A DNA stretch of 64,000 nt from a bacterium (GTDB taxonomy: Bacteria > Armatimonadota > UBA5829), in assembly GCA_021371935.1 (NCBI GenBank), contig JAJFVF010000002.1, forward strand, positions 124,001-188,000. Direction: 5' to 3'. The notes below the pieces were generated by a model. It was given only the letters and a program-made list of their open reading frames with translations. It had not been told where the DNA came from and did no database searches. How positions within the stretch are numbered: position 1 is the stretch's first letter; each line of letters starts with the position of its first letter. Of the stretch, positions 1 through 64,000 are shown one piece after another. The translations under genes were made by a program, and so were the position numbers.

Positions 1-567
1 CTTCAGGCAGTCAAGCATCCGCTCTTTATCCCGCTGGATCATCCAAAACCATGCCATGAGGCAATGGCCGAGGATAACCGGCTGCGCATGCTGCATATGA
101 GTGTAACCGGGCATTATCACTTCCGAGTTCTTTTCAGCCTGGTCTACAACCACTTTCTGCAAATCGACGATCAACCCGGTTATATGCTTGATCTCGTCCT
201 TCAAGAATAGCCGAATGTCTGCGCAGACCTGGTCGTTGCGGCTGCGCGCAGTGTGTAGCTTACCCGCAACATCGCCGATCTTCTCAAAGAGGAGCCTCTC
301 GACATTCATGTGCACGTCTTCGGCGCTTGGGTCGAACTCGATCCTTCCCGATATGGCATCGTCGAGTATAAACTGCAGGCCGCTCACTATCCTTTTGGCG
401 TCATCATCGGGAATGATCCCGCACTTGCCCAGCATTTTGGCGTGCGCAATGCTGCCGCGGATGTCGTGCTCGATGAGCCGCGAGTCGAAGCTGATAGACT
501 CCGTGAATGTCTCCACGGCCTTGTCAGTTGATTTTGAAAACCTTCCACCCCAGAGTTTTTTTGTCAA
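1..567 (-). CDS. argH: argininosuccinate lyase, N-terminal part (cut by window edge)
   Basis: Last step of arginine biosynthesis: splits argininosuccinate into arginine and fumarate in the cytoplasm. The visible 189 codons begin at TTG (567) behind a good AGGAG ribosome site and read MTKKLWGGRFSKSTDKAVE, the classic start of the family; near the window edge is PGYTHMQHAQPV, a conserved lyase segment. No in-frame ATG exists near the start, so the TTG start is well supported. The C-terminal half with the signature GSSxMPxK loop lies outside the window. It is the most downstream arg gene seen on this strand, separated from argG by an MNT/HEPN pair, an aldolase and a membrane protein. The identification is firm. 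Confidence 0.95.
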   Translation of the reverse strand, partial: MTKKLWGGRFSKSTDKAVETFTESISFDSRLIEHDIRGSIAHAKMLGKCGIIPDDDAKRIVSGLQFILDDAISGRIEFDPSAEDVHMNVERLLFEKIGDVAGKLHTARSRNDQVCADIRLFLKDEIKHITGLIVDLQKVVVDQAEKNSEVIMPGYTHMQHAQPVILGHCLMAWFWMIQRDKERMLDCLK

Positions 568-652
568 GGTTGCTGCTCCTTAGGAACCCATGTTTTTGTT
601 GGCATTTGAGGAATGAAGCAATATTCGCTACTGGATCAATCTCTTTATTGCC

Positions 653-1150
653 TCATTCTGCGCGGTAGCCACGTGCACCTATAATTTTAGGTTTGTCCTT
701 GAAGCTACCCCACCATTGCTCGGAAAAGTCTTGGTCAACAACCGCGGACATATGTCCAGAGCATAATGAATCAATACCTGTTTGAGGCTTGAGCTTAAAT
801 ATTCTGTCCGTTTTAGCTAGATGGATTGTGATCTCAGAAACTACTATGTCAGTACCGTTGAAGAGGATGCAGGAACAGGTGTTAGTTACAGGGCTGATCT
901 CTCCGCAAGACAACTTGAGCTTACGCAAGTTATTTGCGCTCAGCACCTCTGTTTTATTAACGGCGATCTGCTTCCATCCTAATTTGCCGAGTACATATAC
1001 ACGATTGGATATCCTGTCAATCTTGATTGGTTGGCTCCTTAGTACGTATATGTAGCGAAACGGCCCAGGCCACACAAATAGGAATAGTAAAACGATAATA
1101 ACGATGCTTGCACCTAAACTGCCGTATTTCGTTTTCTCTTTGCCAACCAT
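653..1150 (-). CDS. hypothetical membrane-anchored protein
   Basis: About 165 residues from ATG 1150, chosen because GGAG lies eight bases upstream; a TTG-type extension to 1186 has no ribosome site. One strong hydrophobic segment (about residues 10-32, SIVIIVLLFLFVWPG) follows a basic stretch, so the bulk should lie outside the membrane. The outer part has several cysteines (CGE, CSC, CSGH) but no motif I recognise. It lies between the RhaD-like gene and argH on the same strand. Function unknown. Confidence 0.6.
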   Translation of the reverse strand: MVGKEKTKYGSLGASIVIIVLLFLFVWPGPFRYIYVLRSQPIKIDRISNRVYVLGKLGWKQIAVNKTEVLSANNLRKLKLSCGEISPVTNTCSCILFNGTDIVVSEITIHLAKTDRIFKLKPQTGIDSLCSGHMSAVVDQDFSEQWWGSFKDKPKIIGARGYRAE

Positions 1151-1169
1151 ACAAGAGTCTCCATATTTT

Positions 1170-1195
1170 GGATGGCGGTTTACCAACCGCCATCC
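1170..1195. terminator. 11-bp hairpin between aldolase and membrane protein genes
   Basis: GGATGGCGGTT / AACCGCCATCC with a TACC loop, just past the aldolase stop codon. It lacks a T-run on either strand, so it may be an mRNA-stabilising or partial stop structure rather than a full intrinsic terminator. Confidence 0.4.
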
Positions 1196-1206
1196 CGTAT
1201 TATCTA

Positions 1207-2031
1207 TCAGAACACCTTCTGCTCAATACCCAGAGACTTGCACACGCTCAGTATCTCCTCATCGGAGAGACCGTCGGCAAGACCGTGGTTTGTCAGGTTC
1301 ATATACTCATAGTGCGCTCCCGTTTCGACATACTCGACCAGGTCGCATGCACGCTTGACTGAAGTATCCGATCGGGACATAACGCCATGCTTAGCCCACA
1401 TGACGATGCTGTGTGTGCGAAGCATCTCGACATTCGCCTTCTTCAGTTCATCCGAACCGGGAACCTTGAACGGAATATAGCCTATTCCATCGGGAAGCTG
1501 CACTATTCCTTCAGGCTCCCAGCGCAGTATGTGTCGGTTGAGATATCTCTCGTCCTGATAGCGTGAGATATGGCTCAGATATGTTAAGTGCAACGGCTGA
1601 GCATGGATTAACGCATGGAAGTTCGTCTTCTTAACCCTGATCTGGTCTGTGTGAACCGCCAGATGCGAGTTGAACTCACTCGTCAGGCGGGCAAACAGGC
1701 AGTCAGTGGACGTGTAGAGCTTTGCACTCTTGCCATCCTTTGCCACCTTAACCAATCCCAGGTTTGCTGTAGGGTCATTAGCCACTTCACGCAGCCGTCG
1801 GCCTGAGCCGGTGGCGATTAGTGACCCTCCTGCAAGTTCCGGCAAAGTTCCGGGCAGCTCATAGTCCTTAACGTTTGTGAAAAACTTGCCGGGATCGACA
1901 TCCCAGCCCACAAACACTGATATATTTCCCGCAGCTCCTTCGCTTGCCTGGATGTCGGCCAACCGACGCCCCGCCTCACCAATGAGGCCCATCAGCTCTT
2001 CGAGAGATGGATAAGGTTCTTCTACTGACAT
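1207..2031 (-). CDS. rhaD: class II aldolase, rhamnulose-1-phosphate aldolase type
   Basis: Likely cleaves L-rhamnulose 1-phosphate to dihydroxyacetone phosphate and L-lactaldehyde. Length (about 274 residues) and order of motifs match E. coli RhaD: GNISV near the start, ATGSGRRLREV..DPTANLGLVKV, TSE with the catalytic Glu, a histidine metal site IHAQPLHLTYL, LPDGIGYIPFKVPGSDE, and WAKHGVM with the last metal His. The first His of the usual HxH metal pair appears replaced (LIH). ATG 2031 is preferred over TTG 2043 because of spacing to GGA. It sits in a gap of the arginine operon; the rhamnosidase at 41359 gives it a plausible pathway partner. Another class II aldolase specificity is possible. 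Confidence 0.75.
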   Translation of the reverse strand: MSVEEPYPSLEELMGLIGEAGRRLADIQASEGAAGNISVFVGWDVDPGKFFTNVKDYELPGTLPELAGGSLIATGSGRRLREVANDPTANLGLVKVAKDGKSAKLYTSTDCLFARLTSEFNSHLAVHTDQIRVKKTNFHALIHAQPLHLTYLSHISRYQDERYLNRHILRWEPEGIVQLPDGIGYIPFKVPGSDELKKANVEMLRTHSIVMWAKHGVMSRSDTSVKRACDLVEYVETGAHYEYMNLTNHGLADGLSDEEILSVCKSLGIEQKVF

Positions 2032-2106
2032 TTCTAAATCCAACTTTCCGACCGGGAATACTTTACCCGATCAATGTGCCCCCCACCTTTTGTACGTAGC
2101 TATTTA

Positions 2107-2514
2107 TTATGGCACCGGTAAATCTCTGCGAATTACCTCACGCACCCGTTTGGCAATTTCTACAGCGTTAATTGCCTCATCTTTTGCTACTTCCTCGTCC
2201 TCACCAGGATACCGAGTCGTTATCGCATATGGAGTAAGTTCATCTGCAGACTCGATTTCTGCAGATGGTCCACCCTGCTCTGCCAATAATTCGACTAGAC
2301 GCCCAATGTTATGTGTATATGGAAAATCAACCCCACACATTACAAGGAATGCCTTAAGATATTTCTCGACACACTGCTGAGCATGATAAGCGATCAGACG
2401 ACACGGACAGTCGTTTTCTATCTGCAAAGCATGAACGGCAAGCCGCAGATCCTCATCGGCATAATCTGCCCACTGCCTGACTTTCTCGATGATATCGGGA
2501 TTAAGTTCGCTCAT
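2107..2514 (-). CDS. HEPN domain protein (toxin-like partner of MNT)
   Basis: About 135 residues, all-helical HEPN family. It carries the Rx4H motif (R39 to H44, RLIAYH) that forms the RNase active site in toxin members. ATG 2514 overlaps the end of the MNT gene by 14 bases and has AGGG six bases upstream; a TTG start 18 bases earlier is possible. Adjacent MNT and HEPN genes form a known class of two-gene toxin-antitoxin or nucleotide-transfer modules, in which the MNT enzyme modifies and silences the HEPN RNase. Toxicity here is inferred, not shown. Confidence 0.8.
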   Translation of the reverse strand: MSELNPDIIEKVRQWADYADEDLRLAVHALQIENDCPCRLIAYHAQQCVEKYLKAFLVMCGVDFPYTHNIGRLVELLAEQGGPSAEIESADELTPYAITTRYPGEDEEVAKDEAINAVEIAKRVREVIRRDLPVP

Positions 2515-2818
2515 ATAACACCCTGCCTTCAATCGACGCGGGTCGCGCTACGGTTCCCGCTATCAGACGATCTCGCTCGTACTCCTCAGGGGTAAGCACT
2601 ATTATGTCTCGGGCGATGCCAAGCCCACGAAGTGCTCTGTCCATCTCAACCATCACACTGCGTCTTTTGCCTGAAAATGAACAAACCACCAGAAAGTCGA
2701 TATCACTGTGCTCGTCAGCAGTGCCGCGCGCCTGCGAGCCGAAGAGTATTATCTTCTCCGGATTAAAGCTCTCGGCAAGTCTGCGTGCCGCCGTTTCGAT
2801 TGTGTCGCTGCTAATCAT
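2501..2818 (-). CDS. minimal nucleotidyltransferase (MNT)
   Basis: 105 residues with the nucleotidyltransferase signature GSQARG (27-32) and the metal-binding DID (39-41), typical of MNT antitoxins related to the polymerase-beta fold. The start ATG 2818 has GAGG eight bases upstream. It is translated just before, and overlaps, the HEPN gene, so the two are co-expressed. In characterised pairs the MNT protein transfers AMP to the HEPN toxin; that role is inferred here. The pair interrupts the arginine operon between argG and argH. Confidence 0.85.
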   Translation of the reverse strand: MISSDTIETAARRLAESFNPEKIILFGSQARGTADEHSDIDFLVVCSFSGKRRSVMVEMDRALRGLGIARDIIVLTPEEYERDRLIAGTVARPASIEGRVLYERT

Positions 2819-2883
2819 GCGATTTACCTCAAGGGTATTATATGCCGCATTATACCATCAACGAAGAGTGGAGCACATTACGA

Positions 2884-2905
2884 ACTCTCCACTCTCATAC
2901 TCTTA
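2884..2905. repeat. heptamer repeat, family A (CTCTCCA type)
   Basis: Degenerate tandem copies of a 7-base unit (ACTCTCC ACTCTCA TACTCTT) that run directly into the argG stop codon at 2903-2905. Confidence 0.7.
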
Positions 2906-4093
2906 ACTATCCTTCACCGTGCGATACATTCTCGCCTGCATGCCGTGGGTCTTCACGATCCCGACTGCCTCGCTCTGGTCAAAGGTCTTGGAATCGAATG
3001 ACGCCAGGTCTTCGTTATAGAGAGCATACTTGCTCCTGCGTCCGATGACCGTACAGCTTCCCTTAAAGAGGCGCAAGATGACATCGCCGGTGACTCTGGG
3101 CTGAATCTTATTGATAAACGCTTCCAGGTCGTCCTTGAACGGGTCATACCACAGACCCTCATAGGCGAGCTTGCCCCACTGCTGATCGACCGACACCTTG
3201 AAAGCTCTCTCTTCGGCTGTGCAGACCAAATCTTCCAGAGCCTTATGAGCCGGAATCAGGACTTTTGCCGCTGGGCACTCATAGTTCTCGCGGACCTTGA
3301 GGCCGATGATCCTATCTTCCATTATATCGACCCTGCCTACACCATTGGCCCCAGCAAGCTCGTGCACCTTAAGGACCAGATCGAGTGAGTTCATCTTCTG
3401 GCCGTTCAAAGCAACCGGCACGCCATTATCGAACGTGATGGTGATCTCAGTCGGCGTGTTAGGCGCATCCACAGGGTTCTTTGTCCAGTGGAAGATTTCT
3501 TCCGGCGGAGCGTAATCCGGCTCCTCCAGATGACCGCCCTCTATCGACCGTCCCCACAAATTCTCATCTATGGACCATATCTTGTCTTTGCTCTGGCCGA
3601 TCGGGATGCCCTTCTTTTCGGCATATTCGATCTCCCAGGTGCGGGTCATGGTGTGCTCGCGCATAGGAGCGATGATCGGCATATCAGGCATCAGAGCGCG
3701 CATTACGAACTCGATCCTGAACTGGTCATTGCCCTTGCCGGTGCAGCCATGGCAGAAGGCATCACCTTTGACTTTCTGAGCAATCTCGACTGCCTTGAGG
3801 CCTATTAGCGGCCTTGCAATAGATGTGCTGATCGGGTAGCCCTGATAATCGCCGTTGGCTTTGATCGCAGGAAAAATATACTCGTCTACAAACTCCTGCC
3901 GGGCGTCGATTGTGTAGTGCTCGGTGCCGAGCATCTTGGCCTTCTCTTCAGCCTGTTTGATCTCCGCTGCGGGCAGACCCACATCGACAGTAACGGTAAC
4001 GATATGGTCGAACCCATAGTCCTCGCGCATCATCGGGATGCACACTGATGTATCCAGCCCACCTGAGTAGACTAGGACGACTGTTTTTGGCAT
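2903..4093 (-). CDS. argG: argininosuccinate synthase
   Basis: Joins citrulline and aspartate with ATP to give argininosuccinate. About 396 residues from ATG 4093 (GGAGG seven bases upstream), the usual family length; an upstream extension to 4171 would translate repeat sequence and is rejected. The N-terminus VVLVYSGGLDTSV is the PP-loop ATP site; further on are PISTSIARPLI, CHGCTGKGNDQFR and IGQSKDKIWSIDEN, all typical of ArgG. It lies downstream of argF and the four-helix-bundle gene on the same strand. Family-A repeats touch both its 3' end and its 5' leader. Confidence 0.97.
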   Translation of the reverse strand: MPKTVVLVYSGGLDTSVCIPMMREDYGFDHIVTVTVDVGLPAAEIKQAEEKAKMLGTEHYTIDARQEFVDEYIFPAIKANGDYQGYPISTSIARPLIGLKAVEIAQKVKGDAFCHGCTGKGNDQFRIEFVMRALMPDMPIIAPMREHTMTRTWEIEYAEKKGIPIGQSKDKIWSIDENLWGRSIEGGHLEEPDYAPPEEIFHWTKNPVDAPNTPTEITITFDNGVPVALNGQKMNSLDLVLKVHELAGANGVGRVDIMEDRIIGLKVRENYECPAAKVLIPAHKALEDLVCTAEERAFKVSVDQQWGKLAYEGLWYDPFKDDLEAFINKIQPRVTGDVILRLFKGSCTVIGRRSKYALYNEDLASFDSKTFDQSEAVGIVKTHGMQARMYRTVKDS

Positions 4094-4110
4094 GATTTTC
4101 CTCCATTTTT

Positions 4111-4140
4111 GGTGGAGAGTGGAGGGTGGAGAGTGGAGAG
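4111..4140. repeat. heptamer repeat, family A
   Basis: GGTGGAGAGTGGAGGGTGGA-type 7-base units filling the gap between the four-helix-bundle stop codon (4141) and the argG ribosome site. Confidence 0.75.
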
Positions 4141-4521
4141 CTACTCGCTCGCCACTTGGTCCGTTTTCCACTTTCCAAGGCTGTTCCTAAAAGAGCTTAG
4201 CATTCTTGCAAGCTCATCAGCTTCTGAAACGATTCGTTCAAGGCAATTTACATCAATCAAGCTTTGCGCTGTTGCAATATGCAAGTGTGAAAGAGTTTCA
4301 CACAAAGAACCGTAAGCTATTTCGATAAACCGCGAGAAGTCTTTGTTGGATACTCTGGAACTACCCTCCGCAATATTGGCGCTTATCGACACTGCCGCAC
4401 GCCTCATTTGTGAAGTAAGACCAAACTGCTCTTTCATCGGAAAAGTCTCTGTTGACTTATATATCAAATTAGCAAACTCGATGCTTTTCTTCCAAATGTC
4501 CAGCTTCTCGAACCGAAACAT
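4141..4521 (-). CDS. four-helix-bundle protein (TIGR02436 / 23S rRNA intervening-sequence protein family)
   Basis: About 126 residues; FRFEKLDIWKKSIEFANLIY at the start and FGLTSQMRRAAVSISANIAEG in the middle are the hallmark of this family, first seen in insertions within bacterial 23S rRNA genes and later as scattered stand-alone genes of unknown function. ATG 4521 has AGAGG upstream. It is placed between argF and argG with a family-A repeat at each end, suggesting it arrived as a cassette together with, or into, the repeat. It has no obvious link to arginine synthesis. Confidence 0.85.
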   Translation of the reverse strand: MFRFEKLDIWKKSIEFANLIYKSTETFPMKEQFGLTSQMRRAAVSISANIAEGSSRVSNKDFSRFIEIAYGSLCETLSHLHIATAQSLIDVNCLERIVSEADELARMLSSFRNSLGKWKTDQVASE

Positions 4522-4541
4522 GGCTAACCTCTTACTCACAG

Positions 4542-4575
4542 TTCTCTACTCTTAACTCTCCACACTCCACTCTTA
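4542..4575. repeat. heptamer repeat, family A
   Basis: Degenerate CTCTACT/CTTAACT/CTCCACA/CTCCACT units running into the argF stop codon (4573-4575); they form the gap before the four-helix-bundle gene. Confidence 0.7.
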
Positions 4576-5988
4576 GCCAGCTAACAGCACCATCACGGCC
4601 TTCTGCGCATGCAGCCTGTTTTCAGCCTCGTCAAAAACTACACTCTGCTTGCTGTCGATCACCTCGTCAGTGACCTCAGAGTTGCGGTGAGCGGGCAGGC
4701 AGTGCTCGAAGATCGCATCGGGTTTTGCATGCTTCATCAAACCGGCATTTACCTGGAAAGGCGCGAAAGTTTTTGCTCTCTCCGCAGCCTCGGCTTCCTG
4801 GCCCATACTCGCCCATACGTCTGTATAGACCACATCTGCATCCTTAACGGCTTCAACAGCATCGTTGAATATCTCAATCTTGGCGCCGGTCTCTTTAGCA
4901 AACTCCTTCGCCTTGGCTGTCACATTCTCATCCGGCTCATAACCCTTGGGGCAGCCGATGGCAAAGTTCATGCCTACCTTGGCGGCCAGCAGCATAAGCG
5001 AGTGAGCTACGTTGTTTCCGTCGCCTATAAATGCCAGTTTGAGTCCTTCGAACTTGCCTTTGTGCTCGAGAATCGTATAGAAATCGGCCAGAGCTTGGCA
5101 TGGGTGCTCGAGGTCGGACAAGGCATTTATCACCGGGATCCCCGCATACTCAGCAAGCCCGGTCACCTTTTCATGCTCAAAGACACGAGCCATGATGATG
5201 TCGCACATCCGCCCGATTGTCTGCGCCACATCGCCTATGCTCTCGCGCTTACCCAGACCGATATCGTTGGGCCCAAGGTATATGCCATGCCCCCCGAGCT
5301 GGAATATTCCGGTCTCGAAAGAGACCCGAGTCCGCAGGCTGGGTTTCTCAAAAATCATAGCAAGAGTCTTGCCTTCAAAAATCCTGCGCTGTCTGGACGG
5401 CGGGATGATCCCCTCCTTCAGCTTCTTGGTCATATTAAAGATAGTGTCTATCTCGGCGCGGTTGAGCTGAGAGATGCTGAGCAGGCTCTTGCCCCGCAGT
5501 TCGACCGCTGCTTCCGGTTTCTTCTCGCTGGTGAAAGCCACTCCTTCTAACAGCTTGCCGCTGCGCTGCTCAATTACCGCCTGCCTGGCCGGTTCCAACT
5601 TGACACCGAACTTGGCCAGTGTTCGTGCAGCCAGACCCTCCGGCTGCCGGATAACGCCAAGCAGCAGATGCTCCGAACAGAGCCTGTCGGCCTGCATCTC
5701 ATTGCCCTCTTCATATGCGAAATCTATTGCCCGCTTGGCACGCGGAGTAAGCTGCATGTCGCCGCCCAGATTGCCCGAGCCCCTGGCCATATTGGCCTCA
5801 AGTTCGGCTCGCAGCTCCTTTAAGTCGACTCCCAGCGAGGTCAACACCAGCGCTGCACCGCATCCTCGGTCTCTTGTCAAACCCAGCAGAATGTGCTCGA
5901 TGGAGACATTGTTGTCACCCATCTTGCCCGCTTCTTCTTGAGCGAAAAATATAACCCTCTTAGCGTGGTCAGTAAATCGTTGCCACAT
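4573..5988 (-). CDS. argF: Clp N-domain fused to ornithine carbamoyltransferase
   Basis: Single 471-residue frame from ATG 5988 (GGAG site upstream). Residues 1-143 are a full ClpC/ClpA-type N domain made of two repeats: RFTDHAKRVIFFAQEEA with SIEHILLGL, then LTPRAKRAIDFAYEE with SEHLLLGV. Residues about 163-471 are ornithine carbamoyltransferase: SLRTR carbamoyl-phosphate site (217-221), HPCQ (295-298), DVWASMGQE ornithine loop and FEHCLPAHR. The enzyme makes citrulline from ornithine and carbamoyl phosphate. T6, E31, T81 and E106 correspond to the Thr and Glu residues that hold phosphoarginine in the B. subtilis ClpC N domain. No AAA+ module follows. The fusion lies between argD and argG, and its N domain may sense arginine-like ligands or recruit a Clp machine; both are inference. 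Confidence 0.95.
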   Translation of the reverse strand: MWQRFTDHAKRVIFFAQEEAGKMGDNNVSIEHILLGLTRDRGCGAALVLTSLGVDLKELRAELEANMARGSGNLGGDMQLTPRAKRAIDFAYEEGNEMQADRLCSEHLLLGVIRQPEGLAARTLAKFGVKLEPARQAVIEQRSGKLLEGVAFTSEKKPEAAVELRGKSLLSISQLNRAEIDTIFNMTKKLKEGIIPPSRQRRIFEGKTLAMIFEKPSLRTRVSFETGIFQLGGHGIYLGPNDIGLGKRESIGDVAQTIGRMCDIIMARVFEHEKVTGLAEYAGIPVINALSDLEHPCQALADFYTILEHKGKFEGLKLAFIGDGNNVAHSLMLLAAKVGMNFAIGCPKGYEPDENVTAKAKEFAKETGAKIEIFNDAVEAVKDADVVYTDVWASMGQEAEAAERAKTFAPFQVNAGLMKHAKPDAIFEHCLPAHRNSEVTDEVIDSKQSVVFDEAENRLHAQKAVMVLLAG

Positions 5989-6013
5989 TTGATAATCTCC
6001 CTCGAAAAATAGC

Positions 6014-6043
6014 TGAAAGTGGAAAGCGGAGAGTGGAAAGTCC
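6014..6043. repeat. heptamer repeat, family A
   Basis: TGAAAGTGGAAAGCGGAGAG-type 7-base units in the argD-argF gap, just upstream of the argF ribosome site. Confidence 0.7.
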
Positions 6044-6125
6044 AGACCTCGCTATCCATCAGTCAGTTGATAAATTGTTTCGGTTCTACCGAATCGAAAC
6101 TTCCGTATGGTAAAGTCGATAACCA

Positions 6126-7328
6126 CTAATTATCACTCAGTATCTTCGCAATAATACTTATCGCACGGTCGACTAACTCGTTAGTCAGGATAAGTGGCGG
6201 GACGAACCGCAGCGTATTCTCACTCGTCGCGTTGATTATTAGACCGGCCTCCAGCGCCTTTGATACCAAATCTTTGGCTATGGGCTTATCAAACTCTGCT
6301 GCAACCATCAGACCCAGTCCGCGGACTTCTTTTACTCCAGGCAGTATAGCTAGTTGCTCGCGGAAATACTGCCCAACCTTAGCCGCGTTTTCGACCCAGC
6401 CGCCATCTTTTATCTCAGTAACTGCCGCTATCGCCGCCGCGCATGCTAGTGGGTTGCCGCCGAATGTAGCCGCATGGTCGCCCGGCTCAAAGACATCCGC
6501 CCATTTATCACGCGCTAGACATGCCCCCATCGGGAAACCCGCCGCTATAGTCTTGGCGAGGGTCATAACATCCGGGACAACCCCAAAGTTCTGGAACCCA
6601 AACATCTTACCCGTTCTGCCCAAGCCTGTCTGGACCTCGTCGAAGATGAGCGTTGCGCCGAACTTGTCGCACAGGTCGCGTGCTGCCTGCAAGAACTCGG
6701 CACTGGCCGGATGCACCCCGCTCTCACCCTGCACAGGCTCCATCATAATGGCGCAGGTCTTCTCGTCCACTGCGTCCTTGAGAGCTTCGATATCATTATA
6801 AGGTATATATTTGAAGCCCGGAACCAGCGGAGTAAACGACTTCTGATACTTCGGCTGGCCGGTGGCAGTAATAGCCGCCAGGGTCCGGCCATGAAATGAC
6901 TTTAATGCCGTCACTATCTCGCACTTTTCAGGGTGCCCTGATATCTTGGCCGCTTTCTTGGCTAGTTTCATTGCTGCTTCATTGGCTTCAGCTCCCGAGT
7001 TGCAGAAGAAAGCCTTACTCATCCCCGAAATCTCACACAGAATCTTGGCTAGTTTTGCCTGGCCGGGCACGTAATAGAGATTGCTGGTGTGCATAAGAGT
7101 TCCGGCCTGCTCGCGGATAGCCTCGACTACTTTGGGCGGGCAGTGCCCCAACCCATTTACTGCAATCCCTGCCACAAGGTCCAGATACTCCTTGCCATCG
7201 ATGTCATAAGCAAAGCATCCCTCACCCTTAACGAGCACTACCGGCTGCTTGCCGTAGGTTTTCATTACGTATTGATCGTACAGCGCCATTACATCGGCGC
7301 TGTTTGTCTCTGATTGTTTCGTTAGCAT
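6126..7328 (-). CDS. argD: acetylornithine aminotransferase
   Basis: PLP enzyme converting N-acetylglutamate semialdehyde to N-acetylornithine. About 400 residues from ATG 7328 (GAGGG site upstream), normal length. Motifs: NSGAEANEAAMKLAKK, SFHGRT, EPVQGESGV, IFDEVQTGLGRTGK and the PLP-lysine region TLAKTIAAGFPMGA. It lies 141 bases after argB and 138 bases before argF in the arginine operon. The lysine loop reads TIAAG rather than the commoner GLGGG, a small change not expected to stop activity. A succinyl-ornithine specificity is unlikely given its neighbours. Confidence 0.95.
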   Translation of the reverse strand: MLTKQSETNSADVMALYDQYVMKTYGKQPVVLVKGEGCFAYDIDGKEYLDLVAGIAVNGLGHCPPKVVEAIREQAGTLMHTSNLYYVPGQAKLAKILCEISGMSKAFFCNSGAEANEAAMKLAKKAAKISGHPEKCEIVTALKSFHGRTLAAITATGQPKYQKSFTPLVPGFKYIPYNDIEALKDAVDEKTCAIMMEPVQGESGVHPASAEFLQAARDLCDKFGATLIFDEVQTGLGRTGKMFGFQNFGVVPDVMTLAKTIAAGFPMGACLARDKWADVFEPGDHAATFGGNPLACAAAIAAVTEIKDGGWVENAAKVGQYFREQLAILPGVKEVRGLGLMVAAEFDKPIAKDLVSKALEAGLIINATSENTLRFVPPLILTNELVDRAISIIAKILSDN

Positions 7329-7435
7329 AAAGTGCCCTCTTTCATTTATAAAGCAGATTCCTCGCATCTGCTCGGAATGACTCGATTATTAGTCTCACTA
7401 AGTGATAGAACGTTAACTGTTAGCAGCCGGTCTGG

Positions 7436-7468
7436 ACTCTCAGCTCTCCACTCTCAACTTTCCACTGA
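7436..7468. repeat. heptamer repeat, family A
   Basis: ACTCTCAGCTCTCCACTCTC-type units ending immediately at the argB stop codon (7470-7472). Confidence 0.75.
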
Positions 7469-7469
7469 A

Positions 7470-8327
7470 TCAAGGCACAATCATCGTCCCGATGCCTGTA
7501 TCCGTAAATATCTCCATCAACAGAGAGTGAGGCATGGTGCCGTCTATGATGTGCGTACGCTCGACGGCGCCCGCAAGCGCCGTCATACAAGCCTCCACCT
7601 TTGGGATCATGCCCTTGTCTATCTGTTTGGTCTTTATCATCTGCTTCGCGTCCGCCACCTTTAGTTCGGATATAAAGGTTGACTTATCGCTAAAGTCTGA
7701 GTATATACCCGGCACGTCGGTCATCATCATGAGCTTGGTCGCACCTACCTCAGCGGCAATCTCACCCGCGATATGATCGGCATTAACATTAAAACTCTCG
7801 CCGTTCGGACCGATCGCAACAGAAGATATTACAGGTATATAGTTATGCTCCAGCAGATCGTTCAGGATCATCGGATTGACCTTGGCTACCTGACCGACAA
7901 AGCCCAGATCAACGTCACTGTCCGCCTTTTGGGCGACAATTAGATTTGCATCCTTGCCTGAAAGGCCAACTGACCGCCCGCCAAGATTGTTAATAATCGA
8001 GACGATGCCCTTGTTCGTCTTGCCGGCAAGAACCATTTCGACTATCTCCATGGTCTCGGCGTCAGTTACCCGCCTGCCGCCGACGAATTCGGGTTCCTTG
8101 CCCAGCTTCTGCATAACTGCGCTGATCTCAGGTCCGCCTCCATGAACAAGGATCGGTTTCATACCTACATAATGCATAAGCACGACATCCTTGCACACGC
8201 CGACCTTCAGATCATCGTCGATCATGGCGTTGCCGCCGTATTTGATGACTATTATCTTTCCGGCATAGTGCTGTATATACGGCAGCGCCTGGACAAGTAT
8301 ATTAGCCTGCTCGCTTGTATAGTTCAT
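7470..8327 (-). CDS. argB: acetylglutamate kinase
   Basis: Phosphorylates N-acetylglutamate, the committed step. 285 residues from ATG 8327 with GGAGTGAG upstream. IVIKYGGNAM and ILVHGGGPEI are the nucleotide and substrate glycine loops; the C-terminus PKVEACMTALAGAV..IIDGTMPHSLLMEIFTDTGIGTMI is the form found in arginine-inhibited kinases, and the N-terminal helix before the first strand is also present. So feedback inhibition by arginine is likely. It is the first gene of the arginine operon; upstream lie the Arg leader peptide and terminator. argC and argJ are not in this window. Confidence 0.96.
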   Translation of the reverse strand: MNYTSEQANILVQALPYIQHYAGKIIVIKYGGNAMIDDDLKVGVCKDVVLMHYVGMKPILVHGGGPEISAVMQKLGKEPEFVGGRRVTDAETMEIVEMVLAGKTNKGIVSIINNLGGRSVGLSGKDANLIVAQKADSDVDLGFVGQVAKVNPMILNDLLEHNYIPVISSVAIGPNGESFNVNADHIAGEIAAEVGATKLMMMTDVPGIYSDFSDKSTFISELKVADAKQMIKTKQIDKGMIPKVEACMTALAGAVERTHIIDGTMPHSLLMEIFTDTGIGTMIVP

Positions 8328-8350
8328 GGTCTCACTCCATTGTGTTCTCG

Positions 8351-8370
8351 CCCTCCAGGTAAGATACCTG
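8351..8370. repeat. 20-bp dispersed repeat forming a hairpin in the argB leader
   Basis: CCCTCCAGGTAAGATACCTG is identical at 62618-62637. Here it continues to AAGGG, giving an 11-bp hairpin (one G-U pair, three-base loop) between the Arg terminator and the argB ribosome site. Confidence 0.65.
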
Positions 8371-8430
8371 AAGGGATACTTAATTCTCACTCAACATGGT
8401 ATCTGTCCGCCACCTCTGAGTCAACAACAC

Positions 8431-8461
8431 AAAAAGGCCGCGGATACTATAACCCGCGGCC
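8431..8461 (-). terminator. intrinsic terminator of the Arg attenuator
   Basis: On the minus strand GGCCGCGG (8461-8454), a 10-base loop, CCGCGGCC (8443-8436), then TTTTT. It lies 26 bases past the Arg leader peptide stop and upstream of argB. Its 5' arm can instead pair perfectly with CCGCGGCC inside the leader peptide codons (8517-8510), giving a mutually exclusive antiterminator. Confidence 0.85.
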
Positions 8462-8487
8462 TGACGATATCTAAGGCATGATATATC

Positions 8488-8604
8488 TTAAAGTGGACGC
8501 ATCCCCTCCGGCCGCGGCAAGTACGTACGACGAGCACGCAGTCTGCGAACCTTTGCGCTTGTCTTAAGGCCGGTATACGGTTTTGTCATATCAAATGGCA
8601 TCAT
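8488..8604 (-). CDS. arginine-rich leader peptide of the arg operon
   Basis: 38 codons (ATG ATG at 8604/8601, AGGA six bases upstream) ending in TAA. The second half KVRRLRARRTYLPRPEGMRP contains seven arginines in eighteen codons (CGC, AGA, CGT, CGT, CGT, CGG, CGT). It sits between a consensus promoter (8633-8661) and an intrinsic terminator (8431-8461), upstream of the arginine operon. Stalling for lack of charged tRNA-Arg at the five clustered Arg codons would leave the downstream CCGCGGCC free to open the terminator. No domain or homologue is recognised; the role as attenuator peptide is inferred from layout and pairing. Confidence 0.8.
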   Translation of the reverse strand: MMPFDMTKPYTGLKTSAKVRRLRARRTYLPRPEGMRPL

Positions 8605-8632
8605 TATATTCCTATTATGGCCAACCATCGTG

Positions 8633-8661
8633 ATTTTAACAGTTAGCCTGGGGATTGTCAA
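8633..8661 (-). promoter_or_regulatory. promoter of the Arg leader / arg operon
   Basis: On the minus strand TTGACA (8661-8656), 17-base spacer, TAAAAT (8638-8633): near-consensus sigma-70 promoter. The predicted start lies some twenty bases upstream of the leader ATG. Its -35 box is one arm of an 11-bp inverted repeat whose other arm is the -35 of the thrS promoter. Confidence 0.85.
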
Positions 8662-8679
8662 ATTTTCAGTGTGCAAAAT

Positions 8680-8708
8680 TTGACATTGCTCATTTTCGCT
8701 GATATACT
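8680..8708 (+). promoter_or_regulatory. promoter of the Thr leader / thrS
   Basis: TTGACA (8680-8685), 17-base spacer, TATACT (8703-8708). It diverges from the arg promoter; the two -35 boxes lie in the inverted repeat TGTCAAATTTT (8656-8666) / AAAATTTGACA (8675-8685) with eight bases between the arms. Confidence 0.88.
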
Positions 8709-8742
8709 CACCTTAAGTATGCTAGTGAAAGGAGGACGTGAA

Positions 8743-8838
8743 ATGAACATGGCGCTGACTAATAACACCGCTAATTTTGTGTGCACTACCATGCACACTA
8801 ATAGTATTGCACGTCCCCCTGAGCAGCGGCATACATAA
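8743..8838 (+). CDS. threonine-containing leader peptide of thrS
   Basis: 31 codons from ATG 8743 behind a strong AAAGGAGG site, ending TAA. Six codons are Thr (codons 6, 9, 15, 16, 19, 31), with a TTMHT cluster (codons 15-19) placed before the region that can pair with the downstream terminator. A promoter lies 35 bases upstream of the start and a strong intrinsic terminator 27 bases after the stop, before thrS. This is the layout of a ribosome-mediated attenuator responding to charged tRNA-Thr. The peptide itself resembles no known protein. Confidence 0.75.
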   Translation: MNMALTNNTANFVCTTMHTNSIARPPEQRHT

Positions 8839-8864
8839 CCCATTTCTTATAATCAGAAGTTCAA

Positions 8865-8895
8865 AGGCCGCTTCTTTCAGGGAAGCGGCCTTTTT
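8865..8895 (+). terminator. intrinsic terminator of the Thr attenuator
   Basis: AGGCCGCTTC / GAAGCGGCCT, ten perfect base pairs with a seven-base loop, then TTTT. It lies between the leader peptide stop and thrS. The 5' arm GCCGCT (8867-8872) can pair with AGCGGC (8825-8830) in the last leader codons, extended by three further pairs after one mismatch: a candidate antiterminator. Confidence 0.88.
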
Positions 8896-8930
8896 AGTCA
8901 ACCAATATGCAGATAAAGGCGGACGGATGA

Positions 8931-10382
8931 ATGGAAAATAAACGTAAACCCAGCGAATTCACACGGTTTGTTATTGCTGACCTCAGAGGTAATCAATATG
9001 AGGTTACTGCCGATAGTTATGCTAAATGCCCGGCGCTTCGCCGTCACGAACCTGTTTATGGATTGCTGAGACAGTTCGTTTCAAATGAGCTTGGTCACAA
9101 GACCCAGACCGAGGGCGTTCCAAAACATATCGAATATATGCGCCGCCACGAGCTTGTGGACTACTGCGATGTATCAGAGAAAGGTCACTATAAATGGTAC
9201 CCAAATGGGCTTCTGATGCAGCGATTGATCCTGGACTATGCAGCCGATCTTGCTCGCGACTGGGGGGCATTTGAGATGAAAAACCCGCTTGTTATTCGAG
9301 GCGATTCGAACATAGTCGGTGAGCTGATGGGGGAGTTTCACGAACGGGACTATAGAGTGGATGGCGGCAGAGGCATCGGCTATCTTCGCTACGCATCAGA
9401 TCCGTTGGCTTTTCCATTCATGCAGGGCGTGCGGTTTACTTACAAACAAACGCCGCTAAAGGTCTACGAAGAGGCCACATGCTTTCGCAACGAGCAGGAG
9501 GGTGAAGTAAGCGGCCTCAAGCGCGTACGCAATTTTATGATGACTGATATGCATGCCGCATGCGCTTCGGCAGAACAAGCAAAAACCGAATTTGAGAACC
9601 TCTGTCTGCGATTTGCAGATTTGATGAACCATATCATAGCGCAGGGCCGATGGGTCCTCGGATGGGAAGGGACAATTGACTTTTTTGAGGAAAATCAAGA
9701 CTGGCTAGTCGGTCTTGGAGTGCAAATGAATGTGCCCGCTTTTTTTAAGCTGATGCCTCAAATGAGCCATTATTACGCAATCAAAAACGAGTTCCAGAGT
9801 ATTACGCAGGATAAGTCCAATGTCCAGGTGAGTACCGTGCAGTGGGACGTGAAGGATGGAAAGAGGTTCGATATAGGCTTTATTGATGAGGACGGTCAAA
9901 AGCGCCCGTGCCCTGTGATTATTCATGCATCGAGCTTCGGCAGCATAGAGCGGACACTGTGCGCGATCCTCGAAAACATCGCTATCGACTCGGAATCGGG
10001 AATCAAACCCGCATTCCCGATGTGGCTGTCGCCGACACAGGTCAGGCTTATCCCGGTCTCGGATGACTATCTGGAACTGTCACAAAAGATTTGCGATACC
10101 CTATCATCAGCGTGCATACGGGTGGATATAGACGACCACAGTGAGACAGTCGGTAAGAAGATAAGACGCAGTGAGCAGGATTGGGTCCCTTACACGGTGG
10201 TTTTGGGTGAAAAAGAGCAGGCGTCAGGAATACTTACAGTTAGAGAACGCAGCGGCGGCGGTCAAAAGATACTCGGCCTGGAAGAGCTTGCGGATTCTGT
10301 TCGGGTCAAAACACAAAAAATGCCATCCCGTCCTTTGCCGATGCCTGTCCTATTAAGCAGGAGGCCAATATTCTATGGATAA
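8931..10382 (+). CDS. thrS: threonyl-tRNA synthetase, short archaeal-like form
   Basis: Class II aminoacyl-tRNA synthetase of 483 residues; loads Thr on tRNA-Thr. TGS and editing domains of ordinary bacterial ThrRS are absent. Catalytic core: VYEEATCFRNEQEGEVSGLKRVRNF with TDMHAAC, and VIIHASSFGSIERTL; then the anticodon-binding domain WLSPTQVRLIPVSDDYLE..VDIDDHSETVGKKIRRSEQDWVPYTVVLG. The His ligands of the usual zinc site are recognisable (TDMH, IIHA), but the Cys expected in the preceding loop is not visible (YASDPLAFPFMQG). The Thr-rich leader supports threonine specificity. The last eight bases overlap the next gene. Misacylation may be corrected in trans, or a second ThrRS may exist elsewhere. 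Confidence 0.82.
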   Translation: MENKRKPSEFTRFVIADLRGNQYEVTADSYAKCPALRRHEPVYGLLRQFVSNELGHKTQTEGVPKHIEYMRRHELVDYCDVSEKGHYKWYPNGLLMQRLILDYAADLARDWGAFEMKNPLVIRGDSNIVGELMGEFHERDYRVDGGRGIGYLRYASDPLAFPFMQGVRFTYKQTPLKVYEEATCFRNEQEGEVSGLKRVRNFMMTDMHAACASAEQAKTEFENLCLRFADLMNHIIAQGRWVLGWEGTIDFFEENQDWLVGLGVQMNVPAFFKLMPQMSHYYAIKNEFQSITQDKSNVQVSTVQWDVKDGKRFDIGFIDEDGQKRPCPVIIHASSFGSIERTLCAILENIAIDSESGIKPAFPMWLSPTQVRLIPVSDDYLELSQKICDTLSSACIRVDIDDHSETVGKKIRRSEQDWVPYTVVLGEKEQASGILTVRERSGGGQKILGLEELADSVRVKTQKMPSRPLPMPVLLSRRPIFYG

Positions 10383-10884
10383 TGTAGAGATCAAGTGGGT
10401 AACCAAAGCCCAGCTTAATGAGAGTGTGCGGATAATTTGTGAGAGCTTTGCCACCCTTGAACAAGAATTTGATATTACAAAAGAAAACTGCCCCACCCAC
10501 CCATCGTTTATGACTAGAGAACGCCTAGATGAGATGATCGAATCCGGAATGGAGCTTTACGGACTGTTTGTAGATTCGCGTCAGGTTGGGACAGTCTCTA
10601 TAGAAACGTATAAAGAAAAATATTACCTTGGAAAGCTGGCGGTTTTGCCGGAGTACCGGCATCATGGATTTGGGGAAATGCTGGTAAGGTTTGTCATTGA
10701 GAAAGTCAGGTCAAGAAACATTGATAGGCTTGGATTGGGGATGATAGACAAGCATACCATCCTCAAAGATTGGTATAAGCGCTTCGGCTTTGCAGAGGTT
10801 AGTAAAAGAGACTTTGATCACCTGCCGTTTACGACCTGTTTTATGGCAATGCGACTCGTGGAGGATGAAAATGGACATTCTTGA
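10375..10884 (+). CDS. GNAT family N-acetyltransferase
   Basis: 169 residues; acetyl-CoA binding motif A is LAVLPEYRHHGFGEMLVRFVIEK, and the C-terminal strand ends KDWYKRFGFAEV, typical of GNAT enzymes. Substrate unknown. Its ATG lies inside the end of thrS (overlap eight bases) and its end overlaps the HD gene, so the three are co-translated. A role next to ThrRS (for example acting on an aminoacyl adduct or a small molecule) is conceivable but not shown by the sequence. Confidence 0.85.
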   Translation: MDNVEIKWVTKAQLNESVRIICESFATLEQEFDITKENCPTHPSFMTRERLDEMIESGMELYGLFVDSRQVGTVSIETYKEKYYLGKLAVLPEYRHHGFGEMLVRFVIEKVRSRNIDRLGLGMIDKHTILKDWYKRFGFAEVSKRDFDHLPFTTCFMAMRLVEDENGHS

Positions 10885-11434
10885 TAGAATAAAGCTCTAC
10901 CTGGATTTCGTCTGCCCACATTATGTAGAGCGCGATGTTGGACATAACTATAGCCATATTGAGCGAATAGTCTCCCGGCTGAATGCCTTATGCGATGGGT
11001 TATCCGGTCCACTAAATACTGACCGGTTATGCTTTCTTGCGGCATTTCATGGGTTGTGGCCTAAGATTCGAGATGACAGCTCATTTCGCGCCGAAACAAT
11101 TGCCTTTCTGCAAGGTCTCGGCTGGTCGGATGCTGATGTTGAGAACGGGCTAACGGCGTTGGAGCGTCACCTTCATTCGCCGCAGTCTCCAGAAGAAGAC
11201 ATAGTCCATGACGCCAACTACATTGAAGTCATTGGAGCGCTGGGCATAGCTAAAGCGTTCACTGTCGGCGGGGCCAGAGCACAGAGCTATGAACAGACCA
11301 TTGACATCTACACTGGCAATTTGCATAAAGTAAAGTTCAAAACACCGGCAGGCAAGCGAATGGCTGACGAAGGCCGGCCATTCGCAAAACAGTTTCTTGA
11401 GCATTTGCGTCGAGAACTGCAGATATTACCTTAG
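10871..11434 (+). CDS. HD-domain-like protein with altered metal motif
   Basis: About 187 residues from ATG 10871 (GGAGG six bases upstream). The pattern HNYSHIERIV (H25) .. LAAFHGLW (H60-G61) .. HDANYIEVIGALGIAKAF (D114) follows the YedJ/YpgQ type of HD phosphohydrolases, which normally read HDxxH .. LLHD .. QDADRLDAIGAIG. Here the diagnostic Asp of the HD pair is Gly, so metal binding should be weakened or lost. Last gene of the thrS operon; its stop codon overlaps that of the convergent PEP-CTERM gene. Confidence 0.7.
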   Translation: MDILDRIKLYLDFVCPHYVERDVGHNYSHIERIVSRLNALCDGLSGPLNTDRLCFLAAFHGLWPKIRDDSSFRAETIAFLQGLGWSDADVENGLTALERHLHSPQSPEEDIVHDANYIEVIGALGIAKAFTVGGARAQSYEQTIDIYTGNLHKVKFKTPAGKRMADEGRPFAKQFLEHLRRELQILP

Positions 11435-12579
11435 CTGCTTTTTCTCTTTCTATAGAACCCAAATGCGCCCAGTCCAAAGCTCGCCAGAGCAAGCAGGCTC
11501 GACGGTTCGGGAACGACGGGGTCCATTCCACCCGTGAATGCCACGAGTCCTGTGATGCCGTCGCCCAGATCCGTAGTTACACTACCGCTCCACGAAGTGG
11601 CGCCAACATATTGTCCTGTCGGGCTGGAATACCAAAGCAGACTGCCGTCGGCTGAGGCAGCACACTGGAAGTTGAGTCCGCCGTCTGTGCCAAGATTCTT
11701 GGTGGTCCAAGTCCCGATAGTGCCGCCAGAGATTGTCGCCTTCCAAGCCTGCAGCGTTCCAGAAGTCGTCCGTCCTATCATTGCCAGGTAATCGACGGAA
11801 TCCGCAGTGTTAGTGTAGGTGATGATGTCTGTTGGAACGAATCCTGCATTCAGTTGGGTCGGTGGATCAACAGTATTGCCAGAGATATTGTATACGCTCA
11901 AAGCGGCACAGTTAGTGCTCGTACTGTTATATACTTCGCTGACAACATACGCATAATCACTCTTTGCCGTAACTGCTACCGGATATCTTGGATAGGACCC
12001 GTTTTCCAGCGACTTGGTGTTTTTGAGATCTCCGTCAATAACTTTAGAAATATGGCTCTCATCCGTTACCGTATCCTTATGCTTGCTGATGATGACCGCG
12101 TTATTATCCGAGGTTGCAACATCCACAAGAGGCGCATAACCTGTGCCGATTGTGCTAACATGCGCTGAATCGGACAGAGAAGACATGTATGCATATGACG
12201 AGCTTGTGCTGGACCCATCGGTCACATATATACCTCCACTTGAGGTTGACGCGACCGAATTTGCATATGTTATCCCGCTCAGTGATATTGATGCCGTCTC
12301 TGTGATACCACCGCTGGACAGCCTAAACGCACGCAGTTTGCTACCGCTGCTGGTCACTTCGGTCACCAGCACTTTGTCACCGTAAGTTGAAATCGAGCGA
12401 GCCCAACTGCTCTCTCCGAGGTCTTTTATCTGTCTATATGTCATATTTGAGCCGCTTACTTCCACCTGATACAGCTTTGATGAGCTTACCGCGAGGGCAT
12501 ATTGTGATGCCGACGCCAAGCCGCAAATTGCGAACAGAAGTGCTGCGGCAAAAAACAATCCAATTATTCTTTTATTCAT
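11431..12579 (-). CDS. secreted PEP-CTERM protein
   Basis: About 382 residues with a Sec signal peptide (KRIIGLFFAAALLFAICGLASA) and a C-terminal sorting tag: VPEPSS, a hydrophobic helix LLALASFGLGAFGFY and a basic tail RKRKSS. Such tags are handled by exosortase (EpsH) systems linked to exopolysaccharide. The body is Ser/Thr/Gly-rich with repeated short strands, compatible with a beta-propeller-like fold, without catalytic motifs. ATG 12579 has AGGAG eight bases upstream; TTG 12582 is possible. No exosortase gene is in the window. Confidence 0.85.
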   Translation of the reverse strand: MNKRIIGLFFAAALLFAICGLASASQYALAVSSSKLYQVEVSGSNMTYRQIKDLGESSWARSISTYGDKVLVTEVTSSGSKLRAFRLSSGGITETASISLSGITYANSVASTSSGGIYVTDGSSTSSSYAYMSSLSDSAHVSTIGTGYAPLVDVATSDNNAVIISKHKDTVTDESHISKVIDGDLKNTKSLENGSYPRYPVAVTAKSDYAYVVSEVYNSTSTNCAALSVYNISGNTVDPPTQLNAGFVPTDIITYTNTADSVDYLAMIGRTTSGTLQAWKATISGGTIGTWTTKNLGTDGGLNFQCAASADGSLLWYSSPTGQYVGATSWSGSVTTDLGDGITGLVAFTGGMDPVVPEPSSLLALASFGLGAFGFYRKRKSS

Positions 12580-12664
12580 CAATATTGCTCCTGTTACGTG
12601 TTGTCGCCATTCAAATGTATAATGTGCACAATCCGTGCCAATTCTTTATTGATGAACTTGACTA

Positions 12665-12693
12665 TTGACTTTACTGCTTGATAAGCATACAAT
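12665..12693 (+). promoter_or_regulatory. promoter upstream of pckG leader
   Basis: TTGACT (12665-12670), 17 bases, TACAAT (12688-12693). Predicted start near 12700, giving a leader of about 235 bases before pckG. Confidence 0.8.
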
Positions 12694-12699
12694 ACATAC

Positions 12700-12907
12700 A
12701 AAGTCCAAAATCACTAAAGTGGCGACCTACGGGTTGCCTGGCGCGGCGATTACGGGCTCTCTGGACAATAATTAAGTCTGGTCAGACATTGACCTCCATG
12801 GGTTTATGGCGAAAGTATGGACATCACCATACCTTCGATTCTATGCCCAAATCTGTGGAGAGAGAGGCCGAATGATACCCGCATTGGGTGGTCATTCGGT
12901 TTTTTTT
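12700..12907 (+). promoter_or_regulatory. structured pckG leader ending in an intrinsic terminator
   Basis: Between the promoter and pckG lie an 11-bp hairpin with one mismatch around 12801-12832 (CGAAAGTATGG / CCATACCTTCG) and a terminator: CCGAATGA (12868-12875) / TCATTCGG (12892-12899) followed by eight T (12900-12907). The terminator closes only 28 bases before the pckG start, so conditional read-through is likely. I recognise no known riboswitch class; a 25-codon open frame ending at the terminator lacks a ribosome site. Confidence 0.65.
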
Positions 12908-12934
12908 GCATTTGCCGCGGGAAGGGTAATAGTC

Positions 12935-14701
12935 ATGATCCGCAACAAAGAGGCTGCGAAATGGGTCGAAGAGATGGCTGCTTTATGCAAGCCGGACAAA
13001 GTCGTCTGGACCGACGGCTCTGAAGAAGAAAAGCAACGCTTAACACAGGAAGCATGCGCCACAGGCGAACTTTATAAGCTCAACGAGAAAGTGCTGCCTG
13101 GATGCGTGCTGCATCGCACAGCCGAGAATGATGTCGCACGTACGGAGCATCTTACATTCATCTGTTCGCGCAAAGAAGAAGATGCAGGTCCGACAAATAA
13201 CTGGATGGATCCGAAGGAGGCTTACTCCAAGGTCGGGGAGATGTTTGACGGCTCGATGAAAGGCCGCACAATGTATGTCGTCCCGTTTATTATGGGAACC
13301 GCCGGTTCACCGTTTCGCAAGATCGGCATCGAGTTGACCGACAGCATTTACGTTGTGCTCAATATGCGAATCATGACACGCATGGGCCAGGTCGCTATTG
13401 ATGATCTGGGCGAAAATGAGGAGTTCACAAAATGCCTGCACTCCAAGGGTGAGCTTGATATAAACCGACGTTATATACTCCACTTCCCGGAGGACAACAC
13501 CATATGGAGTTATGGTTCGGGCTACGGCGGAAACGTACTCCTCGGCAAAAAGTGCCTATCGCTGCGGATCGCAAGCTATCTCGGTCTGCATGAAGGCTGG
13601 ATGGCTGAGCATATGCTTATCGTGGGCATCGAAAACCCGGATGGCGAAGTCAACTATATAGCTGCAGCATTCCCGAGCGCATGCGGCAAGACAAATCTCG
13701 CTATGCTTATCCCGCCGGAGAGCATGCCCGGATACAAAGTTTGGACGGTGGGCGACGACATCGCATGGATCAGGGTCGGTCAAGACGGACGCCTATGGGC
13801 GGTCAACCCTGAAGCCGGCTTCTTCGGAGTGGCACCGGGAACAAATATGAAGACAAATCCGAACGCTATGCTCACTGCGAGAAGAAATTCAATATTTACA
13901 AACGTTTTGCTTACGCCTGAGGACACAGTATGGTGGGAAGGAATGGATGATGACCCGCCTGAAGAGGGTATCGATTGGCGAGGTCAGCCTTGGACGCCTG
14001 CAAGCGACGGCAAGGGCGCGCATCCAAACTCTCGATTTACGGCTCCGGCATCGCAGTGTCCGGTTATATCGCCGGAATGGGAAAATCCGCAGGGAGTGCC
14101 GCTCTCTGCAATTCTCTTTGGCGGCAGGCGCGCCAAATTGGCTCCGTTGGTATATGAATCGTTCAACTGGCAGCACGGGACATTTGTCGGCGCGACAATG
14201 GCAAGCGAAACGACAGCCGCCGCAACCGGGACAGTGGGCGTTGTTCGTCGCGATCCGATGGCTATGCTGCCGTTTTGCGGATACAACATGGCCAGGTATT
14301 TCAGGCATTGGCTTGATATGGGTCAAAAGATTTCGTGCCCGCCCAAGATATTCCATGTCAACTGGTATAAGAAAGATGAAAACGGAGAATTTCTCTGGCC
14401 CGGCTTTGGCGAGAATCTGCGGGCAATCGAGTGGATCATCAAACGCTGCAAAGGAGAGGCTGATGCAAAGGAAACACCTATTGGGTACGTTCCGACTGTG
14501 GATGCGCTGAACCTTGATGGGCTGGACATTTCCCGTGAGGTTATGGACAGACTCCTTGAGGTTGATTGTGACGCTTGGGTTGAAGAACTCGGCGGTATGC
14601 AAAAGTTCTTCGATCAGTTCGGATACGATCTGCCGGAAGAGTTTATAGAAGAACAACAGGAACTAAAAAAGAGATTGGGACACTGTGCAGTATTAAGCTG
14701 A
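12935..14701 (+). CDS. pckG: phosphoenolpyruvate carboxykinase (GTP)
   Basis: Interconverts oxaloacetate + GTP and PEP + GDP + CO2 at the junction of the TCA cycle and gluconeogenesis. From ATG 12935 (AAGGG upstream) the protein has 588 residues, normal for the GTP-type family. Motifs: FPSACGKTNLAML (P-loop-like kinase-1a), VGDDIAWIR metal site, FFGVAPGTN, and the guanine-pocket region with FFNWY-like segments (HVNWYKKDENGEFLWPGFGEN). An extension to ATG 12806 would run through the terminator and is rejected. Confidence 0.96.
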   Translation: MIRNKEAAKWVEEMAALCKPDKVVWTDGSEEEKQRLTQEACATGELYKLNEKVLPGCVLHRTAENDVARTEHLTFICSRKEEDAGPTNNWMDPKEAYSKVGEMFDGSMKGRTMYVVPFIMGTAGSPFRKIGIELTDSIYVVLNMRIMTRMGQVAIDDLGENEEFTKCLHSKGELDINRRYILHFPEDNTIWSYGSGYGGNVLLGKKCLSLRIASYLGLHEGWMAEHMLIVGIENPDGEVNYIAAAFPSACGKTNLAMLIPPESMPGYKVWTVGDDIAWIRVGQDGRLWAVNPEAGFFGVAPGTNMKTNPNAMLTARRNSIFTNVLLTPEDTVWWEGMDDDPPEEGIDWRGQPWTPASDGKGAHPNSRFTAPASQCPVISPEWENPQGVPLSAILFGGRRAKLAPLVYESFNWQHGTFVGATMASETTAAATGTVGVVRRDPMAMLPFCGYNMARYFRHWLDMGQKISCPPKIFHVNWYKKDENGEFLWPGFGENLRAIEWIIKRCKGEADAKETPIGYVPTVDALNLDGLDISREVMDRLLEVDCDAWVEELGGMQKFFDQFGYDLPEEFIEEQQELKKRLGHCAVLS

Positions 14702-14712
14702 GGCAAAGACTT

Positions 14713-14788
14713 AGCCCGGATTATGCGCTTATCGCATAATCCGGGTCTCTGAGAGCATTATTCACGTTCCTCGTGAATAATGCGGGCT
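14713..14788. repeat. double-hairpin palindromic element P, copy 1
   Basis: Outer arms AGCCC / GGGCT enclose two perfect hairpins: CCGGATTATGCG / CGCATAATCCGG and GCATTATTCACG / CGTGAATAATGC. It starts 12 bases after the pckG stop. Close copies lie at 15287-15361 and 40029-40200. Confidence 0.9.
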
Positions 14789-14822
14789 AGCATCTGAAGC
14801 ATCCGGTGTTGTGCGGCACAGT

Positions 14823-14855
14823 AATTGGGTGGGTAATATTGCTCACCCAATTTTT
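14823..14855 (+). terminator. intrinsic terminator after pckG
   Basis: AATTGGGTG / CACCCAATT, nine base pairs, with a run of five T at its end (14851-14855). Confidence 0.75.
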
Positions 14856-14900
14856 ATGATTAAGCGTTTCATTTGCTGATGTCGTTGGTAGGATGGAAGT

Positions 14901-15281
14901 ATGTATGCCGACCGTGCCCAAACAATGAGCGTCGAAATCGTCGAGGATACGCAGGTCATCGTTCGCGTAAGCGGCGAGGTTGAACTGCCAAATGTCGATA
15001 AGCTCAGGAGTGCTGTCGAAAGTGCCGCGATGGCGAGCCCAAACGGTTTTGTAATCGACATGAACGGCGTGAGTTATATAGACAGCGCCGGCATATCGGC
15101 GTTGGTCTTCGCATACCGGCGTGTGTGCCCATCCGGCGGCAGGCTGGCGCTTGTCATAACCGATAAAAATGTCCGCAGGATCGTAACTCTTACCCGCCTT
15201 CATACGCTGCCAGGCATATCTCTGCATGATGATATCAACGAAGCACTATCTGCGCTCGGGACAAAACTTGCCGGTCGATGA
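14901..15281 (+). CDS. anti-anti-sigma factor (STAS domain)
   Basis: 126 residues of SpoIIAA/RsbV type: DMNGVSYIDSAGISALVFAYRR holds the phosphorylatable serine (YIDSAG). In partner switching the unphosphorylated form binds an anti-sigma kinase and frees its sigma factor. ATG 14925 is an alternative start with a less complete N-terminus. It is flanked by two copies of palindromic element P. A matching phosphatase and STAS-kinase fusion lie about 3 kb away at 18125-20634, so the three may form one signalling module; no sigma factor is seen. Confidence 0.88.
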   Translation: MYADRAQTMSVEIVEDTQVIVRVSGEVELPNVDKLRSAVESAAMASPNGFVIDMNGVSYIDSAGISALVFAYRRVCPSGGRLALVITDKNVRRIVTLTRLHTLPGISLHDDINEALSALGTKLAGR

Positions 15282-15286
15282 TATAC

Positions 15287-15361
15287 AGCCCTGATTATGC
15301 GCTTCTCGCATAATCAGGGCTCCGAGAGCATTATTCACGCTCCTCGTGAATAATGCGGGCT
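15287..15361. repeat. double-hairpin palindromic element P, copy 2
   Basis: AGCCCTGATTATGCG / CGCATAATCAGGGCT followed by GCATTATTCACG / CGTGAATAATGC and GGGCT. The C-to-T change in the first hairpin is matched by a G-to-A change in the other arm, so pairing is kept. It begins five bases after the STAS stop. Confidence 0.9.
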
Positions 15362-15382
15362 ACCTCAAGCGACATTATAAAA

Positions 15383-15415
15383 GAGTCCGCCTCAACACAC
15401 ATTTGAGGCGGACTC
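15383..15415. terminator. bidirectional terminator between STAS gene and aroC
   Basis: GAGTCCGCCTCA / TGAGGCGGACTC, twelve base pairs. On the minus strand it is followed by TTTTAT (end of aroC), on the plus strand by ATTGTTTTATT. Confidence 0.8.
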
Positions 15416-15442
15416 ATTGTTTTATTACTGCCTATACCTGCA

Positions 15443-16567
15443 TTATGACCATGGATGCTCGAATGTCTGCAAAGCGTCGTAGCCGCGCCACATCATCAGA
15501 TGATCGAGCAGGATAATTCGCACCATTGCCTCGGCGACAGCAACCAGCCTGGCTGTAATCGTCGGGTCTCTGCGTGTGATGGCCTCCAGTTTTGTATTTT
15601 CCATCTTGGCCATGTTTACCGTGTCCTGATCGATAGAGAGCGTGGCTGTAGGCTTTACTGCAACACGGACGACAATATCCTCGCCATTTGAAATGCCGCC
15701 CTCGATGCCTCCGGCCTTGTTTGTGCGGAAGTGGACCTTGCCGTCGTCACCGACATATGGGATGTCGTTAGACTCGGAGCCTTTCATGTTCGACACTGCA
15801 AAACCTGCACCGAACTCGACACCCCTCACTGCACCTATACTCATCAAACCATGGGCTATTGTGGCGTTGAGCTTATCGAAGACAGGCTCGCCAAGACCGG
15901 CAGGCACACCACGTGCAATCACCTCGACTACTCCGCCCGCAGTATCGCCTTCCTCTTTAATTTCAAGGACGCGGTCGATCATCTGCTTTGCGGCTTTCTC
16001 ATCCGGGCAGTTGATGTGGTTTGAACGATAGTTATTCTCTATATCCTCAAACGTGAGAGGACGAGCTTTGACACCCATACATTCTTTAGTGTAGCCAAGA
16101 ACCTTTATACCCTGCTGTTCAAGAATCTTCTTGGCAACAGCCCCAGCAGCTACACGCATACATGTCTCGCGTCCGCTGGCTCTGCCCGCGCCGCACCAGT
16201 CGGCATACTTGCCATATTTGATCATATGCGTATACTCGGCATGACCGGGTCGGACAAGATCCTTTACATCAAAATACTGCTTCACATGAATATCATGCCG
16301 GTCGACATTATAGATAATCAAGCCCATTGGAGCACCGGTGGTAAACCCGTCACGCATACCCGCGAATATGTGAACCTGGTCGGTCTCCTTTCTGGGTGAG
16401 TCCAGCGGAGATGTGCCCGGACGCCTGGCGTCGAGTTCTTTCTGAACGTATTCGTCCGAAATATCCAGACCCGCCGGGCAGCCGTCTATAATGGCCACCA
16501 ATGCGTCACCATAGGATTCACCGCAGGCGGTGACCCTGAATAATCTACCGATAGTATTGCCTAACAC
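15443..16567 (-). CDS. aroC: chorismate synthase
   Basis: FMN-dependent last step of the shikimate pathway: EPSP to chorismate. 374 residues, normal length: MLGNTIGRLFRVTACGESYG, RRPGTSPLDSPRKE, RPGHAEYTH, GAGRASGRET, MRVAAGA, and SNDIPYVGDDGKVHFRTNKAGGIEGGISNG. The family motif GESHG reads GESYG here (Tyr 19), replacing one of two conserved active-site histidines; the second (RPGHA) is kept. It lies 67 bases downstream of aroA on the same strand. Confidence 0.94.
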   Translation of the reverse strand: MLGNTIGRLFRVTACGESYGDALVAIIDGCPAGLDISDEYVQKELDARRPGTSPLDSPRKETDQVHIFAGMRDGFTTGAPMGLIIYNVDRHDIHVKQYFDVKDLVRPGHAEYTHMIKYGKYADWCGAGRASGRETCMRVAAGAVAKKILEQQGIKVLGYTKECMGVKARPLTFEDIENNYRSNHINCPDEKAAKQMIDRVLEIKEEGDTAGGVVEVIARGVPAGLGEPVFDKLNATIAHGLMSIGAVRGVEFGAGFAVSNMKGSESNDIPYVGDDGKVHFRTNKAGGIEGGISNGEDIVVRVAVKPTATLSIDQDTVNMAKMENTKLEAITRRDPTITARLVAVAEAMVRIILLDHLMMWRGYDALQTFEHPWS

Positions 16568-16634
16568 TCAATTTCCTCCTTTTTCGCAGCACTTGCGCAG
16601 CCTGTCGGCCGCGGCCTGATGCGAAAGTATTATT

Positions 16635-17921
16635 TCAATCCGCTTTGCGAATATCGGCGCCTATGCCGTTCATCAGTTCCACAAAGTTCGGAAAAGTAAC
16701 ACTCAGAGCCTCTGCGGTATAAATATCGGTTTCACCATCAAGGCAAAGCCCTGCAACCGCCAGAGCCATTATAACACGATGATCGTAATGGCCGTGCACT
16801 ACAACAGGCTTTAGTTTTGATCCGCGTATCACAAGGCCATCGGGCAGTTCCTCAATATCCGCGCCCATTTTGGTCAGCTCTTCGCACATAACCGCAATGC
16901 GGTCTGTCTCCTTAAGCCGCGCCTGTGGGACATTGACCAGCCTGGTCTCGCCCTCTGCGAAGCATGCAGTAACAGCCAGCGCAGGCAGAGCATCGGGGGT
17001 ATCAGATAAATCAAGCGTTGCACCATGAAGCTCGCTGCCGGAAATCACTAAAGCTCTTCGCTCCCCACTTTCCACTCTCCACTCAATTTTCACTCCCATG
17101 CGGCGCAGCATGTCGACAATAGCCTTATCGCCCTGCGTGTCATTCTCATCCAGCCCAAATAGAGTTACCTCCGAGCCTGTAATGGCTGCAGCACACATAA
17201 AAAACGCAGCCGAACTCCAATCGGCAGGCACCGCACGATCAAATGGCTTATAGCACTGTCTGCCGGGAATAACAAACTCTTTGAAATCGTGATTTTCAAC
17301 CGTTATCCCCTGCTCTCTTATCCAGCGCAGTGTCATCTCTACGTAGGGCTTCTCGATCAGGTTTTGAACGCGAATTGTCGTATCACTCTGGGCTAATGGA
17401 CAACTTATCAGCAGGCTGGTGAGATATTGCGAGGTCTTGCTGCCGTCGAGCACGACTTTTCCACCGTTCAACGGACCGCGCACGATTATTGGTGCCATGC
17501 CGTTGCTGCGAGTCGACTCGACTTTCGCTCCGAGAGCATTCAGCGCATCTATAATCGGACCTGCAGGCCTTCGCCTGATCTGGTCATCGCCGGTAAACAC
17601 ACTCACTCCGTCAACAAGGGACGCCATACCCAAAGCAATATAAAGCGTTGTGCCTGAGTTGCCCACATCTATCACATTCTCCGGCACTCTGGGCTTGGAG
17701 CCGACACCATTCACGATCCAGTCATCGGGCTTATTGATTTGTGCTCCCAATAGTCGGCAGGCACTTGCTGCTGCAAGTGTATCCGACGCCACAAGGGATT
17801 TACGAATTATCGATTCACCTTCGGCGAGAGACGCGATTACTGCAGCGCGTATTGTGTGCGATTTGGACCCCGGGATTTCTACCGATCCCGACAGCTTTGA
17901 CTTGTTGACAATCAGCTTCAT
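16635..17921 (-). CDS. aroA: 3-phosphoshikimate 1-carboxyvinyltransferase (EPSP synthase)
   Basis: Adds enolpyruvate from PEP to shikimate 3-phosphate. About 428 residues from ATG 17921; the in-frame extension to 17957 would add a basic leader and is not supported. Motifs: GSKSHTIRAAVIASLAEG, VGNSGTTLYIALG, GDDQIRRRPAGP, DWSSAAFF, LKETDRIAVM and HYDHRVIMALAVAGL. Near residues 280-290 (WRVESGERRA) the coding DNA is a family-A heptamer repeat, so a short peptide has been inserted in frame at a surface position. Resistance class to glyphosate cannot be judged from the sequence alone. Confidence 0.95.
   Translation of the reverse strand: MKLIVNKSKLSGSVEIPGSKSHTIRAAVIASLAEGESIIRKSLVASDTLAAASACRLLGAQINKPDDWIVNGVGSKPRVPENVIDVGNSGTTLYIALGMASLVDGVSVFTGDDQIRRRPAGPIIDALNALGAKVESTRSNGMAPIIVRGPLNGGKVVLDGSKTSQYLTSLLISCPLAQSDTTIRVQNLIEKPYVEMTLRWIREQGITVENHDFKEFVIPGRQCYKPFDRAVPADWSSAAFFMCAAAITGSEVTLFGLDENDTQGDKAIVDMLRRMGVKIEWRVESGERRALVISGSELHGATLDLSDTPDALPALAVTACFAEGETRLVNVPQARLKETDRIAVMCEELTKMGADIEELPDGLVIRGSKLKPVVVHGHYDHRVIMALAVAGLCLDGETDIYTAEALSVTFPNFVELMNGIGADIRKAD
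17052..17084. repeat. heptamer repeat, family A, inside aroA
   Basis: GCTCTTCGCTCCCCACTTTC-type 7-base units identical in style to the intergenic family-A repeats, translated in frame as part of EPSP synthase. Confidence 0.75.
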
Positions 17922-18011
17922 AGACAAAAAGATGCGCCTTCTCGCAGGCGCATACATATTTTCTTAAGGATACAGGAGATGAGCTGAACTTGTCAATTGT
18001 CCGTGCTGTCA

Positions 18012-18106
18012 CTAAGTAAATCACGGTTGGTCGCTTGTATACCACTGTAGTTTTTCACACCAGTAAAACCACATACAAACGAGCAATTTACTGACCGTAA
18101 ATTGCT
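18012..18106. repeat. MITE-like element Q, copy 1
   Basis: About 95 bases with imperfect terminal inverted repeats (AAGTAAATCACGGTTGG against AAGCAATTTACGGTCAG, 12 of 17 matching) and an internal hairpin CAATTTAC / GTAAATTG (18084-18104). The same element lies at 40087-40182. The bases just after it, down to the stop codon of the next gene (18125), resemble the end of palindromic element P. Confidence 0.75.
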
Positions 18107-18124
18107 TGACCCGTATTATGTGAG

Positions 18125-18919
18125 CTAGGAACGTGCCAGTGCCGGTGTGCTCACATTTTTGACAAGCCTTACGGTTGTGGTGCCGTCAAACTTGAATGTC
18201 ACCTCGTCGACCAGCAGGCGCATCATATAGATACCCATGCCGCCTTCGAGCAGTGAGTCCGGTTTATGCTCAGGAACTGCATCAGGAAGAAAACCTGCTC
18301 CGGGGTCTGTGATATCTATCGAAAGCCTATGCGGTCCGGCTATACACTTTATTGATATCCTAAGCTCGGAATTGCACAGACAACCATGTCTGATGGCATT
18401 GGCAATCGCCTCTCCTACAGCGATGAGTATATCCTGTGCTTCACTGCGACTAAACGGCATGGATTCGACAACATGCTCCACGCGGCTTCGAGCAATGGCA
18501 GCGGTCTGCGGTGATGCCGGAATACTGAAGTCGCTGATGTGCCAGAATCCACTGTCGCCATCAATGGATTCTGCACAGCCGCACACAGGCATATCATTGA
18601 TTACTGAGTTAAAGTAGACTGCAGCTCCACACATAGTCAGAACCCTGCTTACTTGTTCGCTAGCTCCTATTAGTTCAATTGCAGCCCCATTGTCCATAGC
18701 CTTGTGCGCGCACCGAATGAGCGCGGAGATGCCGCTGGTATCTATGTAGTGTACCTCACCCAGGTCAGCCTTAACAAGTCGATGACCCGCCGACAAGCAC
18801 CGTTCAAACGCTTCGGACATATGTTCTCTGTTGTGAAAGCCAACCTGACCTGTAAGCTTTACGACAGGCGGGTTTTCTTTACTTACATCAACTTTAAGAT
18901 CCGGTATTGCACTTGCCAT
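18125..18919 (-). CDS. STAS domain fused to RsbW-type anti-sigma kinase domain
   Basis: 264 residues. Residues about 1-115 are a STAS domain with the phospho-serine/threonine loop VHYIDTSGISALIRC; residues about 130-258 are a GHKL ATPase of the RsbW/SpoIIAB type, with N box ILIAVGEAIANAIRHG, G1 box ITDPGAGF and G2 box LLEGGMGIYMMRLLVDEV. In most systems antagonist and kinase are separate chains. The start ATG (18919) overlaps the stop of the upstream PP2C gene (TGATG), so the two are coupled. Likely role: partner-switching control of a sigma factor or other output, set by the phosphatase. Confidence 0.88.
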   Translation of the reverse strand: MASAIPDLKVDVSKENPPVVKLTGQVGFHNREHMSEAFERCLSAGHRLVKADLGEVHYIDTSGISALIRCAHKAMDNGAAIELIGASEQVSRVLTMCGAAVYFNSVINDMPVCGCAESIDGDSGFWHISDFSIPASPQTAAIARSRVEHVVESMPFSRSEAQDILIAVGEAIANAIRHGCLCNSELRISIKCIAGPHRLSIDITDPGAGFLPDAVPEHKPDSLLEGGMGIYMMRLLVDEVTFKFDGTTTVRLVKNVSTPALARS

Positions 18920-20634
18920 CAAATTTTTTCCTTGCCTTTTGTCTTAATTAACAGCATTGCAGCGTCGTCACTTAGCTTGCCACCTGACAATTTAGCCGCA
19001 CGCTCAAGTATATGATCGCATATATCCCGAACCGATTCATTCGCATGATCTTCGATAATGGCCAAAACGGCTTCATGCCCGAGCCTGTCGCAGCCATGTC
19101 CGGCATCGGTTACTCCATCTGTATAAAAAAGCACTATATCTCCAGCCGAAAGACTGATCTCATGTTCAAGATAATTCGCTTCGCCAAGCAGGCCGAGTGC
19201 AGGCCCGGTAACATCAAGTGTTGTCGCAAACCCGGCAATATGGCTATAAAAGATCGGTTGTTCATGGCCGGCGTTCGCATATGTGAGCCTATGTATCTTT
19301 TCATCAACCACTGCATATGTCAGCGTAACAAAAACCTCTGGAGGCGTGCAGGATGCCAGAGCGGCGTTGAGTCTCATCAGGACACCAGCAGGCTTGCTCT
19401 CCCGGAGGGCATAGGCTCTGAGCATGTATTTGGTCATGGCTGTGTACACGGCCGCTTTGAGTCCCTTTCCCGATACATCCGCCATTACGACTCCATACTG
19501 CCCTTCACCCAAAGTGAAGACGTCATAAAAGTCTCCTCCCACAAGTTCTTCATCCAAGGCAGGTAAATAGTGCTGGGCAATTTCAAAACCACTTATTTCG
19601 GGCAGTTCATAGGGCACGAAACTCCTCTGCAGTTTGTCGGCTATGTAATGCTCCCTCTGATAAATTTCTTGAAGCCGCTTTCGTGCCAACTCCTGCTCGG
19701 TTATATCCGTAGCCGCAACCACAACACCGGTAATGCTATCATCACTATCACGAAGAGGAACGCTGTTTACCAGAAAAGTGCTTACGCCACTTTCGGGACT
19801 CCTCCAGTGAATAATTTCATCACTGCAAGTTTCTCCCCTGAGTGAACGCACTAATGGATAGTTGTTGGGTTTTATACGATTGCCACTACCATCAAATAAG
19901 CTGCAGGTGCATTTCGGGCTGAACGCATCATATTCGTACAATTGTTTTGCCGCCGAGTTATAAAGCTCTACGTTTAGATCAGCATCATAAACGAGCAAAG
20001 GAACAGGGACTGCCTCAAGCAGCGTAATAAGTCGAGACCTTTCCATCTCAATCTCGCCGGCTCTCTTTTCGGCCAACTCGGCAAGTTCCTTTAGTCTGTT
20101 GCGAGCATTGACATCTTCGCTGACATCCAGGGCGAGTACTGCCATAGCGTTTATGGGACCGTTTTCGGAAGGTATCTTCAGATGAACTATGCTCCCACTC
20201 CAGTATCGGGGGCCTTTTGCAAATCCATCATATCGAAAATTTCGGACTCGTATAGATTTGCTATTTTCGCGGGCATGGCGTAGCAGTCTCATTAAGCCCG
20301 ATTCTTCTGCATTCGGCAGCGCTTTATCGAGTCTTTCACCCAAAGGCAAGGCCTTTTCGCTGTAAAACCTAAAATATGTCCTGTTGCCGCCGAGAATTCT
20401 GAACTCCGAATCAACCAGAATGACGCCTGCAGGCAGATTTTCTAGCAGGCAGCGCAGTGATTTCTGCTGTTCGGAAAGCTCGACGAACATCTTCTCTATT
20501 TCCGAGTGAAACCGTCTATTTTTAGCATTGGAAATAGGCGTCAGGCTTTCAATCTCACCTTCAAATGAAACACCATCATTTGCATTCACTACCAACTTGT
20601 CCGAAGCATTAGTTGCTACACGCTTTCTATTCAT
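18919..20634 (-). CDS. PAS-sensor PP2C phosphatase (SpoIIE/RsbU type)
   Basis: 571 residues: two PAS-like segments (about 55-170 and 195-320, the second ending VVVAATDITEQELARKR) joined by a coiled coil, then a PPM phosphatase domain (about 345-565) with VGGDFYDVF, GVVMADVSGKGLKAAVYTAMTKYMLR, NAGHEQPIF, GPALGLLGE, LFYTDGVTDA and LSDDAAMLLIK. It should dephosphorylate a STAS protein in response to a ligand or redox signal read by PAS. No membrane segment. GGAG lies upstream of ATG 20634. It is operonic with the STAS-kinase fusion downstream. Confidence 0.9.
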   Translation of the reverse strand: MNRKRVATNASDKLVVNANDGVSFEGEIESLTPISNAKNRRFHSEIEKMFVELSEQQKSLRCLLENLPAGVILVDSEFRILGGNRTYFRFYSEKALPLGERLDKALPNAEESGLMRLLRHARENSKSIRVRNFRYDGFAKGPRYWSGSIVHLKIPSENGPINAMAVLALDVSEDVNARNRLKELAELAEKRAGEIEMERSRLITLLEAVPVPLLVYDADLNVELYNSAAKQLYEYDAFSPKCTCSLFDGSGNRIKPNNYPLVRSLRGETCSDEIIHWRSPESGVSTFLVNSVPLRDSDDSITGVVVAATDITEQELARKRLQEIYQREHYIADKLQRSFVPYELPEISGFEIAQHYLPALDEELVGGDFYDVFTLGEGQYGVVMADVSGKGLKAAVYTAMTKYMLRAYALRESKPAGVLMRLNAALASCTPPEVFVTLTYAVVDEKIHRLTYANAGHEQPIFYSHIAGFATTLDVTGPALGLLGEANYLEHEISLSAGDIVLFYTDGVTDAGHGCDRLGHEAVLAIIEDHANESVRDICDHILERAAKLSGGKLSDDAAMLLIKTKGKEKI

Positions 20635-20940
20635 TGAGCACTCTCCGATAAGCAGCTGTGAACATGGAGTGGGAAACCAAGGGTTCGGAAGAAGAAATTG
20701 TTGAGGCTGTTAGGAACGAAGTCAAGCACGCTGCGGTGGCAAAGAACAACATGAACTCAAGCGCGCATATTATACTACAAAGCTCGGCTGACACAATATT
20801 CTCTCCTTTGGGCGTGACCACGGCTTTCCGTCACGACTGCGTCATTACCGCTTCGCAAATACGGGTGTAAAGTATCACAGCAAACCGGAAAAGTCAACCA
20901 TTATTTAGGACGACGATTCAACAAATTACTGTTTTGCAAC

Positions 20941-21036
20941 GGAACAAATGCAGCATTGATATCGTATATAAAATAGCAAACCTTCCCACCCTCTTTTCTC
21001 ACCCCGGTCCTCCCAGGACCGGGGTAATTTTTTTGT
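20941..21036 (+). repeat. tandem unit 1: pyrimidine-rich tract plus terminator hairpin
   Basis: Shares with 21070-21166 the order GGAACAAA, ATCGTATATAAAATAGCAAA, CCTTCCCACCCTCTTTTCTC, then a hairpin and T-run; the units repeat every 129 bases. Here the hairpin is perfect (ACCCCGGTCCT / AGGACCGGGGT, 21001-21025) and followed by seven T: a strong plus-strand terminator. The C/U-rich stretch just before it resembles anti-Shine-Dalgarno segments of small RNAs. Confidence 0.7.
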
Positions 21037-21069
21037 ATAATATTGCTTCACACTTTTTGTCGAAATTAA

Positions 21070-21166
21070 GGAACAAACGGAGCACAGGCATCGTATATAA
21101 AATAGCAAACCTTCCCACCCTCTTTTCTCAGCCTCCGGCCCTCCCAGGACCGGGGGTTATCTTTTT
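21070..21166 (+). repeat. tandem unit 2
   Basis: Second copy of the 129-base-period unit, ending just past the permease stop codon (21175, minus strand). The hairpin is less perfect (CCTCCGGCCCT / AGGACCGGGGG) but the T-run is kept. Confidence 0.7.
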
Positions 21167-21174
21167 TTGAGCAA

Positions 21175-22842
21175 TCAGTTGGATGTAGGGTCGAATCTGC
21201 GGAAGATCAGTCCTGAGATCGTGACACCAGCTGCTCCCAAAGCGAGATTGCTGATGGATGTGACAATTGCGGCAGTATAGTAGGAAGTTTTGAAGACATA
21301 TATGCAAACAAGAGCGAGAATTACTGTCGGCAGGATAGCTATTGACACCAGCAGGAATGAGAGCAGACCGCTAATATAGTTCTGGGCAACATCGCGCGCA
21401 TCGGGGTACGCAAGACCTGCAATACTCGTAAGCGATACATTAGCAAATCCCAGAAATGGAGCCCCCAAAGCGCATGCAAATAGTGTCTCGCTACGCGTTT
21501 GAGGAATGATTGCCCACATCGCCGCAGAAAATACAAACACACCGGCGGTCAGATAAATCACAGAATTCACTGCCTGCGCCAGCATTATCTTCCAAGCTGC
21601 AATGGGCATCGACTTCAATATATTTGCCTGCTTTAGCTCGGAGCGGACCTCGGTCGGTGCCATCAATGAAAGCAGCCATACTACATAGAGGAGCACAATG
21701 GGCAAATATTGCAAAATATCCCTGAGCTGATCGGAAGAGGTGACCTGCCTAATTATATAGACCAGGATTACGGGCACAACAAGCATTATTCCAAGTTGAC
21801 TTTTGGAGACTCTGTAGCGAAGCAGCAGGCTCTTCCACACCAGCGCAGTCGCTCCTGCACCGAACGGCGGTATGCCGAGTCCTGACACACGCTTTGTGCC
21901 CTTCTCACGAAGAAGAGCCATCCTGACACCTGCAAAGTCTCCCTGGCGCATTGCCAGCTTCCTGCGCGCAAAGCTCGTGCTGATTCCCAGAGAAGGCTCG
22001 TATATGTTTTCCTTTCGAGACATCAATAGTATGAAGCTGCCTAGCGCAAGCACACAAAGCTGTGCGAACAGCCTCCACTCGTTAGAGGTCATACCCGAAA
22101 GCGGTGCCAAAACCAGAGCAGTGCACCAGCGTACCGGCGCGAACAGAAAGCTGATTACTGGTGAATTTGATGCCCACAAAACACTTGCATAACTGCTGCC
22201 GGTTTCAAAATACTGGAACAAGCCATACGCGATTGCAGAAACTGGCCCGACAAAAAGAATAGTCTTTATGATTCGGCCTGCCTGTCTGAGCCGCTCGAAA
22301 CCGAAAGTAAAGACTATATTGATGGTATGCGCTATATTGACCAGAGCAAGCAGCAGCATCGTCAGCCCGGCGATGCTTATCAGGCCCCAGGGCATCATCC
22401 GAACGCCAAGCGCTTGATATATTGGTCCTCCAATTATGAAATATAGGAATGTAACATAGAAGACGTTCTTTATATAGTCCTTGATGAGTTGGAGCAGCAA
22501 AACATGTCTGCGGCTGACAGGGGTTGGAAAGAGAAAGTCGATATGGGCAATCGAAAATATAAGTGCGCCGGAGCTGAATGAATTGTAGATTACTATCATG
22601 CACCCCACGCTCAGGACAATGAAAATTATAGCTTCAACTACCTCAGGATTGATTACTTGAAGCGCGCCAAAGTCCGGCTGTTTTGGCCCGACTCCGCTCG
22701 AGAGCACAAACACTCCCTGAATCATCATCGACACAACGTAGGCAGCGATCACCAGAAAAGGAATCAGCCTCAAAGGACTGCGGAACGAATTCTTTAAGGA
22801 GTTGACAAATTGTCTCAGCTCAAGGTAAAGCAGGGGTCTCAA
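21175..22842 (-). CDS. ABC exporter permease (ABC_export-like)
   Basis: 555 residues with about twelve hydrophobic segments in two halves and a central polar region (about 270-330), as in two-gene ABC exporters of unknown substrate. Start TTG 22842 lies 23 bases inside the end of the ATPase gene behind AGGAG. The pair would form an inner-membrane pump. No drug- or lipid-specific motif is seen. Only tandem repeat units follow it. Confidence 0.8.
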   Translation of the reverse strand: MRPLLYLELRQFVNSLKNSFRSPLRLIPFLVIAAYVVSMMIQGVFVLSSGVGPKQPDFGALQVINPEVVEAIIFIVLSVGCMIVIYNSFSSGALIFSIAHIDFLFPTPVSRRHVLLLQLIKDYIKNVFYVTFLYFIIGGPIYQALGVRMMPWGLISIAGLTMLLLALVNIAHTINIVFTFGFERLRQAGRIIKTILFVGPVSAIAYGLFQYFETGSSYASVLWASNSPVISFLFAPVRWCTALVLAPLSGMTSNEWRLFAQLCVLALGSFILLMSRKENIYEPSLGISTSFARRKLAMRQGDFAGVRMALLREKGTKRVSGLGIPPFGAGATALVWKSLLLRYRVSKSQLGIMLVVPVILVYIIRQVTSSDQLRDILQYLPIVLLYVVWLLSLMAPTEVRSELKQANILKSMPIAAWKIMLAQAVNSVIYLTAGVFVFSAAMWAIIPQTRSETLFACALGAPFLGFANVSLTSIAGLAYPDARDVAQNYISGLLSFLLVSIAILPTVILALVCIYVFKTSYYTAAIVTSISNLALGAAGVTISGLIFRRFDPTSN

Positions 22843-23572
22843 GGGATTGCTTCTCCTCGGTTAAACTCAGAAACACGTCTTCGAGCGTTGCGTCATTGCC
22901 CATTCTGGCTCGTTCATGCAGGGTTTCGAGGTCTCCCTCAGCAAGGATGTTGCCCTCGCGGATTATTATGATCCTGTCACAAAGGCGCTCGGCCGTATCG
23001 AGCATATGGGTACTGATGAGTATAGATTTGCCTGCGCTTCTGGCATCGGCGATCATCTGCTTGAGTTCATGCACACCCTTGGGGTCGATCCCTATAAGCG
23101 GCTCGTCCAGAAGAATGACGCGGGCATCATGAATAAACGCGCATGCAATCGCCAGCTTCTGTTTCATTCCCTTGGATAGACTCAACACCAAATCATTGCG
23201 CTTCTCATATAGATCGAAGCGCCGCAAAAGGCTCTCGGCTCGCATGTCGAAGTTGTCCATCGTCTGGTACGCCATTGCTATGAATCTGAGGTGCTCGGTC
23301 ACGGTGAGCATTTCGTATGGAGTGGGAACCTCCGGCACAAACGAGACGCGCCGTTTGACCTCCTGCTCGTTGTGTTCCAGGTCGAGGCCGTCGATCTCTA
23401 TTGTGCCCTCGGACGGCTGGACGATGCCGGTAATGCAGCGCAAAATTGTGGTCTTGCCCGCACCGTTGGGACCGAGCAGACCGACTATCTCGCCGTCGGC
23501 CACATCGAACGAAAGGCCGTCCACTGCGAGTGTTTTTTTATAGTATTTTACCAGGTTGGATATTCTCAGCAC
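22820..23572 (-). CDS. ABC transporter ATP-binding protein
   Basis: 250 residues: Walker A GPNGAGKTT, Q loop with PEVPTPYEMLTV, signature LSKGMKQKLAIA, Walker B ARVILLDEPLIGID and H-switch ISTHML. The family is CcmA/NatA-type exporters. Start GTG 23572 with GGAG upstream. It is co-translated with the overlapping permease gene. Confidence 0.92.
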   Translation of the reverse strand: MLRISNLVKYYKKTLAVDGLSFDVADGEIVGLLGPNGAGKTTILRCITGIVQPSEGTIEIDGLDLEHNEQEVKRRVSFVPEVPTPYEMLTVTEHLRFIAMAYQTMDNFDMRAESLLRRFDLYEKRNDLVLSLSKGMKQKLAIACAFIHDARVILLDEPLIGIDPKGVHELKQMIADARSAGKSILISTHMLDTAERLCDRIIIIREGNILAEGDLETLHERARMGNDATLEDVFLSLTEEKQSLETPALP

Positions 23573-23688
23573 TTGCTATGCTCCATTAGGACAGTCTTAT
23601 ATTACTAAGAATGATTATTACCCATCTTGTGTTCCCCACAGCAATACAAAATGGCTTCGTGAATGGAATCGCACCCAAAGATAGCCCC

Positions 23689-23719
23689 AATACTAAATTA
23701 AAATACCAAATACTAAATC
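23689..23719. repeat. heptamer repeat, family B (TAGTATT type)
   Basis: AATACTAAATTAAAATACCA-type A/T-rich units; the hemB stop codon (23713-23715) is itself part of the repeat. Confidence 0.7.
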
Positions 23720-24681
23720 ATGGAGGCGTAGTCTTTGGCTGAATATGTGATGATGAGGTCTGCTCCCGCGCGTTTGATGGACGTAAGGATTTCGGGCACG
23801 ATGCGGCGCTCGTCTATATATCCAGCCTGCGCGGCAGCTTTGACCATGCAGTATTCGCCCGAGACATTGTAGGCGGCCACCGGCACGTCAAACGTTGCCC
23901 TCGCATCGCTTATGACATCGAGGTAAGGAAGCGCAGGTTTGACCATCACAATATCCGCTCCCTCTTCGACATCGAGTGCGATTTCTCTGATTGCCTCGCG
24001 GCGGTTCGGGGGGTCCATCTGGTAGCTTGCACGGTTTCCGAACTGGGGCGCACATCCTGCCGCGTCCCTGAACGGACCGTAGAACGCTGATGCAAACTTT
24101 GCAGAATAGGCCATAATCGGCGTATTGGCAAAACCACGGTCGTCCAAAGATTCACGGATTGCCATTACCCTGCCGTCCATCATATCCGACGGAGCGACCA
24201 TATCCGCACCTGCTTCGGCATGAGAGACAGCCGTCCGCGCTATCAGCTCCAGCGTTTCGTCGTTTTGAACCTCGCCATCATGCACAATTCCACAGTGGCC
24301 ATGTGAGGTGTACTCGCACAAACAGACATCAGTGATTATTACAAGCTCAGGAACCGCATGTTTCAGAGTCGACACAGCTCGCTGGACGATCCCGTCCTGC
24401 GCATATGCTTCTGATGCGAACTCATCCTTATTGGCAGGCAGTCCGAACAGAATTACTGCTGGAATGCCGAGGTCGCGCACGGATTTTGCTTCATCTACCA
24501 CGGCATCCACGCTGAAGTGGTATACGCCCGGCATCGAAGGGATCTGCAGCTTCACGTCCAGTCCATGCGTAACAAAGAGCGGATATATCAGATCATCTAC
24601 GCTGACGGATACCTCGCGCACCATTCTGCGAAGAGTATTGGATGCGCGCAGTCTTCTCATTCTGTTTATTGGAAAAGACAT
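23713..24681 (-). CDS. hemB: delta-aminolevulinic acid dehydratase (porphobilinogen synthase)
   Basis: Condenses two 5-aminolevulinate molecules to porphobilinogen in tetrapyrrole synthesis. 322 residues. [15 protein letters not shown] holds the zinc cysteines, so this is a zinc-dependent form; the two Schiff-base lysines are in [18 protein letters not shown] and [10 protein letters not shown]. It stands alone, downstream of leuB on the same strand but separated from it by a terminator. Its stop codon lies in a family-B repeat. Confidence 0.96.
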
Positions 24682-24735
24682 ATTCGGCCTCTGTGCTTAT
24701 ACGATTGATTCAAGCGTAATTATACTACATAGATG

Positions 24736-24760
24736 AAAAAAGCCGGGACACTCGCCCGGC
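24736..24760 (-). terminator. intrinsic terminator after leuB
   Basis: Minus strand GCCGGG / CCCGGC with an inner loop, followed by six T. It separates leuB from hemB. Confidence 0.85.
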
Positions 24761-24793
24761 AAATATCAAATATAAAATACCAATTACTAAAAT
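24761..24793. repeat. heptamer repeat, family B
   Basis: AAATATCAAATATAAAATAC-type units filling the space between the leuB stop codon (24794-24796) and the terminator. Confidence 0.7.
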
Positions 24794-25855
24794 TTATTGG
24801 GCGTCGGCGACAAATTGCGCCACTAAATCTCCCACTTCTGTGGTTGAGTAGCCCATCTTGCCCGCGCTCATGCTCTTGAGCTTGCTGCCTGTGACATAGG
24901 CGATTGCTTTGTCTATCAAATCCGCAGCTTTCTGCTCTCCAAGAGTTTCCAGCATCATCTGAACTGCGCCGATTGCAGCAAGTGGATTGATGACGTTCAT
25001 GCCCGTATACTTGGGCGCAGAACCGCCGATAGGCTCGAACATAGACACACCCTCGGGGTTGATGTTGCCGCCCGCTGCTATGCCCATGCCACCCTGAGTC
25101 ATTGCGCCGAGGTCGGTGATGATGTCACCGAACATATTGTCCGTGACAATTACGTCGAACCACTCCGGGTTCTTGACCATCCACATGGTTGTCGCATCCA
25201 CATGAGCATAGTCTGTGGTGATGTCGGTGTATTCCTTGCCCACTTCGTGGAATGCCCGCTCCCAAAGGTCGAAGGCATAGGTCAAGACGTTTGTCTTGCC
25301 GCATAGGGTCAGTTTTTTGTCCTTGTTGCGCTTGCGAGCATATTCAAACGCATAACGGATGCATCTTTCGACGCCCTTGCGAGTGTTGATCGACTCCTGC
25401 ACCGCCACTTCATCGGCTGTGCCCTTCTTGAGAACACCTCCCGCGCCTGCATACAAACCCTCAGTGTTCTCGCGCACGACCACATAGTCTATATCCGCAG
25501 GACCTTTATCCTTCAAGGGTGTCTCGACACCGGGATAGAGCTTGACAGGGCGGAGGTTGATATACTGATCCAGGCCGAACCGCAGAGCAAGCAGGATGCC
25601 CTTTTCGAGTATGCCCGGTTTGACATCCGGATGGCCTATTGCGCCCAGATAGATGGCGTCGAATTTCTTCATCTCATCTACCGCAGTGGCAGGCAGAACT
25701 TCGCCCGTGCGTATATATCGGTCGCCGCCCCAGTCGTATTCGACTGTTTCATACTTGAAACCAAGCTTATGGCTTGCGGCCTCGAGAACTTTTAGTCCTT
25801 CTCTGACGACTTCCGGCCCAGTGCCGTCACCGCCGAGAACTGCTATCTTATGCAT
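24794..25855 (-). CDS. leuB: 3-isopropylmalate dehydrogenase-type enzyme
   Basis: NAD-linked beta-decarboxylating dehydrogenase of 353 residues, most likely the leucine-pathway enzyme. Motifs: [48 protein letters not shown] and the cofactor loop [13 protein letters not shown], then [15 protein letters not shown] lies upstream of ATG 25855. No leuA, leuC or leuD lies nearby. Homoisocitrate or tartrate/malate dehydrogenase activity in this broad family cannot be excluded. Confidence 0.85.
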
Positions 25856-25977
25856 GCAATTTCCTCCTGCATTGGTATCGTGAACATGAGTTTTACCAAC
25901 TCCGCAGAGTACTTAATCGGCAATACGATCGATTCCTTCCTAGAGGTGAATCAGGTAGACATTCGCTGAGGAAATAG

Positions 25978-26008
25978 GGTATCGGCCTGCAGCAAGCAAA
26001 CCGATACC
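25978..26008. terminator. hairpin downstream of PpiC gene
   Basis: GGTATCGG / CCGATACC, eight base pairs, without a T-run; lies just past the lipoprotein gene stop. Confidence 0.4.
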
Positions 26009-26026
26009 TTATATAGTTAATGGCAA

Positions 26027-27025
26027 TTATTTCTTTGCAGGTTTCTGAGCTTTCGGCGTCACCTTTTTGGGTGTGGGAGAAGGCATCGCCAGAGGAGATG
26101 TCTCAGGCGGGTTGTTTATTGTGGCAGCCACATCTTGAAGATACGGAATATCGATCGTGATCTTGGCTGCCTTCTTCTTATCATTAAGCTCTTGGGTGAA
26201 TTTGGGGTCCATCTGAGACTTCTGCAGCGCCGCAGCATCTTCCACTTCAGACTTTACGTCCTTTAGCTTCAGGTCTGATTTGGGCTGTGACTGAGTCACC
26301 TTCATAATGGCATAGTTTGTAGGCATGCCGGTCTGCCCAAATGAGAATACCTTGCTTACTTCGCCGATTTTGGTATTCTTGGCAGCGTCGGTCAGTTCTT
26401 TGGGCATTCCCTGCTGGTCTTCGGCTATCCATATCTCAATAGGACCGCCGCCCATAGAAAATCTCTTGTCACCATACTCAGCAGACGCTTCGTCAAAACT
26501 CTTGCCACCCTTAATTGCTTTGGCGGCATCCTCAACCATTTTCTTGTCGGGGTTAATTATCAGCGCCACATATTTGCGCGGACCATGAACATAGCGCTGC
26601 TTCATCATCTCGTAAGCCGACTTTAACTCGCTGTCAGTTACCTTTGATACTTTTTTTGCAAGATTTATCCGCGCCTGCATTGCAGTGAGTTCAGACTTGA
26701 TTGCATCTTCACCAAGGAGCTTGGCCTGGCGATCATACACTCCATCGCGCTTAAGAATTTCGATCTGCTTGTTGATCTGATCCTGCTTTGGAGCGACACC
26801 TTCGTCCTTCGCCCATTTCAGAACAATATCTTGTTCAATCAGGCTGGTCAGCACATCCCGACCCGCCCTCCGGCTGGTCATATCCAAATACGCTGAAGCA
26901 GGTATACCCTGGCCGTTAACGGTGGCGACCGTTGCGGGGACATCAGCAACATTGCAGCTCTTGCCACAGCCGGTGAGAATCAGTGCAACACCGGCAACGG
27001 CTACCCAAATGGCGGCTTTTTTCAT
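26027..27025 (-). CDS. SurA/PpiC-like lipoprotein chaperone
   Basis: 332 residues with a lipoprotein signal peptide (cleavage before the Cys in ILTGCGKSC). Residues about 28-135 form a SurA-like N-terminal helical domain (VNGQGIPASAYLD..LIEQDIVLKWAKDEGV); about 150-260 form a parvulin domain (GGKSFDEASAEYGD, GGGPIEIW, GEVSKVFSF). Parvulins isomerise prolyl bonds of exported proteins. The C-terminus is Pro/Lys-rich. Probably anchored outside the inner membrane or in an outer membrane. Confidence 0.85.
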   Translation of the reverse strand: MKKAAIWVAVAGVALILTGCGKSCNVADVPATVATVNGQGIPASAYLDMTSRRAGRDVLTSLIEQDIVLKWAKDEGVAPKQDQINKQIEILKRDGVYDRQAKLLGEDAIKSELTAMQARINLAKKVSKVTDSELKSAYEMMKQRYVHGPRKYVALIINPDKKMVEDAAKAIKGGKSFDEASAEYGDKRFSMGGGPIEIWIAEDQQGMPKELTDAAKNTKIGEVSKVFSFGQTGMPTNYAIMKVTQSQPKSDLKLKDVKSEVEDAAALQKSQMDPKFTQELNDKKKAAKITIDIPYLQDVAATINNPPETSPLAMPSPTPKKVTPKAQKPAKK

Positions 27026-27154
27026 TGTGTTTGTATTATCTCCTTATATATGCGATGTTTGGTTATTGAGTACAACCGAAGTATTAGTTAAATGACGTCA
27101 ATATTCCTGCCTGCCTGAGCAAAAACTACCCGGCACACCACAGGTTCAAACAAA

Positions 27155-28102
27155 CTATATGTAATCCACCCTGGTCCTCTCTCTGCTTGAAAGAAATTTG
27201 TCTACCGCAAGCGCAGCAACAACCCCTTCACCGGCTGCTATTATGGCTTGTTTTGGATGCAGGCATGTGACATCGCCAACTGCATAAACACCCGGCAGAC
27301 TGGTGGCGTAATTACAATCGACCTCTATGCATCCTTCCGATTGAAGCTTCAATGAGCCTCCAAGAAAATCAGTTATAGGAGCACTTCCCGATAAAAGCAT
27401 AAATATTCCTTCAAGGGACAGTGTTGATTCTATGCCTGTCTTGTCGTTTACGATGATGCCTGCTACAGTCTGCTCGCCAACAATTTGTTTGACGCTAAGA
27501 CCAACGTGGGTTACGACATTTGGCGTGGACATGATCTCTTCAAGCAGTTCTGAAGTGCCCTTGAGGCGGCTCATCGGCGTAATAAGATGGACGATTTTTG
27601 CAAATCGAGCAAGGAACAATGCCTCTTCCAGCACGACGTCGTTGTGACCAACCACCGCAGCCACTTTGTCTTTGAAAAATGCAGCATCGCAGGTGACACA
27701 ATAGCTGACACCTCTACCGATAAAATTTTCTTCGCCCAGGATTTTTTCATGCCTGCCCAGAGAACCGGTCGCGATAACAGCCGTGCGACCATGATATGTG
27801 CCCGCCGGAGTATAGAATGTTTTGGTCTCGGAGATCAGATCGACCGCCATTACAGCACTTTTGGAATAATTGGCACCAAAGTGCATAGCCTGGTCCCTAA
27901 TCGTGTCCAACAACTCCGAACCGGGCACAGGTCCCTTTACACCCGGATAGTTCTCGATCTTGGCGGTCGATGCCAGTGCGCCTGCGCCGGGTGCACGATC
28001 GAGCACCAGTGTATGGAGCTTGGCACGCGCCGTATATAGAGCACATGATAGGCCGGCCGGACCGCCGCCGATTACCACAACGTCGTATGCGTCATCATCC
28101 AT
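27155..28102 (-). CDS. thioredoxin reductase-like flavoprotein with altered pyridine-nucleotide motif
   Basis: 315 residues with two nucleotide-binding domains. FAD site VVIGGGPAGLSCALYTAR (about 9-26) and the final AVGDVT motif are normal, and the redox pair C135-V-T-C138-D matches TrxB. In the second domain the usual GGGDSA reads VGHNDVV (151-157), and the HRR segment that grips NADPH phosphate is replaced by ITPMSRLKG. So it may use NADH, ferredoxin or another donor, as in ferredoxin-dependent flavin reductases. No thioredoxin gene is adjacent. Confidence 0.85.
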   Translation of the reverse strand: MDDDAYDVVVIGGGPAGLSCALYTARAKLHTLVLDRAPGAGALASTAKIENYPGVKGPVPGSELLDTIRDQAMHFGANYSKSAVMAVDLISETKTFYTPAGTYHGRTAVIATGSLGRHEKILGEENFIGRGVSYCVTCDAAFFKDKVAAVVGHNDVVLEEALFLARFAKIVHLITPMSRLKGTSELLEEIMSTPNVVTHVGLSVKQIVGEQTVAGIIVNDKTGIESTLSLEGIFMLLSGSAPITDFLGGSLKLQSEGCIEVDCNYATSLPGVYAVGDVTCLHPKQAIIAAGEGVVAALAVDKFLSSRERTRVDYI

Positions 28103-28142
28103 AGTTTTGAGTATACCCCTATACGACTACCATACACAAAAA

Positions 28143-28167
28143 CGGCGAGTGGATAATCCACTCGCCG
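28143..28167. terminator. bidirectional terminator
   Basis: CGGCGAGTGG / CCACTCGCCG, ten perfect pairs. On the minus strand it is followed by TTTTT. It lies between the 737-codon gene and the flavoprotein gene. Confidence 0.85.
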
Positions 28168-28192
28168 AAAACATTTGAGCATGACTAGTTTA

Positions 28193-30406
28193 TTACCATT
28201 TCAAGGTTATGTTGCGCTCTCCGGGACGGCACTGCATCAGCGTGACATAATACACGCCGTTTTTCACCTCCTGAGAGACCGTGCATGATTTGCCATCCAC
28301 AATAATCTCTTTCGGTGAACTCCGCAATACGAACATGGTCTTTTGTCCTGCAAGCAGTTCGATCTCCGCTCTGCCTGATCCGTCTATGAGCTTTCGCATG
28401 CACAAGGCGCCCTGCACGTCGTAAAATTTGGACCTTCGTCCGACCACTCTGTAAAGTTTGAACGAATGTGGCGCAATTTTTATATCGGCCTCACCATCGG
28501 CAAGCAAGCGCTCTTCCCGAACGTCCCACAGGTTTGCTCGACCGGGTTTGCCTACGGCGTAACCTTCAGTATCCGATACATTGCTTATTATAAGGTAGTC
28601 GGCAGCATTTACCGTCCAAAGAATTCCTTCGCTGCATAAATCCATGAGCAGATTGGATGCACTCACTTCACGAAGCACATATTTTATCGCTTTTTCAGCC
28701 ATAGAAGCGGTGTCAGCCGAAAGACCGAACCCACAAAAAACCGCAAGTGTGGAGCGGTCACGCCACTCTGCCACAACCGGAACCTTGTTATCCTCGACAT
28801 CCACTTCGTACAAAACGCTTGCACGCGAACCAAAAATGCGTCTTACATCTGCAACCTGCTTCACTTTAACAGGCTCATCCCCCAGAAAAGCCGAACGCCG
28901 TACGCGTGAAATGTCGCTCAGTTCAGCCGGTTCTTCAAAGGTAATGGTCATGCCCTCTTCTTGCCTGAGTCCTATCAGTTCGAGTATCCCAGGTTGTGAG
29001 AGAGCGCATGGCTGAGGGCCGGGCAGTGTTGGATCCGCATTAAAACCCTTCCCTGAACCGAATGTAATGGCAGCTCGCTTCTCAGAACTTTGCCACCAAT
29101 TCCTAATAACAAGCATCTGCTCAACACTCATTGGAAAATGCTCTTCAAAGATCAGCACCTGAACCTCGGGATGTTCCTCAAGGTCTTTATCAAGGGTATC
29201 CGCGTGGAATGTGAGCATTGGAATGTGGGCATCAAATGCTAACTGTTTTGCCAGAGCCAAATAATGCGAGAATACACTTTCATACGTCAAAGGCTCGACA
29301 TGCCTGGTGCCTGAGTAGGAAAAAACAAAAGCCACAGGCGATTGGGGGCGTCCGAGTCTTCGAGCAGCGTTCGCCGCCTCTACGAGCACTCCCTTGTGGG
29401 TGTCGTCTTCGCCATTACTTTGACCACACCACGGTTCTGTGAATCCGCATGGTGCCGCAGCCAGTGATGAGATTATCTTATCTTTGTATTGCTCAAAAGT
29501 AATTGGATTGCGCGAAGAGGAACAATGGTCTGTTGGATCGCTAAGGGCAATTACGTCCTTTCCCAGCGCATGAGCAAGTATCTCGATATAGCTGAACTTG
29601 CTTGAAACAGATGGTTGATCTCCAGTTACTAAAAAATCGAGGCCGTCAATTTTCGTAATGCGTCCAATATTGCAACAGTTGTTGAGGGCAGCATCGGGAT
29701 CATTTTCGGCAGGGATAAAGGATTGAGGTATCACTCCCGCTTTTTTTGCGCCTATTGACTTCGCATGAGCAATCAAATCAGTGTAAAACTCTTCGACAAC
29801 TCGCGCTTTCGCACTTTGAACCATTAGATATTCAGTGCTTTCCTCTCGGGAGAGCGGATACTTTACATCAGGATTATCTGTAGTATATTTAGTGTAAAAG
29901 CGATCGCTGGAACCGGGAATATCGACTTTGAACATTGGCTTGTCAAAAACCACATAGTCAAAACCATATTGCCTCACAAACAACGTCGTCAGCTCTTTGA
30001 GATATTCCTTCCAAGCATCGGATGCAAATGAAGCAAAAAAGCCGCTATCTTTACATTTTATGGGGTTGTTTTCGATGTCATATTGGGCTTCATCTATTCC
30101 AACTCTGTCTCCAGCGCAGATGGTGGATTGTATTTGCACGCATGCAGGATAACCGCGTTTATGTGCTTCGGTGACGAATCCTGAATATGAATCCTTGAGG
30201 ATGTCGACAACATCGTCGTAGGGATATGCATCAAAAATGCTATAGGCAATTTCAAATCCCCACCGATCGAGGTCGTCGAAATACTTCAGCTTTTGATCGG
30301 CATCCGCCACTTGTTGTGGCCGTACCGGCAATGCATTCATGACCAGCCCCCCGGAGTAAATACCACGCACAGCATTGTTGTGAAACAAGAATATACCGTT
30401 TCGCAC
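28193..30406 (-). CDS. putative TIM-barrel glycoside hydrolase-like protein
   Basis: 737 residues, no signal peptide. The N-terminal 350 residues alternate strands and helices like a TIM barrel (FEIAYSIFDAYPYDD, YGFDYVVFDKPMF, KAGVIPQSFIP, IDGLDFLVTGDQPS). About 365-480 resembles the GATase-like domain that follows the barrel in beta-galactosidase-type enzymes (VLIFEEHFPMSVEQM). The rest is beta-rich with a C-terminal sandwich. Catalytic acids are not assigned; an acidic pair could lie in VFDKP and EPWCGQSNGEDD. Start GTG 30406 lacks a strong ribosome site; ATG further in (GLVMNALP) is an alternative. Substrate unknown. Confidence 0.5.
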   Translation of the reverse strand: MRNGIFLFHNNAVRGIYSGGLVMNALPVRPQQVADADQKLKYFDDLDRWGFEIAYSIFDAYPYDDVVDILKDSYSGFVTEAHKRGYPACVQIQSTICAGDRVGIDEAQYDIENNPIKCKDSGFFASFASDAWKEYLKELTTLFVRQYGFDYVVFDKPMFKVDIPGSSDRFYTKYTTDNPDVKYPLSREESTEYLMVQSAKARVVEEFYTDLIAHAKSIGAKKAGVIPQSFIPAENDPDAALNNCCNIGRITKIDGLDFLVTGDQPSVSSKFSYIEILAHALGKDVIALSDPTDHCSSSRNPITFEQYKDKIISSLAAAPCGFTEPWCGQSNGEDDTHKGVLVEAANAARRLGRPQSPVAFVFSYSGTRHVEPLTYESVFSHYLALAKQLAFDAHIPMLTFHADTLDKDLEEHPEVQVLIFEEHFPMSVEQMLVIRNWWQSSEKRAAITFGSGKGFNADPTLPGPQPCALSQPGILELIGLRQEEGMTITFEEPAELSDISRVRRSAFLGDEPVKVKQVADVRRIFGSRASVLYEVDVEDNKVPVVAEWRDRSTLAVFCGFGLSADTASMAEKAIKYVLREVSASNLLMDLCSEGILWTVNAADYLIISNVSDTEGYAVGKPGRANLWDVREERLLADGEADIKIAPHSFKLYRVVGRRSKFYDVQGALCMRKLIDGSGRAEIELLAGQKTMFVLRSSPKEIIVDGKSCTVSQEVKNGVYYVTLMQCRPGERNITLKW

Positions 30407-30513
30407 TTACTGACAAAATCTGACGTAAGATATATGTGTGCTTTCCGTGCCTTGGTGACAACTCAGACTAATTTTGTCGATAACTTGCTCTGCAAGCCCA
30501 AGGCTGTAAACTA

Positions 30514-30542
30514 ATTATACACTAACGCAACCGTTAAGTCTA
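30514..30542 (-). promoter_or_regulatory. promoter for the putative glycosidase
   Basis: Minus strand TAGACT, 17 bases, TATAAT (perfect -10). Would give a leader of about 100 bases. Confidence 0.6.
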
Positions 30543-30823
30543 CATTATCCGCTATAAAAGCCCATCATGAGGCATTGTCATGGCCTGTTCGCGAATACAT
30601 GGACGCAACCGGCATTCATTACACAAATACTCGAAAGCGCTAGTCCTTACCCACACATCAACTGCAGATGTTGCCTACTTGACGACATATGTGACTACAT
30701 TAGCAACTTCATACACGCTACGTCGACAACAATTACCAATGCTGCCCAACCCGAATCATTTCGGAGGGGAGATTGCCCAACTGCCCAGTCTTGAGGCATA
30801 TTAAGCATACTCAGTATTGCTGT

Positions 30824-30852
30824 ATTGTAAGTCTGAGTCACGCATTTGTCAA
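30824..30852 (-). promoter_or_regulatory. strong promoter without an adjacent gene
   Basis: Minus strand TTGACA (30852-30847), 17 bases, TACAAT (30829-30824). It fires into about 410 bases of gene-free sequence before 30406. Confidence 0.65.
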
Positions 30853-31361
30853 TAGCATAATTACTAAATAGCGTATTTTGTCTCAGCTTCAGCAAACTAT
30901 TCTCTTCTCGCCTACTTAATTCGACTTGTTCAACAATATAGCCCGACAAATAGTGACCATAACAGCGCTAATTCCATGCGTGGAAATGACTTGGGCAGAG
31001 AGAATTCCGGGGTTTCAACAAGGAAATATATCAAGAGTCTGATTATAGTCAAACAAATATCAGACCCAATGAGAAAGAAATCATGGCGTTGTCTGCAGTT
31101 TCTGTGTCCGACTTTCAATGGGTAATTGAAAGAGCATTTCAGAAATGAACATCTTTGACAGCCAATGCGAGCAAAACGCCATGGGCGAAGGGTGGACTAT
31201 GCCATCTGCCATACTCACACAAGCCTCCTCCTGATTGACCGTCGTGGAAATCGTATGCTTGTGCGGAATCATAAAATCCACGTCAGTAATTGATGAATTA
31301 CCTATAGTGAGCTTCTTTTGTGCCCAATAATACTATTAGTCCGCGTATGTGAGGATAATGG

Positions 31362-32777
31362 ATGACTGAAAATCGAAACGCACTGAGCTTGAAATATCGT
31401 TTGATATTTTATATATGTGGTTTTTCGTTTGCCACACTTTCTTACATTCTTGGTGTCTGGGCATACGGAGTTGAATCGGCTGACTGGGGATATCCAGAAG
31501 TCTACCGTATCCTACTTAACAACCTGCAGATTAACTTTCAGAGTCACTATCTCACTTTTTTCTCCTGGCAAATTATCTGCATAAGTATTGCAGGGATTAT
31601 TGGGCATCTCTTTGATATGGAAGTGTATCACAGACTGAAAGCTGAGCAGCGTGCCAACATAGACGGTCTGACCGATATATACAACCATCGCTACTTCCAG
31701 GAAAGACTGGCTAATGAGATCGAGAGAGCGAATCGCTATAGCAGACCGCTGTGCCTGATAATGCTCGACCTCGATAATTTCAAAATTTTCAACGATACCT
31801 GGGGGCACCAGGAAGGTGATAAGCTCTTAAAGTGGTTCGCTGATATTTGTGCAGGCTGCATTAGAAACATTGATATACTTGCCCGCTACGGCGGCGAAGA
31901 GTTCGTAATAATCTTGCCGGAAACCGAAGCCCAAGAAGCTCTTGAAGTCGCCGAAAGAATCAGGCATACAGTATCTAGGCGCAGCAAGGGTACGTTCGGC
32001 AACAATAAGCGAACGACCGTGAGCGCCGGTATTGCAGGTTTTCCATCTCAAGGCCAGACCCCTCATCAGCTTGTCCTTAATGCAGATGCTGCGCTGTATT
32101 ATGCCAAACAGCAGGGTAAGAACCGCTGTTTTGTGTATAGAGAAGAGTTTCACTGCTCATATCGAGCCAATCCCGGTCATGTGAAGCCGCTCTTGGACGA
32201 TGATGATATAAGTGCAATCGAAGCACTGGCTGCGATGGCAGATGCCAAGGACAGTCACAGCCGTGGGCATTCTCTATCTGTGATGAGCTTGTCTGTGACG
32301 CTTGCCGAATCAATCGGCATGTCTGCTGAAGAAATAAACAATCTCAAGATAGCTGCGTTGCTGCACGATATCGGTCGAATTGCCACGCCGGAGAAAATAC
32401 TGGAGAAATCAGAACCGCTTGAAGCCGATGAATGGCAGCAGATCGAAAACCAGCCGAAGCTGGGCTCTTGTATACTTAAGCGAATGCAGCAGATGAGTTC
32501 GATAGTGCCTGCTGTAAAGCATCACCATGAGCGCTATGACGGCAAAGGCTATCCTGCAAAGCTCGCCGGCAAGAATATACCTCTGCTTGCCCGCATTATC
32601 GCTATCACGGAAGCATTTGACGCCATGACCAGCAATCGTTCATACAGAAAAGCACTGACAGTTGATGAGGCAGTCAACGAGCTAAAAACCTGTGCGGGCA
32701 CACAGTTTGATCCCGACCTTGTAAAATTGTTTGTGGAGACAATTGAAAAACGAGGTTATAAAAAGGAAGCTGCTTAG
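31362..32777 (+). CDS. GGDEF and HD-GYP protein (c-di-GMP synthesis and breakdown)
   Basis: 471 residues: two N-terminal membrane helices (about 11-31 and 65-83), GGDEF domain (about 95-255) with intact catalytic RYGGEEF preceded by the inhibitory-site motif RNID five residues earlier, then an HD-GYP domain (about 285-465) with HDIGRIATPEKIL and HHHERYDGKGYP. Both halves look active, so the enzyme could make and hydrolyse c-di-GMP under different conditions. GAGG lies upstream of ATG 31362. The c-di-GMP riboswitch at 40256 is a possible reader of its product. Confidence 0.92.
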   Translation: MTENRNALSLKYRLIFYICGFSFATLSYILGVWAYGVESADWGYPEVYRILLNNLQINFQSHYLTFFSWQIICISIAGIIGHLFDMEVYHRLKAEQRANIDGLTDIYNHRYFQERLANEIERANRYSRPLCLIMLDLDNFKIFNDTWGHQEGDKLLKWFADICAGCIRNIDILARYGGEEFVIILPETEAQEALEVAERIRHTVSRRSKGTFGNNKRTTVSAGIAGFPSQGQTPHQLVLNADAALYYAKQQGKNRCFVYREEFHCSYRANPGHVKPLLDDDDISAIEALAAMADAKDSHSRGHSLSVMSLSVTLAESIGMSAEEINNLKIAALLHDIGRIATPEKILEKSEPLEADEWQQIENQPKLGSCILKRMQQMSSIVPAVKHHHERYDGKGYPAKLAGKNIPLLARIIAITEAFDAMTSNRSYRKALTVDEAVNELKTCAGTQFDPDLVKLFVETIEKRGYKKEAA

Positions 32778-32812
32778 CCAGCATTATGCGGGAAGCACAT
32801 AATCTGGGTTAG
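32775..32812. repeat. partial palindromic element P
   Basis: TAGCCAGCATTATGCG..ACATAATCTGGGTTA: a single hairpin related to one half of element P, with the GGDEF gene stop codon (TAG 32775-32777) as its first bases. Confidence 0.5.
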
Positions 32813-32818
32813 CTTGGC

Positions 32819-33148
32819 CTACCTTATAAAGTACGTGTGGTTGACTGCGTAAAACGAGACAGCGTAAATGCTGATGTAAGCACAAAGAGTGAGCCTGCCG
32901 ACCACACCTGCAAACACTGGATTGCGATGCCGCCGATACCACTCCATGACGATGACATATGCTCCAAGTGTGGCAATCTTTACGAGGACAAAAAACACAA
33001 TTCCCGCCTGCAACACTATTGCCATTATTGGGTTGACTTCCGTTGCTCGGCCGGTCGCAAACCAGAAGAGCGTTGTTATCAGATCCGCCATACCCACGAA
33101 CAGAATAGCCGCATTGACTGGAATTATTCGTGATTTCAAAGCTTCCAT
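32819..33148 (-). CDS. small integral membrane protein (DUF5658-like)
   Basis: 109 residues, about three hydrophobic helices. The pattern ADLITTLFWFATGRATEVNPIMA (Asp and Glu-x-Asn-Pro in and after helix 1) matches my memory of the DUF5658 family of uncharacterised membrane proteins. Convergent with the GGDEF gene. Function unknown. Confidence 0.65.
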   Translation of the reverse strand: MEALKSRIIPVNAAILFVGMADLITTLFWFATGRATEVNPIMAIVLQAGIVFFVLVKIATLGAYVIVMEWYRRHRNPVFAGVVGRLTLCAYISIYAVSFYAVNHTYFIR

Positions 33149-33208
33149 ACATTAAGAATATCACAATGCATATCGGTAATCCACTGACAAATCTACCTGG
33201 TTGAACAG

Positions 33209-33241
33209 AAAAAATACCCACCGATCATATGGACCGGTGGG
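33209..33241 (-). terminator. intrinsic terminator after hsp20
   Basis: Minus strand CCCACCG / CGGTGGG with an 11-base loop, then TATTTTTT. It is about 145 bases beyond the hsp20 stop. Confidence 0.75.
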
Positions 33242-33385
33242 CCCGCTTGAAGCTTAATCGCTCCCGCGGAAATCTAAAGCACTCGAAAGGAGAAGAAAGA
33301 TAGGTTTTATTGATATCGACAGCTGCCGACATCAATTAACAACCTGCTTTAGTTTCCCCCATGCGATCAAATGACAAACAAATAA

Positions 33386-33871
33386 TTATCCACTTTCTTC
33401 GACCTTGACTTTATGCTTTGCCGCCTCTTCTGCCTTAGGCATCACAACCTCAAGGACACCATGCTTATAATTCGCTTTTACCTCACCCGGTTTGACTTCA
33501 GCCGGCAGCGAGTAACAAACATGGAATGCGCCATAGCTTTGCTGGCGGACATGATATCTTTCACCGGGCTTTTCCTCCTCGGTCTTTCTCTCGCCAGAGA
33601 TTGTGATCGAGTCGCCGGTGACGTCAATATCTATATCGTCTTTGGTCATTCCAGGGATTGTTGCAGAAAGTATGAGTTCTTTATCCGTTTCTTTCATATC
33701 GACCTCCGGTGTGAACTCACCCAACTCCTTGAGCCACAGCCTCGGTGGTCGAACCATAGGAACACCGAAGAAGTTCCTGAACATCCGTTCCATATCCCTA
33801 AATGTGTTATATGGCTCAAATGTTTCCACTTCAGTCGGCTCTCTTCTGACGAGCGTTTTTTCACGTGCCAT
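33386..33871 (-). CDS. small heat-shock protein, Hsp20 family
   Basis: ATP-independent holdase. 161 residues: variable N-terminus, alpha-crystallin domain about 50-145 (FTPEVDMKETDKELILSATIPGM, ITISGERK), and conserved HGVLEVVMPK. ATG 33871 has GAGGTGA upstream. An inverted repeat ACTTGA-N11-TCAAGT lies about 100 bases upstream and might be a stress operator. Confidence 0.92.
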   Translation of the reverse strand: MAREKTLVRREPTEVETFEPYNTFRDMERMFRNFFGVPMVRPPRLWLKELGEFTPEVDMKETDKELILSATIPGMTKDDIDIDVTGDSITISGERKTEEEKPGERYHVRQQSYGAFHVCYSLPAEVKPGEVKANYKHGVLEVVMPKAEEAAKHKVKVEESG

Positions 33872-33969
33872 CACATCTCACCTCACATGTTTTCAAATTG
33901 CCTACAATTAATTAATACCCAACATGCTGATGAGCCAAACACATAATATTGCATTCAGGCAGTCTTTTT

Positions 33970-33992
33970 ACTTGATAGTATTTCACTCAAGT
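33970..33992. promoter_or_regulatory. inverted repeat upstream of hsp20
   Basis: ACTTGA, 11 bases, TCAAGT. Not the CIRCE operator. A role in heat-shock control is a guess from position. Confidence 0.3.
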
Positions 33993-34077
33993 GGCGTAAA
34001 GACTCTACCAATAAACATACTTTTGGAGTATTCTATAGTAGTCTTCACGGTCATAGGTATATGAGGGGTATGATACA

Positions 34078-34440
34078 TTGGTAAGCGCACTTTGGTTTTC
34101 CATTATTGGTTTTTTGGCAGGTATATCCAGCGGGTTGATCGGCATCGGTGGAGCAACCTTGGTCATCCCTGCATTGGTTTACTTTTTTAAGTTTTCGCAG
34201 CACAAGGCCCAGGGCACTACGCTGGCAATGATGATTCCGCCTATAGGGTTTCTAGCTGCATATGCCTACTACAAAGCTGGCCAAGTAGATGTAAAAGTGG
34301 CTGCCATTCTAGCAGTTGGTTTCTTTTTGGGTGGATATCTCGGTGCTAAGTTTGCAACCGGTATTCCAGATAATGTGCTCAAGAAACTATTCGGAGTCTT
34401 CCTGTTGATTGTTTCGCTCAGGATGATAATCAGCAAGTAG
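34078..34440 (+). CDS. half-size TauE/SafE-type transporter
   Basis: 120 residues with four hydrophobic helices. GISSGLIGIGGATLVIPAL and a second GGYLGAKFA are the signature of one TauE/SafE repeat; full-length proteins have two. So it probably works as a homodimer. Likely exports sulfite, sulfonate or another small anion. Start TTG 34078 with GAGGGG nine bases upstream. Confidence 0.85.
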   Translation: MVSALWFSIIGFLAGISSGLIGIGGATLVIPALVYFFKFSQHKAQGTTLAMMIPPIGFLAAYAYYKAGQVDVKVAAILAVGFFLGGYLGAKFATGIPDNVLKKLFGVFLLIVSLRMIISK

Positions 34441-34487
34441 GCTAAATGGGGAACCAGCCCGGTTACCAATGCGTATTTACAGGGGAT

Positions 34488-34518
34488 AAAAAAGTGGCCC
34501 GCCGAAATATCGACGGGC
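34488..34518 (-). terminator. hairpin with minus-strand T-run
   Basis: GCCCGTCG / CGGCGGGC (one G-U pair) followed on the minus strand by CACTTTTTT. No minus-strand gene ends here, so its role is unclear. Confidence 0.4.
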
Positions 34519-34625
34519 AAGGTATGTAACCACACACTCTTTCGAAGGAGAATCATTAGGATCTGTTGCATACGGCGTGCCAATCAGGCAGGTCGGTTTT
34601 TAATCAGGTTCTTATACCAGTATTT

Positions 34626-36551
34626 ATGGCATCACACCAATCTTTCAAAAAAGCCGCCGGACTTATGCTCGTGGCGGTGCTGCTGAGTCGTTTTCTCGGT
34701 CTGATCCGGGATATGATCATAGCCCACCAGTTCGGTCAGACAGGAGTGACAAGCGCGTATACCTCCGCATTTAACCTGCCCGATCTACTCTATTTTTTCC
34801 TTTCGAGCGGTGCTCTATCGGCGGCGTTTATTCCGGTCTTTACCGAGCGCTTCACCAACGGCAAGCAAAAAGAGGCATGGGAAGTCTATAGCATTATTGC
34901 CTGTTTCATGGGCATTGTCATGGGTGGGGCAGTTATACTCTTCTGGATATTTGCTAAGCCGCTTGTATGCGTGCTGGCTGTGCCAGGGTTTGTAAAGCAT
35001 CATCCCGAGCTTATACCGCTGACAACTCTCCTGACACGTATAATCCTGCCATGCCAGCTCTTCTTTTTCCTTGGCGGATTGATGATGGCTTCGCTGCAGT
35101 CCAGGCAGGAGTTTCGCGCTACTGCTGCAGGGCCGGTAATCTACAACGTAGGCATTATCTTCGGCGCGCTGGTGCTTAGCCACTGGTTTAACATTGCCGG
35201 TGTAGCTATTGGAACACTAATCGGCGCATTTGCAGGAAACATTGTTTATACATATTACTGGATGCGCAAACTCGGCTTTGAATTTCATCCCAGCTTGAAT
35301 CTGCGGCATCCAGGTGTTATCAAGGTTGCGCAACTTGCCCTGCCTGTAGTATTTGGACTTGGTCTTCCTCAGATCGATGTCATAGTCAACCGATGGTTTG
35401 CCAGTTTTGTCTCTGCATCTGCTCCTTCTGCATTGTACAATGCTAATCGTCTGATGCAGGTTCCACTCGGAATCTTCGCTCAAGCCGCAGGCACGGCGAT
35501 ACTCCCACTGCTTGCAACTTATGCCGCAAAACATGCCTATGATGACATGCGCAGCGGCATAGCCTATGGACTGCGCGCGATAATGGTCGAGAGCATTCCG
35601 TCGATGATGTTTATGGTAATCATGGCTGACCCATTGGTGCGGACGGTGTATATGTCCGGCAAATTCGGGCCTGAAAGCGTCAACACAGCGGCTGTCCCCT
35701 TGATATTCTACTCACTCGGGATATTTGCCTGGGCTGGTCAAGCGATTGTGGCGCGCGGCTTCTTTGCACTGCAGGACACGATCACACCAGTTGTAACCGG
35801 CACGATTGCCACAATTATCTTTATTCCGATCAACTACATTCTAATGCGCCATATGGGCACAGGCGGCATTGCCTTGGCTACCACAATAGCCGTCTCACTG
35901 CATTTCTTTGCTCTGGTGTGGTTTCTTCGCAAGAAGCTCCACGGTATCGAAGGCGGCAGCGTTCTGAAGACAGTCGGACGTATTATTATTGCCGCTGCTC
36001 TTATGGGAGTTGTCTGCTTTGGAGTGCGCGTGGGCATGTCTCGGCTTGTTGGTTCATGGCAGCTTCAGGAGGGTGATATACGCAAGCCGGTAGCATTTGC
36101 CCGCACACTAAAAGAAGGCAGCACACCTATGTCGGCGTATTTGTATTCCAGGCTGTCATCTGAGGCAAAGCGTGATCTAAACACTGCCGACGGCCGTCGG
36201 GATATGATGCATGATCTAAACATGGTTATCAAGAACGGCAGCGTCCGTCCCAACAATGTGAAGCTTTCGCCCGAACAGAACAGAAGAGCCCTTGAAGCAG
36301 CATACCCGAGTTTTATTGTCAAGCGTCCAATAGACAGAGTTGAAAGCAGGATGGGTTCATTCCTGACTGTATTGGCGGCAATGATTCTAGGCGGCGGCCT
36401 GTATCTGGTGATGCTCAGGATTCTTAAGGTCAACGAACTCGATTACCTCTGGAGCGGTCTGAGGAAAAAGTTCTTCAAGCGGCCGGGCGGTGGAGACGGC
36501 AACGCTGGTGCTCAAGCTCCCGAGCCACTTACAGTCCAGGAGCCGGACTAG
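34626..36551 (+). CDS. murJ: lipid II flippase MurJ with an extra loop
   Basis: Flips lipid-linked peptidoglycan precursor across the membrane. About 641 residues from ATG 34626. Many membrane helices; LLSRFLGLIRDMIIAHQFG near the start and FNLPDLLYFFLSSGALSAAFIPVFTE are typical of MurJ/MVF. Usual length is about 510-530; here an extra polar segment of roughly 95 residues (about 478-575) lies between the last two helices. No ribosome site is strong; ATG 34626 starts at the family boundary. Confidence 0.92.
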   Translation: MASHQSFKKAAGLMLVAVLLSRFLGLIRDMIIAHQFGQTGVTSAYTSAFNLPDLLYFFLSSGALSAAFIPVFTERFTNGKQKEAWEVYSIIACFMGIVMGGAVILFWIFAKPLVCVLAVPGFVKHHPELIPLTTLLTRIILPCQLFFFLGGLMMASLQSRQEFRATAAGPVIYNVGIIFGALVLSHWFNIAGVAIGTLIGAFAGNIVYTYYWMRKLGFEFHPSLNLRHPGVIKVAQLALPVVFGLGLPQIDVIVNRWFASFVSASAPSALYNANRLMQVPLGIFAQAAGTAILPLLATYAAKHAYDDMRSGIAYGLRAIMVESIPSMMFMVIMADPLVRTVYMSGKFGPESVNTAAVPLIFYSLGIFAWAGQAIVARGFFALQDTITPVVTGTIATIIFIPINYILMRHMGTGGIALATTIAVSLHFFALVWFLRKKLHGIEGGSVLKTVGRIIIAAALMGVVCFGVRVGMSRLVGSWQLQEGDIRKPVAFARTLKEGSTPMSAYLYSRLSSEAKRDLNTADGRRDMMHDLNMVIKNGSVRPNNVKLSPEQNRRALEAAYPSFIVKRPIDRVESRMGSFLTVLAAMILGGGLYLVMLRILKVNELDYLWSGLRKKFFKRPGGGDGNAGAQAPEPLTVQEPD

Positions 36552-36781
36552 CAGGGCAAGTCCTCAAACTGACGAGTTTCCCATCAACCTGTTGGAAATA
36601 CGGAATATATAATATATGGTATGATGACTGCACTGCTTTCCGATAAATGACCGCCGAGCCTTTAGCGTAGGCAAATAATATGGCATATTTATTGGGGAGC
36701 CAAATTCCAAACAACTTACTGTGTTGAAATTGAGGAACTGTCCGAAATCAACAGAGTATGCAGGCTTGAGAAAACAGAGAA

Positions 36782-36967
36782 GTGAACGACAAAGCGCCTT
36801 GCAAACGACGAAGTATTAAACAAAGAGCCTTTGATTTCATTTATGTGATAGCAAAAGGGATTACTTACTTACTGATGCTGATTGCCACCCTTGGCCTTGT
36901 TATGCTGGCCATTGGATTGTGGCACGCGACCGTTTGGGTGCTATCTGGCTTTGGAGCATCGAGATAA
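36782..36967 (+). CDS. possible small membrane protein
   Basis: 61 residues from GTG 36782: a basic start (KRRSIKQRAF) and one long hydrophobic stretch (about 27-56). It ends 24 bases before rfbB. Ribosome site weak. May be a real small protein or chance. Confidence 0.4.
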   Translation: MNDKAPCKRRSIKQRAFDFIYVIAKGITYLLMLIATLGLVMLAIGLWHATVWVLSGFGASR

Positions 36968-36991
36968 TCAATACATGAGGACATAGCATTT

Positions 36992-37999
36992 ATGAAAAAC
37001 CTTCTCGTCACCGGCGGAGCCGGATTCATTGGAAGCAATTTCGTCAGATACATTCTCGGCAGGCATGACGACCTGAGCATTACTGTGTTTGATGCCCTTA
37101 CATATGCCGGTCACTTGGAGAACCTGGAAGACGTGAAGGACGACCCAAGGTTCAAGTTCGTGAAGGGCGATATCAGAGATGCCGATGACGTTGCAAAGCT
37201 GGTGGATGATGCGGATATAGTGCTCAACTTTGCTGCAGAAAGCCATGTGGACAGGTCTATCAATGATGCAGAAAACACCATGACCACAAACGTGATGGGT
37301 GTATTCACGCTCTGCGAGGCTGCAAAGAAGTATGGCGTGGAGAAGTTTATACAGATATCCACGGACGAAGTCTACGGCGACATAGAAGAGGGCTTTTCAA
37401 AAGAGACCGACCCCGTGTCTCCCAATAGCCCATATTCGGCGGGTAAAGCTGGTGGAGAACTGTTGGCGAAGTCGTATTATCGCACTTACGACCTGCCTGT
37501 GATGGTTACACGAGGCTCGAACACTTATGGTCCATATCAGCAGCCTGAAAAGCTGGTTCCACTATTTGTGTCCAATGCGATGGAAGGCAAGCCTCTGCCT
37601 GTCTACGGCGACGGCATGCAAATTCGCGACTGGCTGCATGTGCTCGACCACTGCTCAGGCATTGAAACTGTGATGCTCAAGGGCAAGCCCGGCGAGATAT
37701 ACAACATCGGCGGCAACAATCAGCGTCCGAATATAGAGATTATCAAGATCATACTCGAGGTCACCGGTAAGGATGAGAGCCTGATAAAGCATGTGCAGGA
37801 CCGACCCGGCCATGACCGCCGCTATGCTCTCGATTCCGCCAAGCTGCTGGCAATGGGCTGGCCGCGCACGCACGACTTCGAGAACGGCATGCGCGAGACT
37901 ATCCGCTGGTATATGAAGAATGAGTCCTGGTGGCGTCCAATCAAAGAGGGCAAGGACAATAAAGAGTTCGCTGACAAATGGTATGCAAACCGCAAATGA
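36992..37999 (+). CDS. rfbB: dTDP-glucose 4,6-dehydratase
   Basis: Makes dTDP-4-keto-6-deoxyglucose, the entry to dTDP-rhamnose and other deoxy sugars for the cell surface. 335 residues of extended short-chain dehydrogenase type: TGGAGFIGSNFVRY (NAD site), ISTDEVYGDI (Thr-Asp-Glu catalytic triplet), SPYSAGKAGGEL (YxxxK), VMVTRGSNTYGPYQQPEKLVP and RDWLHVLDH. The other rfb genes are not in the window. Overlaps the next gene. Confidence 0.93.
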   Translation: MKNLLVTGGAGFIGSNFVRYILGRHDDLSITVFDALTYAGHLENLEDVKDDPRFKFVKGDIRDADDVAKLVDDADIVLNFAAESHVDRSINDAENTMTTNVMGVFTLCEAAKKYGVEKFIQISTDEVYGDIEEGFSKETDPVSPNSPYSAGKAGGELLAKSYYRTYDLPVMVTRGSNTYGPYQQPEKLVPLFVSNAMEGKPLPVYGDGMQIRDWLHVLDHCSGIETVMLKGKPGEIYNIGGNNQRPNIEIIKIILEVTGKDESLIKHVQDRPGHDRRYALDSAKLLAMGWPRTHDFENGMRETIRWYMKNESWWRPIKEGKDNKEFADKWYANRK

Positions 38000-38856
38000 G
38001 ACCTCCCTCCGACCGCATTGGGGTAGTAGTTCAAAATGTGGTATCCCTCAGGGCGGAACCCGACTCAAAATCTGAGCAGGTAACCCAGGCCCTGATCGGT
38101 CAGAATGTCACGATTGAAGACGGCTCCCATGGCTGGCTCTACGTTCAAACATGGGATACATATCGGGCATGGCTTCCTGCGAGTGCTGTGCGGATATTAC
38201 CTTCGGGTTCCGAGCCTTATGCTTCAGTGGGGGCTGTTGCTATAATACGCGAACTGCTCGTGGATATGCGTTGTGCTCCTTCCGCCAGGGCCCAAATTCT
38301 CACAAAGGCTACAATCAGCGCCGAACTGGAGGTCGTCGATTCGACAGAGAGTTGGGTCGAACTGCTTTTGCCGGACAATCGGCACGCCTATATACGCAAA
38401 AACAAAGCTCGTCTGATCGATAAAGACCTGGCTCAGACAATACCTCTTCCTGACCCACGCAAACTTGTCGAGACCGCTCGTCGTTTTGTTGGGATCCCAT
38501 ATCTTTGGGGAGGTTCATCGCCCTTCGGTATAGACTGTTCCGGTTTTGTGCAGCTTGTCTACAAGGTTCATGGTGTCACACTTTTTCGCGACGCATGCCA
38601 TCAAGCGAAGGATCCACGTGCCGTTCCAGTCGAGCAAGATGGCCTTCGGGCAGGCGACCTCGTCTTTTTTGCTAAATCCAATGGGAACGTTTCTCATGTC
38701 GGTATGATGATCGACATGAGGCGCTTTATCCACTCACGCGGCAGCTTTGGTGTAGGCATTACTCCCATCGACGATCCATATTACACTTCAATCTATTATG
38801 GAGCACGCAAGATGCGCCTTGCAACACTCGACCCGGGAGGCGGCGCGATCGGATGA
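37978..38856 (+). CDS. SH3-domain NlpC/P60 cell-wall peptidase
   Basis: 292 residues. Two bacterial SH3 domains (about 12-75 and 80-148) precede an NlpC/P60 domain (about 158-285) with catalytic Cys in IDCSGFVQLVYK, His in NVSHVGMM and third polar residue in RFIHSRG. Cleaves peptidoglycan stem peptides, probably gamma-D-Glu-diamino acid bonds. No signal peptide is visible from either start (ATG 37978 or ATG 37996, the latter overlapping the rfbB stop as ATGA), so export is unexplained. Confidence 0.88.
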   Translation: MVCKPQMRPPSDRIGVVVQNVVSLRAEPDSKSEQVTQALIGQNVTIEDGSHGWLYVQTWDTYRAWLPASAVRILPSGSEPYASVGAVAIIRELLVDMRCAPSARAQILTKATISAELEVVDSTESWVELLLPDNRHAYIRKNKARLIDKDLAQTIPLPDPRKLVETARRFVGIPYLWGGSSPFGIDCSGFVQLVYKVHGVTLFRDACHQAKDPRAVPVEQDGLRAGDLVFFAKSNGNVSHVGMMIDMRRFIHSRGSFGVGITPIDDPYYTSIYYGARKMRLATLDPGGGAIG

Positions 38857-38927
38857 AGCCCACAGGTTTCAATTGCATCATGATTGTATAAACTGTATGA
38901 GTGCGCGGTACATGTAGAGGTAGAACG

Positions 38928-40022
38928 ATGTCAAAGAAAAAAGGGATTGGAATAATAGGCTACGGCGGGTTCGGCGAGTTTATTCATAAGGCATGGGATA
39001 AGATGGATAACGCAGAGGCGACTGCACTCTGCGATGTCGACTCATCTCGCGCTCCAAAGGCCGGACCGAAGTTCTATACCAAATACAATGACCTCTTTGC
39101 CGACCCTGATGTCGACATAGTATCCATTGCAACCCCACCATACACTCACAAGGAACTTGCAATACAGGCGATGAAGTCAGGCAAGCATGTGCTTATAGAA
39201 AAGCCCCTCGCTCTTTCTGAAGAAGACGGCGAGGCAATCAAGCAGGCTGCCCAAGAGACAGGCTGTGTAGCGACTGTCGACTTCGTGCTTCGATACAACC
39301 CAATTGTTGAACTGCTGCATGAGATTACAGAAAGTGAGGTCTTCGGAAAGCTCAGAAGAGTCGACCTGCGAAACTATGCCATGCAGGACACCGTGCCTGA
39401 AGGACATTGGTTCTGGAGCCCCGATATCAGCGGCAGAATACTGCTTGAACATGGCGTGCATTTCTTCGATCTTGCGAGCTGGATGATCGGCTCGAAGGCC
39501 AAAGACACTTTCTCACTGGGTGTCGAACGCAAACCCGGTATGGAAGACAGGGTGTTTGCCGCCGTCAAGTATGAAAATGGAGTCGTGGGCACATACTGGC
39601 ACTCATTCTCCCGACCAAGGGAACTGGAGACCACCACATTCCACTTCGCATACGATCTAGGTGAGATCGAGATGATCGGCTGGATCCCATTGCAGCTCGA
39701 CATCTGGGGCTGGACAGGTAATGACGGGCTGGATAGGCTCGGAGACCTGCTGGGAGAGGACCAGGTCGTGGTCGACCCGATTGAGTCTCAGAAGGCGCAC
39801 TCGTCCGAGTTTTTCTATGACGTGGATTATGAGATCAATACTGTAGTCGAATTGGATGAAGAAAAGCTGGATGTCTATGCCGAAAACCTCCGCTCGATTA
39901 TGGCCGATCTGATCTTGAAAATTGATGACCCTGCCCACAATATGCGCGTTACAATCGATGATGCCCTCGAAGCAGTGCGCATTGCCGAAAAGGCAACACG
40001 CTTCGCCCACCCTCACGACTAA
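38928..40022 (+). CDS. Gfo/Idh/MocA family oxidoreductase
   Basis: About 364 residues from ATG 38928 (AGAGG upstream). N-terminal Rossmann domain GIGIIGYGGFGEFIHKAW; VSIATPPYTHKELAIQAMKSGKHVLIEKPLALSEED carries the EKP motif; C-terminal substrate domain with DISGRILLEHGVHFFDLASWM. NAD(P)-dependent sugar or cyclitol dehydrogenase; substrate unknown. Confidence 0.9.
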   Translation: MSKKKGIGIIGYGGFGEFIHKAWDKMDNAEATALCDVDSSRAPKAGPKFYTKYNDLFADPDVDIVSIATPPYTHKELAIQAMKSGKHVLIEKPLALSEEDGEAIKQAAQETGCVATVDFVLRYNPIVELLHEITESEVFGKLRRVDLRNYAMQDTVPEGHWFWSPDISGRILLEHGVHFFDLASWMIGSKAKDTFSLGVERKPGMEDRVFAAVKYENGVVGTYWHSFSRPRELETTTFHFAYDLGEIEMIGWIPLQLDIWGWTGNDGLDRLGDLLGEDQVVVDPIESQKAHSSEFFYDVDYEINTVVELDEEKLDVYAENLRSIMADLILKIDDPAHNMRVTIDDALEAVRIAEKATRFAHPHD

Positions 40023-40028
40023 ATTATC

Positions 40029-40200
40029 TAACCCGGATTATGCATAAAGCGCATATTCCGGGGCTCCGAGAGCATTATTCACGTTTCTAAGTTAATCACG
40101 GTTGGTCGCTTGCATACCACTATAGTTGTTCACACCAGTAAACCACATACAATCGTGCAATTGACTGACCGTAAATTGTTTAGTGAATAATGTGGGCTAA
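40029..40200. repeat. palindromic element P, copy 3, interrupted by element Q
   Basis: TAACCCGGATTATGC..GCATATTCCGGGG, then GAGAGCATTATTCACG; the second hairpin resumes only after about 96 bases with GTGAATAATGTGGGCTA. The interrupting DNA is element Q. It begins seven bases after the oxidoreductase stop. Confidence 0.85.
40087..40182. mobile_element. MITE-like element Q, copy 2, inserted in element P
   Basis: Matches 18012-18106 along its length (ATCACGGTTGGTCGCTTG, ACACCAGTAAA, CTGACCGTAAATTG). It occupies the loop of the second hairpin of P copy 3, which shows that it was inserted as a unit. Confidence 0.75.
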
Positions 40201-40255
40201 ACAGGTATTCCTCACAGCGCAAAGCATATCACCTATGCGGCATAACCTATACGTA

Positions 40256-40398
40256 AGCAACTACCGATAAATGGCAAACCCATTGAAAGGTGGGGACGCA
40301 AAGCCAACGGGACTAAACCGGTATGCGGTGCGGGGTCGGAATTGTCCGATCAATTGCCCGTCCGGCATGTCAGCCGAGCTGCCGAAGTAGGAGTTGCT
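40256..40398 (+). ncRNA. c-di-GMP-I (GEMM) riboswitch aptamer
   Basis: Core hallmarks in order: GGCAAACC, a stem capped by GAAA (CCCATTGAAAGGTGGG), GGACGCAAAGCC, ACGGGACTAA, then a helix and AGCCGAGCTGCC. The outer stem AGCAACT (40256-40262) / AGTTGCT (40392-40398) closes it. This class binds c-di-GMP between two parallel helices. It controls the small gene at 40566. Confidence 0.9.
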
Positions 40399-40538
40399 GA
40401 TGATCAGGCACTGCCGGCGGTTGTAAGTCGTCCGGTAGACCCACGTGAAATTTGCGTGGACAGGAGCCCTGAAGCGTGGGCTTCATGCGTGCGGCGGTTT
40501 TTGATCATCGGCAATTCATAACGGCAGCTCGGCTTTTT
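40372..40538 (+). promoter_or_regulatory. riboswitch expression platform (terminator competing with aptamer)
   Basis: AGCCGAGCTGCCG (40372-40384), the 3' part of the aptamer core, is perfectly complementary over 13 bases to CGGCAGCTCGGCT (40522-40534), which runs into five T (40534-40538). Ligand-bound aptamer would hold the first segment and prevent the terminator, so c-di-GMP should switch expression on. An additional stem GATGATCA / TGATCATC can form inside the loop. Confidence 0.75.
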
Positions 40539-40565
40539 CGTGCTGCTGGTCTTGGAGGCCAAAAA

Positions 40566-40760
40566 ATGATGATCCCTGAAGCGAAGCAATATCTCGGTAG
40601 AAATGTAAGCGTCACTTTCCGCGATCGTCACGGCGATCTGCACACCAAGACACTGCATGTGCACGAGGTGTCGTTCGTCCCGATGTATGGCGGGTGCCTT
40701 GTTGGCGATATCGAGGATATCTGGTTGGACAAGGTGACCAGTATAAGCGCTGTCGACTAA
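40566..40760 (+). CDS. small protein under c-di-GMP riboswitch control
   Basis: 64 residues from ATG 40566, chosen because GGAGG lies seven bases upstream; the longer frame from 40476 runs through the terminator. The sequence alternates short strands (NVSVTFRD, TKTLHVHEVSFVP, DIWLDKVTSI) like a small SH3/Sm-type barrel. No family recognised. As sole gene after the riboswitch, it is likely a c-di-GMP-responsive effector or regulator. Confidence 0.75.
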   Translation: MMIPEAKQYLGRNVSVTFRDRHGDLHTKTLHVHEVSFVPMYGGCLVGDIEDIWLDKVTSISAVD

Positions 40761-40925
40761 GATGTGACTCCATGGCCGCATTTATAGGTTAATCGGATAC
40801 TGTCAGTAGTAATTGGCGGGTTTAATGAGTGTTGTAACTTAAATGGGAGCTTTACCGGGGAGGTGAGCGAAAGTTCGGCTAACGCTGACTACAATTGAAT
40901 ATCGAAAAACTGAATAGCGACCTCA

Positions 40926-40968
40926 AGCCCGGCCTCACACACGGGAGAAATGCCAATCAGGCCGGGCT
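40926..40968. terminator. hairpin between convergent small genes
   Basis: AGCCCGGCCT / AGGCCGGGCT, ten pairs, 23-base loop; no clear T-run. Confidence 0.5.
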
Positions 40969-40978
40969 AAATTTCGTA

Positions 40979-41014
40979 CAAATACTCAATATAAAATAAT
41001 CAATACCAAATTAG
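40979..41014. repeat. heptamer repeat, family B
   Basis: CAAATACTCAATATAAAATA-type units abutting the stop codon of the small gene at 41015. Confidence 0.65.
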
Positions 41015-41227
41015 TCAGGCTGCTTCGTTGCGTTTGTTGCGACGGATCAGCTTTAGCTGCTCACATTCCAGGCTTTCGCAGATCTCCTGAGGCTGCCAGC
41101 CTTTTGTCATCAGCGCGCACTCTGGACCGTTTGTATACGGGCAGTAGAATTCGTTTTCATCATCGTCTTCCATGCCCAGGAACGTATCATCATCGTTATT
41201 AAGTTCGTTCATCCAATAGGAATCCAT
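41015..41227 (-). CDS. small acidic cysteine-containing protein
   Basis: 70 residues from ATG 41227 with a strong GAGGGGG site. Acidic N-terminal half (NNDDDTFLGMEDDDENE), four Cys (FYCPYTNGPECALM, ICESLECEQL) that might bind a metal, and a basic tail. Divergent from the rhamnosidase gene. Function unknown. Confidence 0.65.
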   Translation of the reverse strand: MDSYWMNELNNDDDTFLGMEDDDENEFYCPYTNGPECALMTKGWQPQEICESLECEQLKLIRRNKRNEAA

Positions 41228-41358
41228 TGTAAATTCCCCCTCGGAAAAGATACACCATATTTTCGGTCGGCAGTCTGCCTAACTTAAGGGTCTATGCGGA
41301 TGCGTGATGTGATGCTATACTGTGCAAGATTCTTTTTGGCGAAAGGAGCTTTGCCGAG

Positions 41359-44136
41359 ATGAAATGGCAGGCTAAATGGATATGGGACAAGAACGAGCCT
41401 TCACCACGTAATTTTTACTGGTGCGCTCGCAAGACGTTTGATGTGCCCGATAAGTTCGGATGCATCAATCTTCATATAAGCGCTGATTCGCGATACAACC
41501 TCTGGATAAACGGCGAATATCTGGGGTTCGGCCCAGTGCGCGCATTTACTCAAAACTGGCGATATGATAGTTACGACATCACTCGATACATCAAACCTGG
41601 CAAAAACGTAATAGCCGTGCTGGTGCAGCATTACGGCGTCGACACATTCCAGTATCTGGATGCTCCCGGAGGACTGGTTGCTCAGGTAAACATTGATGAG
41701 CACGTAGCTGCAGCTACAGACTCTACCTGGAAAACGCTATGCCATCCATCGTATGATAGGCGCACTCCACGTATGGCCTGCCAGCAGGCGTGGACTGAAG
41801 TCTTCGACGCACGGAATGAGCCTTTCGGGTGGAAAGAAGTCGGCTTTGACGACTTCAAGTGGGAACAACCTGCCGTAATAGGCGAAGTCGGCTGTGAGCC
41901 GTGGGGAAACCTGCTGCCAAGGAATATACCATTTCTAACGAATACACCGGTATATCCAGTCAGGACAATCAGCGCCCGCACAGTTAAACCTCCCGATTCG
42001 GTCTGTGGCATAAATATCAGACTCATTCAGTATCCGCAGGACAAGACGGCTAATCCGGTATCTATGACCGGACTGGTTGCGACCGTGCTCAACTGCTCGA
42101 AAGGCACTAATGTCAAGATAAGGCCATTCTATTCGCAATACCGTGCATTCAGGCTTGATGGAGCCGATCTGGATAAAGAAGTCGCCTCTGCCGGAGTTAA
42201 TATATCCGCAGGTGAACACCTGCTTGTTACAGACATATCCGTGCCCTACACCCACGATTCCAACTTCACACTCATAATCGAAGGCGATGGCGTTAAGCTC
42301 CAGTCGCCTCTCGGCAATGATGCACCCACGCCATTTGCGGCTACATGCCGATTGTCCTCTACTGATGACCCAAGCTTTTTACATGTATGGCAGGCCAAGA
42401 AAGCCGAATATCTGCAAAGCATACCGGAATTACGCGCTGTAAAACTCGATGAGCTTTATGAAGTGAATGTAATTGCGTTGACAACGGATGCACCCGACAC
42501 GGGCGCGCAAGTCTGCATAACCGAACCCGATGCGATGCTTGTCGACAATGACAATGTGACTACAATAGCACCGTCAAAGAGCGGTGATACAGAGATATTA
42601 TTGGATTTCGGCAGAATGACTGTCGGCTTTCTGGAGATAGCTTTGGATGCGCCCGAGGGCTTGATAGTAGATTTCAACGGGTTCGAGTATATCTCAAACG
42701 GCAAACATCAGCCGACGTTTTCCTTGAACAACACTTTCAGATATATTGCGCGAAGCGGCTGGCAGACGTGGCGGTCTGTCGTGCGGCGAGGCGCCAGATA
42801 TGCGACACTGACTCTGCGCTTCCCAAAAGGCTGCAACACCCCAGTTCAATTCCAGACTATTAAGTTCTATGAACACACTTATCCATATGTAGAGCACGGC
42901 CGGTTCCAGTGCAGCGACTATAAGCTCAACAAAATCTGGGACATCTCGCGCCTGACTGTGCGCCTGTGCAGCGAGGATACATTTGTCGATTGTCCGACTT
43001 ATGAGCAGACCTTCTGGGTCGGCGACGCACGCAACGAAAGCCTCTTTGCCTACACCGCGTTTGGTGATTACAGACTTGCCCGGCGCTGCCTGCTGCTTGC
43101 GGGTGAGTCCATGTGGCGCTCACCAATAGTTGAGAGTCAGGTCCCCAGCGGTTGGGAAGATATACTGCCGGCGTGGAGCCTGCTGTGGGCAATGGGCTGC
43201 ACAGAACACTATCACTTTACAGCCGATAAAGCATTTCTTGAAGAGGTCTATCCTGTAATCCGACAGCAAAACTTCAACATGCGGCAGATGTTCACCAACA
43301 AAGATGGCCTCTATGAGATGGAAGACGCATGGAATCTGCTCGACTGGGCACCGATGGATACTCCCAGGCAGGGAGCTATGGCTCACCTGAGTATGCTTCT
43401 TTGTGCGGTATACAGGCGCAGCGCCAAGGTCGCCGAAATCCTCGGCAAGCCGGATGACGCTCAGCTCTATATCAAGTGGGCAGACGAACTGAAAGCTGCG
43501 ATCAACAAACATCTCTGGGATGAAGACAAACAGGCATACATCGACTGCATACATGTGGACGGCACACGCAGCGACGTGATAAGCCAGCAGACTCAGACCA
43601 TGGCCTATCTGTGTGATGTGGTTCCTGAGGACAAAGCCGCGCTGTTCAAGTCATATTTGATAGATGTGCCGGATGGATGGGTCAGGATAGGCAGCCCGTT
43701 TATGATGGCGTTTACTCTGGAGGCATTGGACAAATCGGGCGATGATGCAGCGGCAATAGAGCTGATACGAAAGTGGTGGGGGATGATGGTCGATGACGGT
43801 GCCACCACATGCTGGGAGACATTCCCCGGCTACTTCTTTGAATGGCCTGCCAGGAGCCACTGCCATGCATGGAGCGCAGCGCCTGCTTTTGCGCTGCCGT
43901 CATATGTGTTGGGCGTGCGGCCATTAGAGCCGGGCTTCGAGAAATTTGAGGTGCGGCCGTTCCTGGGTGACTTGGAGTGGGCGAAGGGTATCGTCCCTAC
44001 ACCTAATGGTGAGATAGGAATTGATCTCAAACGAGATGGCGGCAAGATTAATCTTAAGCTCAGTGTACCTGATGGAACAACGGCAATAGTGAAGGAAAAC
44101 GAGTGCTCGCCCGGCGTTCATGAATTGATTTTGTAA
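41359..44136 (+). CDS. alpha-L-rhamnosidase (GH78)
   Basis: 925 residues, no signal peptide. N-terminal carbohydrate-binding-like sandwich (KWIWDKNEPSPRNFYWCARKTF, ADSRYNLWINGEYLGFGPVR), then an (alpha/alpha)6 barrel from about 530 with FVDCPTYEQTFWVGDARNE, the place of the general acid Glu, and GATTCWETFPGYFFEWPARSHCHAWSAAP, with the general base Glu. The end is a small sandwich. Releases terminal rhamnose from glycans or glycosides. AGGAG lies upstream of ATG 41359. With RhaD at 1207 it supports rhamnose catabolism. Confidence 0.9.
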   Translation: MKWQAKWIWDKNEPSPRNFYWCARKTFDVPDKFGCINLHISADSRYNLWINGEYLGFGPVRAFTQNWRYDSYDITRYIKPGKNVIAVLVQHYGVDTFQYLDAPGGLVAQVNIDEHVAAATDSTWKTLCHPSYDRRTPRMACQQAWTEVFDARNEPFGWKEVGFDDFKWEQPAVIGEVGCEPWGNLLPRNIPFLTNTPVYPVRTISARTVKPPDSVCGINIRLIQYPQDKTANPVSMTGLVATVLNCSKGTNVKIRPFYSQYRAFRLDGADLDKEVASAGVNISAGEHLLVTDISVPYTHDSNFTLIIEGDGVKLQSPLGNDAPTPFAATCRLSSTDDPSFLHVWQAKKAEYLQSIPELRAVKLDELYEVNVIALTTDAPDTGAQVCITEPDAMLVDNDNVTTIAPSKSGDTEILLDFGRMTVGFLEIALDAPEGLIVDFNGFEYISNGKHQPTFSLNNTFRYIARSGWQTWRSVVRRGARYATLTLRFPKGCNTPVQFQTIKFYEHTYPYVEHGRFQCSDYKLNKIWDISRLTVRLCSEDTFVDCPTYEQTFWVGDARNESLFAYTAFGDYRLARRCLLLAGESMWRSPIVESQVPSGWEDILPAWSLLWAMGCTEHYHFTADKAFLEEVYPVIRQQNFNMRQMFTNKDGLYEMEDAWNLLDWAPMDTPRQGAMAHLSMLLCAVYRRSAKVAEILGKPDDAQLYIKWADELKAAINKHLWDEDKQAYIDCIHVDGTRSDVISQQTQTMAYLCDVVPEDKAALFKSYLIDVPDGWVRIGSPFMMAFTLEALDKSGDDAAAIELIRKWWGMMVDDGATTCWETFPGYFFEWPARSHCHAWSAAPAFALPSYVLGVRPLEPGFEKFEVRPFLGDLEWAKGIVPTPNGEIGIDLKRDGGKINLKLSVPDGTTAIVKENECSPGVHELIL

Positions 44137-44165
44137 AAAATCTGAAACAAATAGCTCCATAGATA

Positions 44166-44194
44166 TTGACAATCCCAGGCTGATGGGGCATAAT
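44166..44194 (+). promoter_or_regulatory. promoter of the MTHFR-GOGAT-Hdr operon
   Basis: TTGACA (44166-44171), 17 bases, CATAAT (44189-44194). Predicted start near 44201. Confidence 0.8.
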
Positions 44195-44200
44195 TACCAT

Positions 44201-44419
44201 AATAAGTTGGCCAGTGGCGGTCGACTGCGTGATTCGGTGCTGTTTCACGCACAACGGACGACTTGAAGTCCACCCAGGCGATGATTGCTATGGGTGGACT
44301 TTTGTTATCTGCAGCGTATCCGATGAAGGCATACGCACAGGCTTTGGTGTTGAGCAAAATCGACGAGGGCGTCTTCGCCGGGGGACATGTACGTGTCCTG
44401 TGGTGAAGGCGCCCTTTTT
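44201..44419 (+). promoter_or_regulatory. structured operon leader ending in an intrinsic terminator
   Basis: Contains TGCGTG / CACGCA, a perfect ten-pair hairpin AAGTCCACCC / GGGTGGACTT (44266-44301), and a 13-pair terminator with three G-U pairs, GGGCGTCTTCGCC (44367-44379) / GGTGAAGGCGCCC (44402-44414), followed by TTTTT, 27 bases before the first gene. The hairpin loop holds GGCGATGA, complementary with one mismatch to the terminator arm TCTTCGCC. No known riboswitch class is recognised. Confidence 0.65.
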
Positions 44420-44445
44420 GCGTCTGTAGATCGGAGGCGAATGAG

Positions 44446-44850
44446 ATGAAGAGTGTTCGCATATATTATTGCTCAAATTTATTCGAGGGGAATTTGGTTC
44501 CAGCCGAACTTGCCGACATGGGGATGCGCGATGATGTCATAATCGAATCAGTGCCGTGCGGTGGCAGGATCGACCCGCGCTACCTCCTCAAGGCATTTGA
44601 ATGCGGGGCAAGTGGTGTTTGCGTGCTTACCTGTCCTCTCGGTGAGTGCAGACTGATGGAGGGCAATATCCGGGCGATGCACAGGGTCGAGCTGGCGCGT
44701 GAGTATCTGGCAGAGGCCGGTGTCGAGCCGGACGCTGTTGAAATAATCGTACCGAGCGAGCGAAGTCAAGAGGCTATCAAGACGGCGATAGACAAAATCG
44801 CGTCATTTGTCGGCCAGGAAAGCTGCGCCGCTCAAGAGGTGATGGCATAA
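44446..44850 (+). CDS. MvhD-type iron-sulfur electron-transfer protein
   Basis: 134 residues: VPCGGRIDPRYLLKAFECGASGVCVLTCPLGECRLMEGNIRAMHRV is the conserved MvhD/FlpD pattern that binds a [2Fe-2S] cluster and passes electrons to HdrA. The N-terminus (YYCSNLF) lacks one of the usual Cys pairs present in the second copy at 57277. First gene of the operon; GGAGG lies upstream. Confidence 0.85.
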   Translation: MKSVRIYYCSNLFEGNLVPAELADMGMRDDVIIESVPCGGRIDPRYLLKAFECGASGVCVLTCPLGECRLMEGNIRAMHRVELAREYLAEAGVEPDAVEIIVPSERSQEAIKTAIDKIASFVGQESCAAQEVMA

Positions 44851-45726
44851 ATGAGTGAAGGACTTTTTGCACAGGCTGTCAAGGATGGCCGGTTTATAGT
44901 GACGGCTCAATGTAATCCTCCGCAGGGCGCAGACGCAAAGCAACTTGATGTATGCGCCTGCGCTCTCAAGGGTTCGGTAAGTGCGCTTTACGCACCGGAG
45001 TGTGAGGATGGCATACGGCTTTCGAGCCTTGCCGCTTGCGCGCATCTGGCAAATAATGGAATCGAGCCGATAATGACGCTTACGACCAGAGATCACAACC
45101 GCATTGCCCTGCAGTCGATGATCCTGGGTGCGGCTTCGATGGGGATCAGCAATGTTTTCTTCACTGCAGGTCGGCATCAGACTCTTACTTCGACGGGCTC
45201 GGCCAAGGGCGTATTTGATCTTGATCCGATTCAACTCATGCAAATCGCAGACGCCATGCGCAAAAATGGCAGCCTATCCGATGGCCAGGTTATTGATGCT
45301 CCGGTCGAACTGATTCTGGGCACTGACACCAATCCTTTTGCCGAACCTGTCGAGCTAAATGTGATCGCGCTGCAAAAGGCGGTAAGCGTCGGTGCGGATT
45401 TCGTTATTACTCAGCCTGTATTTGATATCGATAAGTTCAACGCCTGGATGAAAGTTATCCGTGAGCGTGGTTTGCATGAAAAAACAGCCGTCATAGCATC
45501 TGTTATGCCGCTGAGTTCAAGCGCGCAGGCAGTTTCACTTGCCGAGAGATATACGCTGCCTGATGTTATTGTAGATAAACTCCAAACGTCAGATACGGGC
45601 AAGCAGATGGCTGTCGACACGGTTAAGAGCCTCAAGGAAACAGACGGTGTGCGCGGTATCAATCTGATGGGCGACGACGTCGAACTAATCTCAGATATCA
45701 TTAAATCAAGCGCGCTCGGGAGTTAG
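44851..45726 (+). CDS. metF: 5,10-methylenetetrahydrofolate reductase (MetF type)
   Basis: 291 residues, TIM-barrel flavoenzyme. FIVTAQCNPPQGAD, MTLTTRDHNRIALQSMILGAASMGI, FFTAGRHQTLTSTGSAKGVFDLDP, ADFVITQPVFDIDKFNAWM fit the family (FAD and folate sites). Reduces methylene-THF to methyl-THF. Starts right after the mvhD stop. With MetV (57798) and HdrABC-MvhD it should form a MetVF-Hdr complex as in Moorella. Confidence 0.92.
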   Translation: MSEGLFAQAVKDGRFIVTAQCNPPQGADAKQLDVCACALKGSVSALYAPECEDGIRLSSLAACAHLANNGIEPIMTLTTRDHNRIALQSMILGAASMGISNVFFTAGRHQTLTSTGSAKGVFDLDPIQLMQIADAMRKNGSLSDGQVIDAPVELILGTDTNPFAEPVELNVIALQKAVSVGADFVITQPVFDIDKFNAWMKVIRERGLHEKTAVIASVMPLSSSAQAVSLAERYTLPDVIVDKLQTSDTGKQMAVDTVKSLKETDGVRGINLMGDDVELISDIIKSSALGS

Positions 45727-45731
45727 ATGTT

Positions 45732-47096
45732 ATGCCGGCTAAATACCATATACAAACACATCCCGAGCCGCCCAGACACAAACCTATCGGCAAATACTGC
45801 ATTATTGATTGGCGCGAAGACTGTTCAGCTTGTCACAATTGCGTGAAACGCGAGTGCGCCTATAGCGTTTACAACGATGAACGCGACCGCCTTCAGCATA
45901 TCGCCGAGGACTATGTAGAGTATCTCTACGAGTGCAAGGGATGTCTATGCTGCGTGCAGAGCTGCACCAAGGGTCTGCTCACTCAGCAGGTCAATCCCGA
46001 ATATCTGGCGATGGGTGATGACGTCTGGACGGCGGATATCATATCCAGCACCTGGTTTCAGGCCGAGACGGGCAAGATACCAGTCTCTGGCGCGGGTTAT
46101 CCCGGACCGTTCAGAGGACCCGGATTCGACTCGATATTGACTGACATGTCCGAGATCGTCCGGCCTACACGCGACGGCATCCATGGCCGCGAGTATATCA
46201 GCACTCATGTCGATGTCGGCCGCAAGCCTATGAAGCTGGAGTTCAACGCCGACGGCACCCTGAAGACGGATTTTCCGACGCAGGTCGAGATTCCTCTACC
46301 GGTTATATTTAACATGATGCCGTGGCATTCTCCCAGCGCTAAAGTCTCGCAGGCTATTCTTGATGCCGCCAATGAACTCGGAACATTCGTAATTACAGAT
46401 GATCCAATGCTGACGGCAAACGATGCTGCTATGCCCCATATATCCAAGGATGCCAAGAGCGAGCCTGCAATCTCCCGGCTGGCTCAGTGGAACGACTGCC
46501 CGGGTGTAATGGACAAGATCAAGGCAGCTAAGTCTTCCAACCCGAGTTTGGTCGCTATAGTCAGACTCCCACTGGAGTCTGTCGGCAGGGCTGTCGAACT
46601 TGTTAAGGCCGGGGCAGACGGGCTGCATGCCTACGCCGACTGGGAGGGTGCTGCAGGTAACGGCAAGCACATATCCATCGCCGTTCGCGATCTGCATCAT
46701 GCGCTTATCGCTGCGGGAGTCCGTGATCAGGTAACCCTTTTCGCCAGCGGCGGGATATCGCTGGCCGAACATGTAATAAAGACTCTGCTTTGTGGCGCGG
46801 ACGCTATATGCGTAGATGTTCCCCTTATGATTGCGCTTGAATGCAGAGTGTGCAAGAACTGCACCCAGGGGATCAAGTGTCCTATCGGCCTGGCGGATGT
46901 GGATCACGACTACGCCGTCCACCGGATAGTAAACCTGATGGGCGCGTGGCACTCTCAAATGTTGGAGATGATGGGCGCTATGGGGATCCGTGAAGCCAGG
47001 CGGCTGCGCGGTGAGGCCGGTAGAGCGATGTTCTTTGATGATTTGGAACGCGACTGCTTTGCGCCGGTTTTCGGCAAGAGAGTGGAGGTAAAATAA
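45732..47096 (+). CDS. glutamate-synthase-like FMN domain protein with ferredoxin motif (divergent paralog)
   Basis: 454 residues. N-terminal ferredoxin region (CSACHNCVKRECAYSVYN, CKGCLCCVQSCTKG), then a GltB-type FMN barrel with CRVCKNCTQGIKCPIG, the [3Fe-4S] loop. The barrel middle lacks the GAKPGxGG segment that is intact in the next gene, so it may have lost glutamate-synthase chemistry and serve as an electron-transfer partner. Its stop overlaps the next start by one base. Confidence 0.8.
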   Translation: MPAKYHIQTHPEPPRHKPIGKYCIIDWREDCSACHNCVKRECAYSVYNDERDRLQHIAEDYVEYLYECKGCLCCVQSCTKGLLTQQVNPEYLAMGDDVWTADIISSTWFQAETGKIPVSGAGYPGPFRGPGFDSILTDMSEIVRPTRDGIHGREYISTHVDVGRKPMKLEFNADGTLKTDFPTQVEIPLPVIFNMMPWHSPSAKVSQAILDAANELGTFVITDDPMLTANDAAMPHISKDAKSEPAISRLAQWNDCPGVMDKIKAAKSSNPSLVAIVRLPLESVGRAVELVKAGADGLHAYADWEGAAGNGKHISIAVRDLHHALIAAGVRDQVTLFASGGISLAEHVIKTLLCGADAICVDVPLMIALECRVCKNCTQGIKCPIGLADVDHDYAVHRIVNLMGAWHSQMLEMMGAMGIREARRLRGEAGRAMFFDDLERDCFAPVFGKRVEVK

Positions 47097-48628
47097 TGTC
47101 GATTACAATAGACCCCCACAGAAAAGTTAAACCGGCACCCGATACGGGTCTGCCGGGGCCGGTTCGTGAAGTAAAGCCCGCGCCGGACCGCTGGCGCAAC
47201 TCGCTCGGCAAGTACAGGGTCAGAAGATTTGACGAGCTGTGCATAAAATGCGGCAAGTGCGCAGAGATATGCCCTCGTGGGGTGCATGTGATGCCCGAAG
47301 GCTACGCGGGTTTCAAGAGGCCGTTCGACAGCAGGTGCACGGCCGGCATTTGTAAAGAAAATGGGACCTATTGCGTCGACGTGTGTCCCCAGAAGGCACT
47401 GCGTATTGAGACACTTCCTTTATATGAGTCTCTCGGCGACTTTCGTTGGACGGCGGACCTGATTCTTTCAACCTGGTATATGGCTGAGACCGGCGAAGTG
47501 CCGGATGGTGAACTCAATTACATAACAGGAAACTCGGGCGGCGGGTTCGACAAGATCGACTTCGTATTTCCTGAAGGCGGCAAGCAGACCGATCCGAAAG
47601 AGATCAATACATCCATTCCACTCAATCGCAGGGAGGATGGCAGACCCAAGATCACCATCGATCTGCCTATATACGGCGGCGGAATGTCATTCGGGTCAGT
47701 CAGTCCTGTGACTATTTTGAGCAAGGCTCGCGCTGCTGCTGCTTGGAACATCTTCTCCTGCACCGGCGAGGGCGGTTATATCGAGCGTCTGGTTCCATAT
47801 AAAGACCATATGATTACCCAGGTCGCGACGGGTCTGTTCGGCGTGCGCGAAGAGACCATAAGGCGCGCGCGGATTGTCGAGTTCAAGTATGCGCAGGGTG
47901 CAAAACCGGGTCTGGGAGGCCATCTGCTGGGTGACAAGAACACGCCCGCCGTTGCAGCTATGCGTGGAGCCGTGCCCGGAACGTCGCTATTCTCGCCGTT
48001 CCCGTTCCATAGTGTCTACTCAATTGAGGACCACAAGAAGCATATCGACTGGATCAGACACGTCAACCCTAATGCACTGGTATCGGCCAAAGTTTCCACT
48101 CCTGTAGACGTAGATATGGTTGCTGTGGGGTCATATTTCGCTGGAGCCAATATAGTCCATCTGGACGGCAGCTACGGCGGGACCGGTGCAGCTCCCGAGA
48201 TCGCCAAGAAGAACATTGCTATGCCGATTGAATACGCCATTCCTAAGGTCTCGCGGTTCTTGGTTGAAGAGGGAATTCGGGACAAGGTCACTCTCATCGT
48301 AAGCGGCGGCATTCGGACGGCATATGATGTGACAAAAGCGATTGCCCTCGGCGCGGACGGTGTAGTTATCGGCACGCCCGAGATGGTTGCGCTTGGCTGC
48401 ATAAGGTGCGGCAGGTGCGAGTCCGGCAGAGGCTGCGCGCGTGGTATCGCTACAACAGATACCGAGATGGTCAAAAAGATGGACATCGAGTGGGGCACAC
48501 AGAGACTTATCAACATGCTTCACGCATGGCGCACTCAAATAGTGGATATTCTAAGCCGGTTCGGCATGAGCGATATAAGCGAACTTCGCGGCAGGACTGA
48601 TTTACTAAAGCATCAAGATTATGAGTAA
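47096..48628 (+). CDS. gltS: archaeal-type glutamate synthase, FMN/ferredoxin subunit
   Basis: 510 residues. Two [4Fe-4S] motifs (CIKCGKCAEICP, CVDVCPQKAL), then the FMN barrel: GGGMSFGSVS, FKYAQGAKPGLGGHLLG, LVSAKVSTPVDVDMVAVGSYFAGANIVHLDGSYGGTGAAPE, and CIRCGRCESGRGCARGI for [3Fe-4S]. It reduces 2-oxoglutarate with ammonia delivered from the GATase subunit (48697). GGAGG upstream of ATG 47096. Confidence 0.92.
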   Translation: MSITIDPHRKVKPAPDTGLPGPVREVKPAPDRWRNSLGKYRVRRFDELCIKCGKCAEICPRGVHVMPEGYAGFKRPFDSRCTAGICKENGTYCVDVCPQKALRIETLPLYESLGDFRWTADLILSTWYMAETGEVPDGELNYITGNSGGGFDKIDFVFPEGGKQTDPKEINTSIPLNRREDGRPKITIDLPIYGGGMSFGSVSPVTILSKARAAAAWNIFSCTGEGGYIERLVPYKDHMITQVATGLFGVREETIRRARIVEFKYAQGAKPGLGGHLLGDKNTPAVAAMRGAVPGTSLFSPFPFHSVYSIEDHKKHIDWIRHVNPNALVSAKVSTPVDVDMVAVGSYFAGANIVHLDGSYGGTGAAPEIAKKNIAMPIEYAIPKVSRFLVEEGIRDKVTLIVSGGIRTAYDVTKAIALGADGVVIGTPEMVALGCIRCGRCESGRGCARGIATTDTEMVKKMDIEWGTQRLINMLHAWRTQIVDILSRFGMSDISELRGRTDLLKHQDYE

Positions 48629-48686
48629 ACAGGCCATAGGTAACAGGCCTCAGATTATTGCCTGTTGCCTGTTACCTGTTACCTAA
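48629..48686. repeat. heptamer repeat, family C (CCTGTTA type)
   Basis: GCCTGTTGCCTGTTACCTGT-type units starting right after the gltS stop; an inverted copy (GGTAACAGGC) lies upstream and can pair with it. Confidence 0.75.
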
Positions 48687-48696
48687 GGACTTAATA

Positions 48697-51324
48697 ATGG
48701 ACGACTTTGCGGACAAGTTAAAAAATAGCAGGCAGTGGATGATGGAGGGCTACAGCCCGTCCGAACCGCCGCACACCGAGGAAGAAGGCGGATGCGGAGT
48801 TACAGGGTTTGCCTGTTCCATACCTGTCGGCGGTAGGCATATATATGAGCCGTCCGTGCAGATGCACAATCGCGGCAACGGCAAGGGTGGCGGAATCGCA
48901 GCTGTGGGTATGGTGCCGGAGCAGCTCGGCGTTTCAAGGGATATCTTGACCAATGACTACATCCTGCAGGTCGCTCTGTTGGATTCATCTGCCAGGAATG
49001 CAGTCGAAGCGGACTATGTTAATCCCATGTTCGATATTCATCATGCCGAGCAGGTCGGCCACATCGACAACTGGCAGGATATCGAAGGGCTGCCGGTCTG
49101 CCCGCCTGAGATCTGCCGTTACTTTGTAAAACCAAAGAAAGACGTGCTGGCTGCCTTTGCACAAAAGCGCGGCCTTGATGGCTTATCCCAGCGTGATATA
49201 GAGGAAGAGTTCCTCTTCCAGAACGCATTTGAGCTTAACAATAAGTATTACGCTGCTATGGGCGATAAGCAGGCGTTTGTGATGAGCCAGGGCCGCAACA
49301 TGATGATTCTCAAGATCGTCGGTTACGCCGAGCAGATCGTAACATACTATCAGCTAGAAGACTTCCAGGCGCATGTTTGGATTGCTCACCAGAGGTACCC
49401 TACACGCGGACGTGTGTGGCACCCAGGCGGCGCGCACCCGTTCTGCGGAATGAATGAAGCCTTGGTGCATAATGGCGACTTCGCGAACTACTATTCGGTG
49501 TGCGAATATCTGGCTCAGAGAAATATCAAGCCGCTGTTTTTGACCGATACAGAGGTTTCTATTCTGGTTTTTGACCTCTGGAGCAGAGTCTATAAGTATC
49601 CGTTGGAATATATCATCGAAGGCCTGGCACCCACCAGTGAGCGCGACTTCGATATGCTGCCGCGCGAGAAGCAGGAAGTATATAAGCGGATCCAGCAGGA
49701 CCACATCCATGCATCACCGGACGGCCCGTGGTTCTTTATTATCGCCAGAAATGATGTCGACAACGATGCGTTCCAACTGCTTGGTATCACCGATACGGCT
49801 ATGCTCAGGCCGCAGGTATTTGCTCTGCAGGACGGTGATGTCCAGATCGGCCTAATTTGCTCAGAAAAGCAGGCTATTGATGCTACTCTAGCCAGCCTGG
49901 CGCGCGAAGACAGCCGGTTTTGCAAGATAGCCGACAATTATTGGAACGCCCGCGGCGGCAGTTATACTGACGGCGGAACGTTCGTCTTCACTCTCAAGCA
50001 TAAGGACGATGGATCATATAAACTGAGCTGCGCAGACAAGTTCGGCAGGCAGCGCAAGGCAGACAGTGGAGAACGAAAAACAGGTGAGCCTGTTTCTATA
50101 GATGAAGTATCTGCAAATATTCCGGCGCTGCTTGCTGATGAGAGTGGGATGTCGCTCTTTAAGGCGCTAAAGAAAGCTACGGCTGGAATGAGCCTTGAAG
50201 AATTCAAGAGCCTGTGCGGCTCTATTATCTCCAGCATCGAGAGCGACGACCAGCGTCCCGCTGCAATCAATGGCTTAACGCTTATGATCGACCGCCGCTA
50301 TCCCACCGGCCTGAACAGACATGCAAGAATTGTCGAAGCTGTAATCAATACGCTCACGGCTATATTTGAGTCGGTGCCGTCCATAGTAAACGGCGGCAGT
50401 TCGAAATATGTCCGCGTAGACTGGGAGACACGCGACGCAGTAAGGGCTCCGATTGGCGATGAGGAAGTGTTGATCGTCAACGGTCATGACTTCCCGCCGG
50501 AGGGCGATGAGTGCGACGCCCGTCTTGTCTACGAAGCCTATGAAAAAGGCTGGAAGAGGTTCATCTGCCACAGCTATATCGGACAGAGGTTCCTTGGCGC
50601 AGGCTTGGGACCTGGATCGATCGACTGCCGGATCGACGCTTACGGCAGCACCGGTGACTACCTTGCATCGGGGCTTGACGGCGCGGTGATAGTTGTCCAT
50701 GGCAATGCTCAGGATCAACTCGCGCAGATCATGCGAGGCGGCAAGCTGGTAATTCACGGCGACGTCGGCCAGACATTCATGTATGGCGCAAAGGGCGGAG
50801 ACGTATTCATCAGAGGCAATGCCGCGGGAAGACCGTTAATCAACGCGGTCGGCTGCCCGAGAGCGATCATAAACGGCACATGCCTGGACTTCTTGGCTGA
50901 GTCGTTTATGGCCGGTGACCCGCTGACTGGCGGCGGGTTCGTAATACTGAACGGCGTGAAGCTGGACAGCGACGGCAACATCATCGATCTCGATACGCCA
51001 TATTCAGGCTCGAACCTGTTCTCGCTGGCATCAGGCGGCGCTATCTATGTCCGTGATCCGCACAGCACTCTCGATGATGAGCAACTCAACGGCGGCGAGT
51101 ATTATGAGCTTACCGACGCCGATTGGGAGTTGATTGAGCCTTATCTGGAAGAAAATGCGCGGCTCTTCGATATATCCGTCGACCGTCTGCTCACCGTGGA
51201 CGGGACAACTCTAGAACCCAAACAGGTCTATCGCAAGGTCGCTCCTGCGCGCAAAGCTGTTCCGGCGGGTCTTGCAGACGATGATGCAACGGGCTATGAC
51301 GAAGACGACGGCCTGGGCGGATAG
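48697..51324 (+). CDS. gltB: glutamate synthase GATase and GXGXG subunit
   Basis: 875 residues from ATG 48697 (AAGGA upstream). Class II glutamine amidotransferase: GGCGVTGFACS puts the nucleophile at Cys33, so 32 residues must be removed to free it; also QRYPTRGRVWHPGGAHPFCGMNEALVHNGD and FLTDTEVSI. The C-terminal part (about 590-830) is a GXGXG beta-helix (GAGLGPGSIDCRIDAYGSTGDYLASGL, GGKLVIHGDVGQTFMYGAKGGD). A short stretch near residue 460 (KADSGERKTGE) looks like an in-frame family-A repeat. Makes ammonia for GltS. Confidence 0.92.
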   Translation: MDDFADKLKNSRQWMMEGYSPSEPPHTEEEGGCGVTGFACSIPVGGRHIYEPSVQMHNRGNGKGGGIAAVGMVPEQLGVSRDILTNDYILQVALLDSSARNAVEADYVNPMFDIHHAEQVGHIDNWQDIEGLPVCPPEICRYFVKPKKDVLAAFAQKRGLDGLSQRDIEEEFLFQNAFELNNKYYAAMGDKQAFVMSQGRNMMILKIVGYAEQIVTYYQLEDFQAHVWIAHQRYPTRGRVWHPGGAHPFCGMNEALVHNGDFANYYSVCEYLAQRNIKPLFLTDTEVSILVFDLWSRVYKYPLEYIIEGLAPTSERDFDMLPREKQEVYKRIQQDHIHASPDGPWFFIIARNDVDNDAFQLLGITDTAMLRPQVFALQDGDVQIGLICSEKQAIDATLASLAREDSRFCKIADNYWNARGGSYTDGGTFVFTLKHKDDGSYKLSCADKFGRQRKADSGERKTGEPVSIDEVSANIPALLADESGMSLFKALKKATAGMSLEEFKSLCGSIISSIESDDQRPAAINGLTLMIDRRYPTGLNRHARIVEAVINTLTAIFESVPSIVNGGSSKYVRVDWETRDAVRAPIGDEEVLIVNGHDFPPEGDECDARLVYEAYEKGWKRFICHSYIGQRFLGAGLGPGSIDCRIDAYGSTGDYLASGLDGAVIVVHGNAQDQLAQIMRGGKLVIHGDVGQTFMYGAKGGDVFIRGNAAGRPLINAVGCPRAIINGTCLDFLAESFMAGDPLTGGGFVILNGVKLDSDGNIIDLDTPYSGSNLFSLASGGAIYVRDPHSTLDDEQLNGGEYYELTDADWELIEPYLEENARLFDISVDRLLTVDGTTLEPKQVYRKVAPARKAVPAGLADDDATGYDEDDGLGG

Positions 51325-51328
51325 TTCT

Positions 51329-51363
51329 AATTTAGTATATCGGATTTTGTATTGATTATTTGA
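51329..51363. repeat. heptamer repeat, family B
   Basis: TAATTTAGTATATCGGATTT-type units directly after the gltB stop codon. Confidence 0.65.
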
Positions 51364-51374
51364 TGAGGACTTAA

Positions 51375-51938
51375 ATGAGTAACTCGGCAACGATTACAAA
51401 AATAGATCAGAGCCTGCTTGAGAAGCTCGACCCCAAGGGTGAGCTGAACCTGGCGTCCTGTCTGCAGTGCGGACGATGCTCAGCGGGATGCACGATGCGC
51501 CTGGAGACAGACATTCTCCCGCATCAGATGAACCGGATGGTACTGCTGGGCATGGAAGAAGAACTGCTTTCGAGTAAGGCCATATGGACATGTGCGTCGT
51601 GCCATACATGCGTGTCGCGTTGCCCGATGAAGGTCAACACTCCAGCGCTTGTCGACAGGCTTCGCGAGATGGCCAATAGCGCTCCGACTCAGGATCTGGA
51701 GAAGATCAGGACCTTTAATGACGAGATGCTCAAGTCGATGAAGCTCTTTGGGCGGGTCTACGAGATGGGCATGATGGGATTTTATAAGATGCGCACGCGG
51801 GATTTCTTTAGCGATCTGAACAAATTCCCGACCATGCTCGCCAAAGGCAAGATGAAGATATTCCCGCCGCGCACTCGGGCGCGCAAGGCGGTCGCCACTA
51901 TATTCAACCGGGTGCATCGTGTACGGAGGGCTAAATGA
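51375..51938 (+). CDS. hdrC: heterodisulfide reductase subunit C
   Basis: 187 residues with two [4Fe-4S] motifs: CLQCGRCSAGCTM and CASCHTCVSRCPM. Passes electrons between HdrA and HdrB. Stop overlaps the hdrB start (ATGATGA). Family length is normal. Confidence 0.92.
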   Translation: MSNSATITKIDQSLLEKLDPKGELNLASCLQCGRCSAGCTMRLETDILPHQMNRMVLLGMEEELLSSKAIWTCASCHTCVSRCPMKVNTPALVDRLREMANSAPTQDLEKIRTFNDEMLKSMKLFGRVYEMGMMGFYKMRTRDFFSDLNKFPTMLAKGKMKIFPPRTRARKAVATIFNRVHRVRRAK

Positions 51939-52789
51939 TGAAGTATTCATTCTTTCCGGGCTGTTCCATGGAGTCGACCGCTCACGACTTTGAGATGTCC
52001 ACCCTGGCGGTAGCAAAAGCCTTAGGAATACAGATGCATGAGCTGCCGGACTGGAGCTGCTGCGGTTCGACCCCGGCGCATGCCACAGATTCGCTTTTGG
52101 CTGCGTCTCTTCCGGCTCGGAACCTGGCTATAGCACAGGAACTCGGCAGCGACCTGATCGTCTGCTGTGCATCATGTTACGGCAGACTGGCGACAGCCAG
52201 CCGTGACCTGGCTCAGGATGCAAACCTTCGTGCTCAAGTCTCTGAGATTATTGGAAAAGAATACGCTGGAAAAGTGAGGGTCAGACACTTTTTGCAAGTG
52301 CTGCGCGACGACTATGGCATCCCGGAGATCAAGGACAGCGTGGTCAAGAGCCTGGATGGTCTTAAGGTGGCATGCTATTATGGCTGCCTGCTCACCAGGC
52401 CAAAAGAACTCAGCATTTTGGATGATCCAGAAGACCCGCAGGTGCTGGAAGACATTCTCTTAGCGATTGGGGCTGATCCTGTTGAGTGGCCATATAAGAC
52501 AGAGTGCTGCGGCGCCAGCTTTTCGATCACTCGCACCGATACCGTAAAGCACCTGGCAGGGGACATACTTCGTATGGCGAAAAAGAGTGGGGCAGACTGC
52601 ATAGCAGTGGCGTGTCCTCTGTGCCAGAGCAATCTGGATTTGCGCCAGTCCGATATTGAAAAAGAGACCGGCGAGAAGATTGACCTGCCTGTGTTCTTCT
52701 TTACCCAACTCTTGGGTAAGGCGCTCGGGCTTTCGGACTCTGAGCTTGGAATAAACAAACTAATGGTAAGCCCCAGTTTTACCATTTGA
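51935..52789 (+). CDS. hdrB: heterodisulfide reductase subunit B
   Basis: 284 residues with two CCG domains: FFPGCSME..WSCCGSTPAH..CCASC and CYYGCLL..TECCGASFS..CPLCQ. These bind the pair of noncubane [4Fe-4S] clusters. Acts with HdrA and HdrC. Its substrate in this operon is probably an electron carrier or the MetVF module rather than a methanogen heterodisulfide. Confidence 0.92.
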   Translation: MMKYSFFPGCSMESTAHDFEMSTLAVAKALGIQMHELPDWSCCGSTPAHATDSLLAASLPARNLAIAQELGSDLIVCCASCYGRLATASRDLAQDANLRAQVSEIIGKEYAGKVRVRHFLQVLRDDYGIPEIKDSVVKSLDGLKVACYYGCLLTRPKELSILDDPEDPQVLEDILLAIGADPVEWPYKTECCGASFSITRTDTVKHLAGDILRMAKKSGADCIAVACPLCQSNLDLRQSDIEKETGEKIDLPVFFFTQLLGKALGLSDSELGINKLMVSPSFTI

Positions 52790-52815
52790 TATTTAGTATT
52801 TTATATCTATTATTT
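52785..52815. repeat. heptamer repeat, family B
   Basis: TTTGATATTTAGTATTTTAT-type units; the hdrB stop TGA is inside the repeat. Confidence 0.7.
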
Positions 52816-52853
52816 GTGTGTTTTTTGCGCTTTCGCAATTAGTGAGGCTGATT

Positions 52854-55800
52854 ATGGCAATCAATAAATCGGAAAATGACCCCGTGGGGGCGGTAATGGT
52901 CGCTGGGGGCGGCATAGCCGGGATTCAAGCGTCGCTGGACCTTGCGAACTCTGGTTATAAGGTCTACCTGGTTGAGAAGTCGCCGACAGTCGGCGGCAAG
53001 ATGGCTCAGCTCGATAAGACCTTCCCAACGGGCGACTGTGCCACTTGTATCATATCGCCGAAGCTGGTTGAATGTTCGCGAAACCTCAATATCGAAATAA
53101 TCCCTCAGTCTCAAGTGGAAGAGCTTTCCGGCAAACCGGGCAATTTCAAGATCAAACTCAAGCAGAGAGCGCGATTTGTGGATATAAATAAGTGCAGTGC
53201 CTGCGGCGACTGCGAAAAAGTATGCCCGATAAATGTGCCGGACCCGTTCAACAGGGGCCTTTCTAGGCACACGGCGATCCACAAAGTGACCGCCCAGGCA
53301 GTGCCGAATGCGTATGTAATCGAAAAGCGAGACAGGCCGCCATGTGTGAGCGCCTGCCCTATGGGCCAGAACGTGCAGGCTTATGTCGCCCTCATCGCCA
53401 AAGGTAAGTTTGCAGAGGCAGCCGAGATTATCAAGCGGGACAACCCGCTTCCGCTTATCTGCGGTTATGTCTGTCATAGACCCTGCGAAAGCGAGTGCCA
53501 GCAGGGAAGATACGGTGAACCCATATCTATCAGAGACCTCAAGCGTTTCGCTATTGAGCATGCTCCAGAAGGGGAGAAAGCCGACGCCCAACAGCCGACA
53601 CCCAACGCCTCCAAGGTGGCAATAATCGGCTCAGGGCCAGCGGGTCTTGCTGCAGCAGACTATCTGGCTAGAAACGGCTATGCAGTCACGATTTATGAGG
53701 CTATGGGCATGCCGGGTGGTATGATGAGGGCAGGCATCCCTGATTTCCGCCTCCCGCGTAATGTGCTCGACAGCCAGATCAAAGATATTCTTGACCTGGG
53801 CGTGGAACTCAAGTGCAATTCGCCTATCGGCAAAGATATAACGATAGACAGTCTTCTTAATGATGGTTACAAGGCTGTGTTTGCAGCAGTCGGCGCTCAA
53901 AAGAGTACTGATCTCGGAATAAAAGGTGAAGAGCTTAGGAGCGTAAGGCCAGGAATAGAGTTTATCAAACAGGTGAACCTGGGCGAAAAGGTCTCGCTGG
54001 GCAGCAAAGTTGCCGTCATTGGCGCAGGTAATGCGGCCATGGATATAGCGCGGGCAGCTGTCCGCCTGGGCTCAAAGGACGTCACAATTGTCTACCGCCG
54101 GACCAAGCGCGAGATGCCCGCCGACCCGGTCGAGGTTGAAGACGCCATCAAAGAGGGAGTTAAGTTTGTCTTCCTCACCAACCCCAAACGGTTCGTGGGC
54201 AAAGACGGCAAGCTCACAGGCATCGAATGCTTGGATATGAAACTCTCGGACGAGCGCGATGCATCCGGCAGGCGCAGACCTGTTGCGGTCGAGGACTCCG
54301 AGCATATTATTGACTGTGATGATGCGATCCTTGCTACAGGCCAGATGGTGGACCTGAACTTTATGACCGGCTGTGAGCTTGGAGTCAACAAATGGGGTCT
54401 GCTCAATGTGGACCGTGTGACCCTTGCCACCGATAAGCCCGGAGTATTCGCGGGTGGCGATGTAGTTGCAGGTGCAGGGACTTTGAGCGAAGCTGTAGCT
54501 GCAGGCAAGCGTGCCGCAGTTTCGATAGAGAGATATCTCAAGGGCGAAGATATGGCCGAGGGGCGAGATGCCGACAGCCGTATCTGGACAGACGATAAGC
54601 ACCGTGAACTCGAACTTGCCCAGAACCGTGAAAAGCGTCTCAAGAGCAAGCGTGTTCAGCCGGACCAACCGGATGGTTCATATTCCGAGGCAAAAGCGAT
54701 TGAAGAAGCCAGCCGGTGCCTGGCATGCGGAATCTGCTGTGAATGTGGCGAGTGCGTCAAAGCATGTCTAGTCAAAGCGATAGATCACAATATGAAAGAC
54801 TCCTATCGTGAGCTGGAGGTCGGGGCAGTCGTGCTTGCTCCTGGTTACGAAGAGTTCGACGCCAGGCTGCGCGGAGAGTTCGGGTTCGGTAGATATGCGA
54901 ATGTCGTCACCAATGTCCAGTTTGAAAGGCTGCTTTCTGCAGGAGGCCCGTATCAAGGCCACCTCCAGAGGATATCGGATGGTAAAGACCTCAAGAAGAT
55001 AGCTTTCATTCAATGCGTTGGCTCGCGTGATGCAGCCAACAACCGGCCATACTGTTCTTCGGTCTGTTGTATGGCAGCAGTAAAAGAGTCTGTGGTTGCG
55101 CAGGACCATACACCGGGGTTGGAGACTACTATCTTTTACACAGACATCCGCGCATTCGGCAAGGACTTTGACAGATACTACGAGCGCGCCAAGACTGGCG
55201 GTGTACGCTTCGAGCGCAGTCAGATATCGCGTGTAGTTGAGATGCCGGATACTAAGAGCTTAAGGCTTTCATATCTCAAAGACGGCAAGCCGGTCGATGA
55301 AGAGTTCGACATGGTGATCCTCTCCACAGGCATGAGACCCAGCGAAGAGGCTCTGCGCACTGCAAAAGCAGTCGGAATTGAGCTAAATGAATGCGGGTTC
55401 TGTAAGTCGGATGAGTTTGCGACAGTAGCCACCAGCCGTGATGGAATCTTCGTGGCCGGTGCATTCCAGGAGCCTAAAGACATTCCTGAGACAGTTACTC
55501 AGGCGAGTGCTGCTGCAGCCATGGCAATGGAGATACTCTCGCCAGCCCGTGGAACACTGGTCACGCACAAACAGTATCCAAAAGAGCGCGACGTCATCGA
55601 CGAAGTGCCCAGAATAGGCGTCTTTATCTGCCACTGCGGGATCAACATCGCAAGTGTGGTGGATGTGGAGAAAGTCGTCGATGCGGCCAAGACTATGCCG
55701 TTTGTCGCTTTTGCCGACCACCAGATGTATGCCTGCGCGGACAATACTCAGGATTATATGAAACAGATCATCGATGAGTATAACCTTAACCGTCTGATTG

Positions 55801-57245
55801 TAGCATCGTGCACACCTCGCACCCATGAGGCGCTCTTCAGGGAGACAGCCCGCGAATGCGAACTCAACCCGTATCTGGTGGATATGGCGAATATCCGTGA
55901 CCAATGTTCATGGGTCCACTCGAAGGAGCCTGAGTCTGCGACCGCCAAAGCCATCGACCTGGTCAGGATGGCTGTCGGCAGATCGGCAAAGCTGACTGGT
56001 CTTGAAACAGAGGAACTGCCTGTCGTGCAGACCGCTGTAGTGATCGGTGGCGGATCCAGTGGAATGAGTTCGGCATTGAGCCTTGCAAAGCAGGGCTTCC
56101 TAGTCAATCTGATAGAGAAATCAGATAAGCTCGGCGGAAGGCTTGCCTCAGGTAAACTACGGGATAAGCTGATCGCCGATGTCGAGAAGCATCCGATGAT
56201 AAGAACGTTCCTATCGTCGAAGGTCGAAAAGCTCAATGGATTCGTCGGCAATTTCACCAGTGAAGTAAAGACGCCCGAAGGAATGGTAGAGATCGAGCAC
56301 GGCGCAATGATCGTTGCAACAGGTGGACGCGAGTATAAGCCGACTGAGTATCTCTATGGTCAGGACAAGCGTGTCATGACCCAGCGTGAGCTTGAGAATA
56401 AGTTCTCGCTGGTGAGTGAACTGGCCGCCAGACCTACTGTAGCTATGATCCAATGCGTGGGCTCGCGAAATGAGCAGAGACCGTTTTGCAGCCGGTCTTG
56501 CTGCACTGACGCAGTCAAAAACGCAATCCGTATAAAGGAGATGCGGCCGGACGCGAAAGTGGTCGTACTCTATAGAGATATGCGAACTTACGGCTTCAAT
56601 GAGCTGTTTTACCAGAAGGCTCGTGAGATGGGTGTTATTTTCCTGAGATATGACCCTGAGAACCCGCCGGAAGTGGCTGGCGGCGACAAGCTCAATCTCA
56701 AGTTTATGGAGACTGAGCTCAACACTCCAGTAAGTCTGGATGTGAATATGCTGCTGCTTTCAGTCGGCACATCGCCTGCGGTGGAAAATCAGGAGATATC
56801 TGACCTGGCGAAGCTCCCACTCAATGCGGACGGTTTCTTCCTGGAGGCGCATGTAAAACTGCGCCCTGTGGACTTCGCATCCGAAGGTATATTCCTTTGT
56901 GGAAGTTCTCATTCACCCAAGAGCACAATAGAGAACATTCAGCAGGGCAGGGCCGCAGCAGGAAGAGCCGCAACAATATTATCAAAGAAGACTCTGACTG
57001 TTGGCGGCCAGGTGAGCGTAGTGGACACAAGAAAGTGCGTATCGTGTCTGACATGCGTGAAGGTTTGTCCATATGGCGCACCTGAGGTGAGCAAAGTCAA
57101 CGGCAAGAACCGGGTCGAGATTCAGGCGGCTAAGTGTATGGGCTGCGGGAGCTGCGCTTCGGCATGCCCCGCCAAGGCCATTGAGCTGCATCATTTTATG
57201 GACAAACAGGTGAAATCCGCTATTGAGGCGCTGCTTAGCACATAA
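52854..57245 (+). CDS. hdrA: HdrA with inserted GltD-like NADPH domain and second HdrA module
   Basis: 1463 residues from ATG 52854 (GAGG upstream). Order: HdrA FAD start (GGGIAGIQASLDLANSG), ferredoxin motif CSACGDCEKVCP (about 115), inserted GltD module (about 155-600: PPCVSACPMGQN, IIGSGPAGLAAADYL, VIGAGNAAMDIARAA and YRRTKREMPA for NADPH), Fe-S motif CGICCECGECVKAC (about 630), rest of HdrA 1, a linker with FICHCGINI (about 920), a second HdrA (FAD VVIGGGSSGMSSALSLA, about 1060) and C-terminal CVSCLTCVKVCP / CMGCGSCASACP. Likely flavin hub joining NADPH, MvhD, HdrBC and possibly GltS; electron bifurcation is inferred. A family of short repeats seems to enter the frame near 53583 (DAQQPTPNA). 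Confidence 0.9.
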   Translation: MAINKSENDPVGAVMVAGGGIAGIQASLDLANSGYKVYLVEKSPTVGGKMAQLDKTFPTGDCATCIISPKLVECSRNLNIEIIPQSQVEELSGKPGNFKIKLKQRARFVDINKCSACGDCEKVCPINVPDPFNRGLSRHTAIHKVTAQAVPNAYVIEKRDRPPCVSACPMGQNVQAYVALIAKGKFAEAAEIIKRDNPLPLICGYVCHRPCESECQQGRYGEPISIRDLKRFAIEHAPEGEKADAQQPTPNASKVAIIGSGPAGLAAADYLARNGYAVTIYEAMGMPGGMMRAGIPDFRLPRNVLDSQIKDILDLGVELKCNSPIGKDITIDSLLNDGYKAVFAAVGAQKSTDLGIKGEELRSVRPGIEFIKQVNLGEKVSLGSKVAVIGAGNAAMDIARAAVRLGSKDVTIVYRRTKREMPADPVEVEDAIKEGVKFVFLTNPKRFVGKDGKLTGIECLDMKLSDERDASGRRRPVAVEDSEHIIDCDDAILATGQMVDLNFMTGCELGVNKWGLLNVDRVTLATDKPGVFAGGDVVAGAGTLSEAVAAGKRAAVSIERYLKGEDMAEGRDADSRIWTDDKHRELELAQNREKRLKSKRVQPDQPDGSYSEAKAIEEASRCLACGICCECGECVKACLVKAIDHNMKDSYRELEVGAVVLAPGYEEFDARLRGEFGFGRYANVVTNVQFERLLSAGGPYQGHLQRISDGKDLKKIAFIQCVGSRDAANNRPYCSSVCCMAAVKESVVAQDHTPGLETTIFYTDIRAFGKDFDRYYERAKTGGVRFERSQISRVVEMPDTKSLRLSYLKDGKPVDEEFDMVILSTGMRPSEEALRTAKAVGIELNECGFCKSDEFATVATSRDGIFVAGAFQEPKDIPETVTQASAAAAMAMEILSPARGTLVTHKQYPKERDVIDEVPRIGVFICHCGINIASVVDVEKVVDAAKTMPFVAFADHQMYACADNTQDYMKQIIDEYNLNRLIVASCTPRTHEALFRETARECELNPYLVDMANIRDQCSWVHSKEPESATAKAIDLVRMAVGRSAKLTGLETEELPVVQTAVVIGGGSSGMSSALSLAKQGFLVNLIEKSDKLGGRLASGKLRDKLIADVEKHPMIRTFLSSKVEKLNGFVGNFTSEVKTPEGMVEIEHGAMIVATGGREYKPTEYLYGQDKRVMTQRELENKFSLVSELAARPTVAMIQCVGSRNEQRPFCSRSCCTDAVKNAIRIKEMRPDAKVVVLYRDMRTYGFNELFYQKAREMGVIFLRYDPENPPEVAGGDKLNLKFMETELNTPVSLDVNMLLLSVGTSPAVENQEISDLAKLPLNADGFFLEAHVKLRPVDFASEGIFLCGSSHSPKSTIENIQQGRAAAGRAATILSKKTLTVGGQVSVVDTRKCVSCLTCVKVCPYGAPEVSKVNGKNRVEIQAAKCMGCGSCASACPAKAIELHHFMDKQVKSAIEALLST

Positions 57246-57276
57246 CTAGAGAACTAAGAATTGAGAGTTCGATCAT

Positions 57277-57726
57277 ATGGATAATTTTGAACCAAAAATA
57301 CTGGCGCTGTGCTGTCATTACTGCGCATATGCCGCTGCAGACCTCGCAGGTTCCATGTGGCTGCAATATCCGGCAAATGTGCGTGTACTGAGGCTCCCGT
57401 GCACCGGCAAGGTGGACCCGGGCTATATCATGACCGCATTTGAGAAGGGTGTCGATGGCGTGCTCGTGGCCGGCTGCCTCGAAGGCGGTTGTCACTTCCA
57501 GGAAGGCAACCTGCGAGCACGAAGACGCGTCGAGCTTGTCCGGGAGATGCTGGATGAAGCCGGAATAGAAAAAGACAGGCTGGAGATGTTCAATCTCTCC
57601 TCCGCTGAAGGACCCAGGTTTGCTGAAATAGTCGGGATAATGGCCGACCGGATTAAAAAACTCGGGCCGAGTCCGCTCCGTGCCAATGCAGAAACCAAGG
57701 AAAGAATAGTCGTCTCAACAAAATAG
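57277..57726 (+). CDS. mvhD: MvhD-type iron-sulfur electron-transfer protein, complete form
   Basis: 149 residues: LALCCHYCAYAAADLAG and LPCTGKVDPGYIMTAFEKGVDGVLVAGCLEGGCHFQEGN give the full Cys set of MvhD. Delivers electrons to or from HdrA, 31 bases upstream. A second, shorter copy opens the operon. Confidence 0.92.
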   Translation: MDNFEPKILALCCHYCAYAAADLAGSMWLQYPANVRVLRLPCTGKVDPGYIMTAFEKGVDGVLVAGCLEGGCHFQEGNLRARRRVELVREMLDEAGIEKDRLEMFNLSSAEGPRFAEIVGIMADRIKKLGPSPLRANAETKERIVVSTK

Positions 57727-57761
57727 CGCTAATGCAGTTACGGCTCGGCAGGAACATTTCA

Positions 57762-57787
57762 TCTGTTGCCCATTGCCTGTTGCCTTA
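57762..57787. repeat. heptamer repeat, family C
   Basis: CTGTTGCCCATTGCCTGTTG-type units between mvhD and metV. Confidence 0.65.
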
Positions 57788-57797
57788 GGAGATAAAA

Positions 57798-58478
57798 ATG
57801 ATCGTTGCACAAAGAAAAAATATTAAAGAACTGAAAGATATCCTGGCGCAGTACAAGCGCATACTGGTGCTGGGCTGTGGTACATGCGTCACTGTCTGTC
57901 TTGCCGGCGGCGAGCGTGAGGTCGGAATGATTAGTTCTGCCCTGCGGATCGCATACAAGCTCGATGAGCAGGAGCATGATATACAAGAACTGACAATCGA
58001 GCGCCAGTGCGAAAACGAGTTCTTCGAGGACGCCATAGAGGCTGTCCAGAACGTAGACGCAGTGCTCTCGCTGGCCTGCGGAGCAGGCGTTCAGGCAACG
58101 GCCGAAAGGTTCCCGAACACTCCAGTGTACGCCGGGCTGGATACCAAGTTCATCGGCATCTTGCAGGAACAGGGCGTCTGGACTGAAAAGTGTGCGGCTT
58201 GTGGCAAGTGTGTATTGGGTGAATACGGTGCAGTCTGCCCGATCACTCGATGCGCAAAGAGCCTGCTCAACGGTCCATGTGGAAATGCACGCAACGGCAA
58301 GTGCGAGGTCTCACCCGACCAGGACTGCGGCTGGCAGCTCATCTATGATCGCCTCAAGGCCATCGGCCAGCTCGACAGGCTCAATGAGATAGTCGCTCCA
58401 CAGGACTGGTCAAAGAGTCATTCGGGTGGATGCAGGAAGGTCATTCGTGAGGATCAGCGTATAACTTTACCAGGATAG
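57798..58478 (+). CDS. metV: MetV, zinc/Fe-S partner of methylene-THF reductase
   Basis: 226 residues. GCGTCVTVCLAGGEREVGM and the Cys-rich CAACGKCVLGEYGAVCPITRCAKSLLNGPCGNARNGKCEV match the MTHFR C-terminal (MetV) family, which joins MetF to Hdr-type electron donors in acetogens. AGGAG upstream. Last gene of the operon. Confidence 0.92.
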   Translation: MIVAQRKNIKELKDILAQYKRILVLGCGTCVTVCLAGGEREVGMISSALRIAYKLDEQEHDIQELTIERQCENEFFEDAIEAVQNVDAVLSLACGAGVQATAERFPNTPVYAGLDTKFIGILQEQGVWTEKCAACGKCVLGEYGAVCPITRCAKSLLNGPCGNARNGKCEVSPDQDCGWQLIYDRLKAIGQLDRLNEIVAPQDWSKSHSGGCRKVIREDQRITLPG

Positions 58479-58802
58479 CAAAAAAACCTTTTGCAATACA
58501 ATTTTCTTGTGGCGAGAATATAGGGCGAAAATTTCAAAGCATAAAGGCTCTGTTACTTGCAGATAAGAAGTGACGCTGTGTATAATTGAACATCACATAT
58601 GGAGCACAGACACAATGTTGATAACTGATCGCGCATTATCTCCTCCTTGATCTTGATCTTCGGATGTTCCTCAACGCCTGATAGAGCATATCAGGTGGTA
58701 TATTTGTTCGCCTCGTGGTCCTCCAGGTTCTGTAGAAATGATTTTCATCGTTGAGTGCTGCAACACAGCAAGGTTATTCATTTTTACAGAAAAGAGGACA
58801 CT
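58479..58802. other. gene-free stretch of about 320 bases
   Basis: A weak hairpin GCAAAA / TTTTGC lies just after metV. Minus-strand 58645-58760 has an open frame without a start (ending RRSRSRRR) that might be a gene remnant; I do not recognise it. GAGG for the MFS gene lies at the right end. Confidence 0.5.
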
Positions 58803-60011
58803 ATGATTAATAAGAAACAGAGCAGCGAATTAAAGCTGTTTCTTGGGCAAATATATACCTACAGCTTCTTCAATGAGTTGATCTTCATCTATGCATTCTA
58901 TGCGGTGATGTTCAGTGATTATGGTCTCAGTGCCATCCAAATATCAGTGCTGCTTGCTGTATGGTCCGCAGTTACATTCATCTTGGAAATACCTTCCGGT
59001 GCATTGGCAGACAAATATTCCCGCAAGAACATTTTGCTATTTGCACAGGCCGCTAAAATCTGCGGATATATATGTTGGATGCTCCTGCCTACATTTTGGG
59101 GATTTCTTGTAGGCTTTATTTGCTGGGGAATACGCAGCGCATTTTCATCAGGATCATTTGAAGCATTTGTCTTCGATGAATTATCACACTACAAGGAGCA
59201 AGATGACTATGCGCGCATTATCGGACGCATTAAGAGTCTGTCTACAACTGCAGTTCTCGTATCAGGCCTATCGGCAGCATTGATGATACACTTCGGCTAC
59301 AGGATTGTTATCCTGGCCGGTCTATTTCCTCTCGCAATCTCCTTCGCAGCCATATTGTTTACTCATCCTGCAGAACGAGCGGAATCAACAGCAGAGGTAC
59401 ATTATCTCGCACTTCTTAAGGAAGGTGTTCGGGAAACATATAGAAACCATACTGCCAAACGCCTTATTGCGTTTCTCGCTTTTGCAGTTGTCTTCTTTCC
59501 AACTCTGGAAGAGTACTGGAGCCTTTTTTATAAATCGGCGGGTATGCAAAAAGAAGAAATTGCCATTCTCACTTCCGTGGTATCCGCTGCAATGGTTATT
59601 GCGGGTCTTGTTGCGCACAAAGTCAAATGGCTTTCAGAAAGAGCCTCTTTCTTTGTGTACTGCTCGTGCGGTTTCATTCTCCTTGTCGCGGCATATTATA
59701 TGTGTCCGATCAGCGTCATAAGCATTCCAGCCATATGCTTCCTTTGGATAGTCATTGAGGTAAATATCGAATGCAGACTGCAGTATGCCATCGAGAGTGA
59801 TGCAAGGGCAACAGTCCTGTCCGTTCAAGGTTTTTTAAGTGAGGTTATGGCAGTGGTAATCTATCTCGGGTTCGGCGCTGTAGCTACTGGATATGGTTAT
59901 CGGACCGGATTTATGGTCTCGGCAATTGTAATAATAGTGCTCGGCGTGTTTAGCATTTTCTGCATTAAGATCGATAGTACCTGCAGTAACAAACCCGGAG
60001 GTCCAGCATGA
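58803..60011 (+). CDS. MFS transporter
   Basis: About 402 residues, twelve hydrophobic helices. The loop after helix 2, GALADKYSRKN, is the MFS motif A; ILEIPSG precedes it. Resembles bacterial exporters of unknown substrate. ATG 58803 with GAGG. The stop overlaps the methyltransferase start (ATGA). Confidence 0.88.
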   Translation: MINKKQSSELKLFLGQIYTYSFFNELIFIYAFYAVMFSDYGLSAIQISVLLAVWSAVTFILEIPSGALADKYSRKNILLFAQAAKICGYICWMLLPTFWGFLVGFICWGIRSAFSSGSFEAFVFDELSHYKEQDDYARIIGRIKSLSTTAVLVSGLSAALMIHFGYRIVILAGLFPLAISFAAILFTHPAERAESTAEVHYLALLKEGVRETYRNHTAKRLIAFLAFAVVFFPTLEEYWSLFYKSAGMQKEEIAILTSVVSAAMVIAGLVAHKVKWLSERASFFVYCSCGFILLVAAYYMCPISVISIPAICFLWIVIEVNIECRLQYAIESDARATVLSVQGFLSEVMAVVIYLGFGAVATGYGYRTGFMVSAIVIIVLGVFSIFCIKIDSTCSNKPGGPA

Positions 60012-61033
60012 ATCCTACTGAGACTTGGATATTAGAAAACCTAAGACCGACCAAAACAACCAGCGCAAGACTTATATCGGACAGAAGCGAACTCCAGTCA
60101 GGAGGTCAATTGGTTGGTATCTATCAGGAGCCAACGCCTGAAAACACTTATCATTGGCGCGATACGGCAATTTGTGAGGCTTTCGCTGTAGCTGTATGCG
60201 GAACAGATCGGGTTATTATGGATGTTGGTCCTGGTGATGGTTGGCCGAGTTTGATAATTGCGCCTCGCTGTGCAAAGATTATTGGTATCGACCCTTCAGA
60301 TAAAAGGGTTGGAGTGCAGCGAGGGAATGCACAGCGTCTTGGCATATCGAACTGCGAGTTTCGCAATATGGACATACAAGACCTGGCATTTCCAGACAAT
60401 ACATTCGATGGTGCGGTGGCGGCTTCTTCAATCGAGCAGGCTGATGACCCGATAAAAGGGCTGACGGAGATATATCGTGTTTTAAAGCCGGGAGCAAAGC
60501 TGGCGATGACCTTTGAGAAATATGATGATGAGGTAGACACAAACTCTGAGGAAGTATGCGTGGAGATTTCCGAATCTGAATATCTGCTTTCATATCTGGT
60601 CTGCGAGTCAAAGGCACTCCGAGAAGCGCGGTATGCCATATGGTTCGATCACAGTATACTTCAAAATAACGAAATCCGTCAGATCGTTAACTCCATTCAG
60701 GCGTCGGGGTCGACATGGCTAGCAGACCACAGCTTAATCGAGCTTCTCCGCTGCCTGCAAACGAGTATTGTGAACTCGTGCTACTACGAACTACATCATT
60801 TTTCACTCAGATCACTTGGGAACGCACTTGCAAAGATTGGTTTTACAGATATACGAGGTTTTGGCTGTGACATAAACTCTCTGATGCCGTTTGCTGAGTT
60901 TGCCATCACTTCGGGCATTGCTCAAAATCTCAAAGAAACCTTTATGCAGGTTAGCAGTTATTTCGGCGCGGCATCTGTGCGTTTTGCTAAATCCGGCGTT
61001 GGTGACTTTACAATTGCAACCAAGCCTATATAG
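60008..61033 (+). CDS. class I SAM-dependent methyltransferase
   Basis: 341 residues: SAM motif I VIMDVGPGDGWPSLIIA, then IGIDPSDKRVGVQRGNAQRLG, MDIQDLAFPDNTFDGAVAASSIEQADDP and IYRVLKPGAKLAMTFE as in UbiE-like enzymes. A C-terminal region of about 150 residues has no recognised domain. Translationally coupled to the MFS gene, so it may act on the exported compound. Confidence 0.85.
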   Translation: MNPTETWILENLRPTKTTSARLISDRSELQSGGQLVGIYQEPTPENTYHWRDTAICEAFAVAVCGTDRVIMDVGPGDGWPSLIIAPRCAKIIGIDPSDKRVGVQRGNAQRLGISNCEFRNMDIQDLAFPDNTFDGAVAASSIEQADDPIKGLTEIYRVLKPGAKLAMTFEKYDDEVDTNSEEVCVEISESEYLLSYLVCESKALREARYAIWFDHSILQNNEIRQIVNSIQASGSTWLADHSLIELLRCLQTSIVNSCYYELHHFSLRSLGNALAKIGFTDIRGFGCDINSLMPFAEFAITSGIAQNLKETFMQVSSYFGAASVRFAKSGVGDFTIATKPI

Positions 61034-61087
61034 TATTATCTCTTTGTGGATGCCTCCAGACATTATGCTGCCTGAAGGCAACCGCTA

Positions 61088-62365
61088 TCACTTGTTACTG
61101 AGCATCTCAACAAATGCCTGCACTCTGGTCAGGAGCTGACCGGCATCGTTGGCCGAAAAGTCGGACTCCAATGTTAGCATAGGTATTCCGGCTTTCTGCA
61201 AAGATTTTTCGATCTTAATAGCCTCAAATGCGTATGGCTGGCAGAATGCCAACGAGTAGTGCATCACACCGTCGGCCTTGAGATCGCGCGCCATCTGGGT
61301 AATATCGGTCGCACGCTCCGTGTTAGGAGTAAAGCATGCGCAATGAGTCTGCATCAACCTCTCGGATATGGCCTTTAGCTGCCCGTCGAGAGTGTCGTCA
61401 TCGGCAGGTGTTGTAGTTGAGTAATATCTGCTTCCAACACATGATTCTTCTCCCACCATGACCCCACCTGCCTGCTCGACTATGGTCGCGATCTTCCAGT
61501 CCGGCAGAGGCAGTGGCGTGCCCGAGTAGAGAATTCGTGGCGTGCCTTTTGGGAATACTCCCTCATCTTTCGCAACTCGCGCTTCGAGTTCGTCTGCAAG
61601 CTCGTTTACCTTGGCAGTAAAACGATCCATATCATCGTAGAAGGCGATCTGCTCTATCAGCAGAGCATCGCGTCCCGAGATAGGTACCGGATCTGCGGCT
61701 CTGGCTGCATTGAAGCGGCGCATCGCACGCTTCTTCGCTTCAATCTTCTTTGTAGCTTCAGCAAGTGCGCTGGAACTGATTTTATTGCCGGTAAAGACTT
61801 CTATTTTGTCTTTGAACTTGCGAATCTCAGCCAGGAATAGCTCGTGTGCTTTATCAGATTTTGTCTGCGGAAGCTCCATTACAAAAATTGGATGAAACTC
61901 GGCCAAAACCTCATACATTTTCTTCTTGCCGTCGCATGTTGTCTCACCCACCAGCAGGTCCGAAGACTGGATATATGGGCATGTGTCGCTGACTTTGAAA
62001 CCGAGCGAAGCCCTGATAAGCGGACAGGCGCCCTCTGGAATAAGGCCGCCGGCATCCGGTATGGCAAAATCGGCTCCCGCACACAGGCCGACCTGGATAG
62101 CTCCGGCAGCTATCACGATGTCCTCCGGCACAAAGACGCAAAACGCGCCTATCACTTTTCCACCGGCCTTTCGATGTTCATTCAACTCTTGAATGCGCAG
62201 ACCATGAGCTTCACTGACGACGAAGTCGAAGTATTTCATCGTCTCGGGGCGGTTATGCTGCGATAGAAAATACTGGCTGTAGGCTCCTCCCAGGATTTCG
62301 AGAAGCTGATCGTGGCGCTTGAGGTCCATCCCCAAGTCTGTCCACATCTGTCTGTAGTCTGACAT
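61088..62365 (-). CDS. 2-hydroxyacyl-CoA dehydratase family protein (HgdB/double-cubane type)
   Basis: 425 residues from ATG 62365 (GGAGG upstream). Cys-rich pattern of the D-component/double-cubane family: FCVFVPEDIVIAAG, EGACPLIRASLGF, DTCPYIQSSDLLVGETTCDGKKKMYE, GEESCVGSRYY and LAFCQPYAFEA. Such proteins carry Fe-S clusters and are re-energised by an ATP-driven activator (HgdC), which is not in the window. Could be a benzoyl-CoA reductase or dehydratase relative; substrate unknown. Confidence 0.85.
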   Translation of the reverse strand: MSDYRQMWTDLGMDLKRHDQLLEILGGAYSQYFLSQHNRPETMKYFDFVVSEAHGLRIQELNEHRKAGGKVIGAFCVFVPEDIVIAAGAIQVGLCAGADFAIPDAGGLIPEGACPLIRASLGFKVSDTCPYIQSSDLLVGETTCDGKKKMYEVLAEFHPIFVMELPQTKSDKAHELFLAEIRKFKDKIEVFTGNKISSSALAEATKKIEAKKRAMRRFNAARAADPVPISGRDALLIEQIAFYDDMDRFTAKVNELADELEARVAKDEGVFPKGTPRILYSGTPLPLPDWKIATIVEQAGGVMVGEESCVGSRYYSTTTPADDDTLDGQLKAISERLMQTHCACFTPNTERATDITQMARDLKADGVMHYSLAFCQPYAFEAIKIEKSLQKAGIPMLTLESDFSANDAGQLLTRVQAFVEMLSNK

Positions 62366-62552
62366 GCATATTCCTCCTTGATCTGCGGCCCCCAATCACG
62401 CATGCTTGTATTACCGCTTTGTCCAGAGAGGAACAATCGGCAGGGCGTGGTCGCGGCCAATATTAATCACTTGATACAACCCGTGCACCGCTGTTGCGGA
62501 TACTCACGTTTTGCAGCGTGTAAATACCACTGCCCTGCCTCCTTTCATTTAG

Positions 62553-62580
62553 TTGAGAGTGGAGGGTGGAGAGTTAAGAG
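62553..62580. repeat. heptamer repeat, family A
   Basis: TTGAGAGTGGAGGGTGGAGA-type 7-base units in the gap upstream of the dehydratase-family gene. Confidence 0.7.
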
Positions 62581-62617
62581 CCGCCAGATATTAAGCCAGC
62601 GGCTTCTCCTTACTAAT

Positions 62618-62662
62618 CCCTCCAGGTAAGATACCTGTAGTGATAAAATCTTACCTGGAGGG
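62618..62662. repeat. 15-bp palindrome containing the dispersed 20-mer
   Basis: CCCTCCAGGTAAGAT / ATCTTACCTGGAGGG, 15 perfect pairs, 15-base loop, downstream of the valS stop. The left half is identical to 8351-8370. Confidence 0.85.
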
Positions 62663-62685
62663 ACAAAGCTAATAATATATAGAAG

Positions 62686-64000
62686 CTAAGACAACGACCT
62701 CTTCCTATCCTCCAGCTTTTGTTTCTTTTCAGAGAGTTCGGCTATTATCCTCTTTTCTTTCTCTATAATAGCAGCAGGAGCCTTTGAGACGAAACCTTCA
62801 TTTGAGAGCTTGCCTTGCGACCTGGATAGGTCCTTTTCGATAGATTTCAATTCATTATCTATCCTGGCTAGTTCCGCTTTGCACTCTTCGTCGCTGAGTT
62901 TGGGAACACTCATAAAGAACGTCCCGAAGTTTGGAACAGTCCCTGCTATATGGCTCTCAAGGTCACAAGGAACGTCAGTCAGCTCGATCACAGCGCCGGA
63001 GAGGCTCTCGATGAGAGTCTTTTCATGCTCGGTCAGCTCCCTGCCGGAGGACGGCTGGAACGCCATTACAGTCGACTGACGGATCGGAATATTCTTCGAC
63101 GCTTTCAGCTCTCTGGCAGTCCTGGTACCGTCCATAACAGCATTCATCTGCGCTTCAGCCTCACCATCAAACATACTCGAATCAGCTTCAGGATACGGCG
63201 CAAGCATTATGCTCTCGCCCTCATGAGGCAGAGCCTGCCATATCTGCTCGGTGATAAAAGGCATGATCGGGTGCAGCAGCCGCAGAGTGGATTCCAGCAC
63301 GTAATACAAAACTGACTGTACCTGACGCTTCTGATCATCGCTGTCCCTGAGCCTCGGCTTGGCCAGCTCTATATACCAGTCACAATACTCGCTCCAGAGG
63401 AACTCATATATTGCGCGGGCGGCTACGTCCATGTTGTATGTCACCAGACTGGAGTTGACTGTCTCGATCACACGGTTCAGTCGAGAGAGTATCCATCTGT
63501 CCTCTAATCGGAGAGCATCCTTATCAAAACTCTGTCCATCATAGTCCTCAAGGTTCATAATCACGAACCGGCTGGCGTTCCAAATCTTGTTGCCGAAGTT
63601 GCGTGTATCCTCCACGCGCTTATCGGAGAACTTGATGTCCTGGTTCATACCTGTCTGCTGAATCAGAGCGAACCTGAGAGCGTCCGCCCCGAATCTGTCT
63701 ATGAGATCGAGCGGGTCAACACCCGTCCCAAGCGACTTGCTCATACGTTTGCCCTCTTCATTGAGCACCGTAGCGTAGATATACACATCCTTAAAAGGAA
63801 TCTCGCCCAAATACTCCATGCCCGAAAAGATCATTCTTGCGACCCACAGGTATATGATCTCGCGCGAGGTCACCAGCACATCCGTCGGATAGAAATAATC
63901 GAGTTCCGGCGTCTGCTTCGGCCAGCCCATTGTCGCGAAAGGCCAGAGAGCAGATGAAAACCATGTGTCGAGCACGTCCGTATCCTGGGTCACGCCGGAG
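62686..64000 (-). CDS. valS: valyl-tRNA synthetase, C-terminal half (cut by window edge)
   Basis: Loads Val on tRNA-Val. About 438 residues visible, continuing past the window end. DVLDTWFSSALWPF and GKRMSKSLGTGVDPLDLI (KMSKS loop), then the anticodon-binding helices (WILSRLNRVIETVN, DWYIELAKPRL, LLHPIMPFITEQIWQ) and the C-terminal coiled coil (ELKSIEKDLSRSQGKLSN) specific to ValRS. The HIGH motif and editing domain lie outside. Confidence 0.96.
   Translation of the reverse strand, partial: SGVTQDTDVLDTWFSSALWPFATMGWPKQTPELDYFYPTDVLVTSREIIYLWVARMIFSGMEYLGEIPFKDVYIYATVLNEEGKRMSKSLGTGVDPLDLIDRFGADALRFALIQQTGMNQDIKFSDKRVEDTRNFGNKIWNASRFVIMNLEDYDGQSFDKDALRLEDRWILSRLNRVIETVNSSLVTYNMDVAARAIYEFLWSEYCDWYIELAKPRLRDSDDQKRQVQSVLYYVLESTLRLLHPIMPFITEQIWQALPHEGESIMLAPYPEADSSMFDGEAEAQMNAVMDGTRTARELKASKNIPIRQSTVMAFQPSSGRELTEHEKTLIESLSGAVIELTDVPCDLESHIAGTVPNFGTFFMSVPKLSDEECKAELARIDNELKSIEKDLSRSQGKLSNEGFVSKAPAAIIEKEKRIIAELSEKKQKLEDRKRSLS

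Follow-up and report, generated by a model that had tools for sequence, protein, structure and literature searches.

Why would an ornithine carbamoyltransferase (OTC) carry the N domain of the unfoldase ClpC, and what could the domain do there? The question is raised by argF in the window, the whole stretch of 64,000 nucleotides of Armatimonadota DNA that was analysed. The argF coding sequence (4573..5988, minus strand) starts with an ATG and encodes 471 amino acids, the stop codon being counted in the coordinates. A Shine-Dalgarno-like GAGGGAG (5997..6003, minus strand) lies 8 nt upstream of the ATG. The gene order is argB, argD, argF, argG and is kept in relatives. The neighbours, all on the minus strand, are argB for N-acetylglutamate kinase (7470..8390; PF00696), argD for a class-III aminotransferase (6126..7367; PF00202) and argG for argininosuccinate synthase (2903..4171; PF00764 and PF20979), and the listed starts of argB and argG are perhaps too far upstream.

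A gene for a 23S_rRNA_IVP four-helix bundle (window 4141-4539) is located between argF and argG, and in the congener locus L006 argG directly follows argF. In families f16 and f17, argD and OTC were found in one ORF of 727-749 aa (L168:2731-4977, L196:972-3173 and L197:819-2999). Elsewhere in the window, at 14713-15362 and downstream of an ORF at 12806-14701, hairpin-like direct repeats were seen as two pairs, of 46 and 33 nt, separated by about 573 nt.

argF encodes an OTC with a ClpC-type N domain

The argF product was divided into three parts. Residues 1-144 (5557..5988, minus strand) form a ClpC-type N domain, matched by Pfam Clp_N (PF02861) in two stretches with 81.4 bits against a cut-off of 20.7, and hold two Clp_N repeats at residues ~1-72 and ~73-144. 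A flexible linker follows at residues 145-161 (5506..5556, minus strand), and residues 162-471 (4576..5505, minus strand) were assigned by both Pfam and NCBIfam to the OTC domain, with OTCace_N at 167-308, OTCace at 314-469 and a score of 424.7 bits for TIGR00658 (ornithine carbamoyltransferase; cut-off 280.85). All four active-site motifs, SLRTR, HPCQ, SMG and HCLP, are present, and their key residues were unchanged across 25 homologues. An earlier note, made from the DNA letters alone, had described a complete two-repeat Clp N domain and a full OTC in one frame, and Pfam, TIGR00658 and the motifs agree with that description.

The AF2 model of the fusion returned two confident domains joined by a disordered linker at 145-161 with a pLDDT below 50. 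A fold search with the full model gave only transcarbamylases among the matches listed, so the N domain was folded separately, with a pLDDT of 92.8. The OTC part matched the solved OTC 1a1s with a Z of 46.2. The best PDB match of the N domain alone was the ClpC1 N-terminal domain 6ucr (TM 0.93), and the TM against the phosphoarginine-bound structure 5hbn was 0.83. The two-repeat fold is thus shared with the ClpC N domains of B. subtilis (5hbn) and M. tuberculosis (ClpC1, 6ucr), at ~40% identity and with the same four pocket residues. Unlike in ClpC, the N domain is tethered by its linker to an enzyme and not to an unfoldase; the Pfam scan found no AAA family in the argF product, and both ClpC AAA+ modules are absent. 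The full domain, the active-site motifs and the position in an arg operon are those of a bacterial anabolic OTC (TIGR00658; 1a1s), whereas the solved OTCs that were matched, with chains of 285-349 residues, lack the additional N-terminal extension of ~160 residues. As judged from these comparisons, the argF product is not a ClpC, residues 162-471 are an OTC, and the fusion is predicted to be a working-type OTC to which a ClpC N domain is flexibly tethered.

A Clp_N apart from an unfoldase ring is also found in stand-alone accessory proteins such as mycobacterial ClpC2 and ClpT. The plant protein ClpT1 is a Clp_N protein without an unfoldase. In contrast to argF, neither ClpC2 nor ClpT1 is an enzyme fusion, and the fusion N domain is only ~21-25% identical to ClpC2. 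The earlier note knew of no described Clp N-OTC protein, and this held: a full-text literature search, which covered few subscription papers, found no paper that links a Clp N-terminal domain to OTC, and none that links OTC to Armatimonadetes.

Could the fusion be an artefact? The earlier note had named a frameshift or assembly join near residues 145-165 as what would overturn it. The linker was scanned and contains neither a stop codon nor an ATG, and the same fusion frame is open in congeners (95% and 87% identity) and in other genera (50-62%), with relatives at 95% down to 41% identity carrying the fusion. The intact fusion in relatives therefore rules out a sequencing artefact. No supporting point was found in this window for an assembly error or for two genes joined by chance. 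The fusion is unbroken in many assemblies that are independent of each other, both the Clp_N and the OTC parts are under purifying selection, and the probability of such an error or joining is negligible. An internal start yielding free OTC was also rejected, the linker having no in-frame ATG and only a single GTG, which lacks a ribosome site at a suitable distance. Armatimonadetes bacterium UBA5829 showed 92% identity over part of the OTC, and this match, together with the kinship of the genome to others, puts it in Armatimonadota. In one genome (G080, L281:751-2279) a Clp_N-OTC frame is broken by an apparent frameshift within Clp_N.

Clp_N is linked to many OTCs of Armatimonadota

A search for the Clp_N plus OTCace architecture showed that it is widespread in the phylum. 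Across 291 Armatimonadota genomes, many OTC ORFs span an N domain, and in a non-random sample of 100 OTC loci that were read, 41 had a linked Clp_N, which was fused in 37 and only adjoining in 4. The other 59 loci have OTCs without Clp_N, among them the OTC of the congener G002, a genome that is itself McsB-positive. Two Clp_N modules precede the OTC in G056 and G029, and three in G046. A stand-alone Clp_N gene was located between argD and argF in G020, G022, G026, G027, G042, G028, G055, G077 and G106. Outside the phylum, no Clp_N-OTC fusion was found among the matches listed for 835 genomes (292 Cyanobacteriota, 249 Bacillota and 294 Planctomycetota) in a search bounded by E-value limits, which weak fusions could escape.

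In G079 a secretion-ATPase-like stretch separates Clp_N from the OTC. In family f25 (L140:3435-5294 and L139:2700-4547) the stretch between Clp_N and OTC resembles a type II secretion ATPase, and the match in L139 was weak and below the cut-off.

The domain was recruited more than once and is maintained

The trees were built with quicker tree methods, and in the N-domain tree several arg-linked copies fell inside the ClpC clades of their own families. The arg-linked Clp_N of G079 was 96% identical to the ClpC of the same genome and nested in its family's ClpC clade, that of G046 was sister to its own ClpC at 86% identity, and the f6 copies were placed inside their own-family ClpC clade. The N domain from the window was ClpC-like both in the fold search and in the tree. 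A single origin followed by vertical descent was rejected by the AU test, with a p-AU of 0.001 for a single clade of arg-linked copies. The OTC tree gave 16 changes of Clp_N linkage, a count that is slightly too high because G226 and G073, scored as lacking Clp_N, begin at contig edges; at least 8 changes were forced by well-supported branches. These trees indicate that Clp_N was recruited from the resident clpC more than once in Armatimonadota, with gene conversion as an alternative to new fusion.

Comparison of the window species with G004 gave a dN/dS of 0.024 for Clp_N and 0.039 for the OTC part. The low value for Clp_N means that the domain is maintained, and the Clp_N on argF is under strong purifying selection. 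Family f8 has a faster-evolving fused Clp_N, with a dN/dS of 0.16-0.26. The drift in f8 would suit a domain that only aids solubility, folding or oligomer packing of the OTC and has no signalling role, as would the flexible, low-confidence tether and the many Armatimonadota OTCs that manage without Clp_N. However, such a passenger accounts poorly for the strong purifying selection seen within the genus of the window species and for the repeated gain of the same domain. It also leaves unexplained the retention of Clp_N on a dead OTC and the genes that encode Clp_N alone in this place of the operon, which are unable to help folding in cis, and we regard a purely structural role as rather doubtful.

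McsB homologues lack the catalytic cysteine

The genome from which the window was taken has a resident mcsA-mcsB-clpC cluster. Its McsA and McsB homologues adjoin clpC and score below the equivalog cut-offs, and the position of the McsB cysteine, which is catalytic, aligns with a serine. This cysteine was replaced by Ser or His in all 19 Armatimonadota genomes with a readable motif, and the Ser-type McsB may still be active. The McsB homologues at L308:2659-3690 and L311-L330 have Ser or His for the Cys of solved bacterial McsB and keep the NEED motif. No McsB match was found in 10 of the 41 Clp_N-linked genomes, some of whose assemblies are incomplete. Linkage of Clp_N and presence of McsB were associated with a Fisher p of 0.022 when relatedness was left uncorrected, and independent pairs gave no significant association. 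A dependence of Clp_N linkage on McsB was rejected on these grounds.

The pocket residues do not identify a phosphoarginine reader

The earlier note had stated that the four residues of the phosphoarginine pockets are all kept, and had suggested feedback sensing of arginine. The first statement was confirmed by alignment with what we take to be the B. subtilis ClpC sequence: T6 (codon at 5971..5973), E31 (5896..5898), T81 (5746..5748) and E106 (5671..5673), all on the minus strand, align with T7, E32, T81 and E106 of ClpC, respectively. Here, E32 and E106 are part of the ClpC phosphoarginine pockets (PMC12583610). One rival reading is that the two Clp_N pockets bind arginine or free phosphoarginine and tune the OTC by allostery, and in its favour the window protein and most fused homologues keep the four residues. 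Of the 37 arg-linked copies in genomes with McsB, all have threonine or serine at position 7 and 34 have one of the two at position 81, the divergent family f17 included. Loss of residue 81 in f6, where no McsB was detected, also speaks for ligand sensing; it affects ClpC, which has D, and the arg-linked Clp_N, which has D, E or H, alike.

However, the same residues are general to Clp_N. The control was a set of 23 N domains belonging to other Armatimonadota Clp ATPases, some of which may not be ClpB. In this set T7 was present in 23/23, E32 in 22/23, T or S at position 81 in 21/23 and E106 in 23/23. A phosphoarginine reader can therefore not be recognised by these four residues, and their use as proof of phosphoarginine binding was rejected as non-specific, given nearly equal frequencies in the N domains of the phylum's other Clp ATPases. 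In the predicted structures positions 7 and 81 are at helix starts, and T or S at these positions is, according to the models, structurally favoured there. In family f7, which has two modules, pocket 2 is gone, as are the pockets of the second module. Furthermore, no activation of ClpC by unphosphorylated arginine was seen in PMC12583610, the McsB homologues lack the catalytic cysteine, arg-linked Clp_N persists where no McsB was detected, and the same module is found on proteins unrelated to arginine. The suggestion of arginine feedback sensing through the pocket was thus not borne out. The Clp_N on OTC is probably not a dedicated arginine sensor, and allosteric tuning of the OTC by ligand binding is unlikely. 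The wide occurrence in the phylum, the repeated origin and the non-specific pocket residues go beyond the earlier reading.

Clp_N as a possible docking module

We favour docking to the Clp machinery over arginine feedback. Our tentative reading is that Clp_N is an interaction module which may couple the abundance or activity of OTC to Clp proteostasis. The domain could serve as a docking site for the partners of ClpC, such as McsA/McsB-type proteins or arginine-phosphorylated proteins, or alternatively for the ClpC surfaces that are contacted by ClpC's own N domain in the resting state. In a stressed or starved cell, OTC could thereby be retained, modified or delivered to ClpCP, and tagging of OTC for ClpCP, which the earlier note had also put forward, is a possible role. 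A biosynthetic transcarbamylase related to OTC, the aspartate carbamoyltransferase PyrB, is targeted by ClpCP when B. subtilis is starved of glucose (PMC5746743), so that control by Clp is plausible for an enzyme of this kind. PyrB itself is no Clp_N fusion but a ClpCP client. The ligands of ClpC N domains are adaptors, phosphoarginine-substrates and ClpC's own M-domain (PMC12583610). Docking is supported by the mcsA-mcsB-clpC cluster of the same genome, by the ClpC-like N domain, by the low dN/dS of Clp_N, by its repeated recruitment to the OTC locus, by its fusion to other proteins and by its retention on the dead OTC of G037. What counts against docking is that 59 of the 100 OTCs, G002 with its McsB among them, do without Clp_N, that the association with McsB is weak and that Clp_N evolves fast in f8.

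A further possibility is that the additional Clp_N acts as a decoy that soaks up peptides or inhibitors targeting ClpC. Mycobacterial ClpC2 is the precedent, as it binds cyclomarin A and protects mycobacteria against it (PMC10030653), and the N-domain folds are alike, with 8ad9 among the fold matches. A decoy does not explain the repeated placement at argF, no link to ClpC-targeting compounds was seen, and we consider this role highly improbable.

More broadly, the repeated movement of a protease recognition domain onto one biosynthetic enzyme suggests that arginine synthesis and protein quality control are directly connected. The independent gains, the congener G002 without the domain and the dead enzyme of G037 provide natural comparisons for the role of the Clp N domain outside the unfoldase.

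Clp_N on other proteins and on a dead OTC

In Armatimonadota, Clp_N was also found fused to NadC (G043), cytochrome P450 (G079, and G078 as seen by an in-house profile only), GGDEF (G055) and sigma-70 region 4 (G078); these fusions, two of them with P450, are located at L266, L263, L274, L268 and L272. For such partners, a general regulatory tag is a better fit than a metabolite sensor. Clp_N could accordingly be a transferable tag that was copied from clpC onto OTC most often, and onto NadC, P450 and regulators, giving a Clp regulon encoded by the domain, in which one lineage would use a dead Clp_N-OTC as regulatory subunit. This broader reading is conceivable but somewhat unlikely. The dead protein was found in G037 (L309:4217-5671), an assembly with 9% contamination, where a Clp_N-OTC-like protein between argD and argG has lost SLRTR, HPCQ, SMG and HCLP. 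Since it retains Clp_N at the place of argF, the architecture can persist for a non-catalytic role. A normal OTC gene is present on another contig of the same genome.

Follow-up and report, generated by a model that had tools for sequence, protein, structure and literature searches.

Classical transcription attenuation has been described for the his, trp, thr, leu, ilv and phe operons. In these systems, with E. coli trp as the model, and likewise in pheST, a short open reading frame rich in the amino acid of the pathway lies in front of an intrinsic terminator that precedes the first gene, the terminator and an antiterminator are mutually exclusive, and the position of the ribosome acts as the switch. 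An arginine-specific upstream peptide on an arginine-pathway gene is known from fungi (arg-2/CPA1), but this arginine attenuator peptide causes eukaryotic translational arrest at high arginine, and its mechanism is unrelated to attenuation in bacteria. Leader-peptide systems were known only from Proteobacteria and Actinobacteria before a survey of 2010 added examples from Firmicutes (PMC2965389). A comparative study on Actinobacteria refers to attenuators of his, thr and phe and, for other bacteria, to T-boxes of arginine genes; it reports no RNA element, and no arginine attenuator, on the arginine operons of that phylum (PMC1262725).

Arg codons in a leader have been shown to sense arginine in other settings. 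In Salmonella, those of orf34 do so via ribosome pausing upstream of speF (PMC6386406); this system, however, controls an ornithine decarboxylase rather than arginine biosynthesis, acts through Rho, occlusion of the ribosome-binding site and RNase G, and has no intrinsic terminator. The leader peptide rbfL of S. aureus also senses arginine limitation through its Arg codons (PMC13009471), but it is eight residues long and acts at the translational level, the stalled ribosome blocking the ribosome-binding site of a biofilm regulator and lowering its expression. A leader peptide before carA of P. aeruginosa, a gene that feeds arginine synthesis, is mentioned in PMC4997734; according to that mention, attenuation is attributed to pyrimidines and arginine acts at the transcriptional level. 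Finally, the arginine T-boxes of Firmicutes, as noted in PMC1262725, control arginine genes by tRNA charging, but there the RNA binds uncharged tRNA directly and no leader peptide is involved. The first-pass annotation of the locus studied here named no well-known arg case of leader-peptide attenuation; in the searchable papers (these include few subscription papers, and absence is no proof) we likewise came across no arginine biosynthesis operon with a classical attenuator, and Arg-codon leaders were found only for speF and rbf.

The window analyzed here comprises 64,000 nucleotides of an Armatimonadota genome (UBA5829; assembly GCA_021371935.1, contig JAJFVF010000002.1, positions 124,001-188,000). 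On its minus strand, a leader unit lies upstream of argB, and argD, argF and argG follow on the same strand (Table 1). We propose, with a probability of about 0.8, that this leader is a ribosome-mediated transcription attenuator responding to charged tRNA-Arg, because of the conservation of its Arg cluster, the folds computed with a ribosome footprint, the lack of a detectable arginine repressor and the further leaders, for Trp and Thr, that this lineage has. We also lean towards the broader view that this is the first classical leader-peptide attenuator for an arginine biosynthesis operon, found in a lineage with no detectable ArgR (a genus and a sister genus), and that arg, trp and a thrS are all ribosome-attenuated within the genus. 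The mechanism itself is known; what is new is the amino acid, arginine, and the phylum. If true, the scheme goes beyond the textbook amino acids and phyla. The arg leader would differ from the classical attenuators in sensing arginine, in having a second, unattenuated promoter downstream and in its armatimonadotal host; moreover, its segment 2 is part of the ORF, some 20 bases ahead of the stop codon, whereas that of trp comes after the stop.

Table 1. Predicted features of the arg leader region and of the arg genes in the window.
Feature	Position	Strand	Details
P1, leader promoter	8633..8661	-	TTGACA-17-TAAAAT, TG before the -10 element; 11 of 12 matches
Shine-Dalgarno sequence of the leader	8613-8610	-	AGGA
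Leader peptide ORF and stop codon	8488..8604	-	MMPFDMTKPYTGLKTSAKVRRLRARRTYLPRPEGMRPL; 38 codons, ATG at 8604, stop at 8490-8488
Arg codon cluster	8527..8547	-	codons 20-26 (R R L R A R R); proposed stall site
Candidate segment 1	8568..8573	-	CCGGCC, codons 11-13; can pair with GGCCGG at 8513-8508
Segment 2, antiterminator 5' strand	8508..8517	-	CCGCGGCCGG; from pairing and ribosome-footprint folds
Segment 3, terminator 5' arm and antiterminator 3' strand	8454..8461	-	GGCCGCGG; from pairing and folds
Intrinsic terminator hairpin and T run	8431..8462	-	100% paired in five genomes
P2, second promoter	8396..8424	-	TTGACT-17-TACCAT; between terminator and argB
argB	7470..8327	-	acetylglutamate kinase; start at 8327
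argD	6126..7367	-	acetylornithine transaminase
argF	4573..5988	-	ornithine carbamoyltransferase with an N-terminal Clp_N domain
argG	2903..4171	-	argininosuccinate synthase

The promoter, strong and close to consensus, the 38-codon Arg-rich peptide and the intrinsic terminator before argB were all found where the first-pass annotation had placed them. These predicted elements, as well as the Arg codons, both pairings, the second promoter and the lack of a detectable ArgR, are read from the sequence and its conservation. The combination of TTGACA with TA(A/C)AAT recurs upstream of the leader in the five other genomes. A promoter and a translatable short ORF lie upstream of the operon. Between argF, in which Clp_N is fused N-terminally to the ornithine carbamoyltransferase, and argG there is a gene for a 23S rRNA-intervening-sequence protein (PF05635; 4141-4539, minus strand).

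The leader of the window has seven Arg in 38 codons (codons 20, 21, 23, 25, 26, 31 and 36), against 4.7% Arg in the neighboring genes (binomial P 0.0018). When a profile of the peptide was searched against 291 genomes of the phylum, each of the five genomes of the genus (G000-G004) and one genome of a sister genus (G005) yielded a homologue; elsewhere among the 291 genomes there was no convincing homologue, other matches being weak. The best match outside the two genera (G044, E 1e-5) was rejected, as it falls inside long coding frames, secretin-like by eye, with no arg gene downstream. Five leaders are complete, each of exactly 38 codons and each upstream of argB; the contig of G003 ends just past the leader, before the terminator and argB, and this genome was left out of the pairing and fold sets. 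Other Arg-rich ORFs with terminators were sought in the fetched neighborhoods of argB, argC and thrS, which yielded only these leaders and apparent chance matches.

All six homologues carry 6 to 9 Arg codons, clustered just upstream of the antiterminator segment. Codons 23 and 26 specify Arg in six of six leaders and codons 20 and 25 in five of six, while the neighboring codons 19, 24 and 27 vary in amino acid and the first 18 codons diverge freely. The Arg codons swap synonymously between genomes (CGT/CGC/CGA), and codon 25, which is CGT in four genomes, is AGA in G001, a two-base difference that retains Arg. The codons for arginine, the product of the operon, are conserved as codons. In the leader of G005 the cluster is rearranged (KRRFGRRERSR) with Arg density unchanged. 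The first-pass annotation had named relatives that keep the hairpin but lose the Arg codons as evidence against its reading; we found the opposite, and in the five complete leaders the hairpin is retained as well, along with the greater part of the alternative pairing. A dN/dS ratio is not informative for the leader, some of which is under no constraint and some of which also serves in RNA pairing. CGT, a minor codon for Arg in the genes of the window (14% of the Arg codons in its large ORFs), is over-represented in the leaders (window and homologues L114-L118), where it accounts for 3-5 of the 6-9 Arg codons in each.

As in trp, three helices are possible in the leader RNA: 1:2, formed by codons 11-13 with GGCCGG; 2:3; and the terminator, 3:4. 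As noted in the first-pass annotation, CCGCGGCC in the leader codons (8517-8510) is a perfect complement of GGCCGCGG in the terminator 5' arm (8461-8454). Across the five genomes, the fraction of paired cells was 93% for 1:2, 92.5% for 2:3 and 100% for 3:4. The terminator hairpin (8462-8435; -21.5 kcal/mol) is followed directly by the T run, lies between the leader and the first structural gene in all five complete leaders, and shows a compensatory change from G-C to A-U on both sides in two of the five genomes; in helices 1:2 and 2:3 the changes are mostly C to U, with a wobble pair kept. Sliding the partners by 1-3 columns lowered pairing to 17-65%; the pairing shuffle controls comprised five sequences only and so had little power. 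The pairing strength with the terminator 5' arm in the window was equalled by 8 of 1000 base shuffles and by 61 of 1000 synonymous recodings. Because recodings match it that often, we regard the 2:3 pairing on its own as modest evidence; it is conservation that carries the case. The strength of 2:3 was equalled by 5-26% of synonymous recodings, and the pairing is weak in G002 (-14.5 kcal/mol, equalled by 259 of 1000 shuffles).

We then folded the RNA from 12 bases beyond the first A-site base to the start of the terminator 3' arm. In all five complete leaders, the computed probability of the antiterminator exceeded 0.7 while the ribosome occupied codons 20-25, where capture of segment 3 by segment 2 amounted to 0.85 or more; capture dropped at codons 26-28 and was at most 0.01 at codon 29 and beyond. 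In most leaders, codon 26 is the last Arg of the cluster. The first-pass annotation had suggested that a ribosome stalled at the Arg cluster would leave the complement of the terminator 5' arm free, and the computed folds bear this out, favoring the antiterminator in five of five cases. By folds and pairing, then, an antiterminator that excludes the terminator is predicted to be freed by a stalled ribosome, weakly so in G002. With the terminator 3' arm included, the terminator was preferred at equilibrium for nearly all ribosome positions; therefore, antitermination must be kinetic. The same calculation for the E. coli trp leader, whose sequence was checked against an E. coli collection, gave 0.61 for a ribosome at the Trp codons and 0.34 for one at the stop, which is the expected direction. 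In the untranslated arg leader 2:3 is predicted to form (0.67-1.0), as opposed to 0.12 for trp. The pairing of 1:2, the candidate protector hairpin that would give termination when the leader is not translated, is conserved, but in the fold model 2:3 is not displaced by it.

We infer that the leader is translated, that ribosomes stall in it, that RNA polymerase can read through and that the operon is one transcript. The leader ORF of the P1 transcript would be translated while it emerges. When arginine is ample, the ribosome would pass codon 27 and either cover segment 2 (codons 30-33) or rest on the stop codon, which lies between segments 2 and 3; in both cases 3:4 would form and transcription would end before argB. 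When charged tRNA-Arg is short, the ribosome would stall at the Arg cluster (about codons 19-26), and segment 2, left free, would capture the terminator 5' arm while the 3' arm is still to be made, allowing RNA polymerase to enter argB-argD-argF-argG. In several genomes P2, located after the terminator, may provide transcription that is independent of arginine or under some other control.

P2 was not part of the first-pass annotation. Its consensus, TTGAC-17-TAnnAT, can be aligned in seven genomes: it is present in the leader-bearing G000, G002 and G004, and in four relatives without a leader it is the apparent argB promoter. Because P2 also aligns in the leaderless relatives, it seems to be the older element, with the attenuated unit added ahead of it. 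For the same reason, control by the attenuator is probably partial, P2 probably bypassing it in G000, G002 and G004. The exception is G001: it lost P2, and about 30 bases separate the terminator from the start of argB, so that the operon would most obviously be reached by read-through. The leaderless relatives and the genome without P2 form a natural series for an attenuator arriving before an existing promoter. The attenuator reading of the first-pass annotation thus holds as regards the retention of the Arg codons, the hairpin and the alternative pairing, and ArgR went undetected, but it is qualified by the probable bypass through P2.

The conservation of P2 in G000, G002, G004 and the four leaderless relatives would also suit an arrangement in which the leader is a small transcription unit of its own, specifying a small basic protein or an RNA and ending at its own terminator, with argB driven by P2 alone. 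We think this unlikely: divergence is free in the N-terminal half of the peptide, which is odd for a functional protein, P2 is lost in G001 with argB directly after the terminator, and both the linkage to argB and the match between the codons and the product of the pathway would be coincidence, although the Trp and Thr leaders of the lineage match likewise. It is also conceivable that the nascent peptide stalls the ribosome upon encountering a small molecule, be it free arginine, a polyamine or, via R-L-R, a macrolide, and so causes antitermination. Arg-Leu-Arg is known from antibiotic-responsive leader peptides (PMC8632094) and occurs at codons 21-23 in three genomes; however, the motif reads S-L-R in G003 and G002 and is absent in G005, with Arg density kept, and the conservation of codon identity amid diverging neighbors fits charged-tRNA sensing better, which makes such an arrest quite improbable in our view. 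A macrolide-type R-L-R arrest peptide in particular was rejected, the motif being kept in three of the six leaders.

That 5-26% of synonymous recodings equal the pairing strength alone would be compatible with a constitutive element, in which leader and terminator fix the fraction of read-through with no sensing of arginine. Yet the Arg codons survive synonymous and two-base changes and the spacing from the cluster to the antiterminator is conserved, and we give this explanation very little credence. Attenuation by charged tRNA-Arg is therefore the reading we retain, on the grounds given above. As for other regulators, the domain PF02863 (Arg_repressor_C) was absent from 15 of 15 genomes of the family and present in all eight control genomes; an ArgR regulon was discarded accordingly. 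No Rfam match, T-box included, was obtained up to an E-value of 1 at 8300-8960 of the window, and a T-box riboswitch was ruled out for lack of the consensus fold. No such leader was found before argC, which lies elsewhere in the genome; among chosen genes of the genus at which other leaders were sought, ilvB, hisG and pheS gave none.

A scan of the window yielded eight ORF-terminator pairs; a bias for one amino acid together with a matching downstream gene was seen in the arg and thr leaders only. The divergent neighbor, thrS, is preceded by a Thr-rich leader, MNMALTNNTANFVCTTMHTNSIARPPEQRHT, with a promoter and a terminator (8680-8897, plus strand), which is conserved in G003 (L140). Its geometry is like that of the arg leader: the antiterminator is lost once the Thr-rich stretch has been passed, at about codon 25 (of 31) in G000 and codon 29 (of 35) in G003. 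In G000, G002 and G003, trpE has a conserved leader with Trp-Gly-Trp (WGW) and two tandem terminator-like hairpins (loci L162-L164). By eye, the same Trp leader appears before a trpS-like gene in G001 (L165). The ThrRS of the window (8931-10382, plus strand) is of the archaeal type, without the N-terminal part, and occurs in only 2 of the 15 family genomes; possibly, it is an acquired second ThrRS.
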